The translations under genes were made by a program, and so were the position numbers. 59,770 bases of DNA from Haloparvum sedimenti (GTDB taxonomy: Archaea > Halobacteriota > Halobacteria > Halobacteriales > Haloferacaceae), in NCBI RefSeq assembly GCF_001462205.1, contig NZ_LKIR01000121.1, positions 6,521 through 66,290 on the forward strand, read 5' to 3'. Every line of letters begins with the position of its first letter. Position 1 is the first letter of the stretch. The notes below the pieces were generated by a model. That model did not search any database. It was given only the letters and a program-made list of their open reading frames with translations, and was not told the origin of the DNA. Shown in pieces: positions 1 through 59,770 of the stretch.

Positions 1-211
1 GCCATCCGGCGAGCAGACCACAGACCAGGAGCACCGGCACGTCGAGGTTGCCGCCGAACGGTCCCCCCAGCACCGACGTGAGCCCGTAGATGAGCCCCTC
101 GTCGGTCCAGACGCGGTCCGCAGCCGTCACTATCGGTCGCGTGGACAGGGCGAGCAGGACGAACGACCCGACGACGGCGGCTAGCTCGAAGGCGTCCTTT
201 GACTGAGACAT
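1..211 (-). CDS. Membrane protein, 3' part cut off by the window edge
   Basis: Reading leftwards from ATG at 211 gives 70 codons that run off the window edge without a stop. The N-terminus is short and hydrophilic (MSQSKDAFELAA). A hydrophobic helix follows at about residues 9-28, and a second hydrophobic stretch begins near residue 60, so this is a membrane protein. It starts 18 bp after the stop of the tubulin-like gene on the same strand, which suggests one transcript and a role in the same system. I do not recognise the family. No clear ribosome binding site is visible. Confidence 0.6.
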   Translation of the reverse strand, partial: MSQSKDAFELAAVVGSFVLLALSTRPIVTAADRVWTDEGLIYGLTSVLGGPFGGNLDVPVLLVCGLLAGW

Positions 212-229
212 GGTGGCGGAACGCTCGCC

Positions 230-3200
230 TCAGTCGTCGGCCTCGGTCGCCGTCTGAGTGATGTCGATGCTGCTCTCGTAGGTCCCCGTCGTCAACATGT
301 CGAGGAAGATATCCCGCGGGTCGACGCCGTCGTCGGACTGGTCCGCGATCATCACCTCGGACATGAACTCCTGGTCCACGTTACGGACCGTGTCGCGGGC
401 GACGAAGGCGCCGAAGTCGGCGCCCTCGTGCGGCTCGCCGTCCGCGGTGGCCCACTCGTGCATCGTGCTCCAGCGGTCCCACATCCCGCCGACGCCGATC
501 GTGTGGTGTGCGGGGATGAAGCCGCCGCTCGCGCTCTCCTCGTAGAGGTCCTTGTAGCCGTTCCCCTTGGTGACCAGCTTGAGGTTGTCCAGGAACAGCC
601 CGCCGATGAACGTCACCATCGTGATCTCGTCGCGGTCGCCGGCGCTGTGGCGACCCACGTTGTACATGTCGTTGTTCACGATCTCGACCTCGTTCTCGAA
701 GGCCTCCCTAACCGCCGTGTACTGCTCGGTCATCGTATCCTCCTCCTCGTAGGCACGGGAGAGGTAGACGGGGTTGACCCGGATGTTCCCGAAGTTGGGC
801 TCGACCTCCTGTCCCTTCGCGGTCGGGCTGAGGTCGTTGATCGGGGCGCGGCCGTCGTCCCCGTTCAGGAGGCTGCGGACCGAGTTGACGAGCTCCCGAA
901 CGATCCGGTCCTCGTTCGCTTCGAGAATGTCGGATTCCGCGATGTCGTGGGCCCCCGCGACGTGTTCCTGCTTGGCCTCGTCGTGGAACACGTACGGATG
1001 GTCGTTGCCGTCGGACCGGCCGACGCTTCCCTCGAGTTCGACCTCGTAGTGACCGCGGTAGTTGCGGGCGAAGTCGCGACCGTACGTCTCGCGACCCTGG
1101 TCGTACTCGTGGGCCTTGGGAAGCTCCACGTCGCTGAGCTCGACGCTGCCACGCGAGAGACCGCGGAGAAGCTCGAACCGCTGGATGAGGCCGGGCGCCT
1201 CGTCGTTCTCGCCGGTGAGCTTCGCCAGCTGGTCGCCGGACTTCGCGTGCTCTTTCGCGATCGGACCGAGGTACGCCTCCACGAGCGTGCGCGTCGTCGC
1301 CGTCTCGAAGTCGTCCGAGACGGAGCTCGGGTCCTGCGTATCGACCGCGTCCAGCGAGAGGACGCCCTTGAGCAGCGTGCCGGGGTCCTCGGCGTCGGTG
1401 TTGCGCAGCGCCTTCGAGACGGTGGTCTTGGTGTCGGCCGCGTCGAGCCCCTGCGGGAGGGAGATGGTCTTCGACTCCGCACCGCGACCGTCCGTCGTGT
1501 AGGTGAGGCTGTGAGAGACGAACTCCCCGCCCTCGCTGAACGCCGACTCGAACGCATCGACGAGCGAGTCGATCAGCTCGTCGCGTTTCGTCTCGATCTC
1601 GGACTCGCGCCGGAGGCGGTCGCTCGTGAACCGACAGCTGAACGTCTCCTCGACGGACGGGTCGGGGCTGTTCGGGTTGATCTCGAACCAGCCGGTCTCG
1701 CGGGCGGAGGTGACGTTCGTCTCGAACTCGTCCGAGCGGTCGTCGCCGCGACCGATGCCGAGGAAACCGGTCCCGTGGTTCAGCTTGTGCTTCTTCGCGG
1801 ACTTGACGAAGCCGAAGCCGCGCTTGATCTCCGCGACGTCGATCTCGCCGACGCCGATCTCGTCGAGCTTGTCGTTGAGCGGGGCGACGCCCTCGATCTC
1901 CATCCCGTCGAGCGGGCCGATCCCGTCGAGCGTCACCGCGTCGACGCCGTCCTCCGTGGAGGCGCTCTCGACCTTCTCGACCGCGTTCTCGACCTCGTCG
2001 ACGAGGTCGTCGATCGCCTCGACGACGCTCTCCTCGTGTTCGTTGATCGCCGCGAGGGCCTTCGCGTCGTCGTAGGCGGTCTCGTTCCACTCGTTGGCCC
2101 GCTTCGTGAGGTCGCCCGCCACGGTCTCGTGGAACTCGGACAGCTCGCCGACGGTGGTCCGGAGCGACTCGCGCTGGCTCCGCCAGCCGTCGATCATGCT
2201 CTCGAGGCTCGGGTCCTGGAACCGGTCCATCAGCAGCTCCGTGTCCGGGTCCATGATGACCTCGCGGATCGCCGTCCTGACGACCTCGGCCTCGCCCTTG
2301 TCGAGGTCAGTGTGTTCGGGCGTGATCGCCGACGCCGCCCGCCAGATCCGCGCCCGCGTCTCGATGTTCGTCAGCTCCGCCTTGAGGATCTCGACGAGGT
2401 CGTACCGGAGTTCGTCGTCCGGGCTGATCTCGGTGAACTCGGGCGTGTTCTCCAGCCGGTCGCGAATGATCCCCGGCACGTCGTTGACGAAGTCGACCGC
2501 CTCCGCCATCGGGTCGACGCTCTCGCCGTCGTCGTCGGCGTCCCCGTCCGCGTCCGGCGGCCGCACCATCGGGGCCGTGTCGATCGTCTCCTTGATCTCG
2601 TCGACGAGGTCGCCCAGGTCGGCCAGCTCGAGCGCCTCCTGTTCGAGCAGGGTGCCGCGGATGTCGTCCTCGATCCGACTGCGGAGCTGATAGGCGGCGT
2701 CGCGACCCCACTCCGTGTCGAGGCTCCCGAGACCGCCGCCGCGGAACTCCGCGCCGGCCGAGTCGGGGAACATCTCCTCGAGGTACTGCTCGATCACCTC
2801 GTAGAGGTCCGCCTCGTTCTCGAGTTCGGACTCCTTCGCGTCGAGCATCTCTCCGACCGCGTTCTCCGCCGCCTCCCGCATCTCGAGGTCGTACTTGATC
2901 GTGTACGGGGCCGCGAGCGTGAACGGCGTGTACCGCGGCGGGTTGGTCGCGATGCCGGTCGTCGGCGTGATGTAGGTGGTGAAGTTGCCGCTCCGGACCC
3001 CGTTCTGATGGGCGAGGATCGAGCGGACGACCCCCATCTCGAAGTCGTGGTTGTTGTCCTCGAGCTCCTCGAGGTGGGGAATGAGCGTGATCGTCTCGAA
3101 GGGGCCCTCGCCGGTGAGGTGGGCGTACTCCAGCTCCGAGAGCGCGGCGTGCGCGTTGGTCTTCTCGAGGCCGCCCGCCCCGTCGTGGGGGAGCACGCCG

Positions 3201-3835
3201 AAGAGGTGGACCTGTTTGTCTCCCTCCTGCAGTTCGCTGGCGAGGTCGAGCGCCATGCCGGAGCCGGTTCCGCCGCCGAGCGCGGCGACAATGTAGACCT
3301 GCTCCTCGCCGTTGCCGCCGGGCACCACGCTGTTGTCGGTGTACTCGGCGACGTGGAACAGCAGCTTGCTCACGGAGCGGCGGCGGAGCACGCCGCCGGA
3401 GAAGCCCTGATCGTTCACCTTCGAGAGCGGCTCGCGTCCCTGCTCGAGCCACCAGCTGGTGAGCCCCTGGTCCTCACAGAGGTTCCGCACCGCCGGCGGC
3501 GCCGTGAGCGACTCGGCGAGCCAGGTGTCCGGGACCATCTCGCTTATCAGGTGCGGCCCGTCGAACTCGACGAAGCCGTCATGGGGCAGGTAGTCGGTCC
3601 CCTTGTAGGCGTTCTCGACCTTCTCCTCGACGACCGAGGACCGGTCCGCGTGGAACTTGTCGTCGGTCGCGGAGTCGATGACCGTCGCCCGCAACGTCGC
3701 CGGTTCCGGCTCGTTGTACTCGTCGGTCTTCATCACCTCGTCGAGGATCCAGTCCTGCTGCATGAAGCGATAGACCACCCGACTCCCCCCACCACCGATC
3801 CCGATCAATCTGTCAGGAGTACTGCACCGTGGCAT
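230..3835 (-). CDS. Very large tubulin/FtsZ-superfamily (tubulin-like) protein
   Basis: The product is 1201 aa from the chosen ATG at 3835. The N-terminus has a nucleotide-binding glycine loop (LIGIGGGGSR, residues 10-19), followed by the tubulin/FtsZ signature GGGTGSG at residues 187-193. This is the layout of the long Pfam Tubulin_2-like family rather than of FtsZ or CetZ, which are only about 350-400 aa. The remaining ~900 residues are acidic and mostly helical by eye, with no other domain I recognise. The open frame extends to 4030, but the extra residues are Arg-rich, unlike haloarchaeal protein. A TATA-like box at 3859-3867 fits a leaderless start at 3835; ATG 3847 is the alternative. 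The gene is divergent from a membrane GTPase gene. Makarova and Koonin (2010) linked a related family with a GTPase and a vWA protein in a proposed membrane-remodelling system. Superfamily membership is firm; the role is inferred. Confidence 0.85.
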   Translation of the reverse strand: MPRCSTPDRLIGIGGGGSRVVYRFMQQDWILDEVMKTDEYNEPEPATLRATVIDSATDDKFHADRSSVVEEKVENAYKGTDYLPHDGFVEFDGPHLISEMVPDTWLAESLTAPPAVRNLCEDQGLTSWWLEQGREPLSKVNDQGFSGGVLRRRSVSKLLFHVAEYTDNSVVPGGNGEEQVYIVAALGGGTGSGMALDLASELQEGDKQVHLFGVLPHDGAGGLEKTNAHAALSELEYAHLTGEGPFETITLIPHLEELEDNNHDFEMGVVRSILAHQNGVRSGNFTTYITPTTGIATNPPRYTPFTLAAPYTIKYDLEMREAAENAVGEMLDAKESELENEADLYEVIEQYLEEMFPDSAGAEFRGGGLGSLDTEWGRDAAYQLRSRIEDDIRGTLLEQEALELADLGDLVDEIKETIDTAPMVRPPDADGDADDDGESVDPMAEAVDFVNDVPGIIRDRLENTPEFTEISPDDELRYDLVEILKAELTNIETRARIWRAASAITPEHTDLDKGEAEVVRTAIREVIMDPDTELLMDRFQDPSLESMIDGWRSQRESLRTTVGELSEFHETVAGDLTKRANEWNETAYDDAKALAAINEHEESVVEAIDDLVDEVENAVEKVESASTEDGVDAVTLDGIGPLDGMEIEGVAPLNDKLDEIGVGEIDVAEIKRGFGFVKSAKKHKLNHGTGFLGIGRGDDRSDEFETNVTSARETGWFEINPNSPDPSVEETFSCRFTSDRLRRESEIETKRDELIDSLVDAFESAFSEGGEFVSHSLTYTTDGRGAESKTISLPQGLDAADTKTTVSKALRNTDAEDPGTLLKGVLSLDAVDTQDPSSVSDDFETATTRTLVEAYLGPIAKEHAKSGDQLAKLTGENDEAPGLIQRFELLRGLSRGSVELSDVELPKAHEYDQGRETYGRDFARNYRGHYEVELEGSVGRSDGNDHPYVFHDEAKQEHVAGAHDIAESDILEANEDRIVRELVNSVRSLLNGDDGRAPINDLSPTAKGQEVEPNFGNIRVNPVYLSRAYEEEDTMTEQYTAVREAFENEVEIVNNDMYNVGRHSAGDRDEITMVTFIGGLFLDNLKLVTKGNGYKDLYEESASGGFIPAHHTIGVGGMWDRWSTMHEWATADGEPHEGADFGAFVARDTVRNVDQEFMSEVMIADQSDDGVDPRDIFLDMLTTGTYESSIDITQTATEADD

Positions 3836-3858
3836 AACAGATGCCATGTTTCTCATCA

Positions 3859-3867
3859 CATATAAAA
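3859..3867 (-). promoter_or_regulatory. TATA-like box for the tubulin-like gene
   Basis: The minus strand reads TTTTATATG here. The box centre lies about 28 bp upstream of ATG 3835, the usual distance for a leaderless haloarchaeal transcript. It is one of the better TATA boxes in the window and decides the start codon. Confidence 0.6.
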
Positions 3868-4230
3868 CCCGATTAGAACGGGGATACTGCCACTGAATCC
3901 GGGAGCGCGGACGGTGAGTGCGTCGGCGGACGGACGCGAACAGTCCACTCACGGATTGCGGGAAGGCACGGCCTACCGCCGATGTCGCCGCCGATCCTGT
4001 TCGGGCCGGGCGAGGTCCTCGACGAGGCACGTATCAGATATGCGACCTTCATAACCCTTTTGTCAGTTCACAGATTTACGCAGACTATACACATGTTAGG
4101 GACACGACCGTCCGCCGGGGCGGAAGCAGCCGATCGTGCTGCTTCGGAACGCGCCGGAGGCGTGGGGCTGTCGGTGTGGGGACGCCCGCGAAGTGACGGT
4201 GTTTCGGTGTGCGGACCGCATCGAAGCGCC

Positions 4231-4238
4231 GGAGGAGA
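4231..4238 (+). promoter_or_regulatory. Shine-Dalgarno site of the GTPase gene
   Basis: GGAGGAGA ends 3 bases before ATG 4242. A strong Shine-Dalgarno site is uncommon in this window. It selects ATG 4242 over an in-frame upstream ATG at 4209 and implies a transcript with a real leader. Confidence 0.7.
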
Positions 4239-4241
4239 GAC

Positions 4242-6302
4242 ATGAACCCGCAGGAGCGTCGCGACTTCGCCTGGTACCTCGGCGGTATCTTGCTGACGAC
4301 GCCCGTTCTCGCCCACCTGTTCTACAACATGTGGCTGGGCGGGGGATACCTGCTGGCGCGGTACCTGACGATCGTCCCGTTCGTTCCCGACGGCGTGACC
4401 GGCGTCGAGGCGCTGCTCTCGTTCGGCTTCGGGGTCTACCTCGGCCTGTTGGCCCTCTACTCGAACGATTACCGAAAGCGGTACCAGGGGCTCCTGCTGC
4501 TGTCGGGACTCGTGGTGCTCGTCGGGGGACTGACGATCGGCGGCCTCGGGCTCGGAGTCACGCCGCTGAACGCGGCCGCGCTGGCGGCCGGGGTGCTTCT
4601 GGGCGTCGTGGTCGAGGCCGCCCGCTCCGACGCGCTCGGTCTCGAGGGGGAGCTCCGGCTGGTGAACTTCGAAAAGAGCTCGGTCGGCAACGCGGTCCGC
4701 GATGACGACGAGGCCGCGCAGTTCCGCGTCGCCTCGCTCGCGCTCGTCGCCGTCACGGTCCTCGCGGTGGTCGTCGGCAACGGGCTGTACCTCGTCGTCA
4801 GCCCGCCGGGCCTGGAGACGTACTCCTTCTCGGCGGCGTACGTCGTCGCGTCGCTGGTCTTCTTCTACTTCCTCCACGGGTTCATCACACTCGACCCGAC
4901 CGGGGAGAGCGAGGGCGCCGACCCGAACACGACCTCCTTCGAGGTCATGGGTCCCAAGCAGTCGGGGAAGACCTACTTCGCGCTCGCGCTGTTCCTCGAG
5001 GTGCTGAACAACGAGGACAAGTACGACCTCGAGGGACGGAGCAAGGGAATCCGATCGCTGGTCAACGAGTACAACAACGCCGGCGAGGACCTCCGGTGGG
5101 ACATCGCGAACACGCTCCCCGACGAGGCGGTCCCGCTCCGCTTCGAGTTCATCGCGCGGTCGCGGCTGAACCCCTCGCGGATCGAGGTGAACATGCTCGA
5201 CCACCCCGGCGAGATCCTCCCCGACGTGAGCGAGAACCTCTCCGGCGAGCGCACGGTCACCGACGGCGGGTCGCCGGACGAGGACGAAGAGGAATCGGAC
5301 GAGGTCACGGTGCCGCTTCCGGAGAATGCGACCGGCGACGATGACGAGATCCAGGCCAACAAGGTGCTCGACCGTCGGTTCAGTCGGGACGAGACGGACG
5401 CCGACGAGGAGGGGCCGGGCACCGAGGGAGAAACGGACGCCGAAGCGGACGAGACGGCACGCGACGAAGGCGATCGAAGCGCGTCGGACGACGGTGCCAC
5501 GAGCGACGTGGACACGGTCGAGGCGGACGCCTCGGCGACCAACGGAGATGCGGAGGCGACGACCGTGGAGGACACCGGGTCGTCCGTCGACGCCGATACT
5601 TCGACGGTCGACTCCGATACATCGACCGTCGACCCCGACGCCTCGACGGTCGATCCGGACGAGGAACCGGACGCGAGCGCCGAGGAGCCGTCCGGCGACG
5701 CGTCGGAGGCCGCGTCGACCGCTGCGGACGCCGAAGGCGACGAGTCCGAGGACGGGGAGGCCGACGAGGCGGAAGCGACCGACGAGGACGCCGGTCCCAC
5801 CGCGAGCGTGAACCGCGAGCCCGTCTCCGCACAGGACAAGGTGATAAAGCGGGTCGAGAACAACGTCAAGGAGTCGGACAAGCTCGTGTTCCTGCTCGAC
5901 TCGGAGCGGTTCCACGGCCACGTGCCGCCCGGCGCGTCCTCGGCCAACATGCACGTCGAAGATTTCTCGGACATCGTCGAGAACGTCGACATCGACGACG
6001 TGGTGCTCGTCGCCTCGAAGGCGGACTTCTTCATCGAGGAGTGGCAGGAGGAGAAGGGCCATCAGGCACGGCCCGAGTCGAGCGCCAAGCGGTTCGAGAG
6101 CTTCCGCGAGTACGTCGCCGAGCAACTGTTGGGTGACCTCCAGGTCAAAGGGCTCGCGCGGATGGTCAACGCCTCGACGATCCACCCGGTCTACTTCATC
6201 ACGGAGGAACGGGACGGGGAGCTCCAGCCCAAGCCGGACAAACAAGGGAACATCCAGCCGGTCGGCGTCGAGAACGTGCTCGAGTCGATCATCAGCTCCT
6301 GA
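4242..6302 (+). CDS. Polytopic membrane GTPase with an acidic insert in the G domain
   Basis: The product is 686 aa. About six membrane helices occupy residues 9-33, 54-74, 83-105, 109-126, 162-187 and 197-216. A P-loop GTPase domain follows: G1 GPKQSGKT at 237-244, a G3-like DHPGE at 320-324, and a G4-like SKAD at 592-595 after the strand VVLVA. Between G3 and the helix before G4 lies about 190 residues of Asp/Glu/Ser/Thr-rich low complexity (roughly 335-525), including a degenerate repeat of the type DTSTVD. The C-terminus (596-686) is folded again. The N-terminal helices anchor it, leaving the G domain most likely in the cytoplasm. It is the first gene of a four-gene rightward operon, divergent from the tubulin-like gene, and the next gene starts 7 bp after its stop. 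It probably belongs to the distinct GTPases found beside tubulin-like proteins. Nucleotide specificity is inferred. Confidence 0.8.
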   Translation: MNPQERRDFAWYLGGILLTTPVLAHLFYNMWLGGGYLLARYLTIVPFVPDGVTGVEALLSFGFGVYLGLLALYSNDYRKRYQGLLLLSGLVVLVGGLTIGGLGLGVTPLNAAALAAGVLLGVVVEAARSDALGLEGELRLVNFEKSSVGNAVRDDDEAAQFRVASLALVAVTVLAVVVGNGLYLVVSPPGLETYSFSAAYVVASLVFFYFLHGFITLDPTGESEGADPNTTSFEVMGPKQSGKTYFALALFLEVLNNEDKYDLEGRSKGIRSLVNEYNNAGEDLRWDIANTLPDEAVPLRFEFIARSRLNPSRIEVNMLDHPGEILPDVSENLSGERTVTDGGSPDEDEEESDEVTVPLPENATGDDDEIQANKVLDRRFSRDETDADEEGPGTEGETDAEADETARDEGDRSASDDGATSDVDTVEADASATNGDAEATTVEDTGSSVDADTSTVDSDTSTVDPDASTVDPDEEPDASAEEPSGDASEAASTAADAEGDESEDGEADEAEATDEDAGPTASVNREPVSAQDKVIKRVENNVKESDKLVFLLDSERFHGHVPPGASSANMHVEDFSDIVENVDIDDVVLVASKADFFIEEWQEEKGHQARPESSAKRFESFREYVAEQLLGDLQVKGLARMVNASTIHPVYFITEERDGELQPKPDKQGNIQPVGVENVLESIISS

Positions 6303-6309
6303 TCGACGC

Positions 6310-9300
6310 ATGGGCACGCTCACCATCTACGGAACGCAGGGGAACCAGATCGAGCCGGAAGCGGAGACGGAGGTCCGCGCGGAGGGACGCCTCGCCGCCC
6401 ACATCAACAACTCGGTCGACCTGTTCCTCGACCCGGCGTCGAACCGCGTCGTCGCCTACGTCCGCGCACGCGTCAGCGGCTCGCGACCGAACCACTACCA
6501 CGCCGAGTACGTCGGCGAAGACGGGGAGAACCTCATCGCGGGGCTTCTCGACCGGCTTCGGGCGCTCGCGGACGACGACGACCCGACCGGCGACCACGAG
6601 TGGACGCTCCTTCGCGACCGCGACCGGTTCAACCTCGCGTGGTGGACCGTCGAGCTGCAGGATCCCTCGCTGGACGACCTCGGCGTCGACCTCCGAAAGC
6701 GGCTCGCGATCGACCAACTACTCGAGGAGGGGACGGACCTCGATTTCGGTGTGGCGGGCTACCGGGCGGCCGCGACGGCGCTGGGGTACTACGCCCGCCG
6801 GTCGGGGGAGACCCCCTCGATCGGCGTGAGCAGCGGGGGACGTATCGGCCCGGTCCAGTCGGTCGACCTCGTGTTGGCCCCGGGCGAGTACGAGGGGCTC
6901 ACGCCGCTGACGGAGGGCACGGAGGCGGCGCTCCGGAGCAAACAGGACGACATCGAGGAGCTCGTCAGACAGGACTACGAGAGCCGAGCGCTCGACGCGG
7001 TCGAGAAGCTGTCGGCGACCGACGAGCTGAGCGCGTGGCAGCTCCATCAGGACCTGACGGCCCTCGAGACGTACCTCTCGTCGCTGTGGACCGACGACCC
7101 GCAGTCGGTCGAGGTCCGTTCCGACGCGGCCGAGCGCGTCGCCGAGACGGTGACCGGACTCCAACACGAGGGCCGGACGGGCGAGCTCCCCGACCCGCGA
7201 ATGCTCGACGCCGAAGCCAAAGTGGGCGTTCGCGACCGCGTGCTCGAGCGGCTCGCCGAGGAGCGCGACCGCCTGGAGGACGAGCTCCCGGAGCGAGTGC
7301 GTGGAGAGTTCGACGCCGCGACCGACGACCTGACGAGCAACACGATCACGACCGTCACGCACTCGATCGAGGCGCTGCTCGACGTGTTCGACGGACATCG
7401 GGAGTCGGTTCCGGAGTCGTGCCCGAAGCCGGCACACCGGATCGTCGACCGGCTTCGGGAACTCGAGGCGAACACCGCGCTTCCGGCCCGGGAACGCGAC
7501 GAGATCCGGAGCGAGGTGGAAGCGGAGCTCACGGAGACCCTCGAGGCGCTGAAAGAGCACAAGCGGTCGCAGTTCCTCGACCGGTTCGACCGCTGTCTGG
7601 AACAGGTCGAACTCGCGGACGTCCGCGACGACGACCTCGTGTCGTCGATCCGCCGGACCGTGGAGAGGGACGAGAGCGTCGACCGCGACTCGGACCTACT
7701 GACGCGCTTCGCCTCGGTCGTCGACGACGTGGAGTCGGCGGACGTGTTCACCGACGACGAGCGGCGCGACCTCCGGTCGGAGTTCCTCGGCCGGGTCGAG
7801 GACCGCGTCGCGCAGCTCAGGGCGAGCCGCGAGACCACGCTGAAAGAACAGCTGGAGGCGCAGCTCGACGAGATCGAACAGCGGAGCGGGAACGAGCCGA
7901 TCGACGCGGTGTACGAGCGGCTCTGGACCGCGAAACAGCAGTGCACGCTCGACCCGAACCGCGAGATCGACGACCCGGCCGTCCGGAAGTTCGCGACCCT
8001 CGTCGCGCGGCTCAACCAGGACGAGGTCATCACCCAGAACCGGAAGTCGGAGATCCGCGCGGAGCTGGACGAGCGCATCGCATCGGAGCTGGACCGGATC
8101 GAGCGAGACAAGCGCGAGGCTGACGTCGAGCGCGTCGAGGACGAACTCGATCGCGTCGTTCCCGCGATGCGGACCGAGCTCGGGGAGCAGACCACCTTCG
8201 AGCGGCTCGAAGCGCTCCGTCAATACGTCAACGGCGACCGCGACCGCCTCGACGAGCGCCGCTTCGCCCCGATCGTCTCCGTCGTGGACGAGCTGGACGA
8301 CGCCGAGAGCGGCGTCCTCGACGTGGAGGACATCCGCGAGGCTAGAGCCGAGATCCGGTCGCGCATCGAGGACCGGCAGGCGGAGATCCGGCGCGAGGAG
8401 AAGGACCGGCTCGCCTCGGACCTCGAGTCGGCGGTCGAGGAGCTGCTCGACCATTCCGGGATCTCCGCGCGAACGAGGCTGGAGATCCTCGACCGCATTC
8501 ACTCCTTCTGGACCGAGAAGGGAGGGAACCACTCGACGAGCTGGCAAGCGGTGGCCGTCGAGGTCGATCAGCGACACGAGACGTCGGTCGCGTCGCTGTA
8601 CGACCGGATCACCGACGACCTCGAGCAGGTTCGAAACCGTCGCAAGCGCACGATCCTCACGGACGAGCAGCGGCGGACGCTCAAGAACGAGCACTTCGAG
8701 TCCACGCTCGCGGACGCCATCGACCGGGCGAAAGCGGAGTACCGCGACGCCGTGGCCGAGCAGTTCGAGGGCGTGGTCATGGACGCCGTCGCGGGACTCA
8801 ACAGGTACGAGTCGGACCTCGACCGGGTGCGGGAGGACCTCGAGACGCTCGAAGCGACGAAGGCCCTGCTGGAGGGCTCGACGCGTCGAGGCGGGTCGGC
8901 AGTGCCGGACCGTCTCCGCGAGTTCGTCGAGGAGTTCCGCACGGACGACCTGTTGCATCCCGACGAGGAGAAGCAGCTACGCGAGCAGCTGTTGGCGGTA
9001 CTCAAGGAGCTGATCGAGGAACGCCGTGACCTCGAGACCGAGCTCCAGGAGGGGACGTTCCGCGACCTGCTCGAGGACTTCCAGGAGGAGGACCTCGACA
9101 CGAGCGAGCGACTGGTGGCGCTGTTCCAGTTCGAGCGGCTCCTTCAGGAAACCGGCGAGACGGTCGAACAGGAGTACATCAGGAACCCGCAGGTGCTCAG
9201 AGAACGGCGGGAGAGCCTCGCCGAGGAGACGCGGTTGGACCTCGTCGAGGAGGTCGCCGGGATCCGAGCCGAGATCGCCGACGAGTACGCCGCCGTCGTG

Positions 9301-9813
9301 ATCGACGACATCGGAACCTCGCTGGAGAACTACGTCGCCGACACCGGCGACAACGTGGACACGAACCAGGGGCTCGAGAGCTTCAACCAGTTCCTCTCGG
9401 GCTCGGAGTTCGATCCCCAGATCGCACAGCTCATCGCGGCGAAAGACCAGTTCGAACAGGCGCGGAGCCTACACGCGACCGGAGCGCTTCCGAACGGGGA
9501 GTACGAGGAGATCCAGGAGGCGCTTCACGAGAAGACGGAAGCGCTGAAGACGAACGCAAGCGCCTCCGGCGGGAGGCTGGGTGGCGTGTCGTCGAAGCTT
9601 TCGGCGGTCGTTCCGTCGGTCGGATTCCCCGACAGAAAGACGCTGGCCACGTTCGGAGCCGGCGTCGCCGTCGGCGTCGTCCTGACCGCGGCGGCGGTCG
9701 TGCTCACCGTCGGCCTCGCGGGCATCGGCCCCGTGCTCGCCCTCTCGGGGGCGGTCGTGGCGAGGCCGGTTCCCGAAGCGGTCGAAGCGCCCGGTGGGGA
9801 CGCGTCAGAATAG
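6310..9813 (+). CDS. Giant coiled-coil protein with a C-terminal membrane hairpin
   Basis: The product is 1167 aa. Residues 1 to about 130 look globular, with beta-rich stretches near the start. From about 200 to 1090 the chain is Glu/Arg/Leu-rich with heptad-like spacing and few Gly or Pro, typical of long coiled coils or stacked helices. A Gly/Ser-rich linker then precedes two hydrophobic helices at about 1112-1150 and a short acidic tail. It resembles SMC-like or dynamin-partner scaffolds in shape, but no ATP-binding P-loop or zinc hook is visible, so it is not an SMC ATPase. The gene starts 7 bp after the GTPase gene and is very likely cotranslated. A scaffold or filament tethered to the membrane by its C-terminus is the simplest reading. 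Family unknown to me. Confidence 0.75.
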   Translation: MGTLTIYGTQGNQIEPEAETEVRAEGRLAAHINNSVDLFLDPASNRVVAYVRARVSGSRPNHYHAEYVGEDGENLIAGLLDRLRALADDDDPTGDHEWTLLRDRDRFNLAWWTVELQDPSLDDLGVDLRKRLAIDQLLEEGTDLDFGVAGYRAAATALGYYARRSGETPSIGVSSGGRIGPVQSVDLVLAPGEYEGLTPLTEGTEAALRSKQDDIEELVRQDYESRALDAVEKLSATDELSAWQLHQDLTALETYLSSLWTDDPQSVEVRSDAAERVAETVTGLQHEGRTGELPDPRMLDAEAKVGVRDRVLERLAEERDRLEDELPERVRGEFDAATDDLTSNTITTVTHSIEALLDVFDGHRESVPESCPKPAHRIVDRLRELEANTALPARERDEIRSEVEAELTETLEALKEHKRSQFLDRFDRCLEQVELADVRDDDLVSSIRRTVERDESVDRDSDLLTRFASVVDDVESADVFTDDERRDLRSEFLGRVEDRVAQLRASRETTLKEQLEAQLDEIEQRSGNEPIDAVYERLWTAKQQCTLDPNREIDDPAVRKFATLVARLNQDEVITQNRKSEIRAELDERIASELDRIERDKREADVERVEDELDRVVPAMRTELGEQTTFERLEALRQYVNGDRDRLDERRFAPIVSVVDELDDAESGVLDVEDIREARAEIRSRIEDRQAEIRREEKDRLASDLESAVEELLDHSGISARTRLEILDRIHSFWTEKGGNHSTSWQAVAVEVDQRHETSVASLYDRITDDLEQVRNRRKRTILTDEQRRTLKNEHFESTLADAIDRAKAEYRDAVAEQFEGVVMDAVAGLNRYESDLDRVREDLETLEATKALLEGSTRRGGSAVPDRLREFVEEFRTDDLLHPDEEKQLREQLLAVLKELIEERRDLETELQEGTFRDLLEDFQEEDLDTSERLVALFQFERLLQETGETVEQEYIRNPQVLRERRESLAEETRLDLVEEVAGIRAEIADEYAAVVIDDIGTSLENYVADTGDNVDTNQGLESFNQFLSGSEFDPQIAQLIAAKDQFEQARSLHATGALPNGEYEEIQEALHEKTEALKTNASASGGRLGGVSSKLSAVVPSVGFPDRKTLATFGAGVAVGVVLTAAAVVLTVGLAGIGPVLALSGAVVARPVPEAVEAPGGDASE

Positions 9814-9861
9814 GTCGACGCCGGAGAGCGGTCGAGCCGACACGAACTCCCGACTCAGACG

Positions 9862-11319
9862 ATGACCTCGCACACCGCATTCACGCTCGGCGGCCGGACC
9901 TCGGCGGTCACCGTGACCGTGGGCGATCGGCCGGCGGCACTGCTGCCGGTCGGACAGAGCGTTATCCCCGCCGTCCCGGACCTCTTCTTGGCCGTGCTCG
10001 TGTTCACCCTGCTCCTCGGCCTCGCGGGTGCCGTCCTCTTCCTGTACACTCTGCGGTCTCGCGGCGACCACTCGGAGGAGTGGTCCAGACGGGACGCGGA
10101 GCAGGCCAAACAGCGGGCGGAGGAGGTTCTCGACCGTCTCGACGACCTCGTCGACGGCGATCCGGACCCCGAGAAGTGGGAGATCCCGCGACGGAAGCTG
10201 GAGGTCAGCGGCGAAGCGCTGGAGGCGGGCGAGTACACGAAAGCCCGCCAACACGCGCAGGGCGTGCTCCGGGCGGCGCAACGGAACGCGGAGAACGCCA
10301 TCGAGACCGCGGCGATGGTCGTCGAGGATCCCGCCCCCGGGGCCGACCGGGAGCGAGCGACCGACAAGCTCGAGTCCGCGAGGAGCGCGCTCGAATCAGA
10401 CCGGTACGCGGAAGCGTTCGTCCGGGCGCGCGAAGCCGACGAGGCCGCCGAGCCGGAGCTCAAGGAGCTGATCGAGACGGCACAGGCCGCCGCGGAGGCG
10501 GCCGCGTCCTCGGAGGTTGAGGCGAAGGAATCGCCCGCGGCCGCCGAACGGAGCGTGACGAAACGACGCGAGAGCCGGGACGCGTACGCCCGCGCGCTGG
10601 AGATCGCCGAGGCCCGCGACGAGGAGGAAATCGCCGAGCGACTCCGCGAGGAGATCGAGGACGCGGAGGACGCGCTTCGGGAGGCCGAGAAGCGTCGGGC
10701 CGTCGTGCGGATACGGGAGTCGACCGGGAGCGCGGCCGAGACCGCCGACCGCGGAAGCGCGCTCCGGGAGGACGGGGAGTACCGCGACGCCGAAGACGCG
10801 TTCGCGTCCGCGGCCAAGGAGTACGAACAAGCGCTGTCGGTGGCGCGCGAGCACGACCTCTCGTCGGCGATCGATCGGATCGAGACCGGTCTCGAGTGGA
10901 CTCGCGGTCGGGAGACGACCGCGCGGCTGGACGCCGCGGAGGCCGCGATCGACGACGCGGCCGAGCGCGTGACCGAAGATCCCGAAGGGGTCAGCGAGGA
11001 GATGTCGGCGCTCATGGAGCGACTGGAGGAGGAAGCACACGCCGACGAACGGGACGAGCGCGTCGATGCGTTGCGGCGCGAGGCGGGCCGCGTCAGGCTG
11101 ATCGCGAACACCGAACGCCTCGAGGGGTTGATCGAGGAGGCCGAGTCCAACATGACCGTCGACCGGATCGACACGGCGGTCGATAAGTACGAGTCGGCGC
11201 TGTCGGCCGCCGAGAAGGGGATCGACGTGGCCGACCGAAAGGGGTTCGACGACGAACAGGAGCGACTGGAACGGCTTGCGGGACTCTGCCGGGTGAGGCT
11301 CGATGACCTCCGGGAGTGA
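9862..11319 (+). CDS. Membrane-anchored helical-repeat (TPR-like) protein
   Basis: The product is 485 aa. An N-terminal segment of about 40 residues is followed by one membrane helix at about 41-63, then a long soluble region of repeated helix pairs rich in Ala, Glu and Arg. Motifs such as EALEAGEYTKARQHA and ALREDGEYRDAEDAFASA recur, the A-x-x-x-x-G-x-Y pattern of TPR-like repeats, so this is probably a protein-binding arm facing the cytoplasm. It lies 48 bp after the coiled-coil gene, and its last 17 bases overlap the next gene. A likely adaptor between the coiled-coil scaffold and the other components; the function is inferred from shape and operon only. Confidence 0.75.
   Translation: MTSHTAFTLGGRTSAVTVTVGDRPAALLPVGQSVIPAVPDLFLAVLVFTLLLGLAGAVLFLYTLRSRGDHSEEWSRRDAEQAKQRAEEVLDRLDDLVDGDPDPEKWEIPRRKLEVSGEALEAGEYTKARQHAQGVLRAAQRNAENAIETAAMVVEDPAPGADRERATDKLESARSALESDRYAEAFVRAREADEAAEPELKELIETAQAAAEAAASSEVEAKESPAAAERSVTKRRESRDAYARALEIAEARDEEEIAERLREEIEDAEDALREAEKRRAVVRIRESTGSAAETADRGSALREDGEYRDAEDAFASAAKEYEQALSVAREHDLSSAIDRIETGLEWTRGRETTARLDAAEAAIDDAAERVTEDPEGVSEEMSALMERLEEEAHADERDERVDALRREAGRVRLIANTERLEGLIEEAESNMTVDRIDTAVDKYESALSAAEKGIDVADRKGFDDEQERLERLAGLCRVRLDDLRE
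11292..11298 (+). promoter_or_regulatory. Shine-Dalgarno-like site inside the upstream gene
   Basis: GGTGAGG lies 4 bases before ATG 11303, within the end of the helical-repeat gene. It supports the early start and translational coupling of the nuclease-fold gene over the later in-frame ATG at 11393. Confidence 0.45.
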
Positions 11320-13204
11320 CCGTCCCGCTGCGGGGCGACGCCCCGTCGCATCGGGGGGGTTTCCTCGAATCGCGCTGAGGCGGATCGAGCGGATGGACTG
11401 GCGGACGTTCGAACACGTGGTGGGCGACCTCTGGGAGGAGATGGGGTACACAACGGTCGTTCGACAAGGGAGCAACGACCGGAAGATCGACGTTATCGCC
11501 CGGAAGCGTGGTCCGGGCGGAAAGACGATCGCCATCCAAGTCAAACGCTACGACCCCCGCGCCGGCAACGACGTGACGCGGACCGAGGTACAGGAGTACT
11601 ACGGCATTCATACGCAGATCGACGCCGACGAGTGCATGATCGTCACGAGCGGCGAGTTCGCCGCCGACGCCGAAGAGATCGCGGAGCGGCTCGGCGTGCG
11701 AACCGTCGACGGAGAGGAGTTCCTCCTGGCGATGGAGCGGCACGCGAGCCTCGATTTCTACGCCAAACACGCGGCCGCGCTCGGGATCGAGACCGGCGAC
11801 GTGTGGGCGGAGGTCGCCGCCCGCAGCGAGCGGTCGACCGCGGGCCGGGTCCGAACCTACTGTCGCTCCATGCTCGGACGTGCCGAGGTGCTGGCAGGGC
11901 GCGCGAGCCGGGAGGTGGGAAACGCGAACGTCCGCTGGCGGGGCGTGAGCCGACGAGCACGGCTCCGCCTCCGCGGGTACGACCCCGCGATCTACGCCGA
12001 ACGTAACGGGAACGGGCGGGACGGACCGGCCGATACCGACGGTTCCGGTGATACGTCCGCAGCGGCGCAGTCGGATCGCTCGTCGACCGCCGACCGCCTG
12101 CGTGAGGTCGGACGGCGGTTCCGCTACCGAGGGACGGATCGGATGCGTGCGCCGCCGGTCACCTGGTCGCCTGGCGGGCGGTCGCTGACCCCCTCGACCG
12201 GCGTCCGGCCCCGCCTCCGACGGTCGCAGTGGTTCAGCCGATCCCGCCAGACCGCCGCGTGTCTGATCGCGGCCGTCTGCTGTCTCCTCGTCAGCGCGGC
12301 CACGCTCGCCGGCGTCGATATCGTCGTCGGAGGGTACCCCGTAGAAGCGTTCCTCGTGGGCGGCGCTGCGGTCGGCGTCGTCGGCATCGTGGCACCGAGT
12401 CTCGTGCTGGCGCGAACGCCAGTCGAGGCCGCGCGAGCCGCCTACGCACCCCTCGCAGCCGTCCCCGTCGTCGCCTGGGTAATCGGCGGATATTCGAGCG
12501 TCGCGAGCTCGATCCACGCGCTCACCGCGCTCGTCGTGGCGGCGACCGCGGGATTCCTGATCCACACGCGGATCACGTCGGCGCGCGCGACAGACGACCC
12601 CTCGTTCAGCCTTGGCGGCGCCGAGCTGGAGTACCAAGCGATTCACAACCCGATCACGCTCGCCGGGCTCGCGGGCTGCGTACTCGTCTGGTCGGCCCTC
12701 GCGCTCGCGGCGCTCGACGCGGCCGGTCTCGTCGGCCTCGGGAGCGGACCGCAGCGCACCCTCGCAGCGGTCGGCCTCCTGATCGTGGTCGCCGCGTGTC
12801 TCGGGTACGTCTGGAACGGCGGCGTCGTCGGCATCACGGCCTCCGTCGTCGCTTTCGGGGGCGTGGTCACCCTCGCGTCGATGCGCGCGGCGGTGCCGCT
12901 CGCGACCGGGGTCGACGCCGGCGTCCTGTTCGGCGGCGTCCTGTCGCTGCTCGTCGCCGCGACGTTCCTCCTGTTCCACACCGAACACCGGACGGTCGCG
13001 CGCTGGCAGGTCCTCGTCGGCGGCCTCTCGGCCGGGTTCCTGCTCGAGGTGACCGACTACTGGCCCGTCCGCGTCGTCGCGCGGTCGTCCGAGACCGTCG
13101 GCGGCCGAGCGCTGATCGCCGCGACCGCGGTCGCGGCGACCGCGCTGTTCTGTGCGGTGCTGTGGCTGGAGCGACGGGCGATTCGCGAGACGCTCGGGCG
13201 GTGA
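11303..13204 (+). CDS. Mrr-type restriction-endonuclease-fold domain fused to a polytopic membrane region
   Basis: The product is 633 aa. Residues 31 to about 145 match the Mrr-like PD-(D/E)xK nuclease fold. MDWRTFEHVVGDLWEEMGY opens the domain, the metal-binding Asp is D63 in KIDVIA, and Q79-x-K81 lies in IAIQVKRY. The catalytic residues appear intact. About 150 residues of charged linker follow, then 8-10 hydrophobic helices from about 310 to the C-terminus. The start at 11303 overlaps the previous gene by 17 bp and has a ribosome binding site; the conserved domain itself would also begin at ATG 11393. A membrane-held nuclease closing an operon with a GTPase and coiled-coil proteins is unusual. 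It could act in defence, in DNA handling at the membrane, or use the fold only for binding. Confidence 0.8.
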   Translation: MTSGSDRPAAGRRPVASGGFPRIALRRIERMDWRTFEHVVGDLWEEMGYTTVVRQGSNDRKIDVIARKRGPGGKTIAIQVKRYDPRAGNDVTRTEVQEYYGIHTQIDADECMIVTSGEFAADAEEIAERLGVRTVDGEEFLLAMERHASLDFYAKHAAALGIETGDVWAEVAARSERSTAGRVRTYCRSMLGRAEVLAGRASREVGNANVRWRGVSRRARLRLRGYDPAIYAERNGNGRDGPADTDGSGDTSAAAQSDRSSTADRLREVGRRFRYRGTDRMRAPPVTWSPGGRSLTPSTGVRPRLRRSQWFSRSRQTAACLIAAVCCLLVSAATLAGVDIVVGGYPVEAFLVGGAAVGVVGIVAPSLVLARTPVEAARAAYAPLAAVPVVAWVIGGYSSVASSIHALTALVVAATAGFLIHTRITSARATDDPSFSLGGAELEYQAIHNPITLAGLAGCVLVWSALALAALDAAGLVGLGSGPQRTLAAVGLLIVVAACLGYVWNGGVVGITASVVAFGGVVTLASMRAAVPLATGVDAGVLFGGVLSLLVAATFLLFHTEHRTVARWQVLVGGLSAGFLLEVTDYWPVRVVARSSETVGGRALIAATAVAATALFCAVLWLERRAIRETLGR

Positions 13205-13257
13205 AGCGATAAAAAACGAGGGGCCGCCGGACCGCGGACGCGTTCGCCGCGAGCGCG
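13205..13257 (-). terminator. Terminator of the ribosomal-protein operon
   Basis: Reading leftwards after the SecY stop, a GC-rich stretch with palindromic CGCG blocks is followed by a run of six T (13216-13211). Haloarchaeal transcription ends at such T-tracts. The convergent nuclease-fold gene ends at 13204. Confidence 0.6.
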
Positions 13258-14727
13258 CTACTCGTTGCCGAACATCTGGCGCATCATCGGGTGCATCTCC
13301 ATGAGCTGCTCCTCGGCGATCTCCTCGTACAGCTTGTACGTGATGGAGACCGCGAGCAGCAGGCCCGTACCGGAGACGCCGCCGACGGTGCCGAGCATGT
13401 TCGCCATGACCGCGAGCAGGCCCACGAGGGCGCCGCCGATGACGGTCACCTGCGGGATGTACCGCTCCATGACCTTCTCGACGACCTGCGGGTTGCGCCG
13501 GAAGCCGGGGATCTGCATCCCCGAGTTCTGGATCTGTTTCGCGGTCGCCTCCGGACCCATGTCCGTCGTCTCCACCCAGAAGATGGCGAAGATGGCGCCG
13601 CCGACGACCATCACCGTCAGGTCGATGGCGACGCGGACGGCGATCATCCACGGCTCCGCGGTCGTCTCACCGAGGAACCACATCCACTGGCCGGGCTGTT
13701 GGATCGGCGCGACGTAGTAGAAGAACCCCGAGATGGGGGTCCCCTGGTCGTTGTACGCGCCGAGCCACGTCGGCATCGCCGCCCACTGGGAGTTGAGGAT
13801 CTGACCGAGGAACTGGACGTTCGCTTGCAGCGCGCGAACGAGGATCATCGGCAGGACGGACGCGTAGATGAGCTTCACCGGGAATCGACCCCGTGCGCCC
13901 TTCACGCGGGCGTGCGACAGTGGGATCTCCACGCGGACCGACTCCGCGTAGACGACGACACCGAAGATGAAGATCGTCGTGAACAGCGCCAGCAGACTCC
14001 CGGGCTCGAAGAGGAGGCTCTGGAGACCGTCCGCAGTGAACGGCGATCCGATCTCCTCGTTGCCGGTGATGATCGCGACCCAGCGGGCGAAAAAGCCCGA
14101 CTGGCCGAGCGCCGAGAAGCTGAAGAAACCGCCGACGAGCTGCTGGCTCACCGCCGCGATGATGAACAGCCCAACGCCGGATCCGACGCCCCACTTGCTC
14201 ACGATCTCGTCCATGAACAGGATGAGCACGCCGCCGACGAATATCTGGGCGAAGATCAGCACCTGGACGGCGAAGACGCTCACGCCGAGCGCGCTCGCGA
14301 CCGACTGGTCAACCGGCAGGAAGCCGCCGGAGAACACCATCGGCGCGGCCGTCAGGCCCGTGACGATGAACACCAACAGCTTCTGGAGCCCCTGGTAGAG
14401 CACCTGGTCGCGCGGGTCGCTCGTGTCCAGCCCGAGCAGGTTGGCGCCGCCGAGCAGCTGCAGCACGATGGACGCCGTGACGATGGGTCCGATCCCCACC
14501 TGCAGCAGCGAGCCGGACTCCCCGGCCAGGATCGAGCGGAACTGGCCGAAGAAGTCGCTGCTCTGGCCCGCCGCCAGCCCGAACGGGTTGATGTTGGTGA
14601 GGAAGAAGTACACCATCAGGATCCCGGCGGTCCACAGCAGCTTCCGTTTGAACGGAACGTGGCCCTCGGGACGCCGGACTGTCGGCATCCGCGTGAGTAC
14701 CGGTTCGGCGGCGTCCTTCCAGCTCAT
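13258..14727 (-). CDS. secY: Preprotein translocase subunit SecY
   Basis: At 489 aa this is the usual length of haloarchaeal SecY. It has ten hydrophobic helices and the typical start (MSWKDAAEPVLTRMPTVRRP), with the plug-region segment following TM1 (TNINPFGLAAG). It forms the protein-conducting pore with SecE and SecG (Sec61 beta/gamma), inserting membrane proteins cotranslationally and exporting unfolded ones. It is the last gene of the ribosomal operon, 3 bp after L15, the usual archaeal position, and is followed by a T-tract. Identity is secure. Confidence 0.97.
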   Translation of the reverse strand: MSWKDAAEPVLTRMPTVRRPEGHVPFKRKLLWTAGILMVYFFLTNINPFGLAAGQSSDFFGQFRSILAGESGSLLQVGIGPIVTASIVLQLLGGANLLGLDTSDPRDQVLYQGLQKLLVFIVTGLTAAPMVFSGGFLPVDQSVASALGVSVFAVQVLIFAQIFVGGVLILFMDEIVSKWGVGSGVGLFIIAAVSQQLVGGFFSFSALGQSGFFARWVAIITGNEEIGSPFTADGLQSLLFEPGSLLALFTTIFIFGVVVYAESVRVEIPLSHARVKGARGRFPVKLIYASVLPMILVRALQANVQFLGQILNSQWAAMPTWLGAYNDQGTPISGFFYYVAPIQQPGQWMWFLGETTAEPWMIAVRVAIDLTVMVVGGAIFAIFWVETTDMGPEATAKQIQNSGMQIPGFRRNPQVVEKVMERYIPQVTVIGGALVGLLAVMANMLGTVGGVSGTGLLLAVSITYKLYEEIAEEQLMEMHPMMRQMFGNE

Positions 14728-14730
14728 ACG

Positions 14731-15222
14731 TTACGCCTCGTCGCTCTCGTCGTCTGAAGTGTCTTCCGCTTCGTCGGCGGTCTCCGCCCGCTCGGAGAGG
14801 ACGGCGTCGCCGCCGGCCTCCTCGATGAGCTCGACCGCGCCCGCGGTGAACGCGTCGGCGGTGACGACCAGCTCGCTGCGGACCTGGCCGCCGCCGAGCA
14901 CCTTCACCACGTCGGCCTCGTGGCCGTCCTCGACGACGTCGCGCGCGTCGATGACGTACGCGTCGCCGTCCTCCTCGGCGAGGCCGTCCGCGGCGTACAG
15001 CGCCGCGTCCTCGTCGAGCTTCTGGACCTTGACCTCGCGGACGTCCGCGCGGGCGTCCTCGGGTCGCTTGAAGCCGTGCTTGCCGAGCGGTCCGTAGTTG
15101 TGGAACTCGTGTTTGGCGCGTCCCGCCGCGCCGCGACCGCCACGGTGGCCGGCGCCGCGCCGGTTCTTGTGGGAGCCGCCGCCGTGCGTACGGGAGCCGC
15201 GCTGTCGTCGTTTCTTGCTCAT
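14731..15222 (-). CDS. rpl15: 50S ribosomal protein L15 (uL15)
   Basis: The product is 163 aa. The N-terminus is Gly/Arg/Lys-rich (MSKKRRQRGSRTHGGGSHKN, then HRGGRGAAGRAKHEF), the rRNA-binding extension that threads into the large subunit. The compact C-terminal domain ends in an acidic Asp/Glu tail typical of halophiles. The ATG overlaps the L30 stop in ATGA, so the two are translationally coupled. The open frame runs further upstream but only into the L30 gene. Confidence 0.97.
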   Translation of the reverse strand: MSKKRRQRGSRTHGGGSHKNRRGAGHRGGRGAAGRAKHEFHNYGPLGKHGFKRPEDARADVREVKVQKLDEDAALYAADGLAEEDGDAYVIDARDVVEDGHEADVVKVLGGGQVRSELVVTADAFTAGAVELIEEAGGDAVLSERAETADEAEDTSDDESDEA

Positions 15223-15683
15223 CGCATGTCCTCCAGTAGCGCGTCGATCTCCTCGGTGGAGTGACGACCCAGCTCGCCGCCCTCGATGGTCGGGTGCTTG
15301 ATGCCCTCGTGACCGCCACGGGGCGGGTGCAGACGGACGGTCGGGGAGAGGCCCTGCTCGCGCAGCGTCGTCTCCTCGTCGACCAACGCCTCGGCGAGCG
15401 CCTCCAAGTCGGCGTAGTCGGTGTTCTCGTCGATCCACTCGTCGTCGACGTCGGCGTCGCCCTCGAGGGGCTCGCCGCGTCGCGCGAGCGTGGCCGCGAC
15501 CGCGTCGACGCTCGGCTCGCCGAACGCCACGAAGTCGTTGACCTTGGTGACCATGCCGCGGTAGGAGTCCGTCTCGGGGACGAACGTCGCGTGGTTGACG
15601 CGACCGATGTTGAGCATGTCGAGGGTGTCGACGACATCCTCGCTCATGTTCACGTCGCCGCGGATCTGAACGAGCGCCTGCAT
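15219..15683 (-). CDS. rpl30: 50S ribosomal protein L30 (uL30)
   Basis: The product is 154 aa, the longer archaeal/eukaryotic L30 (L7e-like) rather than the 60-aa bacterial form. It starts [20 protein letters not shown] and carries the motif LNIGRVNHATFVP. A GTG one codon upstream (15686) is in frame, but ATG 15683 shares a base with the S5 stop (TGATG) and is preferred. The 3' end overlaps L15 by 4 bp. Confidence 0.96.
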   Translation of the reverse strand: MQALVQIRGDVNMSEDVVDTLDMLNIGRVNHATFVPETDSYRGMVTKVNDFVAFGEPSVDAVAATLARRGEPLEGDADVDDEWIDENTDYADLEALAEALVDEETTLREQGLSPTVRLHPPRGGHEGIKHPTIEGGELGRHSTEEIDALLEDMR

Positions 15684-16330
15684 CACTCGCTCACCTCGTC
15701 GTAGTGGACCTCACGGGCGTGCTCCGGCGTGCGCGCCGCGGCCGCGTTCTCCAGCGCGTTGAACGTCGCCTTCGCGAGGTTGACCGTGGTGCGGGTGTTG
15801 CCGTCGGAGCTGGTCCAGGCGTCCTGCACGCCGGCCAGTTCGAGGATGTTGCGCACCGTCTCCGCGGCCGCCAGCCCGAGCCCCTGCGGGGCGGGCTTGA
15901 CTTCGACGGTCACGGAGCCGGCCTTCCCCTCGGCCTTGCGGGTGAGGGAGTTGGTCCCGCCCGGCTGGTCCTCCCAGGACCCGGAGCCGCGGTCGACCTT
16001 GATGATGTTCAGTTTCGCCACGTCGATGGCCTTCTGGATGGCGCCACCGACCTGCTCGTCGCGGGCCTGCGCGTAGCCGAGGTAGCCGTCGCGGTTACCG
16101 ACCGCGACGACGCAGCGGAACTTCACGCGGCGCCCGGAGTCGGTCATGCGCTGGACCATGTTGATGTCCAGCACCTCGTCTTCGAGCCCCGGCAGGAGCT
16201 GGTCGACGATCTCGGCCTCCTTCAGCGGGAGCCCCGAGTTCAGCGCCTGCTCCATCGACGAGATCTCTCCTTCCTGTACCTTGCGGCCGAGGCGCGTCCG
16301 CGGCTCCCAGCCGTCGTTGTTTCTACTCAT
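15683..16330 (-). CDS. rps5: 30S ribosomal protein S5 (uS5)
   Basis: The product is 215 aa. It opens [20 protein letters not shown]. The dsRNA-binding-like domain has [20 protein letters not shown], and the C-terminal domain has [20 protein letters not shown]5 lines the mRNA entry side of the small subunit and affects fidelity. Its ATG lies 8 bp inside the end of L18, so the two overlap in different frames. Confidence 0.97.
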
Positions 16331-16880
16331 AGTCCTCCTGGATGGTGGCGAGCACGTCGTCGAAGTGCTCGGGCAGTTCCGTGGCGTCGAAGTCCCCGCT
16401 GTAGAGCGGCTCGTCGAGCTGCTCGGCGTAATCGGCGATGTGCTCGCCGCGGTTACGCGACCAGTCCGCCAGCACGCTCTCGCTGTGGGGGATCTCGAGC
16501 CCCGCGTCGATCGCTCCTTCCTGCACCGCGAACACCTTTCCGCCGGGCGTCGCCGTGTTGAGACCGATGTCGAGGACCGCGTCCTCGAACCCGTCCGCCA
16601 CGGCGCGCGCACCGAGCAGGTACCCCGTCAGGTACGCACTGGGGAGGTTGCCCGTGGGGGCGTCCCAGCCGTACTCGTCGAGGTCCTCGCTGGAGGCGCT
16701 CACGTGAATCTCGTCACCGTTCTGTCCGGGGGTGGCCAGCTGCGCCCTGACGTGAGCGTTGCTCACCCGGGCGACCAGGCGAGGCTTGCCCGATTTCAGC
16801 AGGCGCAACCTCTGATGGTAGTCCGTCCGGACCTCACGGCGCCGTCGCATCGGCACCTTGTATCGTGGTCCTGTCGCCAT
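16323..16880 (-). CDS. rpl18: 50S ribosomal protein L18 (uL18)
   Basis: The product is 185 aa, beginning [20 protein letters not shown] with the [17 protein letters not shown] core that contacts 5S rRNA. It is longer than bacterial L18 because of the archaeal C-terminal extension. With L5 it holds 5S rRNA in the central protuberance. The stop TAG lies inside the S5 start region, and the ATG abuts the L19e stop. Confidence 0.96.
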
Positions 16881-17341
16881 TAGTTCGTCACCTCGTATCC
16901 GTAGTTGTTCTCGATGTACGCCTCGAGACGGGCGACGTCGTCGAACTCGCCGCCGCCCGCCTTGTTGTACAGCGTACGGTACTCCGACGCGTCGAGGACG
17001 TCCTCGTCGTCGCGGAGCTCCTTCAGGCGCGCCCGCTGTGCGCGGATGCGCGCCTTCCAGTCGTCCTTGGTGTTCTGCCGCGCGCCGGACTTCCCCTTGC
17101 GGGAGCCGGCGCCCTTGCGGTGACCGTACGAGCGCTTCTCGGCGCGCTCGCGGGCCCGGCCGCGCGAGTTGGACTTGGCGTCCTTCGCGCGGATGGTTCC
17201 CTGGTCGATGAGTTCGCGGACGTCCTCGCGGGTGATGGCGTCCTCGATCTCCTCCTGTGCCTCGGGGTCGAGCCAGACGCGGTTCTCGCCGACATCGAGT
17301 TCGTCAGCCGCGAGCCGCTTCTGTGCGCTGAGGTCGCTCAT
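16880..17341 (-). CDS. rpl19e: 50S ribosomal protein L19e (eL19)
   Basis: The product is 153 aa. The N-terminal [20 protein letters not shown] and the [20 protein letters not shown] block are typical of archaeal/eukaryotic L19e, followed by the basic middle ([19 protein letters not shown]). There is no bacterial counterpart. It overlaps L32e upstream by 4 bp (ATGA) and touches the L18 start. Confidence 0.96.
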
Positions 17342-18042
17342 TGCTCGTCAACCTCCACTTCGACGTAGGTCGGGTTGAGCACGCGAATTTCGCGCTCCTC
17401 GGCGATCTCCTCGATGCGCTCGCGCTTGCGAGCACCGACGGAGCCGCCGATGCGGACGGCCTGCGTGTCGCCGTCGACGCCCTCGAGGTCGTCCGTGTTC
17501 TCCACGCGGACCTCCTCGAAGCCGCTCGGGTGCAGGTCGCGGGCCGCCTTCGGCGAGCGGAAGCCCGCCTCGACGGTGTCGCCCTTGCCCTTCATCCCGC
17601 GGCGCTGCTTCGAGAGCGTGCCGCGGGGGCGTCGCCACGACGTGGGGACGCGCTTCTTCTTGTGGTAGTCCTGACGGTTGAACTGCGGCTTGCCCTCGCG
17701 GTGCTTCTGGGCGAGCGCGCGCGCAGTGTCGTCGTCGAGCTCCGGCGTCTTGTCCGCGTGACCGCGGGGCCGGAGCTCCGTTTCGGTTTCCTCCTCGGAT
17801 TCGGCCTCGTCGGCCTCCTCCTCCGTCTCGTCTTCGATCTCGGCTTCGGTCTCCGTCTCGACTTCGAGGCCACCGACGTCGGCCTTGATACGCGCGGCGA
17901 GCGCGTTGCCGATGCCGTCGACCTCCGCGAGTTCGGACTGCGAGGCCGCCTTCACGTCCTCGACGGACTCGTAGCCCGCCTCGCGAAGCGCCTCGGCCTT
18001 CGAGGGACCGACGCCGCTGATGTCTTCGAGTTCGTCTGCCAT
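17338..18042 (-). CDS. rpl32e: 50S ribosomal protein L32e (eL32) with helix-hairpin-helix N-terminal extension
   Basis: The product is 234 aa, about 100 longer than most archaeal eL32. Residues 1-57 form a helix-hairpin-helix pair ([20 protein letters not shown] and [18 protein letters not shown]). A Glu/Thr-rich acidic linker runs to about 90, then the L32e core with [20 protein letters not shown] and [16 protein letters not shown]. Haloarchaeal L32e commonly carries such an extension. The HhH module could bind rRNA or DNA; its role is not established here. The ATG directly follows the L6 stop. Confidence 0.95.
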
Positions 18043-18579
18043 TTAGGCTCCTCCTTTCTGGGGCTTCTCGACGATGTACACGCCGTCCTGGAAGACGCGC
18101 GTGTCCTTGTCGGTCACCTTCGTGAGCTGTTCGATGTCGGCGGCGGTCTGTCCCACGTCCTCCTTGCTCGGACCGGAGAGCGTGATCTCCTCGCCGTCGA
18201 CCTGTACGTCGGTGTCTCCGCGGACCGGCGTGCGCCGGGCCGCCTTCTCGCCGAGGAAGTTCTCGATGACGACCTCGTCGCCCTCCACGTCGACCTGCAT
18301 CGGGAAGTGGGCGTAGAAGACTTCCATCTTGTACTCCCATCCCTCGGTGACGCCGTGGATCATGTTGGCGACGTGGCTCTCGAACGTGCCGACCGTCGCG
18401 TTCGTCTTCGCGTCGTCGTTCTCGGACGCGATGACGACCGCGTCGTCCTCGACGGAAACGTCCACGTCGGGGTACCAGAGGCGGCGCGTGACGCTGCCGT
18501 TCGGCCCCTCGACGGTGAGGTCGAGGTGGTCGAGCTCGGCGGAGACGTCGTCCGGAATCGTGATTTCGACTCTGTTCAT
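18043..18579 (-). CDS. rpl6: 50S ribosomal protein L6 (uL6)
   Basis: The product is 178 aa, made of the two repeated alpha/beta domains of L6. The C-terminal block is TAADIEQLTKVTDKDTRVFQ, followed by DGVYIVEKPQKGGA. It lies near the sarcin-ricin loop and the factor-binding centre of the large subunit. It starts one base after the S8 stop codon region and ends adjacent to the L32e start. Confidence 0.97.
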   Translation of the reverse strand: MNRVEITIPDDVSAELDHLDLTVEGPNGSVTRRLWYPDVDVSVEDDAVVIASENDDAKTNATVGTFESHVANMIHGVTEGWEYKMEVFYAHFPMQVDVEGDEVVIENFLGEKAARRTPVRGDTDVQVDGEEITLSGPSKEDVGQTAADIEQLTKVTDKDTRVFQDGVYIVEKPQKGGA

Positions 18580-18581
18580 TG

Positions 18582-18974
18582 TTAGTAGACGTATGCGATC
18601 ACTTGGCCACCGATGCCCTGTTCGCGGGCCTCGTAGTGGCTCATAACGCCGTGGCTCGTCGTGACGATGAGTGCCCCGTAGTCACGGGCGGGGAGGAACC
18701 GCTTCTCCCACTTCTCGAACTCGTCGGCACCCGCGGAGTAGCGGGGCTTGACGGCGCCACATTCGTTGATCGATCCTTTCAGTTCGACGTCGAAGACGCC
18801 GGCTCGGCCGTCGTCGACGAACTCGAAGCCGTCGACGTACCCGCGGTCGTAAAAGACCTCGAGGACCGAACCGATGACGTTCGACGCGGGCTCTACCGTA
18901 TACGACAGATGGCCAACGCTCTCGGCGTTATCGAGTCCGGCGAGCGCGTTGGCGAGGGGGTCGTTGCCTGCCAT
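18582..18974 (-). CDS. rps8: 30S ribosomal protein S8 (uS8)
   Basis: The product is 130 aa from ATG 18974 ([18 protein letters not shown]). The C-terminal signature is [20 protein letters not shown] followed by HYEA. The frame stays open upstream to 19025, but that stretch belongs to S14. S8 binds 16S rRNA helix 21 and is an early assembly protein. It begins 2 bp after the S14 stop. Confidence 0.97.
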
Positions 18975-18976
18975 GA

Positions 18977-19156
18977 TTAGCTGTACTTCTTGAATCCCAT
19001 CTCGCGGGCGACCTCGCGGAAGCACTGCCGGCAGAGGTTGATGTCGTACTTGCCGACGAGCCCCTGATTGCGGTCACAGCGCCGGCAGGAGTGCTGCTGG
19101 CCCGTGCGCTTCGCGGCGTGCTCGCCCGTCTGTTCGTTTGCGTCGCTCTCGCTCAT
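18977..19156 (-). CDS. rps14: 30S ribosomal protein S14 (uS14), zinc-binding form
   Basis: A short gene of 59 aa that length filters easily miss. It begins [20 protein letters not shown], with zinc-binding cysteines at C24/C27 (CRRC) and C42/C45 (CRQC), and ends REMGFKKYS. This is the C+ form of S14 at the head-domain position near S3 and S19. The ATG overlaps the L5 stop by 4 bp, and the stop is 2 bp from the S8 start, so it sits exactly where archaeal operons place it. Confidence 0.96.
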
Positions 19157-19665
19157 GCGTCAACCTCCACGTCGAAGTTCTCCTCGAGGTACGCGGCCGC
19201 GTCCTCGGGCGTCATGCGGTGGCCGTCCGGGATCGACCGGGTCTCCACGTCACGCTTCGTGACGCGGTAGCCGGGCCGGACGATCGTCGCAGTCACGTCG
19301 AGCCCGTAGATACCGACGTTCGGGTCGTACTCCTGGCTCGGGAAGTCGGTGTGGTCCTCGACTCCGAAGCTGAGGTTGCCCGTCTCGTCGAACTGGTTCT
19401 CGGAGACCTCGACCAGATCGAGGGCGGTCGCGAGGAACTCCGCGGCCGCCTCGTCGCGCAGCGTCACCTTGGCGCCGATCGGGTCACCCTTGCGGATGCC
19501 GAACTCGCCGACGGTGCGCTTCGCGGTGGTGCGGACGGAGTCCTGTTCGGTGATCTCCTCGATGATGCGCTCGGCCTCGGCGAGCGGTTCCCCGCCCTGT
19601 CCGACGCCCATGTGCACGACGACCTTCTCGATGCGCGCCTCGCGCATGGCGTGGTCCGCGCTCAT
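19153..19665 (-). CDS. rpl5: 50S ribosomal protein L5 (uL5)
   Basis: The product is 170 aa. It contains [20 protein letters not shown] and [20 protein letters not shown], then the [19 protein letters not shown] segment. L5 binds 5S rRNA and contacts the small-subunit head. It overlaps S4e upstream and S14 downstream by 4 bp each. Confidence 0.97.
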
Positions 19666-20369
19666 TCGTCATCACCCGTGAAGTTCTCGTCGATGACCAC
19701 GACGTACTCCTCGACCGTCTCGAAGTCGCCGTCGTCCGCGGAAACGGTGACGGCGTTCGAGCCGGAGCCGAGGGTCACGTCGATCTCGTCGATCTCGCCG
19801 ATACGGCCGGCGTGCTGACCGGAGACGGCGGTGACGAGCGCGCCCTCCTCGTAGGTGAAGTGGGCGACGATCTCCTTCGTCTCGTTGTCGACGACGATGG
19901 AGTCCTTCGTGTCGTACTCGCCGGCGTCCTCGGCGTCCACGCGCACGTTCGTGCCGTCGTGGAGCGTCAGCTGGACGTCGCCGCCGGGGACGGCCGTCTT
20001 GTTCGAAATGCGGCCGAGCCGGCTGCTCGCGGCGTCCTCGTCGACGGAGGTCAGCGCGAGCCGACCGCCCTCGTCGGGGAAGACGCGGTAATACTCCTCC
20101 CGCTCGGCGAACGCCAGGATGTCGAACATCCCGATGGGTCGCGCCTCGTCGGAGACCGCGTCGCCGTTGACCAGAACGGAATCCTGGTTCAGCGCGTAGC
20201 GGGCCTCCTTCCGGCTGTCGACGTACCCGAGCACGTCACGCAGCAGGATGAGCAGGGGAACGCCGGCCTCGCCGTGCGGTCCCGCGCCAGCCTTCACCGT
20301 GAAGGTCTCGGTCTTGCGTTCGACCGGCCAGGAGTTCGGTACTGCCAGTCGCTTCTGGTGGTTCGTCAT
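19662..20369 (-). CDS. rps4e: 30S ribosomal protein S4e (eS4)
   Basis: The product is 235 aa. It has the N-terminal S4e segment ([20 protein letters not shown]), the S4-like RNA-binding motif ([18 protein letters not shown]) and a C-terminal KOW-like region. It is specific to archaea and eukaryotes. Start and stop overlap L24 and L5 by 4 bp each. Confidence 0.96.
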
Positions 20370-20722
20370 TCGTTGTCCTCCTGGAGACGCGCCTCACGGC
20401 GGTCGTCCTCGAGGTCGAGCTCCGTCACGCGGACGTTGCTCGCCGGGAGCGGGCGCGGGGCTTCCTCACCGTCGGCCTTCTCGACGGTCACACCTTCGAC
20501 GGTGATGACCGCGTCGGTCAGGTCGACGGCAAGCACCTCGGCCTCCTCGCCGGCGTCGTCGCCGCGGAGCACCTCGACGGTGTCGCCCGCGTTCACGCGG
20601 ACGTTGCGCTGGCCGTACTCCTCGCGGAGCTCCTCCGAGAGGGTGGCACGGACCTGCTTTTGCCGCTCGTGGAGCGGCGCGTTCTCCGTCTGCTTTCGTT
20701 GTTTGCGTGGCTGTCGCGTCAT
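20366..20722 (-). CDS. rpl24: 50S ribosomal protein L24 (uL24)
   Basis: The product is 118 aa with the KOW motif [20 protein letters not shown] followed by EAEVLAVD. The N-terminus carries the archaeal basic extension ([20 protein letters not shown]). L24 is an assembly initiator near the exit tunnel. It starts 2 bp after the L14 stop. Confidence 0.96.
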
Positions 20723-20724
20723 GG

Positions 20725-21123
20725 TTAGACGATCATCGTCGCGGTCGAGGCGATGCTGCCGAAGCGCTCGGCGACCTCGCGAGCGATGGGGCCCTTGATC
20801 TCCGTGCCCCGCGGCTCCTCGAGGTCGTCGATGACGACGGCGGCGTTGTCCTCGAACTTCACGCGCGTGCCGTTCGGTCGGCGGATCGGCTTGCGCTGGC
20901 GGACGATAACCGCCTCCAGCACCTGCCGCCGCATCTCCGGAGTCCCCTTGGTGACCGAGACGGTCACCTTGTCGCCGATGCCCGCCTTCGGGTGGCGGTT
21001 CTTCGTACCGGAGTAGCCGTGGACGCTGATCACTCGCAGCTCACGGGCGCCGGTGTTGTCGGCGCACGTGATCAGCGAGCCGCGTTCGAGGCCCTGCGTG
21101 ACGTCGGCCTTCAGCGCCTCCAT
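20725..21123 (-). CDS. rpl14: 50S ribosomal protein L14 (uL14)
   Basis: The product is 132 aa. It contains [20 protein letters not shown] and the L14 signature [21 protein letters not shown]14 forms part of the intersubunit surface and factor-binding region. ATG 21123 is chosen over a GTG one codon upstream because it shares a base with the S17 stop (TGATG). Confidence 0.97.
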
Positions 21124-21464
21124 CACTCGTCACCTCCGATCTGGACGACGACGTGGGACTTCGTCTTCGACAGCGGTCGCGTCTCCGCGATCTTCACTTC
21201 GTCACCGACTTCGACCGAGTCCAGCACGCCCGGTACGTGTGCCGGGATGCGGGAACGACGCTTCATGTACCGGTCGTACTTGGGTACGAAGACGTCGTAT
21301 TCTCGCTCGACGATGACGGTCTTTGCCATATCCGTCGACACGACCGTGCCCTCTCGGACCTGGCCGCGGACGGACAGCTGCCCGTAAAACGGGCACTTCT
21401 CGTAGTCGTAATCCTCCGGGTTATCCGGTTCCGGAGGCGTGGGTACGTCAATTCCTATCGCCAT
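21123..21464 (-). CDS. rps17: 30S ribosomal protein S17 (uS17)
   Basis: The product is 113 aa from ATG 21464 ([20 protein letters not shown]), with the archaeal N-terminal extension before the OB-fold core ([36 protein letters not shown]). It binds 16S rRNA early in assembly. The first 10 bases overlap the end of the RNase P subunit gene, so upstream extensions of the frame are not real. Confidence 0.96.
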
Positions 21465-21907
21465 GTAGAGACACCTCGTTCGGTGCGTTCGGCGGGTCGT
21501 GAGAGCAGTTGGTCGCCATCCACCGTAACGTAGACCACGTCTTTGCACTCGCCTAGGGAGCGGCTCGCCGACCCGGCGCCCGTTCGGGCTACCGAGGCGG
21601 ACGGGCCAGACTGGCGAGGGCGTACCCCCGCAGTATCCGGCCCGAGTTGGGACGTGGACCCCGGCTCCTTACGAGAGCCGGCGGCTTCATCTGTGCGCGT
21701 CGTGACGGAATCTCCGAGCGCGAACTCGAACGTCGTGCCCGCCTTGGGCACGCGCTTGTCCCCCGTCGGCGTCCGCACGACGAGCGTGCGTTCGCTCTCA
21801 CGCAGGACACGGCCGGCGACGCTGGAATAGGCGTCGCTGGCGGCGGCGGCCACCCGAACCGGGAGGCCGACGAGTTCGTGTCGCGTGAGCGTGTCGGGGG
21901 AGATCAT
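21455..21907 (-). CDS. rnp1: RNase P protein component 1 (Rpp29/Pop4)
   Basis: The product is 150 aa. The barrel strands are recognisable: TLTRHELVGLPVRVAAAASD, SVAGRVLRESERTLVVRT, and at the end CKDVVYVTVDGDQLLSRPAE. Between them, at about residues 73-118, lies a Gly/Ser/Pro/Arg-rich insert absent from the compact methanogen proteins. Rpp29 pairs with Rpp21 to support the RNase P RNA in tRNA 5' processing. It sits between L29 and S17, the usual archaeal place, starting 3 bp after the L29 stop and overlapping S17 by 10 bp. Confidence 0.92.
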   Translation of the reverse strand: MISPDTLTRHELVGLPVRVAAAASDAYSSVAGRVLRESERTLVVRTPTGDKRVPKAGTTFEFALGDSVTTRTDEAAGSRKEPGSTSQLGPDTAGVRPRQSGPSASVARTGAGSASRSLGECKDVVYVTVDGDQLLSRPAERTERGVSTWR

Positions 21908-21910
21908 TCG

Positions 21911-22123
21911 TTATTCGTCGTCGAAGTCGCCTTCTTCGCGCTGGATCGTCTTGATCCGCGCGATGGTGCGGTTCAGTTCGTTCATGCGGCCCGGACTCTC
22001 GGGCATCCCGCCGGCGGCCTGCTGGGCCTTCACGTTGAGCAGCTCGGTCTCGAGCTCCTCGAGCTCGGCCTCGCGCTCGGCGGCGGTCATGTCGCGAATT
22101 TCGTCAGTATAGAGGATGGCCAT
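21911..22123 (-). CDS. rpl29: 50S ribosomal protein L29 (uL29)
   Basis: The product is 70 aa, an antiparallel helical pair with the motif [20 protein letters not shown] and [15 protein letters not shown]. It lies at the tunnel exit beside L23, where SRP and the translocon dock. It starts 3 bp after the S3 stop. Confidence 0.96.
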
Positions 22124-22126
22124 GTA

Positions 22127-23095
22127 TTACTCCTCCGTTTCCTCGGTCTCGGCGTCGGCGTCCGCGTCGGACTCCTCGTCCTCGTCGGCCGCCTCCATCT
22201 CCTCGACCAGTTCGGCCGCCTCTTCCTCGACGTCCTCCTCGAGGTCCTCGAGCTCCTCGTCTTCCGGCGTGGTCTGCTCGATCTCCTCTTCGGGAGCGAC
22301 GTCGGTCGCCTCGGGCGAGGTCTCCTGGGTCTCCTCGACGACTTCCTCGACGATCTCCTCGTCGATGACGTCCGTCGGGTCCTCCTCGGGCACCTCGACC
22401 TCCTCGTCGGCGCCCACGTCGGGCACCTCCTCGGGTTCCTCCTCGAGGAGGGACTCGACGCCCTCCTCCTCGATCTCCTGTTCGACCTCGGGCGCCTCGA
22501 CGTCCTCGTTGATGTCGAAGTCGTCGGGCAGCTCCGCACCCGGCGGGATGATCTTCACCGTGACGCCGATGGTGCCGAGCTTCATGACGGCGACGCCCTG
22601 CCCCTCGTCGACGACGTCCTCCGCGGGCTCACCGTTGTGCTTGATGTAGCCGCGGTTGAACTTCTCGACGCGGGAGCGCGCCCCGGTCACCTTGCCGGAG
22701 AGGACGATCTCGGCGCCCAGCGCGCCGGACTCCATGATGCGGTCGATCGTGGTGTGACCGGCCTTGCGGAAGTACCAGCCGCGCTCTAAGGCGTTCGCGA
22801 GACGGTCCGCGACGATGCGTGCGTTGAGGTCCGGCTCGTCGACCTCCTGCACGTCGATCTGCGGGTCGTCCATGTCGAACCGCTCCTCGAGCTCGGTGGT
22901 GATCTTCCGGATGTTCTTCCCGCCCTTGCCGATGACCATGCCGGGCTTCTCGGCTTTGAGCTGGATCTGCGTGCCCATCGGCGTCTTGGCGATGTCCATA
23001 CCGCCGTAGCCGGCGCGACCGAGTTCGTCAGCGAAGAACTCGTCGATCTGGGCGCGCTGAAGGCCGTTTTCGATGAACTGGTGTTCGTCTGCCAT
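22127..23095 (-). CDS. rps3: 30S ribosomal protein S3 (uS3) with long acidic tail
   Basis: The product is 322 aa. Residues 1 to about 205 are the normal protein, with the KH motif VIGKGGKNIRKITTELEERF and the C-terminal VSGKVTGARSRVEKFN-type core. From about 210 onwards the chain is nearly all Glu, Asp, Val and Thr, over 100 residues of acidic tail. Such tails are typical of halophilic S3. S3 guards the mRNA entry channel. It overlaps L22 by one base. Confidence 0.96.
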   Translation of the reverse strand: MADEHQFIENGLQRAQIDEFFADELGRAGYGGMDIAKTPMGTQIQLKAEKPGMVIGKGGKNIRKITTELEERFDMDDPQIDVQEVDEPDLNARIVADRLANALERGWYFRKAGHTTIDRIMESGALGAEIVLSGKVTGARSRVEKFNRGYIKHNGEPAEDVVDEGQGVAVMKLGTIGVTVKIIPPGAELPDDFDINEDVEAPEVEQEIEEEGVESLLEEEPEEVPDVGADEEVEVPEEDPTDVIDEEIVEEVVEETQETSPEATDVAPEEEIEQTTPEDEELEDLEEDVEEEAAELVEEMEAADEDEESDADADAETEETEE

Positions 23096-23553
23096 TAGTT
23101 GTCCTCCTCGATGATGAGCTCGACGTCACAGAGGGTCGTGTTCCACGGCGAGGCGCGGCCGAACGCCCGGGGCTTGCGGCCCGGTCGCTCGCCGACCTTG
23201 TGCGGCGCGACGTGCTTGATGACCATCGCGTCGCCGTCGAACCCCTGCTCGGTCGCGTTGTTCTTGACGTTGGTGAGCAGTTTGAGGAAGTCCTTGGAGG
23301 CCTTCTCGGGGTAGCGGCCCGCGTCCCAGCCGTCGATGTCGCCCTTGTGGCCGACACCGGTGTTGTGCTGTTTGAACGGGACGGACTGCTCCTCGTCGAT
23401 GACGGACTGGAGGTACGTCTCGGCCTCCGCGACCGTCTTGCCCTTGAGCTGCCGGGCGATCGCCTTGCTGTGCTTCAGGCTGATGGGCCGCTCGCGGAGC
23501 ATCCCCTTGGCGGTGGTCTCCGGGTCGGCCTCGACGCTGTAGTTGATTCCCAT
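23095..23553 (-). CDS. rpl22: 50S ribosomal protein L22 (uL22)
   Basis: The product is 152 aa. It starts MGINYSVEADPETTAKGMLR with the SLKHSKAIARQLKGKTVAEA block; the long beta-hairpin that lines the exit tunnel ends near HVAPHKVGERPGRKPRAFGR. It starts 3 bp after the S19 stop and shares a base with the S3 start. Confidence 0.96.
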   Translation of the reverse strand: MGINYSVEADPETTAKGMLRERPISLKHSKAIARQLKGKTVAEAETYLQSVIDEEQSVPFKQHNTGVGHKGDIDGWDAGRYPEKASKDFLKLLTNVKNNATEQGFDGDAMVIKHVAPHKVGERPGRKPRAFGRASPWNTTLCDVELIIEEDN

Positions 23554-23556
23554 GGG

Positions 23557-23982
23557 TTACTTGAGGGGCACGAACTTCGAGGACCGGGTCGCGCCGATGC
23601 CGGCCTGCCCGTGGGAGACCGTGCTCCGCGTGAGGTGGAACTCGCCGAGATAGTGACCGATCATCTCGGGCTCGACTCGCACGCGCTCGAAGCTGTGGCC
23701 GTTGTAGACGGAGAACGTCAGTCCGACGAACTCCGGCAGGATCGGCATGTCGCGCAGGTGCGTCCGGATCGGGTCGTCCCCCGTCTCCTCCGGGTCGCGG
23801 CTGCGTGCCGTCTCCAGCAGCTTCTCCTTCTCGGGACCCAGTCCTCGGGTGATGCTTCGCCGCTGTCGCGCGGGGAGCAGTTCCACGACCTCGTCGAGGT
23901 CCATCTCCTGGAGCTCGTCGAGCGAGTGACCGCGGTAGGCGAACTCCTCGCCCTCGCGGCCGATGCGGTATTCGGAACTCAT
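23557..23982 (-). CDS. rps19: 30S ribosomal protein S19 (uS19)
   Basis: The product is 141 aa. The archaeal N-terminal region ([20 protein letters not shown]) precedes the conserved [20 protein letters not shown] signature and the end [13 protein letters not shown]19 sits in the small-subunit head and contacts the large subunit. It overlaps L2 by 4 bp. Confidence 0.97.
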
Positions 23983-24701
23983 TTGTTGCTACCTCGTCCG
24001 GTTCGCTTGGATGCGATGTCGCCGACCTTCCGTCCCGGCGGGGCGTCCCGCGAGACCGACTTCGGCTTGCCGGGGTGCTGCCGGCCGCCGCCACCGAACG
24101 GGTGGTCGACGGCGTTCATGGCCACACCGCGGACGCGCGGGTACTTCGTGCCACGCGACTTCATTTTGTGATGCTTGTTGCCGGCCTTGACGAAGGGCTT
24201 CTCCGTCCGGCCGCCGCCCGCGACTACGCCGATGGTGGCGCGGCACTGCGGGTCGAGTCGCTTGACCTCGCCGCTGGGTAGCTGAACGACAGCCACCTTG
24301 CGGTCGTGGGTCATCAGCGTCGCCGAGACGCCCGAGGCGCGGGCGAACTTGCCGCCGTCGCCGCGGTTGCTCTCGACGTTACAGACCGGGACGCCCTCCG
24401 GGATCTCCGCCAGCGGCATCGTGTTGCCGGGCTTGATCTCCGCGGAGACGCCGATCTCGATCGTCTCGCCCACCGTCACGCCCTCGGGCGCGAGGATGAG
24501 CCGACGGTCGCCGTCATCGAACTCGACGTCCGCGAGCGGTGCCGAGCGCGCGGGGTCGTGTTCGATGTCGACGACTTCGCCGGTGATCGTGTCGGTGTCT
24601 TCCAGCGTCTTGTGCGACAGTTCCGCCTTGTAGCGGTGGGACGGGGCCCGGAACGTCGGGCCGCCGCGTCCACGCCGCTGTCCCTGAATCCTTCGTCCCA
24701 T
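23979..24701 (-). CDS. rpl2: 50S ribosomal protein L2 (uL2)
   Basis: The product is 240 aa. It begins [20 protein letters not shown], and the C-terminal signature is [20 protein letters not shown] with the conserved His essential near the peptidyl-transferase centre. It is one base from the L23 stop and overlaps S19 by 4 bp. Confidence 0.97.
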
Positions 24702-24702
24702 C

Positions 24703-24957
24703 TTAGAACACCCCGATGCGGGAAGCGATCTCGGTGGCGTCGTCGTCCTCGGAGAGGCCGACGGTCGCCTTCTTCGTTCCCTGCGGAGTTATCTGCGTGT
24801 TCACGTCGACGACCTCGACGTCGTAGCGCTCGGAGATGGCGTCGCGGATCTCCGGCTTCGTCGCGTCGATGTGGACGACGAACTGGAGCTTGTTGTCGAA
24901 GTCCATCTCGTCCATCGCCTTCTCGGTGACGATGGGGTGCTCGATGACGGTGCTCAT
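24703..24957 (-). CDS. rpl23: 50S ribosomal protein L23 (uL23)
   Basis: The product is 84 aa (MSTVIEHPIVTEKAMDEMDF), ending TEIASRIGVF. L23 forms the docking site for SRP and SecY at the tunnel exit. A longer open frame runs upstream in phase through the L4 gene, but ATG 24957 overlaps the L4 stop in ATGA and gives the normal length. Confidence 0.96.
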   Translation of the reverse strand: MSTVIEHPIVTEKAMDEMDFDNKLQFVVHIDATKPEIRDAISERYDVEVVDVNTQITPQGTKKATVGLSEDDDATEIASRIGVF

Positions 24958-25700
24958 CGCTCCGCCACCTCCTCGAGCGCGCTCTCGGTCCAGACGGTGA
25001 GTCGGCCCGGGTGCGTCCCGGGCGCGAGGTCCTCCGCGTTCACCTCGTCGGCCGTCGCCACGTCGGCGCCCGCGAGGTTGCGGGCGGCGCGGGACGGCTC
25101 CTCGCTGGTGACGAAGAGGATCGACTTGGGCTGGCTGTACTTGCGGCCGCGGAGCTTGCCCTGGCCGGCGCGGACGGAGCGCCCCTCCTCGGCGCGCTCG
25201 ATGTCCGCGTAGACGCCGGCGCCTTCGAGGAAGGCGACGACCTCCTTGGTCTTCTCCAGGTCCTCGAACTCGTCGGAGACGACGAGCGGGAGCTCCGCGT
25301 CCTCGTCGAACGCGTGGCCGCGCTCGGCGACGACCTCGGCGTCCGCGGTGGCCGCGATGGCCGAGCGGACGGCGAGCTGACGCTCCTTCTTGTTGAGGTC
25401 CTTCGACTGGTCCTTCTCCGCCTTCGGCGGATGAGCGCGGCGGCCGGACACCGCGAACGGAACGCGGCGGGCCTGCCCGTTCTCGCGCGGGACGTGCGCC
25501 ATCCCGCGGCCCGAACCCGGCGACTCCGCGGGCGTGCGGAGGCCGGCGAACTCGTCTGCGCCGTAGGCCTGCTTTCGGTTTGCCTGTGCGACGGTGACGG
25601 CCCGCCGGATCAGGTCCGGTCGGAACCCCGTCTCGAAGACGTCCGGCAGCTCGACGCTGCCCTCGTCCCCGCCGTCCAGATCGCGTACTGTTGCCTTCAT
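24954..25700 (-). CDS. rpl4: 50S ribosomal protein L4 (uL4, L1e type)
   Basis: The product is 248 aa. The tunnel-loop region is present (GSGRGMAHVPRENGQARRVP), and the archaeal/eukaryotic L4 signature GRRAHPPKAEKDQSKDLNKK follows. It lies 3 bp after L3 and overlaps L23 by 4 bp. Confidence 0.96.
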   Translation of the reverse strand: MKATVRDLDGGDEGSVELPDVFETGFRPDLIRRAVTVAQANRKQAYGADEFAGLRTPAESPGSGRGMAHVPRENGQARRVPFAVSGRRAHPPKAEKDQSKDLNKKERQLAVRSAIAATADAEVVAERGHAFDEDAELPLVVSDEFEDLEKTKEVVAFLEGAGVYADIERAEEGRSVRAGQGKLRGRKYSQPKSILFVTSEEPSRAARNLAGADVATADEVNAEDLAPGTHPGRLTVWTESALEEVAER

Positions 25701-25703
25701 AAC

Positions 25704-26720
25704 TTATCCCTGGTTGGATGCGGTAGAGACGTACCGGACCTCGGGGTCGAGGCGCGGCTGGTCGTTCGGTCGGATAGCCGGGCGGAAGCGGAGAAGCCGC
25801 TTGTTCGGACCCGGCAGCGAGCCCTTGATGAGCGCGTAGGAACCGTCGACTTCGCCGTAGTTGACGAAGCCGCCGTCGACCGAGGCGTCGTCTCCCTCGC
25901 CGAAGTCGATCAGGCGCTTGTTGAGCTCGGTGCGCTGGTGGTAGCCGGTCTGGCCCTGCTGGGGGACCGTCGAGCGAACGCGCGACGGGTTCCACGGGCC
26001 GAGGTTACCGATCCGGCGCCGCCAGCCCTGACGGGCGTGCTTGCCCTTCCGCTTCTGGACGCCCCAGCGCTTGACGGGGCCCTGGGTGCCCTTCCCCTTC
26101 GTGATACCCGAGACGTCGGTGTACTGACCGGCGCGGAAGACGTCGCCGAACTCGTGGGCGCCGCCGTCCTCGACCAGGTCGAGCGCGAAGTCGACGCGCT
26201 CCTCGACGGAGCCGCCGCCGACGCGCGTCTCCATGACGTCGGGCTTCTTCTTGGGGACGTTCGCGAGGTCGGCCGGAGCGGTGTGGGTGATGACGCGGAC
26301 GTCGTCGACCGCGCCCTCCTCCAGCAGCGTCCGGAGCTCCTCGGCGTCCTCCTCGAAGGTGTCTTCCGCCGGCAGGTCGAGCGTGCGGTCGAGCTCCTCG
26401 TGGAACTCGGTCGCCCAGACCTCGGTGACCGGCTTCTGTCCGTACGGCGTCTCCTCGTAGGCTCGGAGGGCGACCGCGTACATCGGCGGCGTCTCCACCA
26501 CCGTCACGGGGACGGACTCCTCCATCCCCTCACGCGGCGAGTTGGCTTCGTCGTTGACCATCACGACGTGGGTCATCCCGGCCTTGTAACCGGCGAATCC
26601 CTGCAGCGCAGGGGAACCCTCGTCGTCGGGCCACGAGCGGATGCGAGGCACCTCGCTCGCCGCGCGAGTGCGCGGACCGAAACCCAGCGAGCCTTTTCGT
26701 GGTCGGCTTGGTTGTGGCAT
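25704..26720 (-). CDS. rpl3: 50S ribosomal protein L3 (uL3)
   Basis: The product is 338 aa, the long archaeal/eukaryotic form. It starts MPQPSRPRKGSLGFGPRTRA, has GFAGYKAGMTHVVMVNDE, and the W-loop region GTQGPVKRWGVQKRKGKHAR followed by QGWRRRIGNLGPWNPSRVRS. It reaches into the peptidyl-transferase centre and is an early assembly protein. It starts 3 bp after the SPOUT methyltransferase stop. Confidence 0.97.
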   Translation of the reverse strand: MPQPSRPRKGSLGFGPRTRAASEVPRIRSWPDDEGSPALQGFAGYKAGMTHVVMVNDEANSPREGMEESVPVTVVETPPMYAVALRAYEETPYGQKPVTEVWATEFHEELDRTLDLPAEDTFEEDAEELRTLLEEGAVDDVRVITHTAPADLANVPKKKPDVMETRVGGGSVEERVDFALDLVEDGGAHEFGDVFRAGQYTDVSGITKGKGTQGPVKRWGVQKRKGKHARQGWRRRIGNLGPWNPSRVRSTVPQQGQTGYHQRTELNKRLIDFGEGDDASVDGGFVNYGEVDGSYALIKGSLPGPNKRLLRFRPAIRPNDQPRLDPEVRYVSTASNQG

Positions 26721-26723
26721 TGG

Positions 26724-27572
26724 TTACTCCGTGAGTCTGAGAGCGCCCAGTGACGCGAACATCGCTTCCTCCGTTCGCACCACCGCGCTCTCCTGTCGCG
26801 GGATCGTGTTGAGCCAGAGGTCGAACCCCGGATCGGGTTCGACTGGACCGCCGTTGGCGGCCCGGACGTCCTCGGGTGTAACCCCGAGGATCGCCGGAAG
26901 CCCTCGCCCCGGCGCGCCGAAGACGACGGCGGTGTCGTTCCTCGACGTGCGGGCGACGAGTTCGCCGAGCCGCGAGACGGAGAGCTCCTCCCCGTGTCGC
27001 GACGTGGCGACGGCGAACTCCTCGCGTGCGAGTGCGTCCGGCAGGTCCGCGCCCACGACCTGGAAACCGTCCTCCGGCTTCCCGGCGATGCGGGCGCGGA
27101 CCGGTTCTCTCGAAGAGATCCTGATGGTAACGCGCTCCCCCTGCTCGACCTCCATATCGGAGGGGACGAGCAGCGAGATCGGGTGTTCCCCCAGCGGGGA
27201 ATTGACCCGAACGCGGCCTTCAGATCCGACCTCGGTCACGAGTCCCTGTGTTAACGACTCGTCCCCGCCAGGGGCCGAGCCGGTCCGTGACTCGACGCGG
27301 AGCGGCGGCAGCACGCCCGCGTACTGCAGTTCGTCGCGCTGCCCCCAGAGCTCCTTCCGGAGGTCCGGGGGCGTCGCGGCGTACCGCAGCACGGTGCGGA
27401 CGAATCCGCCACCCCATCGGCGCTCGCCTTCCCGATCAGGGAAGACGACGAGCCGGCTCGCCCCGAAGACCGCCGCCGCGCGGGCGACGTATCCGAGCTT
27501 GCGAGTTGCCTCGCGTTTGTCCTCGGCTTCGCGGACGAGCGAGGACGGCACACACAACGTGAGTCCGTCCAT
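26724..27572 (-). CDS. SPOUT-class RNA methyltransferase heading the L3 operon
   Basis: The product is 282 aa from ATG 27572 (MDGLTLCVPSSLVREAEDKR). It matches the archaeal family (COG2106-like, putative RNA N3-methyltransferase) that regularly precedes rpl3. An N-terminal half with AARAAAVFGASRLVVFPDRE is split by an OB-like insert (about 110-180), and a C-terminal knot region reads TAVVFGAPGRGLPAILGVTP. The pattern GxPGRGLP resembles the SAM-binding trefoil loop. The substrate is probably rRNA, inferred from position and family. It lies 3 bp before L3, so methyltransferase and ribosomal proteins are cotranscribed. Confidence 0.85.
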   Translation of the reverse strand: MDGLTLCVPSSLVREAEDKREATRKLGYVARAAAVFGASRLVVFPDREGERRWGGGFVRTVLRYAATPPDLRKELWGQRDELQYAGVLPPLRVESRTGSAPGGDESLTQGLVTEVGSEGRVRVNSPLGEHPISLLVPSDMEVEQGERVTIRISSREPVRARIAGKPEDGFQVVGADLPDALAREEFAVATSRHGEELSVSRLGELVARTSRNDTAVVFGAPGRGLPAILGVTPEDVRAANGGPVEPDPGFDLWLNTIPRQESAVVRTEEAMFASLGALRLTE

Positions 27573-27619
27573 GGGTCGCCTCGTCACTAGACTGTATCCA
27601 CAGTTTCCGATCCACCGGT

Positions 27620-27627
27620 AAAAGCGT
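27620..27627 (-). promoter_or_regulatory. TATA-like element of the L3 operon
   Basis: The minus strand reads CTTTTACC. Transcription about 26 bp downstream would give a leader of roughly 20-25 nt before ATG 27572. No better box lies closer to the start. Confidence 0.4.
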
Positions 27628-27651
27628 AGCGGTCCGGATTTCGGGCTGTGG

Positions 27652-27696
27652 CGGGTTCACACGCCCCCTGAGCGGGGTTTTCACCGTGTGAACCCG
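27652..27696. repeat. Nested palindrome in the ribosomal operon promoter region
   Basis: Perfect 11-bp arms, CGGGTTCACAC (27652-27662) and GTGTGAACCCG (27686-27696), flank 23 bases. That interval itself has a CCCC/GGGG pairing (27664-27667 with 27674-27677). It lies about 25-75 bp upstream of the operon's TATA-like element. It could be an operator or an RNA hairpin of a transcript reading either way. Confidence 0.7.
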
Positions 27697-27731
27697 TGAC
27701 GATGGAAGAACGGGTTTCCATATCTGGCGGG

Positions 27732-27738
27732 TTTATAT
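27732..27738 (+). promoter_or_regulatory. Strong plus-strand TATA box without an obvious gene
   Basis: TTTATAT preceded by GGCGGG. A transcript would begin near 27760. No acidic open reading frame follows before the tRNA gene at 27892. It may drive a small RNA or a long tRNA precursor. Confidence 0.45.
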
Positions 27739-27891
27739 TGAGTCTTCGCGAGCGCGCACGCGAGGTCGCGTCCGACGGTCCGGTGCTGCGACGCCCCGGC
27801 CGCGATCACGAACCGTGCCACCGGACGCCGAGCGGCCCCCGGAACGGAACCCTTATGTTCGCGTCGGCGGTTAGCAATGAGTGCGAAGGGC

Positions 27892-27962
27892 GCACCGGTA
27901 GTGTAGTGGTATCACGCAACCTTGCCATGGTTGCAACCCGAGTTCAAATCTCGGCCGGTGCA
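27892..27962 (+). tRNA. tRNA-Gly (anticodon GCC)
   Basis: The 71-nt gene has a 7-bp acceptor stem (27892-27898 with 27955-27961) and discriminator A at 27962. A D-loop contains AGTGGTA. A 5-bp anticodon stem CAACC/GGTTG encloses the loop TTGCCAT with anticodon GCC at 27924-27926. The T-arm contains AGTTCAAATCT. No CCA is encoded and no intron is seen. It reads GGC and GGU codons. Confidence 0.96.
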
Positions 27963-28098
27963 TTTCTCCAACGGCGCGAGGAGCTTCCCCAGAGCGGTTT
28001 GTCTCCTGAACGCCGCACGCCCGTCCCCGTCCGGCGAGCGACGCGCCGGTCGCGGCCGGGATCGCAACCGTCCTCACCGTCCTCACACAAGGGCGTAC

Positions 28099-28593
28099 GT
28101 GACCCTCCACTTCGAGGACTTGGACACGGAGACCCGCTTCGACCTCGGCAAGGCCACGCTCACCGAGGCCGAGATCGTGGCGTTCGCGGAGCGCTTCGAC
28201 CCGCACCCGTTCCACGTCGACCCCGACGTAGGCGAGGAGTCGCCGTTCGGCGGGCTGGTGGCGTCGGGCCTCCACACCTACTGCGTCTGCAACCGGCTCG
28301 CGACGGACGCCCTCTTCGGCGACCTGGCGTTCCTCGGCGGGATGGGCGTCGAGGAACTCCGCTGGCACCGACCGGTCCGACCGGGTGATACGCTCACGGG
28401 GACGACCGGCGTGGTCGACCTCCGCGCCTCCGAGTCCCACCCCGAGCGCGGCTACGCGGACCTGTACACCGAGGGCGTGAACGCCGACGGCGAGCGCGTC
28501 ATCTCGTGGACCGCGCTCGGGATGGTGCGGCGCCGTGATGCGGGAGCGGAACTGGTCCGTGAGAACGCGGTCGGAACCGAACCCCACGAGTAA
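28099..28593 (+). CDS. MaoC-like hotdog-fold hydratase
   Basis: The product is 164 aa from GTG 28099. The (R)-specific enoyl-CoA hydratase motif is present: D34-x4-H39 in ERFDPHPFHVDPD, followed by FGGLVASGLHT. A single hotdog domain of this length is typical of MaoC-type hydratases or dehydratases acting on acyl-CoA thioesters. The frame runs open back into the tRNA gene, but those residues are Arg-rich and begin with a tRNA triplet, so GTG 28099 is preferred. No TATA box sits at the leaderless distance; it may be cotranscribed with the tRNA. The substrate is not predictable here. Confidence 0.8.
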   Translation: MTLHFEDLDTETRFDLGKATLTEAEIVAFAERFDPHPFHVDPDVGEESPFGGLVASGLHTYCVCNRLATDALFGDLAFLGGMGVEELRWHRPVRPGDTLTGTTGVVDLRASESHPERGYADLYTEGVNADGERVISWTALGMVRRRDAGAELVRENAVGTEPHE

Positions 28594-28866
28594 TCCGGTG
28601 GCGGGCGAAATCGGGGCGGAACCGGGGCGGAACCTTCGTAACCGGAGGCACGCGCGGGTCATTCCCGCGACCGCACGGCACCGCAGCCACACGGCACCGC
28701 AGCCTCACGCCTCCCCAGCCTCGGCCGCGAGCGGGGCGCGGAAACCGCACAGCAATGCGCCCCGCTCGCGACCTCCCTCGCGCGTTTCTCGCGCGCCGAC
28801 GGAACCGCACAGCGTTCCTCCGATCGCTTTTGAGCGCGACGGCGTGACCCCCGCCACGACAGCCGA
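28594..28866. repeat. Intergenic repeat element, copy 1 (two hairpins)
   Basis: The element spans about 28640-28830. A 27-base block at 28703-28729 is identical to 43030-43056. A perfect 14-bp stem follows (28726-28739 with 28757-28770, 17-nt loop), then a block CCTCCCTCG and a second hairpin CGCGCG-TTTCT-CGCGCG at 28779-28795. Upstream is a short tandem of CACCGCAGCC-like units. No gene is present. Confidence 0.75.
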
Positions 28867-29217
28867 CTACGGGGGGTCGCCGTCCTCGGACTCCACGGGG
28901 CGCTCCGGATCCAGGCGGATCGTCGCGTCGGTCTCGATCCGGACGGCGGCGTCGACCTCGCAGAGTGCGTCGATCCCCGTCTCCGGGACGCGGACGAGCC
29001 AGGCGTCGAACCCGAGGTCGCGGACGACCGCGCCGTCAGCCGCGGCGACGGCCTCTCGGAGCGGTGCCGGCGCGGCCGCGTCGCCGTCCGAATCGGTCGC
29101 GGTATCCCCGGCCGCGCCGGTCTCGACCGCGTTCGGGTCGACCTCCACCACGAGGCCGACTTCCTCGTCCGGTTTCGGGTCGCGCCTGATGCTCCGGACG
29201 GCGTGCGAGAGGTACAT
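28867..29217 (-). CDS. Conserved-looking small acidic protein behind the FAD oxidoreductase
   Basis: The product is 116 aa and I do not recognise it. The start (MYLSHAVRSIRRDPKPDEEV) and a middle segment VVRDLGFDAWLVRVPETGID look structured. Residues 31-52 are an acidic Ala/Asp/Ser linker, and the tail is acidic. It starts directly after the FAD oxidoreductase stop (29218), so the two form one unit. Confidence 0.65.
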   Translation of the reverse strand: MYLSHAVRSIRRDPKPDEEVGLVVEVDPNAVETGAAGDTATDSDGDAAAPAPLREAVAAADGAVVRDLGFDAWLVRVPETGIDALCEVDAAVRIETDATIRLDPERPVESEDGDPP

Positions 29218-30681
29218 CTACTCCCCCGCGTCGGCTTCGACGGTCGAGTCGGTCGGCGCACCTGCCGCTCGCTCCGCGACGCGGTCGGCCGCCTCGAACC
29301 CCGCGAGGATACCGCCGTTGAGCGAGCGTTCGGGGTACTGCGCCCGGCTCGCCATCCCCGCGTAGTAGACGCCGGGCGCGACCGCGTCCGCGAGGTCGTA
29401 GGGGATCACCTTCTCCAGGTAGCCGCGTTCGTAGACGGGCGCCGCCCGCGGGTTCCGCGCGACGCGGAACTCCCGCACGTCCTCATCGGGGTCGAACGCG
29501 GGGAACAGGTCCGCGATGCCGTCGAGCCAGCGCTCCCGGAGCGCCTCGTCGTCGTCCTGCCAGTTCGCCTCCTCGCGCGACTGCACGTAGCTCGCGACGT
29601 ACAGCAGGTGGTCGCCGCCGTACCGCTCCGGCGGGACGAAGTTCGTGTGCTCGATCAGCGCGCCGAACGGCGCCTCGTCCGCGACGTTGAGCCAGTAGGT
29701 GTCCGTCAAGGGCTCCTCGAGGGTCACCGTCGCACAGACCGCACCCTGGAAGTCGATGTCGCACGCGTAGCCGGTGAGCGCTTCGAGGACGTTCGGCATC
29801 GCCGCGACGACGACGCCGTCGACCTCCCTGACCTCCTCGCTCTCGCCCGTCTCGACCGTGACGGTCTCGACCGGGCCGCGGAGGTCCTCGTCGGAGGCAG
29901 TCGCGTCCGTGTCCGCGCCCTCGCCCGCGACCGCGCCCTCGTCCGCCACCGCCGCGCTCCCGGCCCCCGCGACCCGCGGGTCCGCGAAGCCGACGTTCGT
30001 CACGCGGGCGCCCGTGGTGACGTTCTCGCGGCCGACCGCGTCGACGAGCGCGTCGAGCAGGACGCCGAAGGAGCCGTCGAGGTAGCCGAGCACCTCGCCG
30101 CGCAGGAGGTCGCGCTCGCCGCGGAACTTGATCCGCCCGAGCAGCCACGCCGCGGAGACGTCCCCCTTTCTGTCGCCGAACTTGGCGTCGAGCAGGGGCT
30201 CGAAGAAGTGGTCGTAGACGCCGCGAGTCGTGTGCTCGATCAGGAACTCGTCGACCGGCACGTCCTCGAAGTCGGTCAGGTCCTCGTAGGTGCCGAACGA
30301 CGGGATCCCGCCGCGCACGTCGACCTCCTGCGTCAGGAGCGCCAGCCGGAACTTGTCGTAGAGGCTCATGTGCGGGTACGCGAGGATCTCCCACGGCTTG
30401 TCCAGCGGGTGGACCACGCCGTCGACGTAGTAGGCGTTCTCGCCGATCCGCCACTCGATCCGGTCGCCGACCCCCAGCTCCTCGGCCAGCTTGACGATGG
30501 TCTCCTCTGACTTCGATAGGTGGTGATAGAACTTCTCGATCGGCTGTCCGGCGGTCTCGTGGAGCGCCGCGAGCCCGCCCACCTCGTCGGACGCCTCGAA
30601 CACCTGCACCTCGTGGCCGCGTTCCTGAAGCCGGTAGGCGGCCGCGAGGCCGGCGATCCCGCCGCCGACGACTGCGTACAT
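29218..30681 (-). CDS. FAD-dependent oxidoreductase, amine-oxidase/phytoene-desaturase superfamily
   Basis: The product is 487 aa. The N-terminus is an FAD-binding Rossmann motif (VVGGGIAGLAAAYRLQERGH, then EVQVFEASDEVGG). The C-terminus carries the second FAD-contact motif around YYAGMASRAQYPERSLNGGI. Between them are the substrate domain segments typical of protoporphyrinogen-oxidase-like, UDP-galactopyranose-mutase-like and desaturase-like enzymes. An Asp/Ala/Ser-rich insert at about 240-268 looks lineage-specific. A TATA-like CTTACG about 27 bp upstream fits a leaderless start. The substrate cannot be named; it is not next to heme or carotenoid genes. Confidence 0.8.
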   Translation of the reverse strand: MYAVVGGGIAGLAAAYRLQERGHEVQVFEASDEVGGLAALHETAGQPIEKFYHHLSKSEETIVKLAEELGVGDRIEWRIGENAYYVDGVVHPLDKPWEILAYPHMSLYDKFRLALLTQEVDVRGGIPSFGTYEDLTDFEDVPVDEFLIEHTTRGVYDHFFEPLLDAKFGDRKGDVSAAWLLGRIKFRGERDLLRGEVLGYLDGSFGVLLDALVDAVGRENVTTGARVTNVGFADPRVAGAGSAAVADEGAVAGEGADTDATASDEDLRGPVETVTVETGESEEVREVDGVVVAAMPNVLEALTGYACDIDFQGAVCATVTLEEPLTDTYWLNVADEAPFGALIEHTNFVPPERYGGDHLLYVASYVQSREEANWQDDDEALRERWLDGIADLFPAFDPDEDVREFRVARNPRAAPVYERGYLEKVIPYDLADAVAPGVYYAGMASRAQYPERSLNGGILAGFEAADRVAERAAGAPTDSTVEADAGE

Positions 30682-30704
30682 GCCTCACACTCCGCGTGAC
30701 CGGC

Positions 30705-30710
30705 GTAAGT
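30705..30710 (-). promoter_or_regulatory. TATA-like box of the FAD oxidoreductase gene
   Basis: The minus strand reads CTTACG, centred about 27 bp from ATG 30681. A weak match, at the right distance. Confidence 0.35.
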
Positions 30711-30733
30711 GCGTTGTGGAACCCGGAGGGATC

Positions 30734-30739
30734 GTTATG
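30734..30739 (+). promoter_or_regulatory. TATA-like box of the tspO gene
   Basis: GTTATG, centred 27 bp before ATG 30763. It supports that start over the in-frame upstream codons. Confidence 0.4.
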
Positions 30740-30762
30740 AGGCTCGCCGCCGTATTCATGGC

Positions 30763-31305
30763 ATGACTCCCCACTGGACCCGCCGCGACACCGTCGCCGC
30801 CGCCGGCGCCGCGGTCGCCTGCAACCTCCTCGGCGCGCTCGGCGTTCCCTTCACGACGCCCGACGCTGCCTGGTTCCGCGCGCTCGAGCTCCCCGCGTTC
30901 TACCCGCCGAACTGGGCTTTCGGCGTCGTCTGGCCGATCCTGTACGCGCTGATCGGGATCGCCGCCTACCTCGTCTACCGCGAGGGCCGGGCGCGGGACG
31001 CGGCCGCGGTCGGAATGGGGGGCCAGAAGAAGGGCGGACTCCTCCCGACCGACCCCACCGCCCGCCTCGCGCTCGGACTGTTCGCGGTCCAGCTTGCCGT
31101 CAACGTCGCCTGGTCCCCGGTGTTCTGGGGACTCCAGCGCGTCGACCTCGGGCTCGCGGTGCTGGTCCTCCTGATCGGACTCGTCGGCGCCACGGTCGCG
31201 GCGTTCGCGCGCGTCGACCGCCGCGCCGCCGCCCTGCTGGTCCCCTACCTCGCGTGGGTCTGCTTCGCGACCGTGCTGAACGCCGCGATCCTGTTCGGGA
31301 ACTAA
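30763..31305 (+). CDS. tspO: TspO/MBR-family membrane protein
   Basis: The product is 180 aa with five membrane helices. The family signature lies at the end of the loop before TM2: PAFYPPNWAFGVVWPILYAL. The later helices NVAWSPVFWGLQR and YLAWVCFATVLNAAILF fit TspO too. Family members bind tetrapyrroles and, in bacteria and plants, respond to oxygen, light or stress. The haloarchaeal role is not known to me. ATG 30763 has a TATA box 27 bp upstream. A short Gly/Lys-rich loop sits between TM2 and TM3 (residues 83-93). Confidence 0.88.
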   Translation: MTPHWTRRDTVAAAGAAVACNLLGALGVPFTTPDAAWFRALELPAFYPPNWAFGVVWPILYALIGIAAYLVYREGRARDAAAVGMGGQKKGGLLPTDPTARLALGLFAVQLAVNVAWSPVFWGLQRVDLGLAVLVLLIGLVGATVAAFARVDRRAAALLVPYLAWVCFATVLNAAILFGN

Positions 31306-31329
31306 GGCTGCGCGGCTCGGTCGCCGGCC

Positions 31330-31650
31330 TCAGTCCGCGTTCACGTCGCCCGTGGTCGGGTCCCGGGACGCCGCCGCCACGCGGTCGGCGTGGCTCCGCA
31401 GGTCCTCGGCGACCGCCCGGGCCTGCTCGGGCGTCAGCCGGAGCACGTCCGCGTGTGGGTGAAGACCCTCGACGCCGGCGAGGTCGGTCCCGTCGAGTTC
31501 GACGCGCAACTCGACGTGGTCCGGCTCTCGGCGGGCCGCGGTCGCATCGAGGACGCCGAGCGCCTCGGCGGACCAGTCCGCGCCGACCGCCTCGCCCTCG
31601 ACCAGGTCGAGCGTCGTGTGTCCGGTGACGCGAGAGATCCGGCCGGGCAT
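31330..31650 (-). CDS. Small protein coupled to the siroheme reductase
   Basis: The product is 106 aa, starting MPGRISRVTGHTTLDLVEGE. The body alternates beta-strand-like segments (DHVELRVELDGTDL) with a helical C-terminal half (LTPEQARAVAEDLRSHADRV). No cysteines or membrane helices. The ATG shares a base with the stop of the reductase gene (TGATG), so it is translated from the same transcript. I cannot name the family; a haloarchaeal domain of unknown function is likely. Confidence 0.7.
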   Translation of the reverse strand: MPGRISRVTGHTTLDLVEGEAVGADWSAEALGVLDATAARREPDHVELRVELDGTDLAGVEGLHPHADVLRLTPEQARAVAEDLRSHADRVAAASRDPTTGDVNAD

Positions 31651-33458
31651 CAGTCGTCGCTCCGGAGCGGCGTGTCGTCCGGCGCGGTCGGCGCGGGGCT
31701 GTCCTCGAGCGCGTCCTCCTCCGCGTAGGGGTACCAGGTCCGTTTGGTGTTGTGCATGAACGGGTCCTCGTAGGAGGTCTCCGCGGGTTCGATCAGGTCG
31801 GCGAGCGCCTCGTCGTCGCGGGCGGCGACGAACTCGCGGAACGACTCCGTGCCCTCGCGACGCTCCGCGTACGCCTCGATCAGGCTCGCGATGGCGCCCG
31901 GGACCTCATCGACGGGGACGCGCTGGACGACCCATCGCGCGAACGTGGGGTCCTCCCCCAGTCCGCCGCCGAGTCCGATATCGAGCGCCTCCACCGGCTC
32001 GCCGTCCTTCCGGGTCTTCATGCCCCGCAGCGCCACGTCCGCGATCTGCGGCTGCGCGCAGGAGGCGGTGCAACCGGAGAGGTGGACGTGGAAGTCCTCC
32101 ACGTCGTCGGGGAGGTCGACGTTCGCGCGGAGCCAGCGCGCGAACCGGACCTGTCGGTTCTTCGTCTCCACGATGGACAGCGAGCAGAACTCCGTCCCCG
32201 TACACGCGATGGAACCGCGCTGGAAGGGGTGCGGGTCCGGGCTGTAGCGGTCGAGCACCGGCTCGTCGCGCAGGTCGGGGACCGCGTCGTCGGGCACGTC
32301 GGTGAGGATCACGTTCTGACGCTGCGTGAGCCGAACCTCACCGGAGCCGTGCGTCTCCGCGGCGTCCGCGAGCGCGAGCGCGTCGTCGACGCCGATGCGC
32401 CCGACGAGCACGTTGAGTCCGACGTAGTTGTCGCCGTTCGCCTGCGCGTGGACGCCGACGTGGTCGGCGTGGCCGCGGTCGGGTTCCGCACGCCCGCGGT
32501 CGCCGGCCCCCGCCCCGCCCGCGTTGTACGAGTAGGTCTCCCGGAGGTCCCGCCCCGCGGGCGCGAGGTCGCCGTCGACGTACTCCTCGACGAGCACGCG
32601 GCGGAACTTCTCGATCCCCCACTCGTCGACGAGGAACTTCACGCGGGCGTTGTAGCGGTCCTCGCGGTCGCCGCGGTCGCGGAACAGCGCGCTGACCGCG
32701 CCCGCCACGTCGACCGCCTCCTCGGGAGTGACGAAGACGTCGAGGTCCTTCGCGATCCGGGGCTCGTTGCGCGCCAGGCCCCCGCCGACGCGGACGTTGT
32801 ACCCGCGGACGGTCTCCCCGTCGCGCTCCGCCTCCGCGGGCTCGAACGCGAGGTCGTTGATGTCGCCCTGGCCGCAGCCCTCGTGACAGCCGGTCACGCT
32901 CACCTTCCACTTGCGCGGGAGGTTCGCGTGCGCGTCATCGCCCTTGAACCGGTCGTGGAGGTCGTCCGCCAGCCCGCGGGCGTCGACGAACTCCGCCTCG
33001 TCCTTGCCCGCGACCGGACAGCCGACGATGTTGCGCCAGGAGTCGCCACAGGCCTGCTGCGTGGAGAGACCCGCCTCTTCGAGCCGGTCGAAGATCTCGG
33101 GCACGTCCTCGAGGTTGATCCAGTGGAGCTGGATCGCCTGCCGGGTGGTCACGTCGAGGTAGCCGTTCCCGAACTCGGGGTTCTCGACGGGACCGGTCGC
33201 GAAATCGCGAGCGATCTCCGCGACCGCGCGGAACTGCCCCGGCTTCAGCACGCCGCCCGGCGGCCCGATCCGCATCATGAAGTACGACTCCTGGCCGGAG
33301 CGCTGGTGGTACAGGCCGTACCACTTGAAGCGCTCGAACCACGCGTCGCGCTCGTCGTCGGGGATCGAGTCGAACCCCGCCTTGGCGAAGCGCTCGATGT
33401 GCTCGCGGATCTCCTCGCCGTACACGTCCTCCTTCCATCGCTCGACGTCGGTCGGCAT
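31650..33458 (-). CDS. Siroheme/[4Fe-4S] nitrite or sulfite reductase
   Basis: The product is 602 aa. It has the duplicated ferredoxin-like and siroheme-binding halves of this family. The cluster/siroheme cysteines are present as C419-x5-C425 (CTGTEFC) and C463-x3-C467 (CTASC). An N-terminal active-site region includes VTTRQAIQLHWINL. Ferredoxin-dependent enzymes of this family reduce nitrite to ammonia or sulfite to sulfide by six electrons. Sequence alone does not separate the two here, and no nitrate reductase or sulfate-activation gene lies nearby. ATG 33458 is chosen because the longer frame adds 44 Arg-rich residues. Confidence 0.88.
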   Translation of the reverse strand: MPTDVERWKEDVYGEEIREHIERFAKAGFDSIPDDERDAWFERFKWYGLYHQRSGQESYFMMRIGPPGGVLKPGQFRAVAEIARDFATGPVENPEFGNGYLDVTTRQAIQLHWINLEDVPEIFDRLEEAGLSTQQACGDSWRNIVGCPVAGKDEAEFVDARGLADDLHDRFKGDDAHANLPRKWKVSVTGCHEGCGQGDINDLAFEPAEAERDGETVRGYNVRVGGGLARNEPRIAKDLDVFVTPEEAVDVAGAVSALFRDRGDREDRYNARVKFLVDEWGIEKFRRVLVEEYVDGDLAPAGRDLRETYSYNAGGAGAGDRGRAEPDRGHADHVGVHAQANGDNYVGLNVLVGRIGVDDALALADAAETHGSGEVRLTQRQNVILTDVPDDAVPDLRDEPVLDRYSPDPHPFQRGSIACTGTEFCSLSIVETKNRQVRFARWLRANVDLPDDVEDFHVHLSGCTASCAQPQIADVALRGMKTRKDGEPVEALDIGLGGGLGEDPTFARWVVQRVPVDEVPGAIASLIEAYAERREGTESFREFVAARDDEALADLIEPAETSYEDPFMHNTKRTWYPYAEEDALEDSPAPTAPDDTPLRSDD

Positions 33459-33587
33459 GGATCCTCGGTGTGCCCGTCGGGGGAAAAGGGGGGACCGCCG
33501 CGTCAACCATTCGCGCGACCGCGGACGGGACGCGAGGGGATCACCGTCGCGAGATGGCGGAGAATTTTGCTCATTCAGCGGAGAAAG

Positions 33588-33595
33588 CACTTATG
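33588..33595 (+). promoter_or_regulatory. Promoter of the 149-aa lipoprotein gene
   Basis: GCACTTATG is centred 26-27 bp before ATG 33618, preceded by the purine-rich GGAGAAA that resembles a TFB-recognition element. Confidence 0.5.
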
Positions 33596-33617
33596 ACGTC
33601 CCGCGCTTCCGCCGCGT

Positions 33618-34067
33618 ATGCCCTCCGATCACCCCCGGCGTCGCCTCCTCGCGGCGGTCGGCGCTGTCGCGGTCGGTTCCGCGGGCTGTCTCGGGGCGCC
33701 CCCCGCCTCCGACGGGACGGAATCGCCGACAGCGACGCGCACGGAGACGCCCACTCCCACCCCCACTCCGAACCCGCCCGTCGGCGACGAGGAGGCGACC
33801 GAGCGCGCCCTCGCCGCGGAGGAGGCGTACCTGCAGGACCGCCTGTCCGCGGCCGACTGTCTGGAGAACTGGGGAACGACCCCGACGACCGCGAGCAGGG
33901 AGGCGGCGGTCGTCGCCCATACCGACGAGCACGTCCGCGTGGAGCTCCAGCACCCCTACTGGTACTCCACGGCCAGCGCGGAGGCCGACAGCGCGAGCGA
34001 AGCCGTTTACGAGGTCACCGCCGACGACGAGCGTCGCGTCGAGGGGGACGAGATCCAGCCCTGTTAG
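33618..34067 (+). CDS. Small secreted lipoprotein
   Basis: The product is 149 aa. It begins with a twin-Arg-like basic start (MPSDHPRRRLLAAVGAVAVG) and the lipobox VGSAGC, with the modified Cys at about residue 24. A Thr/Pro-rich linker then precedes a compact domain of about 95 residues with two cysteines (AADCLENW and the terminal C). In haloarchaea such proteins are exported by Tat and anchored by lipid outside the membrane. The domain is unknown to me. Confidence 0.75.
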   Translation: MPSDHPRRRLLAAVGAVAVGSAGCLGAPPASDGTESPTATRTETPTPTPTPNPPVGDEEATERALAAEEAYLQDRLSAADCLENWGTTPTTASREAAVVAHTDEHVRVELQHPYWYSTASAEADSASEAVYEVTADDERRVEGDEIQPC

Positions 34068-34375
34068 CCGTCGCCATACGGGACCGAGATCGCACACCAG
34101 GGTAGGGGATCGACAGTCCGAGAACCCCCACCCGGAGCGAGCACGCTGCACTCACGGCGGGAGTCGCGCCCGATCCGTGAAAAGCGTCCGGACGAACGCG
34201 GTGCTGTGGCGGTGCTGCGGTGCTGCGGTGCTGCGGTGCTGCGGTGCTGCTGCGGTGCGGTGGATGGGGCTTTCCGGGTGGTGCTGTCCAGCACAGCAGT
34301 ATCGACAGCAGTCACAAAAACACCACTCCGGGACGGGGACCCGACAAAAACTCCGCGCGATGCCGAGTATCGCCA
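34068..34375. other. Intergenic region with a degenerate repeat copy and T-tracts
   Basis: These 308 bases hold no credible gene. 34149-34215 resembles the reverse complement of 43130-43198, part of the intergenic repeat family. 34202-34256 is a GGTGCTGC-type tandem. Two A5 runs (34316-34320 and 34346-34350) act as T-tracts on the minus strand and probably terminate the small zinc-protein gene. Confidence 0.65.
34202..34256 (+). repeat. Tandem repeat of GGTGCTGC units
   Basis: About five units of the octamer GCGGTGCT in a row, with variant units at each end. It continues directly from the degenerate repeat copy at 34149-34200. Confidence 0.8.
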
Positions 34376-34669
34376 TCACTCAACACGTTCCGGCTGCTCC
34401 GCGACGGCGAACCCGTCCGCACCGACGCGACCCACGCGCACCCACCCGACGCGGCCGGAGGCACCGCAGTCCAGACACCGTCCCACGGTCCGCGCTTCCA
34501 CGGCGCTGTCTTCGCGGCGAGCCTTCTCAAACGCCTCCACGAGCACGTCGGAGCGGTCACAGTCACAGCAGGCGGCGTCGAGCCGCCAGACGTCCGCGAC
34601 GCCGACCGCGCGGTCGCCGCCGACCGAGATCCACGCGCCGTCGTCGAAGACGCGGACGGAGGTGTCCAT
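34376..34669 (-). CDS. Small cysteine-pair (zinc-ribbon-like) protein
   Basis: The product is 97 aa, unrecognised. It has a C34/C35-x-C37 cluster (AACCDCD) and a second pair C65-x2-C68 (RCLDCG), the spacing of a small zinc ribbon with a helix between the pairs. The N-terminus (MDTSVRVFDDGAWISVGGDR) looks like a beta hairpin. Acidic composition and clean boundaries support a real gene; T-tracts follow it. No promoter box stands out. Confidence 0.6.
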   Translation of the reverse strand: MDTSVRVFDDGAWISVGGDRAVGVADVWRLDAACCDCDRSDVLVEAFEKARREDSAVEARTVGRCLDCGASGRVGWVRVGRVGADGFAVAEQPERVE

Positions 34670-34811
34670 ACTCGCCCGTCACACCGCGGACGCCTCATCC
34701 CGGCGACGGTCGCAACCGTTGCCGGCGTGTCGGACGGACCGACAGTCACGGAAACGCACAATTCTCGACGCTATCGGCGAGCAGCGTCCGAGTTTGTCGC
34801 CGCCGGCCGCC

Positions 34812-34819
34812 TTCTTAGG
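34812..34819 (+). promoter_or_regulatory. TATA-like box for the 67-aa acidic protein
   Basis: TTCTTAGG centred about 27 bp upstream of ATG 34842, the leaderless distance. Confidence 0.4.
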
Positions 34820-34841
34820 GATCCCGGCGGTAGGACGGTGC

Positions 34842-35045
34842 ATGACCGACGAGGGACGCGACGTGCGCGAACACGCCTCCGCCGACGTGGCGCCGGAGCT
34901 GTACGCGACCGACGGCGGGGCCGCCGGCGACGCGGACGCCGCCCGCGAGGAGAACGCTGGCGATGACGATCATCTGGACGACCTCCCGGAGGGCGCCGGT
35001 TGCACGGAGATCTGGGAGCACCTCTCGGAGCGCCGCGAAGAGTAG
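34842..35045 (+). CDS. Very acidic 67-aa protein
   Basis: A short gene starting MTDEGRDVREHASADVAPEL and ending GCTEIWEHLSERREE. About a third of the residues are Asp or Glu and the middle is low complexity. The C-terminal segment with a single Cys and a helix is the only part that looks structured. Support comes from a promoter at the leaderless distance and haloarchaeal composition. Function unknown; it could be spurious. Confidence 0.5.
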   Translation: MTDEGRDVREHASADVAPELYATDGGAAGDADAAREENAGDDDHLDDLPEGAGCTEIWEHLSERREE

Positions 35046-35126
35046 CGGCCACTGAACGGCGCGCAGAAGCGACCGCCGGAACGATACGCGGAGGGGCGGT
35101 GCGTGGAGGGCGGTGCGCGCGAGCGT

Positions 35127-36926
35127 CTACTCCAGGTCCAGCAGCCCCGCGATCTCGTCGAGGTAGTCGCGGTAGACGCCGATCGCGGACTCGACCGGCT
35201 CGGGCTGGGCCATGTCGATGCCGGACTCGCGGACGACCTCGAGGGGGTAGTCGGAGCCGCCGGCCTTCAGCATCGCGCGGTAGTCCGCGGCCGCCTCGTC
35301 ACCCTCATCCAGGATGCGGTCGACGATGGCCGCCGCGGCCGCGATGCCCGTCGAGTACTGGTAGACGTAGAAGTTGTAGTAGAAGTGGGGGATGCGCTCC
35401 CACTCGCGCTCGATGCCGCCGGTGAGTTCGACGGGGGCGTAGTAGCGCCCCTTCAGGTCGCCGTAGATCTCGTCGAAGGCGTCGGGCGTGAGCGCGCCGT
35501 CGTTCTCGACGACCTCGTGGATCTCCTGTTCGAACGCTGCGAACATGGTCTGGCGGAACAGCGTCGAGCGGAAGCGTTCGAGGTACTCGTCGAGGACGTG
35601 GGTGCGGAGCTCGTCGTCCTCGAGGGTCTCCAGCAGGTGCTGGGTCAGCAGCGTCTCGTTGACGGTGGAGGCGATCTCCGCGACGAAGATGTCGTAGCTG
35701 GCGTCGTGCCACGGCTGCGCGTCGCCCGCCAGCTCGGAGTGCATCGAGTGGCCGAGCTCGTGCGCGAGCGTGAACATCGACGCGATGTCGTCCTGGTAGT
35801 TCATCAGGATGAACGGCTGCGTGTCGTAGGTTCCCGAGGAGAAGGCGCCGGAGCGCTTGCCGCGGTTCTCGAAGACGTCGACCCACCGGCTGTCGAGGCC
35901 CTCGCGCATGCGCTCCTGGTACGCCTCGCCGAGGGGTGCGACCGCCTCGACGATCCACTCGCGGGCCTGCTCGTACTCCACGTCCGGCCCCTCCTCGCCG
36001 GTGAGAGACATGTAGAGGTCGTGGCTCTCCAGCCCGTCGACGCCGAGCGCCCGCTCCTTCAGCTCCGCGTGGCGGTGGAGCGCGTCGAGGTTGTCGTCGA
36101 CGGTGTCGACGAGGGTGTCGTACACGTCCGTGGGGACGTTGGTGCCGTCGAGGGCGGCCTCACGGGCGGTCTCGTAGCCGCGGATCTCCGCGTTCGTGAC
36201 GTGGCTCCGGACCGCCTTCTCAAGCGAGGTGCCGACCGTGTTGCGCACGCCGGCCCACTCCTCGTAGAACGTCTCGTGGACGCGCTTCCGGAACTCGCGG
36301 TCCGGCTTCGTCTGGAGCTTCGTGAAGTTCGCCTGCGTGATCTCCACCTCCTCGCCGTCGGGGTCCTCGACGACGCCGTACGTGAGGTCCGCGTTCGTCA
36401 GCATGGAGTAGATCTCCGAGGGCGCGTCGGTCACCTCCGAGAGGTCCGCGAGCACCTCCTCGACCTCCGCGGAGCGCGTGTGCGGCTTCATCCGGAGCAC
36501 GTCGTCGAAGTAGTGCTCGTAGGTCTCCAGTTCCGGCTCCGCGTCGATCATCGCCTCGACCTCCTCGCGGGAGAGCGACTGGAGCTCCGGCTCGACGAAG
36601 GAGGTGGCGCTCGACGCCTCGGAGCTCAGCGACGACCCCTTGGCGGACATCGCCTGATACTCCTGATTCCGGGTGTCCTCCGAGCTACGGAGCCGGGCGT
36701 ACGTCGTCACCTGCGCGACCTCGCGCAGGATCTCCTCGCGGAGCTCGAGGAACTCCAGCAGCGTCGCCGCGTCCTCGGTCACGCGCCCCTCGTAGGCCCG
36801 CAGCTCCTCGACGCGCTCCGAGACCGCCTCGTAGGCCGCCTCCCACGCCTCGTCGCTCTCGTAGATGCTCTCCAGATCCCACTGGTACGCCGCGTCGATC
36901 TCCGATCGTTCGGGGACACCACTCAT
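35127..36926 (-). CDS. pepF: Oligoendopeptidase F (M3 family metallopeptidase)
   Basis: The product is 599 aa. The zinc motif H389-E-L-G-H393 (TLAHELGHSMHSELA) and the downstream VAEIASTVNETLLTQHLL, which supplies the third zinc ligand, define M3 peptidases of the PepF group. The N-terminal ~200 residues form the usual helical lid. No signal peptide is seen, so it acts in the cytoplasm on short peptides. ATG 36926 (MSGVPERSEIDAAYQWDLES) has a TATA-like TTTAC 28 bp upstream. Confidence 0.93.
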   Translation of the reverse strand: MSGVPERSEIDAAYQWDLESIYESDEAWEAAYEAVSERVEELRAYEGRVTEDAATLLEFLELREEILREVAQVTTYARLRSSEDTRNQEYQAMSAKGSSLSSEASSATSFVEPELQSLSREEVEAMIDAEPELETYEHYFDDVLRMKPHTRSAEVEEVLADLSEVTDAPSEIYSMLTNADLTYGVVEDPDGEEVEITQANFTKLQTKPDREFRKRVHETFYEEWAGVRNTVGTSLEKAVRSHVTNAEIRGYETAREAALDGTNVPTDVYDTLVDTVDDNLDALHRHAELKERALGVDGLESHDLYMSLTGEEGPDVEYEQAREWIVEAVAPLGEAYQERMREGLDSRWVDVFENRGKRSGAFSSGTYDTQPFILMNYQDDIASMFTLAHELGHSMHSELAGDAQPWHDASYDIFVAEIASTVNETLLTQHLLETLEDDELRTHVLDEYLERFRSTLFRQTMFAAFEQEIHEVVENDGALTPDAFDEIYGDLKGRYYAPVELTGGIEREWERIPHFYYNFYVYQYSTGIAAAAAIVDRILDEGDEAAADYRAMLKAGGSDYPLEVVRESGIDMAQPEPVESAIGVYRDYLDEIAGLLDLE

Positions 36927-36950
36927 GATTCGCGCGACGGTGTGGGTCGG

Positions 36951-36957
36951 TGTAAAC
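36951..36957 (-). promoter_or_regulatory. TATA-like box of pepF
   Basis: The minus strand reads GTTTACA, 28 bp upstream of ATG 36926. It supports this start. Confidence 0.4.
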
Positions 36958-37029
36958 CTTGCCAAACCGTGAGCCGGCAAGGCTCGTAGGGGTCTTCGGC
37001 CGCCTCAGGGACGTGGGTCACTCGCCGCC

Positions 37030-38553
37030 TCAGGGCTCCACGGTTCGCCGCACCCAGCCGGTCGCTCCGGAGGGGAACGCGTCGGACTCCTCGGCGGGCT
37101 GGACGGTGCCGTCCGGCTCGACCGCCCGCGCGACGACCTCGTGTGGCTCGTCGGCCTCGTACTCGTGACGCCACATCCGCCACGCGTCGGCCGCGACCCC
37201 CTCGACCCGTGCCTCGCCGTCCGCCGGGGCCGCCCCCGGGAGCCGGTCCGAGAGCGTCGCGTCGGTCCACGTCTCGCCGCCGTCGGTCGACACCTCGACG
37301 CGGTCGACGCCGCGGGTCCCCGCGTAGGCGTGCCCGCCGACGAGGACCGTCCCGTCCCCGCGCGGCTCGACCGCGTGGATCTTCGCGACCGTCTCGACCG
37401 GTCCGGTGCCGTGCCAGCCGCGCTCCTCCCAGTAACCGGTGACCTCCTCGTCGCGGACCTCGATCCCCGTCACCCACTTGACGTTGATCTCGCCCCAGTG
37501 GCCCGGTATCAGGAGTCGCACGGGGTGGCCGTGCCCGCGGGGCAGCAGCTCGCCGTTCATCCGCCACGCGAGGAAGCCGCGCTCCAGCGCAGCCCGCGGG
37601 AACCCCTGGTAGTAGCCATCGTGGGCCTCGATCCGGACGCAACACTCCGCGGGGGCCTCGGCCTCCGCCAGCAGGTCCGCGACCGGGACCCCCGTCCACA
37701 GCGCGGTGTCCATCGTCCGCCCGTTCAGCTCGTCGCTGACGCAGCGTAGAGTGACGAACCGGTGCTCTCCCTCGCGGTCGGTGAGGTCGTCGTAGTCGAC
37801 CGCGAACTCGGTCGGCCCGCCGGAGACGGTCAGCTCCCACGCCTCCCGGTCGACGACCGGCGTCGACGTGTTAATGTCGACCTGATAGAAACCGTCGGAG
37901 ACGAGCGGGTCGATGCCCGGAACGCCGAGCGAGCGCTCGTCGGCGGCCTCCAGCAGTGCGAGGACCCCTTCGTCCTCGACCGTCTCGTCCGGCAGGTCCG
38001 CGGCCCGCGGAGCGACCAGCCAGCCGATCCCCGCTGCGGCTCCCGCCGCACCGACCGCCCGCAGGACGGCGCGGCGGTCGGGCACCGTACGAGCGTCCGG
38101 GTCCGTCACCGCCCGCCCGGCGACCGCGAGCGTGACGCCGCCCGCCGCCCCCGCGGCCAGCGCCGCGAGGGGACGGACCGTGAGCGCGAAGGCGGCAACG
38201 GTCTGGACGAGAAACGCACCGAAGAGGGCGTCCGCTCGACTCCGGTTCAGCTGTCCGGCGAGGCGTACGACGCCGGCCACGAGCGCCGCGAACAGCGCCA
38301 CCGTCCCGACTGCGGCCGCGACCGCGAGCAGGGGGCGCCCGTACTCGCCGAGCGTCAGGATCCCCCACGTCACCAGCGCGTCCGGAAGCAGGTACAGAAG
38401 CGTCGATGCGACCGCCGTCACGAGAAACGCCGGACCGTCGCCCGCGACGACGAACGATCCCGCGACGGCCGCCGCTCCGGAGGCGCCGAATGCGAGCGCG
38501 AGCACCGCGGCACGGCGGGCGAGCGACTCCGCGGGCGCGGAGAGTCGGTCCAT
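37030..38553 (-). CDS. Sulfite-oxidase-fold molybdopterin protein with an N-terminal membrane domain
   Basis: The product is 507 aa. Residues 1 to about 190 contain five hydrophobic helices and an Arg-rich RRAVLRAVGAAGAAAG segment. From about 205 on is a sulfite-oxidase-type molybdopterin domain with the molybdenum-ligand cysteine C271 (VTLRCVSDELNG), FPRAALERGFLAWRMNGELL and LLIPGHWGEINVKWVTGIEV. A C-terminal Ig-like dimerisation domain has VSTDGGETWTDATL. The membrane part probably anchors the enzyme, with the catalytic domain on the outer face after the last helix. The substrate could be sulfite or an oxidised compound as in YedY/MsrP; no heme domain is fused. Confidence 0.85.
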   Translation of the reverse strand: MDRLSAPAESLARRAAVLALAFGASGAAAVAGSFVVAGDGPAFLVTAVASTLLYLLPDALVTWGILTLGEYGRPLLAVAAAVGTVALFAALVAGVVRLAGQLNRSRADALFGAFLVQTVAAFALTVRPLAALAAGAAGGVTLAVAGRAVTDPDARTVPDRRAVLRAVGAAGAAAGIGWLVAPRAADLPDETVEDEGVLALLEAADERSLGVPGIDPLVSDGFYQVDINTSTPVVDREAWELTVSGGPTEFAVDYDDLTDREGEHRFVTLRCVSDELNGRTMDTALWTGVPVADLLAEAEAPAECCVRIEAHDGYYQGFPRAALERGFLAWRMNGELLPRGHGHPVRLLIPGHWGEINVKWVTGIEVRDEEVTGYWEERGWHGTGPVETVAKIHAVEPRGDGTVLVGGHAYAGTRGVDRVEVSTDGGETWTDATLSDRLPGAAPADGEARVEGVAADAWRMWRHEYEADEPHEVVARAVEPDGTVQPAEESDAFPSGATGWVRRTVEP

Positions 38554-38577
38554 AACCGACGTTAGAGACGGAGCGTG

Positions 38578-38584
38578 TTAAGAA
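38578..38584 (-). promoter_or_regulatory. TATA box of the molybdoprotein gene
   Basis: The minus strand reads TTCTTAA, centred 28 bp upstream of ATG 38553. Confidence 0.5.
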
Positions 38585-38630
38585 CCCGCACGGATCCCGG
38601 ATCGGCGCCGGACGTGGTCGCCACGCCGGG

Positions 38631-38638
38631 AGTTAAGA
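38631..38638 (+). promoter_or_regulatory. TATA-like box of the 72-aa zinc-finger gene
   Basis: AGTTAAGA, centred 27 bp upstream of ATG 38662. Confidence 0.45.
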
Positions 38639-38661
38639 GCCGGCGGCCCGAACGGTCGGGC

Positions 38662-38880
38662 ATGGCGAGCGATCCGACGGATTCAACGGCCGACTCGGCG
38701 GCGGATGGCGCGGCCGCATCCGATTCGGCGGCGGGCGATGCGGCGGCCGACGCCTGCGCCGTCGAGACGCCGCGCGGCCGTCCCTGCCCGGTCTGTGGCG
38801 CGTCGATGCGGCACCGCCACTGCAAGTACGTCTGTCCGGAACACGGCGTCGTCTACGACTGCAGCGACACCTTCTACTGA
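38662..38880 (+). CDS. Small zinc-finger protein (haloarchaeal HVO_2523-like)
   Basis: The product is 72 aa. The first ~35 residues are an Ala/Asp/Ser-rich disordered lead. The rest is a compact zinc finger with C42-x2-C45 (CPVCG), the H/C pair in HRHCKYVCPEHG (C54, C58) and C66 near the end (DCSDTFY). Miniproteins with this ending are widespread in haloarchaea and often regulate by binding partners. The start fits a leaderless transcript from the TATA-like box. Confidence 0.8.
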   Translation: MASDPTDSTADSAADGAAASDSAAGDAAADACAVETPRGRPCPVCGASMRHRHCKYVCPEHGVVYDCSDTFY

Positions 38881-39042
38881 CCCGCGAACGTTTCGAACTC
38901 CCGAGTCGTTCGGCGGTGGTCCGCGCTCCCGACCGGTATCCCAACGCCCACTCGGACGAACAATTATGTCCCTACGTGCCGTACTAACGACCGACATGAA
39001 CCTCCGCACGCTCGCCCGCGAGACTCGTCCGGCGGGGACAGG

Positions 39043-40029
39043 ATGGTAGCCGACGACCGGGTCGCTCGCGGGAAGCGGATCCAGCAGCGCACGGGCAAGA
39101 CGTTCCACGTCGCCACCCGGCTGCTTCCCGAGCGAACCCGCCATCCGACGTACGTGCTCTACGGCTTCTTCCGGGTCGCCGACGAGGTGGTCGACGCCGC
39201 GGACACGGCGCCGCCCAACGAGCAGCGCGCGGAGTTGGAGCGCATCCGCCGTGTCGCGCTCGGCGAGGAGCCGGCCGGCGACGGTCCGCAGGAGGACGTG
39301 CTGGCGGCCTTCTCCGATCTCCGCGAGGACCACGGCATCGCCCCCTCGGACGTGGACGTCTTTATCGACGCGATGGCGGCCGACATCGACCGCTCGCGCT
39401 ACGAGACGTACGCGGAGTTGGAGGCGTACATGGACGGCTCCGCGGCGGCGGTCGGCCGGATGATGACCGCCGTGATGGACGTCGCTAAGCCCGAGAAGGC
39501 GCTCCCGCACGCGACCAAGCTCGGCGAGGCGTTCCAGCTGACGAACTTCCTTCGCGACGTGGGCGAGGACGTGCGCGAGCGCGACCGGGTCTACCTTCCC
39601 GTCGAGACGCTGGAGCGCCACGGCGCCTCGGTCGAGCAGATTCTCGACCTGGAGTTCGACGACCGCGTTGCGGCCGCGATGCGCGACCTGCTGGACCGGA
39701 CCGAGCGCCTCTACGCGGAAGGGGTCTCGGGAATCCGGTACCTGCCCGAGGACTGTCAGCTCGCCGTGCTGCTGGCGGCGGTGCTGTACGCGGACCACCA
39801 CCGGCTGATCCGCGCGCTGGACTACGACACGCTGTCGACGACGCCCTCGCTGTCGACCGCGCGCAAGTTCCGGCTCCTCGCCCGGACGCGGTGGCTCTGG
39901 CAGTGGAACGACGACCCCGAGGTGGTGTTCCGAGCGGCCTCGGACGGCTTCGACTCCGCGCCCGCGAGCGGGCCGCTGGAGAGCCATCGACTCAGCAACT
40001 GCCGGCTGGTCTCCTTTCTGACGCGGTAG
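39043..40029 (+). CDS. crtB: Squalene/phytoene synthase family prenyltransferase
   Basis: The product is 328 aa. Both Asp-rich substrate motifs are present: D47-E-V-V-D51 (RVADEVVD) and D172-V-G-E-D176 (NFLRDVGED). YVLYGFFRVADEVVD is typical of haloarchaeal phytoene synthase, which joins two geranylgeranyl diphosphates to phytoene, the first committed step towards C50 bacterioruberin. No desaturase or lycopene elongase gene is adjacent. The ATG lies inside the last codons of a short upstream frame (38966-39048), and no TATA box sits 27 bp upstream, so the transcript probably has a leader. Confidence 0.88.
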   Translation: MVADDRVARGKRIQQRTGKTFHVATRLLPERTRHPTYVLYGFFRVADEVVDAADTAPPNEQRAELERIRRVALGEEPAGDGPQEDVLAAFSDLREDHGIAPSDVDVFIDAMAADIDRSRYETYAELEAYMDGSAAAVGRMMTAVMDVAKPEKALPHATKLGEAFQLTNFLRDVGEDVRERDRVYLPVETLERHGASVEQILDLEFDDRVAAAMRDLLDRTERLYAEGVSGIRYLPEDCQLAVLLAAVLYADHHRLIRALDYDTLSTTPSLSTARKFRLLARTRWLWQWNDDPEVVFRAASDGFDSAPASGPLESHRLSNCRLVSFLTR

Positions 40030-40065
40030 CGCCGCGTCCGACGAAAAAGCGGTGGCGGCGGCGGC
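40030..40065 (-). terminator. T-tract after the citE-like gene
   Basis: On the minus strand, T5 at 40048-40044 follows the stop at 40066 through a GC-rich run. It can terminate the leftward aceA operon. crtB converges from the other side. Confidence 0.5.
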
Positions 40066-41031
40066 TCAGAGGATGCCGGCGCGCTCGGCGCGGGCGACGA
40101 TGCCGCGCGCCATCTTGTCGGTCGCCTCGTCGACCATCTCTCCGTCGACCGAGACCGCACCCTTCCCCGCTTCCTTCGCCTCGGCGTACGCCTCGACGAT
40201 GCGTCGGGCCTTCTCGGCCTCCGCGGGGTCGGGCGCGAACGTCTCGTTGGCGGGCTCGATCTGCGAGGGGTGGATCGCCCACTTGCCGTCACAGCCGAGT
40301 TGGCTCGCCCACCGGCAGGAGTCGCGGAACCCCTCGGCGTCCTCGATCTCCGCGTAGGGGCCGTCGATCACCTGCAGTCCCTCCGCCTTCGCGGCGTGGG
40401 CGATGCGCGCGAGCTGGTAGTGCCAGTAGTGGCCGGGGTAGCCGCCCCCCGAGCCGATGGTGAGCCCGGCCGCACCGACGCTTGCGGTGTAGTCGCCGGG
40501 ACCGAAGACGAGCGACTCCAGCCGGTCGCTCGCCCCGGCGATCGCCCCGACTTTCGTCATCGCCTCGGCGGACTCGATCTGCGCCTGCAAGCCGATCCCG
40601 CCGACCGGGAGGTCGTTGTTCCGTTCGACCTGCGTCAGCAGGTTGTCCACGGTCGCGACCGTCTCCGGGTTGTTCGCCATCGGCACCATGATCGTGTCGA
40701 GGTGCTCGCCGGCGCGCCCCACGACCTCGATCACGTCGTCGTAGAACCACCGCGTGTCGACGCCGTTCATCCGGTAGCAGGGCCGGGTGTCGGACCAGTC
40801 GTACTCGATCAGGCCCTCGATGACGTTCTCGCGGGCGTCGACCTTCTCGCGGGGCGCGACGGAGTCCTCCAGGTCGAGGAACGCCTCGTCGGCGCCGGAG
40901 TCGGGCGCGCGCTCGATCATCTTCGGGTCCGACCCTGGCGTCGCGAGCTGGCTCCGACGGAGCGTGACGGACTCGGAGTCGGGGCTTGCCCCGGCGTCGT
41001 CCCCGGTGCCTCGGTCGGTCTCGGCGGCCAT
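40066..41031 (-). CDS. CitE-like (malyl-CoA/beta-methylmalyl-CoA) lyase
   Basis: The product is 321 aa, in the HpcH/HpaI-CitE superfamily. The N-terminal RRSQLATPGSDPKMIERA, the metal/CoA region AFLDLEDSVAPREKVDAREN, and ESLVFGPGDYTASVGAAGL are characteristic. Family members cleave malyl-CoA or methylmalyl-CoA to glyoxylate plus acyl-CoA, or run the reverse. It is distinct from the 433-aa haloarchaeal malate synthase AceB, whose sequence features I do not see. Its ATG shares a base with the stop of isocitrate lyase (TGATG), so both act on glyoxylate from one transcript. Substrate choice is inferred. Confidence 0.85.
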   Translation of the reverse strand: MAAETDRGTGDDAGASPDSESVTLRRSQLATPGSDPKMIERAPDSGADEAFLDLEDSVAPREKVDARENVIEGLIEYDWSDTRPCYRMNGVDTRWFYDDVIEVVGRAGEHLDTIMVPMANNPETVATVDNLLTQVERNNDLPVGGIGLQAQIESAEAMTKVGAIAGASDRLESLVFGPGDYTASVGAAGLTIGSGGGYPGHYWHYQLARIAHAAKAEGLQVIDGPYAEIEDAEGFRDSCRWASQLGCDGKWAIHPSQIEPANETFAPDPAEAEKARRIVEAYAEAKEAGKGAVSVDGEMVDEATDKMARGIVARAERAGIL

Positions 41032-42080
41032 CAGTCGTCACTCCCCGCCGAGCCGTCCGCGGTGATCGGGTCGCTCTCCTCCTCGCTGAAGCCGGCGGAC
41101 TCCTCCTGTCTGCGCCGGGCCTCGGGGTCGAACTCGGCCTCGGTCTCCTGGTAGTGCGGGACGAACGAGAGCTCGTGGTGGCTCTCCGTCTCGTGGCCGA
41201 GGTAGCGCTCCTCGAGGTCGAACTGCGCCTCCTCGGCGTTCTCCGCGATGTTCGAGAGGTCCTCGTAGACGCTGTGGGCGCCCGAGTGGAGCCCGTAGAG
41301 CGTGATGAAGATGTAGCTGTAGCCCAGGTCGCCCAGCTCCTGGAACGTGAGCGGGTCCTCCTCCTCGCTCCACGCGAACGAGGAGGAGTAGTTGAACGCG
41401 AGGTCCAGATCCGGGTGCGTCTCGCCGATCTCCTCGGCGTATCGGACCGCGTCCTCGCGGGAGGGGTCGGGCATCTCCGGCCAGACCATGTCGACGCCGG
41501 CGTCGGCGTAGATCCGGCCGCGTTCGAGGTGCTCCTCCCAGTCGCCGTTCGCGGAGCCGTACGCGTCCGTGCGCGCGATGACGACCGTGTCCTCGCTCTG
41601 TCTGGCGTCGACCGCGGCCTCGAAGCGCGAGCGGGCCTCCTCGCGGGAGACGATCTGCTTGCCCGCGATGTGGCCGCACCGCTTCGGCGAGGTCTGGTCC
41701 TCGATGTGGACCGCCGCGACCCCCGCCTTCTCGTACTCGCGGACGGCGCGGCGGACGTTGTGGATCCCGCCGTAGCCGGTGTCACAGTCCGCGATCACCG
41801 GGAGGTTCGTCGCCTCGACCATGCGCTTGGCGTTCTCGACCATCTCGGTCATGGTGACCATCTCCAGGTCGGGGAAGCCGAACTGCCCCAGCACCGTGGA
41901 GTAGCCGCTCATGTACGCGGCGTCGAGATCGGCCATCTCCGCGAGCCGGGCGTCGAGCGCGTGGTAGATGCCGGGCGCGAAGACGTAGTCCTGTTCGTCC
42001 AGCAGCCGGCGGAACTCGCGGCCGGCCGGGTTGTCCACGTCGCGGGTGAAGACGTCGTCGTCGAGCTCTGAGGGGTGCAT
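41031..42080 (-). CDS. aceA: Isocitrate lyase, haloarchaeal short type
   Basis: The product is 349 aa, close to the Haloferax enzyme (about 345 aa) and shorter than bacterial ICL. It has [20 protein letters not shown], the Mg-binding DCDTGYGG, and the catalytic-loop motif PKRCGH, equivalent to KKCGH, with the active-site Cys. It splits isocitrate into glyoxylate and succinate. It lies between a coiled-coil miniprotein gene and the CitE-like lyase gene, overlapping both by one base, so the three form one operon. Confidence 0.93.
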
Positions 42081-42340
42081 CAGTTCGTCTCCTCCTGCAG
42101 GTACTCCTCGATCCGGTCCAGACGGCGGTTGACGGCGGACAGCTCGCGCTGGAGCGTTTCCATCGTGGGCTGGGGCCGCGTCGTCGGGCCGTTCAACATC
42201 GGGACCAGCGGCGCGTCCGTCTCGCGGTCGGGGCGCTGCCCAGAAGCAGTCGTCTCCGCGGTCCGCTCCGCGGTCGTGCGGTCAGTCGGTGTGCGGTTCG
42301 TCGGTCGGGTCGTCGTGTCGGTGTCGTCAGTTCGGGGCAT
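42080..42340 (-). CDS. Small coiled-coil protein heading the aceA operon
   Basis: The product is 86 aa. The first half is Thr/Arg/Asp low complexity ([20 protein letters not shown]). Residues 58-83 form a heptad-like helix ([20 protein letters not shown]) suited to oligomerisation. The stop overlaps the isocitrate lyase ATG (TGATG). No DNA-binding domain is visible. It might tether or regulate the enzymes; unknown. Confidence 0.6.
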
Positions 42341-42979
42341 CTGGATACGTGGGTGGTTGCGGTGGTCGTCTGCCGGTGCGGTCGGTCGGTCGTGCGCCGT
42401 GGCGATGTACGCCGGAAGCGGATACTGGTGCGCTCATGTGTGCGACACCAGGACGGACCGGACGGCTGGTAATAAAGTTAATGAACAATAATGGTAATAT
42501 TCGTTGATCGGTTTTAGGAGGGCAAGCCGCCTTAAATGGGGCAAGGTAACATGGAACAATACCGGTCTGGATAGAGTGTCGAAATCCCGTGTTCGTCCAC
42601 TGGCGACACCGGCCACCGCTTCTGATCTCGGTTTGCCGTGGATCCTGCCGGTCTGGACGGCAACACCGAGAACGCCTCAGGCGGTTCGATCGGCGGTCGT
42701 GAGACGGTCCGGGCTGCCTGCGGTGGCGGGCTGCCGGGCCGCGACTCACGGGCTCCCGCTCGTGCCTCGCGGGAACGCGACACGCGCTGTGCTCCTCGCT
42801 CTCCGGCGTGCAGTAGCGCGCCGAAAATCGGAGATTTCGAGCCACCGTTCGCTCCCACTGCATTCACGGCGACGCTGGAGACACCGCCCGCTTCGGGGCC
42901 TGAGACGAGGTCTCAGACTAGCGAGTGCTTCGATCTCGCGTCGCTTGCGGCGTCGGGGCCGGATCGAGTCGGCTTCCCC

Positions 42980-43200
42980 TTTCAGTCCCACCGCCCCGCC
43001 CCGCGACCGCCCCGCGACCGCACCACAGGCCTCACGCCTCCCCAGCCTCGGCCGCGGGCCGGCCGCGGAACAGCAGCGCATCGCGGCCGGCCCGCGGCCT
43101 CCCTCGCGCGCGTTTCTCGCGCGCGCCGACCACACAGCACCGTAACCGCACTCGCCCGGACGTTTTTCAGGAATGCCGCGCGACTCCCGCCGTGAGTGTA
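42980..43200. repeat. Intergenic repeat element, copy 2 (two hairpins)
   Basis: Copy 2 shares 27 identical bases (43030-43056) with copy 1. Its first hairpin has perfect 17-bp arms (43051-43067 with 43082-43098, 14-nt loop). The second is CGCGCGCG-TTTCT-CGCGCGCG just downstream, around 43106-43126. The right end, 43130-43198, matches the reverse complement of 34149-34215, including 21 identical bases at 43178-43198. The left end has tandem CGCGACCGCCCC-like units. Confidence 0.8.
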
Positions 43201-43330
43201 GCGCGGCCGGTTGCCGTAGGAACGCCGCCCGACTGTTGTGGTTCGTTCTCGAAGCAGTCGAGGCGAAACGTCGACCAGCGTCCGGCTCTTCGGGTCGGTT
43301 CTTCCCGCTGCGCGGGAGTCGAGCGGGAGG

Positions 43331-43336
43331 CTTTTC
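43331..43336 (+). promoter_or_regulatory. TATA-like element of the TrpD2-like gene
   Basis: CTTTTC, centred 28 bp before ATG 43361. It supports the leaderless start at 43361 rather than an upstream in-frame codon. Confidence 0.35.
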
Positions 43337-43360
43337 GTCGGAGAACCCGAACCGAGGGGT

Positions 43361-44440
43361 ATGGCTCAGGCGACCACGGAGTTCGGCGAGTGGCCCCTCA
43401 AGCGGCTGATGACCGAGGTCTGCGGCTCCGGCCCGAAGTCGGCCGCGGACCTCACGCGCGCGCAGGCCCGAGAGGCGTTCGAGCGCATCCTCGCGGACGA
43501 ACCCGACCCGACCACGCTGGGCGCCTTCTGGCTCGCCAACCGCTGGAAGAAGAACAACCCCGAGGAGCTGGCGGCGTTCACCGACGTGATGTGCGAGCGC
43601 GTCGAGTACGCCGAACCGGACTGCGACCCCGTCGACTGCGGCGCGAACTACGACGGGAAGGAGCGGTCCGCGCTGCTCGGCGTCGCGGCGGGCGTCGTCG
43701 CCGCCGCGGCCGGCACTCCCGTGGTCGCCCACTCCGGCGACCGCGTCCCCTCGCAGAAGGCGGACTCGTACAAGCACGTCCTCGACGAACTGGGCGTCGC
43801 AACCGAGCTGACGCCCCGCGACTCCGCGGCGATGGTCGACGAGGTCGGCTTCGGCTTCTACTACCAGCCGGCGTTCAACCCCGCTGTCGACGACCTCTGG
43901 GAGCGCCGGGACATGATGGGCGTGCGGACGTTCGTCAACACCGTCGAGACGCTGGCGAACCCCGCGGGCGCGTCGGTCCACCTCGGCTCCTTCTACCACC
44001 TCGCGTTTGCCAAGAAGGTGATCGAGACGTTCGAGGCGAGCGAGTTCCACGACCTCGACCGCGTCCTGATGTTCCAGGGGATGGAGGGGTACGACGACGT
44101 GCGCCCCGGCTACACGAAGGTCGCCGAGTGGGACGCCGTCGGCACGCAAGGCGGCTCCAGCTTCGAGGACTTCGAGATCGAGACCGCCGAGTACGGCATG
44201 GATTTCGAGACCGAGGACCTCGGCGTCGAGGACGTGGCCGCCGACTCCGCGACCATCACCGAGGAGGTGCTCGCCGGCGAGCGCGAGGACCGCTTCGCGG
44301 ACGCGATCGCGCTCAACGCCGCGCTCCGCATCTACGCCCGCGAGGACGCGGACACCATCGACGAGGGGCTCGAGGCCGCCCGCGAGGCGATCGCCGACGG
44401 CTCCGCGGCCGCGACGCTCGAGGAACTGCAGGCGTTCTGA
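43361..44440 (+). CDS. Anthranilate phosphoribosyltransferase-like protein (TrpD2/YbiB type)
   Basis: The product is 359 aa. The TrpD helical N-terminal domain (LTRAQAREAFERILADEPDP) is followed by the phosphoribosyltransferase core with PVVAHSGDRVPSQKADSYKH in place of the canonical GTGGD-containing loop, and NTVETLANPAGASVHLGSFY. The altered PRPP loop suggests the YbiB/TrpD2 group, which bind nucleic acid, rather than a tryptophan enzyme. No trp genes lie nearby. The C-terminal region is acidic and helical. Confidence 0.75.
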   Translation: MAQATTEFGEWPLKRLMTEVCGSGPKSAADLTRAQAREAFERILADEPDPTTLGAFWLANRWKKNNPEELAAFTDVMCERVEYAEPDCDPVDCGANYDGKERSALLGVAAGVVAAAAGTPVVAHSGDRVPSQKADSYKHVLDELGVATELTPRDSAAMVDEVGFGFYYQPAFNPAVDDLWERRDMMGVRTFVNTVETLANPAGASVHLGSFYHLAFAKKVIETFEASEFHDLDRVLMFQGMEGYDDVRPGYTKVAEWDAVGTQGGSSFEDFEIETAEYGMDFETEDLGVEDVAADSATITEEVLAGEREDRFADAIALNAALRIYAREDADTIDEGLEAAREAIADGSAAATLEELQAF

Positions 44441-44459
44441 GCCCCTGCGCTCGGAGCGA

Positions 44460-45584
44460 CTACTCTTCGACCACGTCGAACCGCGCCGCGAACCGCCGTT
44501 CCCAGTCCTCGCCGCGCGCGTCGATCTCGAAGCGGTACTCGCCGGGCTCGAACGCGACCGCCTCCTCGATGCCTGCACCGGAACCCGGGTCGTCCGCGGC
44601 CGTCGCGGTGACGCGCCCGCCGAGATCCGCGCAACCACTGTAGCGGATCTCGGCACCCAGATCGGTCCGGATATCGCGTTCGTCGACGGCGGCCCACTCC
44701 TCGCCCTCGCGCCGCTTCACGGCCCAGTGGTCCGGACCGAAGCTCACGCGCTCGCCCGACCAGTTACAGAGTTCGACGGACAGGTCCTCGCCGAGCGCGA
44801 CCGTCTCCGGCTCCGCGTGGAGGTAGACACGCTCGTCCCCGTCGAGCGCGTGGAAACACCGGAGATCGGCCGGACACGGCTCGTCGCGGAACGCCGACGA
44901 TTCCGGGTCCGGGAGCGCGTCGTCCGGCACCGGGGGGTCGTCGCCGGCTTCGACCTCGAACAGCGCCGCGTGGACGAGGTCCCCGGGATCCGGAGCCGCG
45001 ACGACGAAGGCGTACCGGCCGGGGCGGAACGCGACGGTCTCACCCGCCGTCGTCTCGTCGTCGGGCGCGTCGCCGTCGACGGCGAGGTGCACGTCCCACT
45101 CGTGGGTCTCGCCCGGTTCGACGTGGTCCTGATAGTCCTCGATGGCGCCGCGGTCGGTCGCGGAGCGCCACGCCCCGTCGCTCCGGTCGTAGCGAAGCAC
45201 CTCCCAGTGGTAGGGGCCGAACGGGATCGGGTCCGCGGTCCGGTTGTGGAGCCGCATCCCGACGGAGTCTCCGAGCGTCCCGACCTCCGAGGCGGGTTCC
45301 AGAAGCACCGCCTCGTCGCCGTCGAGACGGTGGTAACACCCCAGTTCGTCGTCGGGGTCGATCCACCATCCGGCGTCGGCGAGGTCCGGGCACGGCTCCG
45401 TGTAGAACCGGGAGTCGATATCGACCGGCTCGGAGGTGTCGGCCGCGTCCGTGTCGGAGGCGGTCCCGGAAGCGGTTCCAGCATCGGCGTCCGTCGGCGA
45501 CTCGGCTGTCGGCGCGGTGCGGTCGACACAACCGGCGAGGAGGGCTCCCGAACCGACGGCTGCGAGGAGGGCGCGGCGTCGCAT
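44460..45584 (-). CDS. Lipoprotein with two copies of a beta-rich domain
   Basis: The product is 374 aa. The signal MRRRALLAAVGSGALLAGCV carries the lipobox LAGC with Cys at 19, then an Asp/Thr linker. Two similar domains follow, about residues 55-215 and 225-374. Each contains a Cys-Pro segment, a [CY]H-LDGDE-V-L motif, N-[RW]-[ST]-PF/FGP-H/YHW-V-[LK]-R, and an ending FRPGRYAFVV or FEPGEYRFEI. This is an internal duplication. Such folds often bind ligands outside the membrane, but I cannot name the family. TATA-like ACTTATC lies 27 bp upstream. Confidence 0.75.
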   Translation of the reverse strand: MRRRALLAAVGSGALLAGCVDRTAPTAESPTDADAGTASGTASDTDAADTSEPVDIDSRFYTEPCPDLADAGWWIDPDDELGCYHRLDGDEAVLLEPASEVGTLGDSVGMRLHNRTADPIPFGPYHWEVLRYDRSDGAWRSATDRGAIEDYQDHVEPGETHEWDVHLAVDGDAPDDETTAGETVAFRPGRYAFVVAAPDPGDLVHAALFEVEAGDDPPVPDDALPDPESSAFRDEPCPADLRCFHALDGDERVYLHAEPETVALGEDLSVELCNWSGERVSFGPDHWAVKRREGEEWAAVDERDIRTDLGAEIRYSGCADLGGRVTATAADDPGSGAGIEEAVAFEPGEYRFEIDARGEDWERRFAARFDVVEE

Positions 45585-45607
45585 GACCGCGACTGCTCGC
45601 CGGTCGG

Positions 45608-45614
45608 ATAAGTG
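45608..45614 (-). promoter_or_regulatory. TATA-like box of the duplicated-domain lipoprotein gene
   Basis: The minus strand reads CTTATCC, about 27 bp upstream of ATG 45584. Confidence 0.45.
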
Positions 45615-45623
45615 TCTTCGGTG

Positions 45624-46280
45624 CTACTCGGCCCCGAGCGCGCCCGGGAAGTCGTCGAACGACGCCACGCGGTAGTCGCCGAGGACGCAGCGGCCGCGCT
45701 CCTCGTGACCGAGGCGTTCGACGTGGACCGCGTCGAGGCCAGCGTTCCAGGCGGCGCCCACGTCGCTCGCGCCGTCGCCGGCGTAGTAGCCGCGGTCGCC
45801 GGCGGCGGGGTCGACCCCGATGTCGGCCATCGCCAGTTTCACCGGGTCCGGGTCGGGCTTCCAGCCCGTCTCCTCGGTGCAACAGACCACGGTGTCGAAG
45901 TGGTCGCGCAGGTCGAGTCGGTCGAGCACCGGGTCCGCGAGGAACTGCTGGCAGTGCGTGACGAGACCGGTCGGTCCCTCCAGGGCCTCCAACAGGCGCG
46001 CGGCGTCGTCGTGGAGGTAGGTCGCCTCGGCGCGGGCACCGGGGTCCTCGTTCGCGTGGAACGCGTCCCAGAAGGCCGCCGGCTCGACGCCCCACTCGCG
46101 GAGCGTGCGGTCGCGCGAGCCCCCCAGCCCGTGCCAGAGCACGCGCGCCTCGGCGTCCGAAAAGTCGCGACCGAGCGCGTCGCCGACGCCGTCGAACACC
46201 TCGCGCGTGTAGGACCACTCCGCGTCGACGAGCGTCCCGTCGAGGTCGAAGAGGTGGAAGTCGTAGGCGTCGGCCGTCAT
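45624..46280 (-). CDS. HAD-superfamily hydrolase, phosphoglycolate-phosphatase-like
   Basis: The product is 218 aa. The nucleophile motif is D12-L-D14-G-T (LFDLDGTLVD). A helical cap follows, then motif II (GPTGLVTHC), the Lys motif (TGWKPDPDPV) and the acidic motif (GYYAGDGASDVGAAWNAGL). Length and cap type suit small phosphomonoesters. The substrate is not determined by sequence. Confidence 0.88.
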   Translation of the reverse strand: MTADAYDFHLFDLDGTLVDAEWSYTREVFDGVGDALGRDFSDAEARVLWHGLGGSRDRTLREWGVEPAAFWDAFHANEDPGARAEATYLHDDAARLLEALEGPTGLVTHCQQFLADPVLDRLDLRDHFDTVVCCTEETGWKPDPDPVKLAMADIGVDPAAGDRGYYAGDGASDVGAAWNAGLDAVHVERLGHEERGRCVLGDYRVASFDDFPGALGAE

Positions 46281-46395
46281 CGGCGGGCCGTAGTCGCCCC
46301 GCGGACATGGCCCTTTCGGAGGTAGATCGGTCGTGCCGCGTCAGTCAGTTCTGTCGGCGACCTCCGTCGGCGGCGCCCTCGCGGCCCGTCGTCGA

Positions 46396-48408
46396 TCAGG
46401 CCCGCCATCGCGCCAACACCGCGGTCAGCGTCAGCGCCGCCGCGGCGACCGCGGGACCGAAGCCGGGAACGCCGGAGTCGGTTTCGCCCGTGGCGCCGTC
46501 GGCGCTCGTCTCGGCGGGGGCGACCGTCACCGCCGCGGTCGCGTCGCCGAGTTCGATCGTCGTCTCGCCCGGCTCGTCGAGCGAGACGGTGGCGGTGTAG
46601 GTCGTCGACTCGCCCGCGTCGAGCCTGATCGTCTCGGCTGACCTCGTCTCGCCGTCGACCACGAGCGCGAGGTCGCGCTCGGCGGGGATCTCGGCGTCGT
46701 TGCTGACGGTCGCGGTGACGGTCACCTCGTCGCCGGCGGTCACGCGGCTCGGTTCGACCACGAGGTTCGAAACGGTCGCGGTCGCGGGCTCCGACACGAT
46801 CACCGTGAGGCGCGTGCCGCCGACCGCGACCTCGTGTTCGCCCGGCTCTGAGAAGTCGCGCTCGAAGGACTCGACCAGCGTCTCGTTCGCCCCGATCCGG
46901 CCGCTCCGGGCGTCGACCGGCTCGCCGTCGACGGTCAGCGCGAGGTCGTACTCCCCGGCGACGCCGCCGGTGTTGACCACGGTCGCGTCCAGTTCGAGCG
47001 TCTCGCCGGTGACGAGCCTGACGGGGTCGCGCTCGACCGGTCGGTCGCGGTAGGGGCCGCTCGCGCGCACCGCCTCCGCGTCGGCGAGCGAGAAGCCGAT
47101 TCGGGCCGGGAGCCGGCCGAACGCCTCGTCGTGGGTCTCACGGTCCCACGTCCCCGGGACCGCGTCGGTTGTCGTGTAGCGCTCCGCGGTCCCGCGGGCG
47201 TCCCCGCCGCCGGCCTCCTCGACGCCTCGCAGGAGCCGGTCGCCGTCGATGGGGTCGTCGGCCGCGTTCAGCTCGCGAAAGACGGTCGCGAGCGACGCCT
47301 CGCCGTCGGTCACCAGCCGGAGCCGCCGGTCGATCTCGCCCGCGACGAGGCTTCCCTTCGTGTACTGGGCGTAATTCGCCCACGTCTCGGGGTCCGATAG
47401 GGTCGCCGATGCCTGCGGGTCGCGCTCGCCGCGCGCGAGGACGCTCCGGAAGTCCGCAAAGTCCGTGCCGCCGCGCTCCAGCGTCAGTAAGGCGGCGTAG
47501 TAGGTCGCGGCCCCCTCCGTGAACCACCGCGCCGACGACGCGGTCCGGTACCCTTGTCTGGTGTGGACGTACTCGTGGACCCAGACGTTGTCCGCCGTGT
47601 CGAGCCGCTCTTCGTCGCGGATCCACACGTCCGCGTCGCCGGTCTGGATCCCCCTGACGCCCCACTCGACCTCGCCGGTCGGCGCCGCGACGAGGAACAC
47701 CTCGGGGTCGCGGTCGCCGACCTGCATCGCCCCCGAGGCGTGTTCCATCGAGTCGAGCACGTCCGCGGGCGGTTCGGCCATCTCGGCCGCCTCCGGAACG
47801 ATCAGCCGGAACCGCTGGCCGTTCGCCTCGCGCGTGACCGTCTCGTGCGGGCCCAGGAACGCCATCGCGCGGCTCGCGGCGCCCTCGCCGTCGACGCGGT
47901 TCTCGCGGACGAACCGGTGGTCCGCAGTGCTCCGCCAGCTCGCGCCGATCGCGGGCGGGCGGACGAGCGCCCAGTCGCCCGCGTCCGCGAACAGGTAGTC
48001 GCCGCGTCCCTCCAGCGGCCCGCTCTCGTCGACCGTCCGGTTCGCGGGCATCCGGTAAGTCAGCGCGGGTTCCTCGGTCGTCCCGTCCCAGCGCCAGACG
48101 CCGTCGCCCTCGCTCGCGAACCCGTCCGCGCGCACGTCCCGCGCGCCAGCCGGAAGCGTCAGCCGGAACTCGGTGACCGCGTCCGGCAGCGACACGCGCG
48201 AGGTGGCGCCGTACTCCCCCCTGGTGTCGACCCGCCGAAGCGAACTCTCGAGCCGGATCGCGTCGCTGCTCGACAGGCTCACCGCGTCCGCGCCTCGGAC
48301 GACCGAGTCCCCGGCGACCGCGTCCCCGCCGACCGCTCCCGCGAGGGGCGCGGCCGTCAGCGCGATCGCCAGCAGGATCGCGAGCCCAACCCGTCGATAC
48401 GTCTCCAT
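46396..48408 (-). CDS. Secreted gluzincin metalloprotease with PGF-CTERM anchor
   Basis: The product is 670 aa. A signal peptide (METYRRVGLAILLAIALTAA) leads to an N-terminal beta domain. The zinc site H278-E-Y-V-H282 (VWVHEYVHTRQGY) is followed by the third ligand E298 (WFTEGAATYYA), the gluzincin layout of M1/M61-like peptidases. Two Ig-like (CARDB-type) domains follow, about 470-545 and 550-630. The C-terminus is PGF, a hydrophobic helix and basic RWRA, the PGF-CTERM signal cut by archaeosortase A and replaced by lipid. It is therefore expected on the cell surface. Confidence 0.85.
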   Translation of the reverse strand: METYRRVGLAILLAIALTAAPLAGAVGGDAVAGDSVVRGADAVSLSSSDAIRLESSLRRVDTRGEYGATSRVSLPDAVTEFRLTLPAGARDVRADGFASEGDGVWRWDGTTEEPALTYRMPANRTVDESGPLEGRGDYLFADAGDWALVRPPAIGASWRSTADHRFVRENRVDGEGAASRAMAFLGPHETVTREANGQRFRLIVPEAAEMAEPPADVLDSMEHASGAMQVGDRDPEVFLVAAPTGEVEWGVRGIQTGDADVWIRDEERLDTADNVWVHEYVHTRQGYRTASSARWFTEGAATYYAALLTLERGGTDFADFRSVLARGERDPQASATLSDPETWANYAQYTKGSLVAGEIDRRLRLVTDGEASLATVFRELNAADDPIDGDRLLRGVEEAGGGDARGTAERYTTTDAVPGTWDRETHDEAFGRLPARIGFSLADAEAVRASGPYRDRPVERDPVRLVTGETLELDATVVNTGGVAGEYDLALTVDGEPVDARSGRIGANETLVESFERDFSEPGEHEVAVGGTRLTVIVSEPATATVSNLVVEPSRVTAGDEVTVTATVSNDAEIPAERDLALVVDGETRSAETIRLDAGESTTYTATVSLDEPGETTIELGDATAAVTVAPAETSADGATGETDSGVPGFGPAVAAAALTLTAVLARWRA

Positions 48409-48474
48409 GGCGGAGGGAGGATCGGGGCCCGCTTAGTGGTGGGGGATCGGGCCGGCGCAGCCGCTGGACGGCTG

Positions 48475-48516
48475 GGTCAGAAAAACGGTGCTCGACGCGG
48501 GGTGGTTAGGTGGCGG
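48475..48516 (-). terminator. T-tract after the SUI1 gene
   Basis: On the minus strand, the stop at 48517 is followed by GC-rich sequence and T5 at 48485-48481. This is a likely terminator. Confidence 0.5.
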
Positions 48517-48822
<306 letters not shown>

Positions 48823-48836
48823 CTACTGGACGGCGG

Positions 48837-48843
48837 TATTAAA
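48837..48843 (-). promoter_or_regulatory. TATA box of the SUI1 gene
   Basis: The minus strand reads TTTAATA, 27-33 bp upstream of ATG 48810. One of the clearest boxes in the window. Confidence 0.6.
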
Positions 48844-48952
48844 TAGTGTCGGGAGGGGCGCCGTCGTCCGGGGCAAAAGGATCGGCCGTCGCCGGTCGGC
48901 GTGAGCGGTCACGGGGGCGGCCGCGGGCGGTCACGGAGGTCGCCGCGGACGG

Positions 48953-51283
48953 TCACAGAAACCGACGCACGAGGGGCGTCGCCTCCAGCGCCAGCCGGCG
49001 GACCGTCCGCACGGCCGCATCGGCGGTCTCGCGGTCGACGCCGTCGCCGTACCGCGCCCGCTCGTAGGCATCGCGAATCACCGCAGTGCGCTCGTCGACG
49101 CCCCGAAGCTCCAGCGCGGAGAGGTACGCCCGCGGGGTCTCACCCGGTCGCCGCGCGCGGTAGCGTCGCTCCAGCAGGTACTCCAGCCTCGCGTACGCCC
49201 GGAGGGCGTCCGAGTCGGGATCGCGCCGCCGGAACGGGAACCGGAGCCACAGCGCCCGGTACGCCCGGCTCGTCGCGCCGACGTGGTGAGCCCCCGCGAC
49301 GACGCCGAACAGCAGGAGCAGGCCGTACCCGACCGCGTCGCGGTCGACCGACAGCCCGCCATCGTCCCGCTCACCCTCCACCTCGACGCCGGTCACGTCG
49401 GCCGAGACGGTGTCGATCCCGCTCGCACCCGTATCGTCCGGGTCGAGGCCGGCGGGACCGCCGGCCTCGGGGCCGCCGACCGCCGCGTCGTCGCTCCCGT
49501 TCGTCTCCGCGTCCGTGTCGTTTCCGTTCGGCTCCGCGGTCGGCGTCGTCGGAGTGGACGCGGGCTCGTCCTCGGACTCGGGCACGGTGCGGTCCGTGTC
49601 GACGCCCGCCTCGCCCGCGTTTCGCGCTTCCGTCAGCCGCACGTCGCGGGCCTCCGCGCGCTCCGCGCTCGGCGTGGGGTCGAACCGGACCCACCCGTGG
49701 TCGGGGACGTACACCTGCACCCACGCGTGGGCGTCCTGTCCGCGGACCACCCACTCGTCCTGGGCGACGCGCTCGCCGGGGCCGTACCCGGTGACGAACC
49801 GGGCGGGGATGTCCTGCGAGCGCAGCATGGCGACCATCGTCGTCGCGAAGTAGACGCAGTAGCCGGCGTCCATCTCGAAGAGGAACGCGTCCGCCACGTC
49901 GCCCTCGGGTCGCTGGACGGTCAGCGAGTACTCCTTCGACTCCTCCAGGTAGCGCTCGACCGCGCGCGCCGTGTCGTAGGGGTTGTCCGCGCCCGCCTCC
50001 GTCCTGATCTCGCCGGTCAGCTCGCCGACCCGGTCGGGCGTGCTCTCGGGGAGCTGGGTGTACCGCTCTTCGATCCCCGCCGGGTAGTCCGTGCCGGCGG
50101 TCCGGAGGTCTTCGGGCGTCGCGACGAGGACTTCGCTCTCGACGTCGATCGTGTCGTCCTCGGGAACCGTGGTGCCCGGCTGGATCCGTCCCTCGCCGTC
50201 GACCTGTGCGCTCCGGGCCGTCTGACCGCCCACGGAGACTGGCTTGTGCGCGGCGGGAATCGCGTCGAGGTCGGTCTCGGCCGTGACCGTCTGATCGACC
50301 TGCACGGTCGTTCCCGGCGGCCCCTCGACGGGCCCGTCGTACGGCGCCGTCTCGCCGGTCCGCACCCAGCCGTCGCCGGTGTAGCGGTCGAACGTCGACG
50401 TGCTCCAGTAGGACTCCTGCGTGCTCTCGACCGTGAACCGCACCTCCGGGGAGAGCCGGACCGACCCGGCGACCCGCACGTCGTCTTGTGTACCCACGAT
50501 CGACGACTCGATGCCGGGCGTTCCCCGGTCCGACAGCAGCGGCTGGGTCGCGCCGCCGGGCACGACCGCGACCGTCGCCGACAGAAGCACCATGGCCGCG
50601 AGCACGGTCGCGAGCGTGCCCCGCCGCGCCGCGAGCGCTCCCGGCGCCGACAGCGTCGTCAGCCCGGCGGCGAGCGAAACGCCGACCACCCCCGCCAGCG
50701 TGGCGGCCGTGCCGGCGTCACCCGTCAGCACGAAGAAGCCGAGCGCGCCGGCCGCGACCGAGGCGCCGGCGACGTGGCGGCCCCGCGCCGCGAGGTACCA
50801 CGTCAGGAACGTCGGTACGGGCGCCAGCGAGAGCGCCCACAGCTCGGCGGCGGTCAGCCGCAGCACGGAGAGCCCCGTCAGAAGGGAGACCGTGTCGAAG
50901 GCGACGTTCCGCACGGAGAACAGCGCGCGCTGGCTCGCCGGCACCGAGAAGTAGTAGACCGCCAGCCCGGCGACGAACAGCCCGCCGGTGACCAGCACCG
51001 CCGCCCGCGGGGCGAGCACGCGCGCGACGGCGACGCCCGCGGCCGCGGCGACCGCGACCGCGACCGCGAGCCGCGCGCTCCCGCCGACCACGTCGGTTAT
51101 CGACAGGAAGACCCCGACGTAGGCCGCGGTCGCCAGCGCGACGCCCGCCGCGGCGGGCTGGACGAGTCCGGCAGGCACCAGCCCGAGGGGACCGACGCCG
51201 TCGGGAGAGCTCTCGCGGTCGGTCGGCGGGCCGCCGCCATCGCCGAGCGCGTCGTCACCTCCGGCCGACGGACCGCCGCTCAC
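48953..51283 (-). CDS. Membrane transglutaminase-like protein (TgpA/DUF3488 type)
   Basis: The product is 776 aa. An N-terminal membrane domain of about eight helices (residues 20-255) is followed by a large extracytoplasmic region. The transglutaminase triad is C476 (DAGYCVYFATT), H519 (DAHAWVQVYV) and D535 (RFDPTPS). A Thr/Asp/Glu-rich spacer follows, then one more membrane helix (about 645-665) and a C-terminal DUF4129-like helical domain (YARLEYLLERRYRARRPGET). It is cotranscribed with DUF58 and MoxR genes, overlapping the former by 4 bp. The partner set suggests cell-envelope protein processing or crosslinking; the substrate is unknown. Confidence 0.88.
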   Translation of the reverse strand: MSGGPSAGGDDALGDGGGPPTDRESSPDGVGPLGLVPAGLVQPAAAGVALATAAYVGVFLSITDVVGGSARLAVAVAVAAAAGVAVARVLAPRAAVLVTGGLFVAGLAVYYFSVPASQRALFSVRNVAFDTVSLLTGLSVLRLTAAELWALSLAPVPTFLTWYLAARGRHVAGASVAAGALGFFVLTGDAGTAATLAGVVGVSLAAGLTTLSAPGALAARRGTLATVLAAMVLLSATVAVVPGGATQPLLSDRGTPGIESSIVGTQDDVRVAGSVRLSPEVRFTVESTQESYWSTSTFDRYTGDGWVRTGETAPYDGPVEGPPGTTVQVDQTVTAETDLDAIPAAHKPVSVGGQTARSAQVDGEGRIQPGTTVPEDDTIDVESEVLVATPEDLRTAGTDYPAGIEERYTQLPESTPDRVGELTGEIRTEAGADNPYDTARAVERYLEESKEYSLTVQRPEGDVADAFLFEMDAGYCVYFATTMVAMLRSQDIPARFVTGYGPGERVAQDEWVVRGQDAHAWVQVYVPDHGWVRFDPTPSAERAEARDVRLTEARNAGEAGVDTDRTVPESEDEPASTPTTPTAEPNGNDTDAETNGSDDAAVGGPEAGGPAGLDPDDTGASGIDTVSADVTGVEVEGERDDGGLSVDRDAVGYGLLLLFGVVAGAHHVGATSRAYRALWLRFPFRRRDPDSDALRAYARLEYLLERRYRARRPGETPRAYLSALELRGVDERTAVIRDAYERARYGDGVDRETADAAVRTVRRLALEATPLVRRFL

Positions 51284-52368
51284 CGCGGATCACCCCCGGC
51301 GGTCGCCCGTCGTGCGGCGTCATCGGGAGGGCGGACCGCGGCAGTCGAGCCGGTCTCGGCGTCTCCGTCCGAGAGACGGAGCGTCTCGAAGGGGATCTCG
51401 TCGCCGTCGATCCGGACGGTGGTCCCGGTGCGGTCCGCCTCTATCACCACGTCGGCGTCCGCGTCCGGCACCGCACCGCGGGGGGTCCGCGCCAGCAGTT
51501 CGAGCAGGCGCCGACGGCTGTCGGGTCCGCCGTCGGTCGAGACGCGACCGTTCGGGACCGCGACGTCGACGGGAACGCCGTCGTCCAACAGCGCCAGCGC
51601 GACGCTCGCGACCGCGCTCGCGAGGTCGTCCGCGCCGTCGCCGCGCGCGCCGCCGCGTATCGAGACGCGGCGCTGGTCGGTCTCGGCGGCGAACTCGTTG
51701 ACGATCAGGTCGTCACGCTTGGCGGTCGCCGCCCAGTTCACGTCCCGGAGCGCGTCGCCGCGCGCGTACTCGCGCAGGCGGTCGAACTCGTTGCGCTGTC
51801 GACTCGCGCCGAGCGCGTCCTCGCGGTAGAGCTCCCGGCGGAACCACCCGACGACGGGGTGGCGCTCGGGATACACCAGCACCGACTCCGTGCCGCGGCA
51901 GAGCAGGTCGCGCTCCAGCAACCCGAACACGTCCGTCGCGGACAGCGTGACGGGCCCGAGCGTCCGGTCGCCGCGGGCCTCGTAGGTCACTTCGTACCGG
52001 ACCGGCTCCGCGCCCACCGTCGCGCGCGTCGGCGCCTCGGGACCGGCGAGACCCTCGCCGAGGTCGTCGCGGACCGTCGCCACGAAGGGGGCGTCGAGCG
52101 CCTCGCGGAGCGCGTCGCCGTCGCCGAAACGCAGGACGACCTCGTGAGTCGTGCCGACGAAGTCGTCGGGCGGGAGCCGGCGGCGGACGCTCGGCGCGTC
52201 GAGCCGCGAGAGCTGGACCGCGGCGGCGACGAGCGCGACGACGCCGGGGAGCACGACCGCGTTCAGCGAGCGCGCGCCCGACAGCGCCGCCATGCCGAAC
52301 CCGACGGCGACGATACCGAGGACGACGCGACCGCGGCGCGTGAGCCGGAGGTCCGAGAGGGCGGCCAT
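51280..52368 (-). CDS. DUF58-domain membrane protein
   Basis: The product is 362 aa. Two hydrophobic helices lie near residues 15-50, then a beta-rich middle. The DUF58 hallmark reads NEFDRLREYARGDALRDVNW, then AATAKRDDLIVNEF. DUF58 resembles a von Willebrand A fold and accompanies MoxR ATPases. It lies between the MoxR gene (4 bp away) and the transglutaminase gene (ATGA overlap). Confidence 0.9.
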   Translation of the reverse strand: MAALSDLRLTRRGRVVLGIVAVGFGMAALSGARSLNAVVLPGVVALVAAAVQLSRLDAPSVRRRLPPDDFVGTTHEVVLRFGDGDALREALDAPFVATVRDDLGEGLAGPEAPTRATVGAEPVRYEVTYEARGDRTLGPVTLSATDVFGLLERDLLCRGTESVLVYPERHPVVGWFRRELYREDALGASRQRNEFDRLREYARGDALRDVNWAATAKRDDLIVNEFAAETDQRRVSIRGGARGDGADDLASAVASVALALLDDGVPVDVAVPNGRVSTDGGPDSRRRLLELLARTPRGAVPDADADVVIEADRTGTTVRIDGDEIPFETLRLSDGDAETGSTAAVRPPDDAARRATAGGDPR

Positions 52369-52372
52369 CGGC

Positions 52373-53404
52373 TCACTCTACGGCCACCGAATCGAGCGCG
52401 CTCGCGACCACGTCCGCGCCCGTCCGTGAGCCGGACTCCGGCCTGATGCGGTGTGCGAGCACGGTCGGCGCCTCTCCCTGCACGTCGTCGGGGATCACGT
52501 AGTCGCGGCCGTCGAGGACGGCCCGGGCCTGTGCGGTCCGCAGGAGGGCGATGCTCCCGCGGGGGCTCGCGCCGAGGGCGGCGTGTTCGCGGGTGTAGGC
52601 GGTCAGCCGGGAGACGTACGACCGCACCGGCTCCGTCGCCTCCACGCTCGCGACCGTCTCGCGGGCGCGCCGGAGGTCCTCGACGGTCGCGACGGGCTCC
52701 AGCGACTCGACGGGATGCTCGCCGGCGGGGCGGCCCGTTCCGTCTCGGCCCTCCCCGTCTCGATCCCTTCCGATGCGGTCGCCGGAGACCCGGTCGAGGA
52801 TCTCCGCCTCCTCGTCCGGGCTCGGATAGCCGAGCCGGAGCTTCTTGGTGAACCGATCGATCTCCGCGACAGGAAGCTCGTAGGTCCGCCCCGGCTCCAC
52901 GTCGTTCTGTGTCGCGATCACGCAGAAGGGGTCGGGAAGCTCGCGGGTGACGCCGTCGGTGGTCACCTGCCGCTCCTCCATCGCCTCCAGCAGCGCGGAC
53001 TGCGTCTTCGGCGGCGCGCGGTTTATCTCGTCGCCGAGGACGACGTTCGCGAAGACGGGACCGGGCTGGAAGTCGAACTCGCTGGTACGCTGGTTGAACA
53101 CGTTCACGCCGGTCACGTCGGAGGGGAGCAGGTCCGGCGTGAACTGGACGCGCTTGAACGAGCAGTCGACGGAGGCGGCGATCGCCTTCGCCAGCGTCGT
53201 CTTTCCGACGCCGGGCACGTCCTCGATCAGGAGGTGCCCGCGCGCGAGGATCGTGACGAGGATGTGCTCGACGGCGTCGTGTTTCCCGACGATCACCGAC
53301 TCGACGCTGTCGACGATCCGGTCGGCCAGCGCGGCCGCCTCGTCGGTCGCGAGCGGCGTTCGACGGGCGAGACCGCCGTCGGATGCGTCCGTGGCGTCAG
53401 TCAT
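52373..53404 (-). CDS. MoxR-family AAA+ ATPase
   Basis: The product is 343 aa. Walker A is GVGKT at 65-69 (EDVPGVGKTTLA) and Walker B is VVLGDEINRA with D125-E126; sensor and lid regions follow (LPDPFCVIATQND). MoxR proteins are chaperone-like ATPases that mature or load partner proteins, often vWA-fold ones such as DUF58. A short Gly/Asp-rich insert at about 208-225 interrupts the small-domain linker. First gene of the three-gene operon. Confidence 0.93.
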   Translation of the reverse strand: MTDATDASDGGLARRTPLATDEAAALADRIVDSVESVIVGKHDAVEHILVTILARGHLLIEDVPGVGKTTLAKAIAASVDCSFKRVQFTPDLLPSDVTGVNVFNQRTSEFDFQPGPVFANVVLGDEINRAPPKTQSALLEAMEERQVTTDGVTRELPDPFCVIATQNDVEPGRTYELPVAEIDRFTKKLRLGYPSPDEEAEILDRVSGDRIGRDRDGEGRDGTGRPAGEHPVESLEPVATVEDLRRARETVASVEATEPVRSYVSRLTAYTREHAALGASPRGSIALLRTAQARAVLDGRDYVIPDDVQGEAPTVLAHRIRPESGSRTGADVVASALDSVAVE

Positions 53405-53738
53405 GTGGAAACCCGCGGCTGTCGGCCGTCACGGCCGGCCAGATAAAACGATTGTGGGGGACTCACACGGACCGTGGTTCTCGGTGGCACGTGCCCCGCG
53501 GTAAGGGTTCCGACTACCTAAGGGTGCGGTTCGGCCCCGTGCGCGCACGACCGTGGTCCGGCCTGAGCGACGGCGGGCGCCCGGTCGCGGACGCGACCCA
53601 CGAACGAGGCGATCTCGACCGCGATTGAGAGATAGAAATACAGAAACGTGGATCGAATTGGGGGCGATCGCCGCCTCGGGAACGCGTCCGAACGGCCGCG
53701 ATAACAAAACATTAGGTACGGGGCCCGTAGTTGCGCAC
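53405..53738. other. Divergent region between moxR and gcvT
   Basis: These 334 bases contain no credible gene. Near moxR lies a TATA box at 53442-53448. Two direct repeats of TAAGGGT occur at 53502-53508 and 53519-53525. 53628-53660 is AT-rich, and 53704-53716 (ACAAAACATTAGG) is the likeliest gcvT promoter, about 27 bp before the ATG. Confidence 0.55.
53442..53448 (-). promoter_or_regulatory. TATA box of the moxR operon
   Basis: The minus strand reads TTTTATC about 41 bp upstream of ATG 53404, implying a leader of roughly 12-15 nt. Confidence 0.5.
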
Positions 53739-54968
53739 ATGGCCCGACGGAAGCCGCCGCTGCACGCGGTTCACGAGGACCGTGGCGCTCGCTTCACGGA
53801 CTTCGGCGGGTGGGACATGCCGGTGGAGTTCGACTCCATCCGCACGGAACACTCGGCGGTCCGCGAGGCGGCCGGCATCTTCGACGTCTCCCACATGGGG
53901 GAGGTCGAGGTCGCCGGACCGGACGCCACGACCCTGATGCAGCGGCTGACGACGAACGACGTGACCGCGCTCGACCCGGGCGACTCCCAGTACGCGGCGA
54001 TCACCGACGCGGAGGGGGTCATGCACGACGACACCGTCGTCTATCGGCTCCCCGACGGGACGCCCGCGGGCGAGGCGGCCGACGGCCGGGTCGCGGCCGG
54101 TCGGAACGGCGACGAGCCGGCGTACCTGTTCATCCCGAACGCGGGCCACGACGACGAGGCGTACGCGCGCTGGGTCGAGTACCGCGACGAGCACGCGCTC
54201 GACGCCGACGTGGAGCTGACGACCGGGGAGTGGGCGATGGTCGCGGTGCAGGGCCCCGACGCGCCCGAACTGCTGTTCGAAGCGACCGAGGTCGGCTCCG
54301 AGGGCATCGAGAGCACCGCGGGCGGCGCCGACGCCGCGGCGGTGCGCGACCTCTCGAAGTTCGAGGCGACCCACGCCGCGGTCGCGGGCGTCGAGAGCTG
54401 GGTGGCCCGCACGGGCTACACCGGCGAGGCCGGCTTCGAAGTGCTCTGTCCGACCCCCGACGCGGAGGCGGTCTGGGACGCGTTCGACTGCCAGCCCTGC
54501 GGGCTCGGCGCCCGCGACACGCTCCGCATGGAGGCCGGCTTCCTCCTGTCCGGGCAGGACTTCGACCCCGACGAGGAGCCACGGACCCCCTACGAGGCCC
54601 GCATCGGCTTCGCGGTGAAGCTCGACACGGAGTTCGTCGGCCGTGACGCCCTCGAACGACAGAAGGAGGAGGGCGTCGACGAGAAGTTCGTCGGCGTCCG
54701 CCTCCTCGACCGCGGCGTCCCGCGCGGCGGCTACGCGGTGACGGACGGGCCGGGCGGCGACGCGGACGATGCCGAGGACGGCGAGGAGACGACCGGCGCG
54801 GAGATCGGTCACCTCACCTCCGGCACGATGAGCCCGACGCTGAACGAGCCCATCGGGCTGGGCTACCTGCGGAGCGAGTACGCGAACGCGGGCGACCGCG
54901 TCGGCGTGGTGGTCCGCGGCGAGGAGAAGCGCGCGGAAGTTGTGATCCCTCCCTTTATCGACACATGA
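53739..54968 (+). CDS. gcvT: Aminomethyltransferase, glycine cleavage T-protein
   Basis: The product is 409 aa, somewhat longer than bacterial GcvT (about 360) because of acidic inserts near residues 110-128 and 340-355. Characteristic segments are [45 protein letters not shown] and [20 protein letters not shown]. It moves the methylene carbon from H-protein to tetrahydrofolate (or an analogue), releasing ammonia. ATG 53739 begins [20 protein letters not shown]. It overlaps gcvH by 4 bp. Confidence 0.94.
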
Positions 54969-55348
54969 GCTTCGAGACTCCCGACGACCGACGGTATCTG
55001 GAATCGCACGAGTGGACGACGACGGACGGCGACGCCGTCCGGTTCGGCATCTCCGACTTCGCACAGGACGAGCTCGGCGACGTGGTGTTCGTCGAGCTGC
55101 CCGACGCCGGCGACGAGGTGACCGCCGGCGAGGAGTTCGGCGTCGTCGAGTCGATCAAGGCCGTCTCGGACGTGTACGCGCCCGTCTCCGGCGAGGTCGT
55201 CGCGGTCAACGAGGACCTCTTCGACGCGCCGGAGCTGCTCAATCAGGACCCCTACGGGGAGGGCTGGCTGATCGAGGTGGAGCCGGCCGCGGACGCCGAC
55301 TTCGACGCCCTGCTCTCGCCCGACGACTACCGCGACCAGATCGAATGA
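54965..55348 (+). CDS. gcvH: Glycine cleavage H-protein
   Basis: The product is 127 aa. The lipoyl-lysine is K65 in [19 protein letters not shown]. It carries the aminomethyl group between P-, T- and L-proteins. The ATG overlaps the gcvT stop in ATGA, and gcvPA follows after 25 bp. Confidence 0.96.
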
Positions 55349-55373
55349 CGACCGGAACCAACGGGGGACGCCG

Positions 55374-56717
55374 ATGAGCGGCCGCGACTACGGACAGAAG
55401 GCCGGGAGTCCGTACGCGCCCCACACGGACGCGGAGACGGCCGCGATGCTCGAGGCGGTCGGCGCCGACGACGAAGGCGACCTGTTCGACATCCCGGACG
55501 CGGTCGCGTTCGACGGCGAGTTCGGCATCCCCGCGCGCTCCGAGCGCGAGATCCGCGCCGAGCTCCGCGAGACGCTCGCGGACAACGACGACCTCACCGA
55601 GTTCCTCGGCCGGGGTCACTACTCCCACTACGTCCCGAGCGTCGTCGACCACCTCGCGGACCGCGCGGAGTTCCTGACCAGCTACACGCAGTACCAGCCG
55701 GAGATCGCGCAGGGGTTCCTGCAGGCGCTCTTCGAGTACCAGTCGATGCTGGTGGAGCTGACGGGGCTCGGCATCGCCAACTGCTCGATGTACGACGCGG
55801 CGACGGCGCTGGGCGAGGCGGCCACGCTCGCGGACCGCGTGCGCTCCACGAGCGGCGACGTGGTGCTCGTCCCCGAACAGCTCCGCGAGGGGAAGCGCTC
55901 GGTGCTCGCGAACTACTGCGACGGCGCGGACCTCGCCGTCGAGACGTACCCGATGGCGGACGGCAACGTCGACCTCGACGCGCTCCGCGAGCGCGCGGGA
56001 GAGGACGTGGTCATGGTGTACGCCGAGAACCCGACCGTCCGGGGCTGCATCGAGGAGCAGCTCGCCGACGTGGGCGCGGTGGCCGACGAGGCGGACGCGC
56101 TGTTCGTGCTCGGCTCCGACGCCGTGGCGCTGTCGGTGCTGGAGGAGCCCGCCACGGTCGGCGCCGACGTGGTGGTCGGCGAGGCCGGCGCCCTCGGGCT
56201 CCCGGCCGCCTACGGCATGGGCCTCGGGCTGTTCGCCTGCCGCGAGGAGTTCCTCCGGCAGGTGCCGGGCCGGCTGGTAGGCGCCAGCGAGGACGCCACC
56301 GACCGGCGCGCGTACACGCTGACGCTCCAGACGCGCGAACAGCACATCCGGAAGGAGCGCGCCACCTCGAACATCTGCACCAATCAGGCGTGGGTGGCGC
56401 TTCGTGCAGCGATGCACGCCGCGCACCTCGGCCCCTCGGGGCTCGTCGAACTCGCCAACGACTGCGTTCGCGAGGCGACCGACCTCGCGGAGCGCATCGA
56501 CGACCTCTCGGGCTACGGCGCGCCGGTCCACGACCGCCACCACCTCCGGGAGTTCGCGGTCCGGACCGACCAGCCCGCGGCCGCGGTCGCCGACGAGGTG
56601 GAGGCGGCCGGTTTCGCGGTCCACACGATCGGCGACCACCTGCTGCAGGTGTGCGTCACCGACCTGAACGCGGACGCGGCCGACGAACTGGTCGCGGCCC
56701 TGGAGGCGGCAGCATGA
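55374..56717 (+). CDS. gcvPA: Glycine decarboxylase P-protein subunit 1
   Basis: The product is 447 aa. It begins with a short lead and the P-protein segment [20 protein letters not shown], then [40 protein letters not shown] and the conserved [20 protein letters not shown]. In archaea and many bacteria the P-protein is split into two subunits; this is the alpha-like half without the PLP lysine. It overlaps gcvPB by 4 bp. Confidence 0.95.
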
Positions 56718-58147
56718 TCTACGACCAGGCCAGCTACACGCGCGAGGAGGAGGCACAGCACGAGCCGCTGCTGTCGGAGAAGGACGAGACGACCGTCGAC
56801 GTGCGTGAGGAGTCGCCGCTCCCCGAGGAGCTCACGCGGGACGAGGTGACCCTGCCGGAGCTCTCCGAGCCGGAGATCGCGCGGCACTACACCCGGCTCT
56901 CGCAGATGAACTGGGCCATCGACGCCGGCGCCTACCCGCTCGGCTCCTGCACGATGAAGTACAACCCCAAGTTCACCGAGGACGTGGCCGCCAACCCCGA
57001 CGGCGCGGTCCACCCCGACCGCTCCTCGCGGTCGGTGCAGGGGACGCTCGAAGTGCTCTACGGCCTCCAGGAGTACCTCGCGGAGATCGGCGGCATGGAC
57101 GCCGTCACGCTCCAGCCGCCCGCGGGCGCGGCCGGCGAGTTCACCGGCATCCGCGTCGCGAAGGCGTACCACGAGGCGAACGGCGAGGGGAACCGCAGCG
57201 AGGTGATCGTCCCCGCCTCCGCGCACGGGACGAACTTCGCGACCGCGGCCCTTGCGGGGTACGACGTGGTCGAGCTCCCCTCCGACGAGGACGGGCGCGT
57301 CGACCTCGACGCGCTGGAGGCGGCCGTCTCCGAGGACACCGCGGCGCTCATGCTGACGAACCCCAACACCGTCGGCCTCTTCGAGCGCGACATTACCGAG
57401 ATCGCCGAGATCGTCCACGGCGCCGGCGGGCTGCTCTACTACGACGGCGCGAACCTCAACGCGCTGCTCGGGCGCGGCCGCCCCGGCGACATGGGCTTCG
57501 ACGTGATGCACTACAACGTCCACAAGACGTTCGCGACGCCCCACGGTGGCGGCGGGCCGGGCGCGGGCCCGGTCGGCGTGGTCGACGAGCTCGCGGAGTT
57601 CCTCCCGACTCCGCGCGTCCGCGAGACGGAGTCCGGTTCCGGCTACGAGCGCTTCGAGCCCGAGCGGACCATCGGGAAGGTCCAGGGCTTCGAGGGCAAC
57701 TGGCTCGTCCTGATCAAGGCGTACGCCTACATCGCCCGGCTCGGCGACGAGGGGCTCGCGGACGCCGCGGCGAAGGCCGTGCTCAACGCGAACTACCTCG
57801 GCGAGCGGTTGGACCTGGAGATCCCGTACGGCCCCTACCACCACGAGTTCGCGGCGACCTCGGGCGACCGCGACGCCGCCGACGTGGCGAAGCGGATGCT
57901 CGACTACGGCGTCCACCCGCCGACGACGAAGTGGCCCGAGATGGTTCACAACGCCATGCTGACGGAGCCGACCGAGATCGAGAACAAGTCGTCGCTGGAC
58001 GACCTCGCGACGGCGTTCAACCGCGCGTTCGCTGACGACGACGAGACGCTCGAGAACGCCCCGAATCGCACGACCGCGGCCCGCATCGACCAGACGTCCG
58101 CGGCGCGAAACCCGCGGCTGTCGTGGCAGGCGCTCGACGGCGAGTGA
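56714..58147 (+). CDS. gcvPB: Glycine decarboxylase P-protein subunit 2 (PLP-binding)
   Basis: The product is 477 aa from ATG 56714. The PLP-binding lysine is K271 in [20 protein letters not shown]; the cofactor region also includes [12 protein letters not shown]. With GcvPA it decarboxylates glycine and loads the aminomethyl group on H-protein. The lpd gene for the L-protein is not in this window. The stop overlaps a GTG start of the transporter gene. Confidence 0.96.
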
Positions 58148-59040
58148 GCGGACGCGGCTTCGCGGTCGGGCCCCTCGTCGCCGCCGCGCTGTGGGGCGGG
58201 ATGTACGTCGTCAGCAAGTGGGGGTTCGAGACGATCCCGCCGCTGACGCTGAGCTTCCTGCGGCTCGCGGTCGGCGCCGCGACGCTGCTGGTCGTCGTAC
58301 GCGTCGCCTCGCCGTCGCGGTCGTTCAGCCGGCGCGAGTGGGCTCAGTTCGCGGGGCTGGGCGCGATGGTCGCGCTCACCATCGTCTCGCAGTTCGTCGG
58401 CACGGACCTCACGACCGCGAGTCAGGGGTCGTTGTTGACGGTGCTGACGCCGCTTTTCACGCTCGCGTTCGGCGTGGCCGCCTTCGGCGAGGAGGCGGGC
58501 CCCAGAAAGCTCGCCGGCATGGGGCTGGCGGCGCTCGGGACGCTGTTCGTGCTCGCGGGGCAGTACGACCTGACCGCGATCCCGGCAGGCAACCGGACCG
58601 GGGTCGTGTTCCTCCTGCTCGCGAGCGCCGGCTGGGCCGCCTACACGGTGTGGGGCAAGCCGCTGGTTCGGCGCTACTCGGCGCTGGAGACGGCGACCTA
58701 CTCCACCCTCTTCGCGGTGCCCATGAGCGCGGTGCTGGTCCCGTGGGAGCTGGCGACGACCGGCGTCGAGCTCTCGGCGATCCCGATCACCCCGGCGCTG
58801 GTCGCGGCGGTGCTGTACCTCGGCGTGCTCAGCACCGCCGGCGCGTGGTACGCCTGGTACAAGGGGCTGGAGTACGTCGACGCCGGCACCGTCGCGGTGT
58901 TCTTCTTCGCGCAGCCGGTCGTCGGCGCGGCGCTCGGCGCGCTCCTTTTGGACGAGCCGGTCGGGCTCGGCATGGCCGCCGGCGGCGCGGTGATGTTCGC
59001 GGGGATCTACCTCGTCTCGACGGGCGACGCGGCGGCGTGA
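58144..59040 (+). CDS. DMT-superfamily (EamA) transporter
   Basis: The product is 298 aa with ten hydrophobic helices in two EamA repeats. The first helix starts after SGRGFAVGP. Signature segments are SQGSLLTVLTPLFTLAFGVA and YKGLEYVDAGTVAVFFFAQP. GTG 58144 overlaps the gcvPB stop (GTGA), indicating coupling; the frame's earlier GTG at 58123 lies within gcvPB. It may move an amino acid or metabolite linked to glycine, but the substrate is unknown. Confidence 0.85.
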   Translation: MSGRGFAVGPLVAAALWGGMYVVSKWGFETIPPLTLSFLRLAVGAATLLVVVRVASPSRSFSRREWAQFAGLGAMVALTIVSQFVGTDLTTASQGSLLTVLTPLFTLAFGVAAFGEEAGPRKLAGMGLAALGTLFVLAGQYDLTAIPAGNRTGVVFLLLASAGWAAYTVWGKPLVRRYSALETATYSTLFAVPMSAVLVPWELATTGVELSAIPITPALVAAVLYLGVLSTAGAWYAWYKGLEYVDAGTVAVFFFAQPVVGAALGALLLDEPVGLGMAAGGAVMFAGIYLVSTGDAAA

Positions 59041-59084
59041 CGGTCCCCTCGGAGGTCGGCGTCGCCGGTCGGGCCGACGCCCGG

Positions 59085-59090
59085 CTTTAA
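59085..59090 (+). promoter_or_regulatory. TATA box of the 77-aa protein gene
   Basis: CTTTAA, 26-31 bp upstream of ATG 59116, the leaderless distance. Confidence 0.5.
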
Positions 59091-59115
59091 GCGGATCCGC
59101 TCGCAAGGAGCGCCC

Positions 59116-59349
59116 ATGGACGAGGTGGACCTCGACGAACTGGTGTCGTCTTTGACCCCGCGCGAGGAGAACCGGACGATCAAGACCTACCAGAACACGG
59201 TGGCGGTCGCGTGCCCGGCCTGCGAGGAGCCGTTCGACGACCTCGTCGTCTGCAAGGAGAACCCGACGAGCCTCAACCTCTCCCAGCAGCTCGACTTCTG
59301 CGTCGGCACCGAGGACGGGCAGGCGCTCATCTTCACGCACAAGAAGTAG
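59116..59349 (+). CDS. Small conserved-looking cysteine protein
   Basis: The product is 77 aa. It begins MDEVDLDELVSSLTPREENR. A CPACEEPFDDLVVC segment gives C33-x2-C36 and C46, and a fourth Cys occurs at 62, which could bind zinc. The middle reads TSLNLSQQLDFCVGTEDGQA. A TATA box at the leaderless distance supports it as a gene. Family not recognised; similar miniproteins are common in haloarchaea. Confidence 0.75.
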   Translation: MDEVDLDELVSSLTPREENRTIKTYQNTVAVACPACEEPFDDLVVCKENPTSLNLSQQLDFCVGTEDGQALIFTHKK

Positions 59350-59654
59350 GGCCGCGAGACGCGCTGCGGTGCAGGGCGGTCGCGGTGCAGGGCGGTCGCG
59401 GTGCAGGGCGGTCGCGGTGCAGGGCGGTCGCGGTGCAGGGCGGCCGCAATGACCGAATCGGCGCGTGCCGTGTCCCGCGAAGAGCGAGGAAACTCGTGAG
59501 TCGCGACCCGCGACTGCAGTCAGCCGGACCGTCTCACGACGGCCGGACGAGCGACTGGAGTTTTCCGGGTAGTGCCGGTCCCAGAAGCAGAAGCAGGAGC
59601 AGCGTCCGAGACGGGGACCGAAACGTCCCGGGCCCGGACGCTCCACGTCGCGTT
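59350..59654. other. Intergenic region with tandem repeat
   Basis: No credible gene is seen in these 305 bases. It holds the tandem repeat at 59366-59445, then sequence resembling the flank of repeat copy 1 (reverse orientation, around 59441-59470) and a CCGGGTAGTGC motif near 59567 also seen, with one change, near 34275. Confidence 0.5.
59366..59445 (+). repeat. Five-copy 16-bp tandem repeat
   Basis: Five head-to-tail copies of GCGGTGCAGGGCGGTC; four are identical, and the last ends GGCC instead of GGTC. The unit resembles the tandem part of the intergenic repeat family at 42985-43024 read on the other strand. Confidence 0.95.
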
Positions 59655-59770
59655 TCAGGGCCAGTCGTCCCGCGTCGACTCCGCCGATTCCTCTTCCTCG
59701 GGCTCCTCGCCCGCGAGCGTCCAGCCCGCCGCCTCCGCGGCGGCCTCGACGTCGAGGAACTCCCAGCCGG
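59655..59770 (-). CDS. C-terminal end of a protein cut by the window edge
   Basis: Reading leftwards from the edge gives 37 codons in one frame before TGA at 59657-59655. The product part is GWEFLDVEAAAEAAGWTLAG, an acidic Glu/Ser run, then the end TRDDWP. The composition is typical haloarchaeal protein, so a real gene is likely. Too little remains to name it. Confidence 0.5.
   Translation of the reverse strand, partial: GWEFLDVEAAAEAAGWTLAGEEPEEEESAESTRDDWP

Follow-up and report, generated by a model that had tools for sequence, protein, structure and literature searches.

The gene cluster described here, from the haloarchaeon Haloparvum sedimenti, belongs to a known class of tubulin-like/GTPase systems, FtsZl1, and presents it with a new archaeal anatomy that includes a predicted pseudo-GTPase and a partner domain, here called IYD, which is newly recognised and previously undescribed. 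What is unusual in this genome is the local elaboration of that class, with two GTPase–IYD pairs and a protein that joins an Mrr-type domain to transmembrane (TM) helices. Our best guess is that the cluster is probably a membrane sensor or switch with a nuclease output and a role in conflict, membrane remodelling being the main rival. In its full form, as a haloarchaeal tubulin/double-GTPase membrane switch that has been enlarged here and given a nuclease output in a conflict response, we hold this reading tentatively, at slightly less than an even chance.

The locus and its borders

The window, a stretch of 59,770 nucleotides, corresponds to bases 6521-66290 of a 283-kb contig (C26) in an assembly of 3.24 Mb, and a scaffold gap of 10 Ns directly precedes its first base. 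The cluster extends 4.4 kb past this left edge, across the gap (locus L009), and because the window begins right after the gap the initial annotation missed G2, S and the rest of M1. Only 211 bp of M1 lie inside the window; to its left are the remainder of M1 (478 aa in full, minus strand), the small TM protein S (306 aa, plus), G2 (731 aa, plus) and then pdxS. The genes secY and pdxS are adjacent in two other genomes (122 bp apart in G008, ~150 bp in G022) and are separated by one ORF in G020 and by a transporter operon in G016. Here the whole ~17-kb cluster sits between them, as one insertion. The genes on either side of it have housekeeping rather than defence functions.

Within the window, the positions and sizes of the open reading frames and the spacings of 7 bp (G1-C), 48 bp (C-H) and -17 bp (H-R) are as first described, and these spacings support the proposal of one rightward operon running from G1 to R (Table 1). 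The last of them depends on a start of R at 11303; an alternative start at 11393, to which the starts of the R homologues in loci L020 and L082 are equivalent, would give 73 bp. The start of T agrees with that of its homologue in L010. G1 and T are divergent and share a region of 409 bp between them.

Table 1. Features of the cluster within the window (aa, amino acids; positions are those of the window)
Feature	Position	Strand	Size	Description
M1, N-terminal part	2..211	-	70 aa of 478	Predicted polytopic pseudo-GTPase; remainder at L009:5295-6731, over the 10-N gap
T	230..3832	-	1,200 aa	FtsZl1-type tubulin-like protein; GTPase domain, coiled coil, conserved C-terminal block
G1	4242..6302	+	686 aa	Polytopic P-loop GTPase, ~5 TM; GPKQSGKT, DHPGE, SKAD
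Acidic insertion of G1	5274..5816	+	~180 aa	Low complexity, D/E/S/T-rich, TVDxD repeats; within the GTPase domain
C	6310..9813	+	1,167 aa	N-terminal IYD, long helical/coiled-coil body, C-terminal double TM
IYD domain of C	6310..6594	+	about residues 1-95	Predicted bb-a-bbb-a fold
H	9862..11319	+	485 aa	Single N-terminal TM, then helical repeats; orphan
R	11303..13204	+	633 aa (603 aa from 11393)	Predicted Mrr-type nuclease domain and ~8 TM helices
Mrr_cat domain of R	11384..11725	+		D...QxK motif (KIDVIARKRGPGGKTIAIQVKRY)
secY	13258..14727	-		Right border of the insertion

The tubulin-like protein and its GTPases

The tubulin-like nature of T, initially proposed from its GGGTGSG motif, is borne out by several lines of evidence, and its length is 1,200 aa. 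The signature is conserved, the Pfam model Tubulin_2 matches above its cut-off (29.8 bits against 27), and the structures retrieved with an AlphaFold model of T come almost exclusively from the tubulin superfamily (TubZ, CetZ, FtsZ and tubulins), each with a Foldseek probability of 1.00 and with E<=0.001 for the first match only. This model, which is reasonably good over the N-terminal nucleotide-binding domain and of low confidence at the C-terminus, supports a tubulin fold, and in it a predicted long helix (residues 310-354) follows the last strand, at the place expected for H7. Residues ~441-781 are modelled as long helices and have an excess of heptads over shuffled sequences. T has features that characterise FtsZl1: a nucleotide-binding domain with GGGTG(S/T)G, a central coiled coil and a mostly helical C-terminus.

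Behind T, the initial annotation had placed a membrane protein; it is present, and is more exactly a member of the GTPase family that lacks the P-loop. Over its whole length, M1 aligns with this family (hhalign E=2e-40), and its P-loop region contains no GK[ST] and no G-x4-GK[ST]. Judged by its sequence, M1 is a predicted pseudo-GTPase of the same family as G1 and G2 from which the P-loop has been lost. G1 and G2 have the P-loops GPKQSGKT and GPARSGKT, respectively, and the Walker B-region motifs DHPGE and DYPGE, in which the G and E are conserved; G1, with about five TM segments, is the polytopic GTPase that it was first taken to be. A profile of the family had no significant match among PDB sequences, and DO-GTPase2 matches at E<=1, all weak and the best at E=0.0014, were obtained for 9 of 22 family members, with none for G1 or G2.

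Related loci follow two layouts, in which T is followed by a GTPase and an IYD gene (type A, T>G>IYD) or by an M gene, with a GTPase–IYD pair in addition (type B, T>M plus G>IYD); the locus described here is of type B and carries the G1–C pair in addition. A tree built from 57 members of the family separates the M proteins, the type B GTPases and the type A GTPases from one another and places M1 in the M clade. The sister of M1, and likewise that of G2, is the corresponding protein of one other genome (G002), and T, M1 and G2 therefore appear to travel together. G1 falls in the type A clade, as sister to the GTPase of a tubulin-free locus (L083), a position flagged as a possible long-branch artefact. 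Within type B, one protein (L020_2) has lost its P-loop independently (GPHSSGRR).

The IYD domain

The N-termini of C and S share a domain of ~110 aa, which is also N-terminal in haloarchaeal proteins encoded behind GTPases and is marked by the motif L.IYD..G, then by FRAR and EQFYAVY. A held-out profile built without C and S recovers both among 885 proteins (C at 8e-11, S at 7e-13). No Pfam family matches the domain, and its profile has no significant match among PDB sequences. C had been described as a coiled-coil membrane protein, which holds for its helical/coiled-coil body and its TM segments; the conserved N-terminal IYD domain had been missed. The body has no clear relative, the matches of residues 1-563 elsewhere in the genome search being essentially due to the N-terminal region.

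The PAS/longin-like fold class binds Rab, Rag and MglA GTPases, and the AlphaFold model of the IYD domain of C (pLDDT 74) has the element order b-b-a-b-b-b-a. Foldseek gave no significant match to this model; most of the 50 best, non-significant matches, as we sorted them by fold, are PAS, GAF, dCache, longin and roadblock domains, and among them are an Asgard Rag-like GTPase, folliculin, Fuzzy–Inturned and TRAPP complexes. Published descriptions give longin domains a PAS-like fold and a role as platforms for GTPases (PMC3521125, PMC10933270). With a model at pLDDT 74 and matches that are not significant, a longin-like IYD is a lead.

Conservation and distribution

Of 40 distinct T genes in the loci fetched, 38 have a GTPase (24) or a pseudo-GTPase (14) after them on the same strand, and each of the 35 distinct IYD genes comes directly after an active GTPase, with both on one strand and -11 to +146 bp apart. 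This obligate adjacency recurs in a blind genome-wide search, in which all 23 IYD matches were 3′ of a GTPase match. The GTPase family occurs in 24 of 243 genomes, 20 with T and four without, and by our reading of overlapping draws all 20 T-bearing genomes of the 243 carry it. From these sequence comparisons, T, a GTPase or M protein and an IYD protein appear to be the conserved core. It is to this core that the neighbourhood conservation looked for at the outset applies, and not to the six proteins as one set: H is found in none of the other genomes among the 243, the body of C is likewise an orphan, and R is present in three of the 243, so the six-gene set is rejected as a conserved unit.

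Tubulin homologues are present in 42 of the 392 genomes of the order. Since the system occurs in only about 10% of these genomes, a core role in division is unlikely, and the division machine suggested initially was rejected on this patchy distribution. Such patchiness also bears on a second possibility, that of a membrane-remodelling or vesicle machine in which T filaments and membrane GTPases bend or tubulate the membrane, C acts as a tether and R is incidental. This would suit a cluster nearly all of whose parts are membrane proteins, as first noted, and a protein, T, of a superfamily whose characterised members, to our knowledge, all polymerise. We nonetheless consider it unlikely, given that the distribution is rare and patchy, that no known membrane-bending domain was found and that an intact Mrr nuclease would not be expected in such a machine. 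Makarova and Koonin (2010; PMC2875224) put forward membrane remodelling for the FtsZl1/GTPase association and left open whether FtsZl1 forms filaments.

The added G1–C pair invites a different question, namely whether the insertion site is shared by two systems that are independent of each other, a type B tubulin module formed by T, M1, G2 and S and a tubulin-free GTPase–IYD operon formed by G1, C, H and R. For both G1 and C, the nearest relative lies in the tubulin-free pair of L083 (with the caution about long branches), no other genome was seen with two GTPase–IYD pairs in one locus, and the two blocks are divergent. Set against this are the same family of parts in both blocks, the 409-bp divergent region common to them, the single secY-pdxS insertion, the R homologue that lies in a type B tubulin locus in another genome (G021) and the flag on the G1/L083 join. 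On balance we find two systems possible and somewhat doubtful.

Some relatives carry further genes. A related locus of Halorubrum sodomense adds genes for HSP70, DnaJ-Ig, GrpE and vWA proteins, genes of these kinds are spread across the related loci L017, L019 and L084 (vWA in L084), and the IYD or companion proteins of relatives carry Ig-like, vWA or beta-propeller parts. One could imagine from these chaperone genes, and from the extracytoplasmic-type domains of the partner proteins, an envelope-stress or protein-quality system unrelated to invaders, in which the GTPase/tubulin scaffold recruits HSP70-DnaJ (in the relatives) to surface or membrane proteins; for the cluster described here, which has no chaperone genes and a nuclease instead, this is improbable.

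The predicted nuclease and a possible mechanism

R has an Mrr_cat domain (Pfam, E=5e-27) that keeps D...QxK and matches the PADLOC models for ZorD and for type IV restriction Mrr, and together with its ~8 TM helices this upholds the membrane-fused Mrr-type domain of the initial annotation; R is a predicted membrane-anchored Mrr-type nuclease. Besides this genome, R occurs in G021 and G164. In G021, its homologue lies within a type B tubulin locus, adjoining T and directly behind a P-loop-less GTPase, and no IYD gene was found there; in G164 it is unlinked to T. The linkage of R to T thus extends to one other genus. H was also considered as a relative of the third gene of L083 and rejected, that gene encoding an unrelated TM protein kinase.

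In favour of the conflict reading, R keeps its nuclease motif, matches the ZorD and type IV Mrr models and adjoins a GTPase-like gene and T in G021. The core would consist of T, the P-loop-less M1 and the active G2 with its IYD partner S, and the second pair, G1–C, would head the operon that ends in H and R. The polytopic GTPases might then act as paired switches in the membrane, with IYD as their cytoplasmic partner. A change sensed at the envelope would flip the GTPase, nucleate or organise T filaments and cluster or license the outputs; the candidate output here is R, which would cut DNA close to the membrane in a conflict (anti-element) response. Several observations count against this reading: R lies away from T in G164, the left half of the cluster is joined over a scaffold gap, the neighbours are housekeeping genes, and over the whole cluster PADLOC gave no match other than the Mrr domain of R. 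Parts of the operon may also be unrelated, H and the body of C being orphans.

Relation to known systems

Few branches of the tubulin superfamily are as divergent as FtsZl1, and the literature searched gave no tested function for it. Makarova and Koonin (2010; PMC2875224) describe predicted vWA/GTPase/FtsZl1 operons, with Huta_2051 as a haloarchaeal example, in which T6-H7 elements of FtsZl1 are not recognisable and most operons include a vWA protein. The initial link to this class is supported by the N-terminal FtsZ-like domain with GGGTGSG, the central coiled coil and the helical C-terminus of T, and by a GTPase that adjoins T and is membrane-associated, as in archaeal operons. The locus described here differs in having no vWA or kinase gene, and in its pseudo-GTPase partner, IYD and nuclease, none of which is reported in the accessible part of that study.

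A second and close parallel is with the DO-GTPase (double GTPase) GAP1-N2 conflict systems (Kaur et al. 2020, PMC7159879), which are built around tubulin or HSP70, two themes said not to overlap in bacteria, with HSP70, DnaJ, GrpE and vWA on the parts list of System 2 and REase/Mrr effectors in the wider network. Shared features are paralogous GTPases (G2 and M1, with G1 in addition), a Glu after the Walker B DxxG, TM segments, a coiled-coil tubulin and a gene for a partner immediately after that of the GTPase; the HSP70/DnaJ/GrpE/vWA likeness to System 2 belongs to the related haloarchaeal loci and not to the cluster in the window. The haloarchaea differ in combining the tubulin and HSP70 themes that are separate in bacteria, in having an IYD protein where GAP1 would be, and in one GTPase copy without a P-loop. 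Pfam found no GAP1 match in the IYD proteins behind GTPases and no FNIII-repeat component among the cluster proteins (Ig-like proteins are present in related loci). Since the search for GAP1 gave no match, we class the cluster only as working like a DO-GTPase/GAP1 system. This parallel, like G2, the pseudo-GTPase nature of M1 and the shared IYD domain, had escaped the initial annotation.

R has Mrr_cat with D...QxK in common with Mrr-type restriction nucleases, and differs from them by its fusion to ~8 TM helices and by its place in a GTPase operon, where they are free-standing. The comparison of the GTPase and its co-encoded partner, of predicted PAS/longin-like fold, with MglA/MglB and with Rab/Rag and their longin or roadblock partners is an analogy only, since the GTPases here are polytopic and TRAFAC/DO-like and the fold similarity is not significant. 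Taken further, IYD would be a longin/roadblock-like partner of a polytopic GTPase, coupled to a tubulin and a membrane nuclease in an immune machine that pairs an active GTPase with a catalytically dead twin; we think this distinctly unlikely, and if true it would place a membrane GTPase–longin–tubulin immune machine in haloarchaea, outside the Asgard archaea.

The comparisons yield a minimal parts list for haloarchaeal FtsZl1 systems (T, an active and a dead GTPase, and an IYD partner), name a testable GTPase–partner pair for FtsZl1 and draw a link to a nuclease, and so make a little-studied archaeal machine testable; Halorubrum, Haloferax and Haloarcula are culturable relatives. The IYD proteins may be among the undescribed archaeal families A1/A2 of Makarova and Koonin (2010).

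Variation among related haloarchaeal loci

In bacterial systems, the tubulin and HSP70 themes have been reported as non-overlapping (PMC7159879). In contrast, both are present in a single locus of Halorubrum sodomense, which encodes a tubulin, a GTPase and a pseudo-GTPase together with DnaJ-Ig, HSP70 and a GrpE fusion; a vWA-Ig protein and IYD (the N-terminal domain of proteins encoded directly behind active GTPases) are encoded there as well. Genome G002 has a second, full-length gene for the tubulin-like protein T that lacks any accompanying GTPase; it is flanked by an SMC-like gene and apparent Mrp-type antiporter genes, as named from sequence reading alone.

The GTPase domain of G1, the polytopic GTPase, is split between its DHPGE and SKAD motifs by an acidic low-complexity insertion. 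The destroyed P-loop of the L020 GTPase relative represents an independent loss of nucleotide binding.

Positions of features in the window and related loci
Feature	Position	Context
10-N scaffold gap	L009:6511-6520	within gene of pseudo-GTPase M1, immediately before window's first base
Acidic low-complexity insertion, TVDxD repeats	window 5274-5816	inside G1 GTPase domain
GTPase relative, P-loop destroyed (GPHSSGRR)	L020:8119-9996	directly upstream of homologue of R (Mrr-nuclease/membrane protein)
GTPase-IYD pair without tubulin, then membrane protein kinase	L083:8012-13066	
Tubulin and HSP70 locus	L084:573-16254	Halorubrum sodomense
Second T gene	L011:5717-9031	G002

The cargo of the short interval between secY and pdxS, which flank the whole cluster in Haloparvum sedimenti, differs among genera (G000, G016, G020), suggesting a tolerated insertion site. 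Several tubulin homologues are split or contain internal stops (G341:C2, G315:C52, G274:C3), which suggests that the system is decaying in some genomes.
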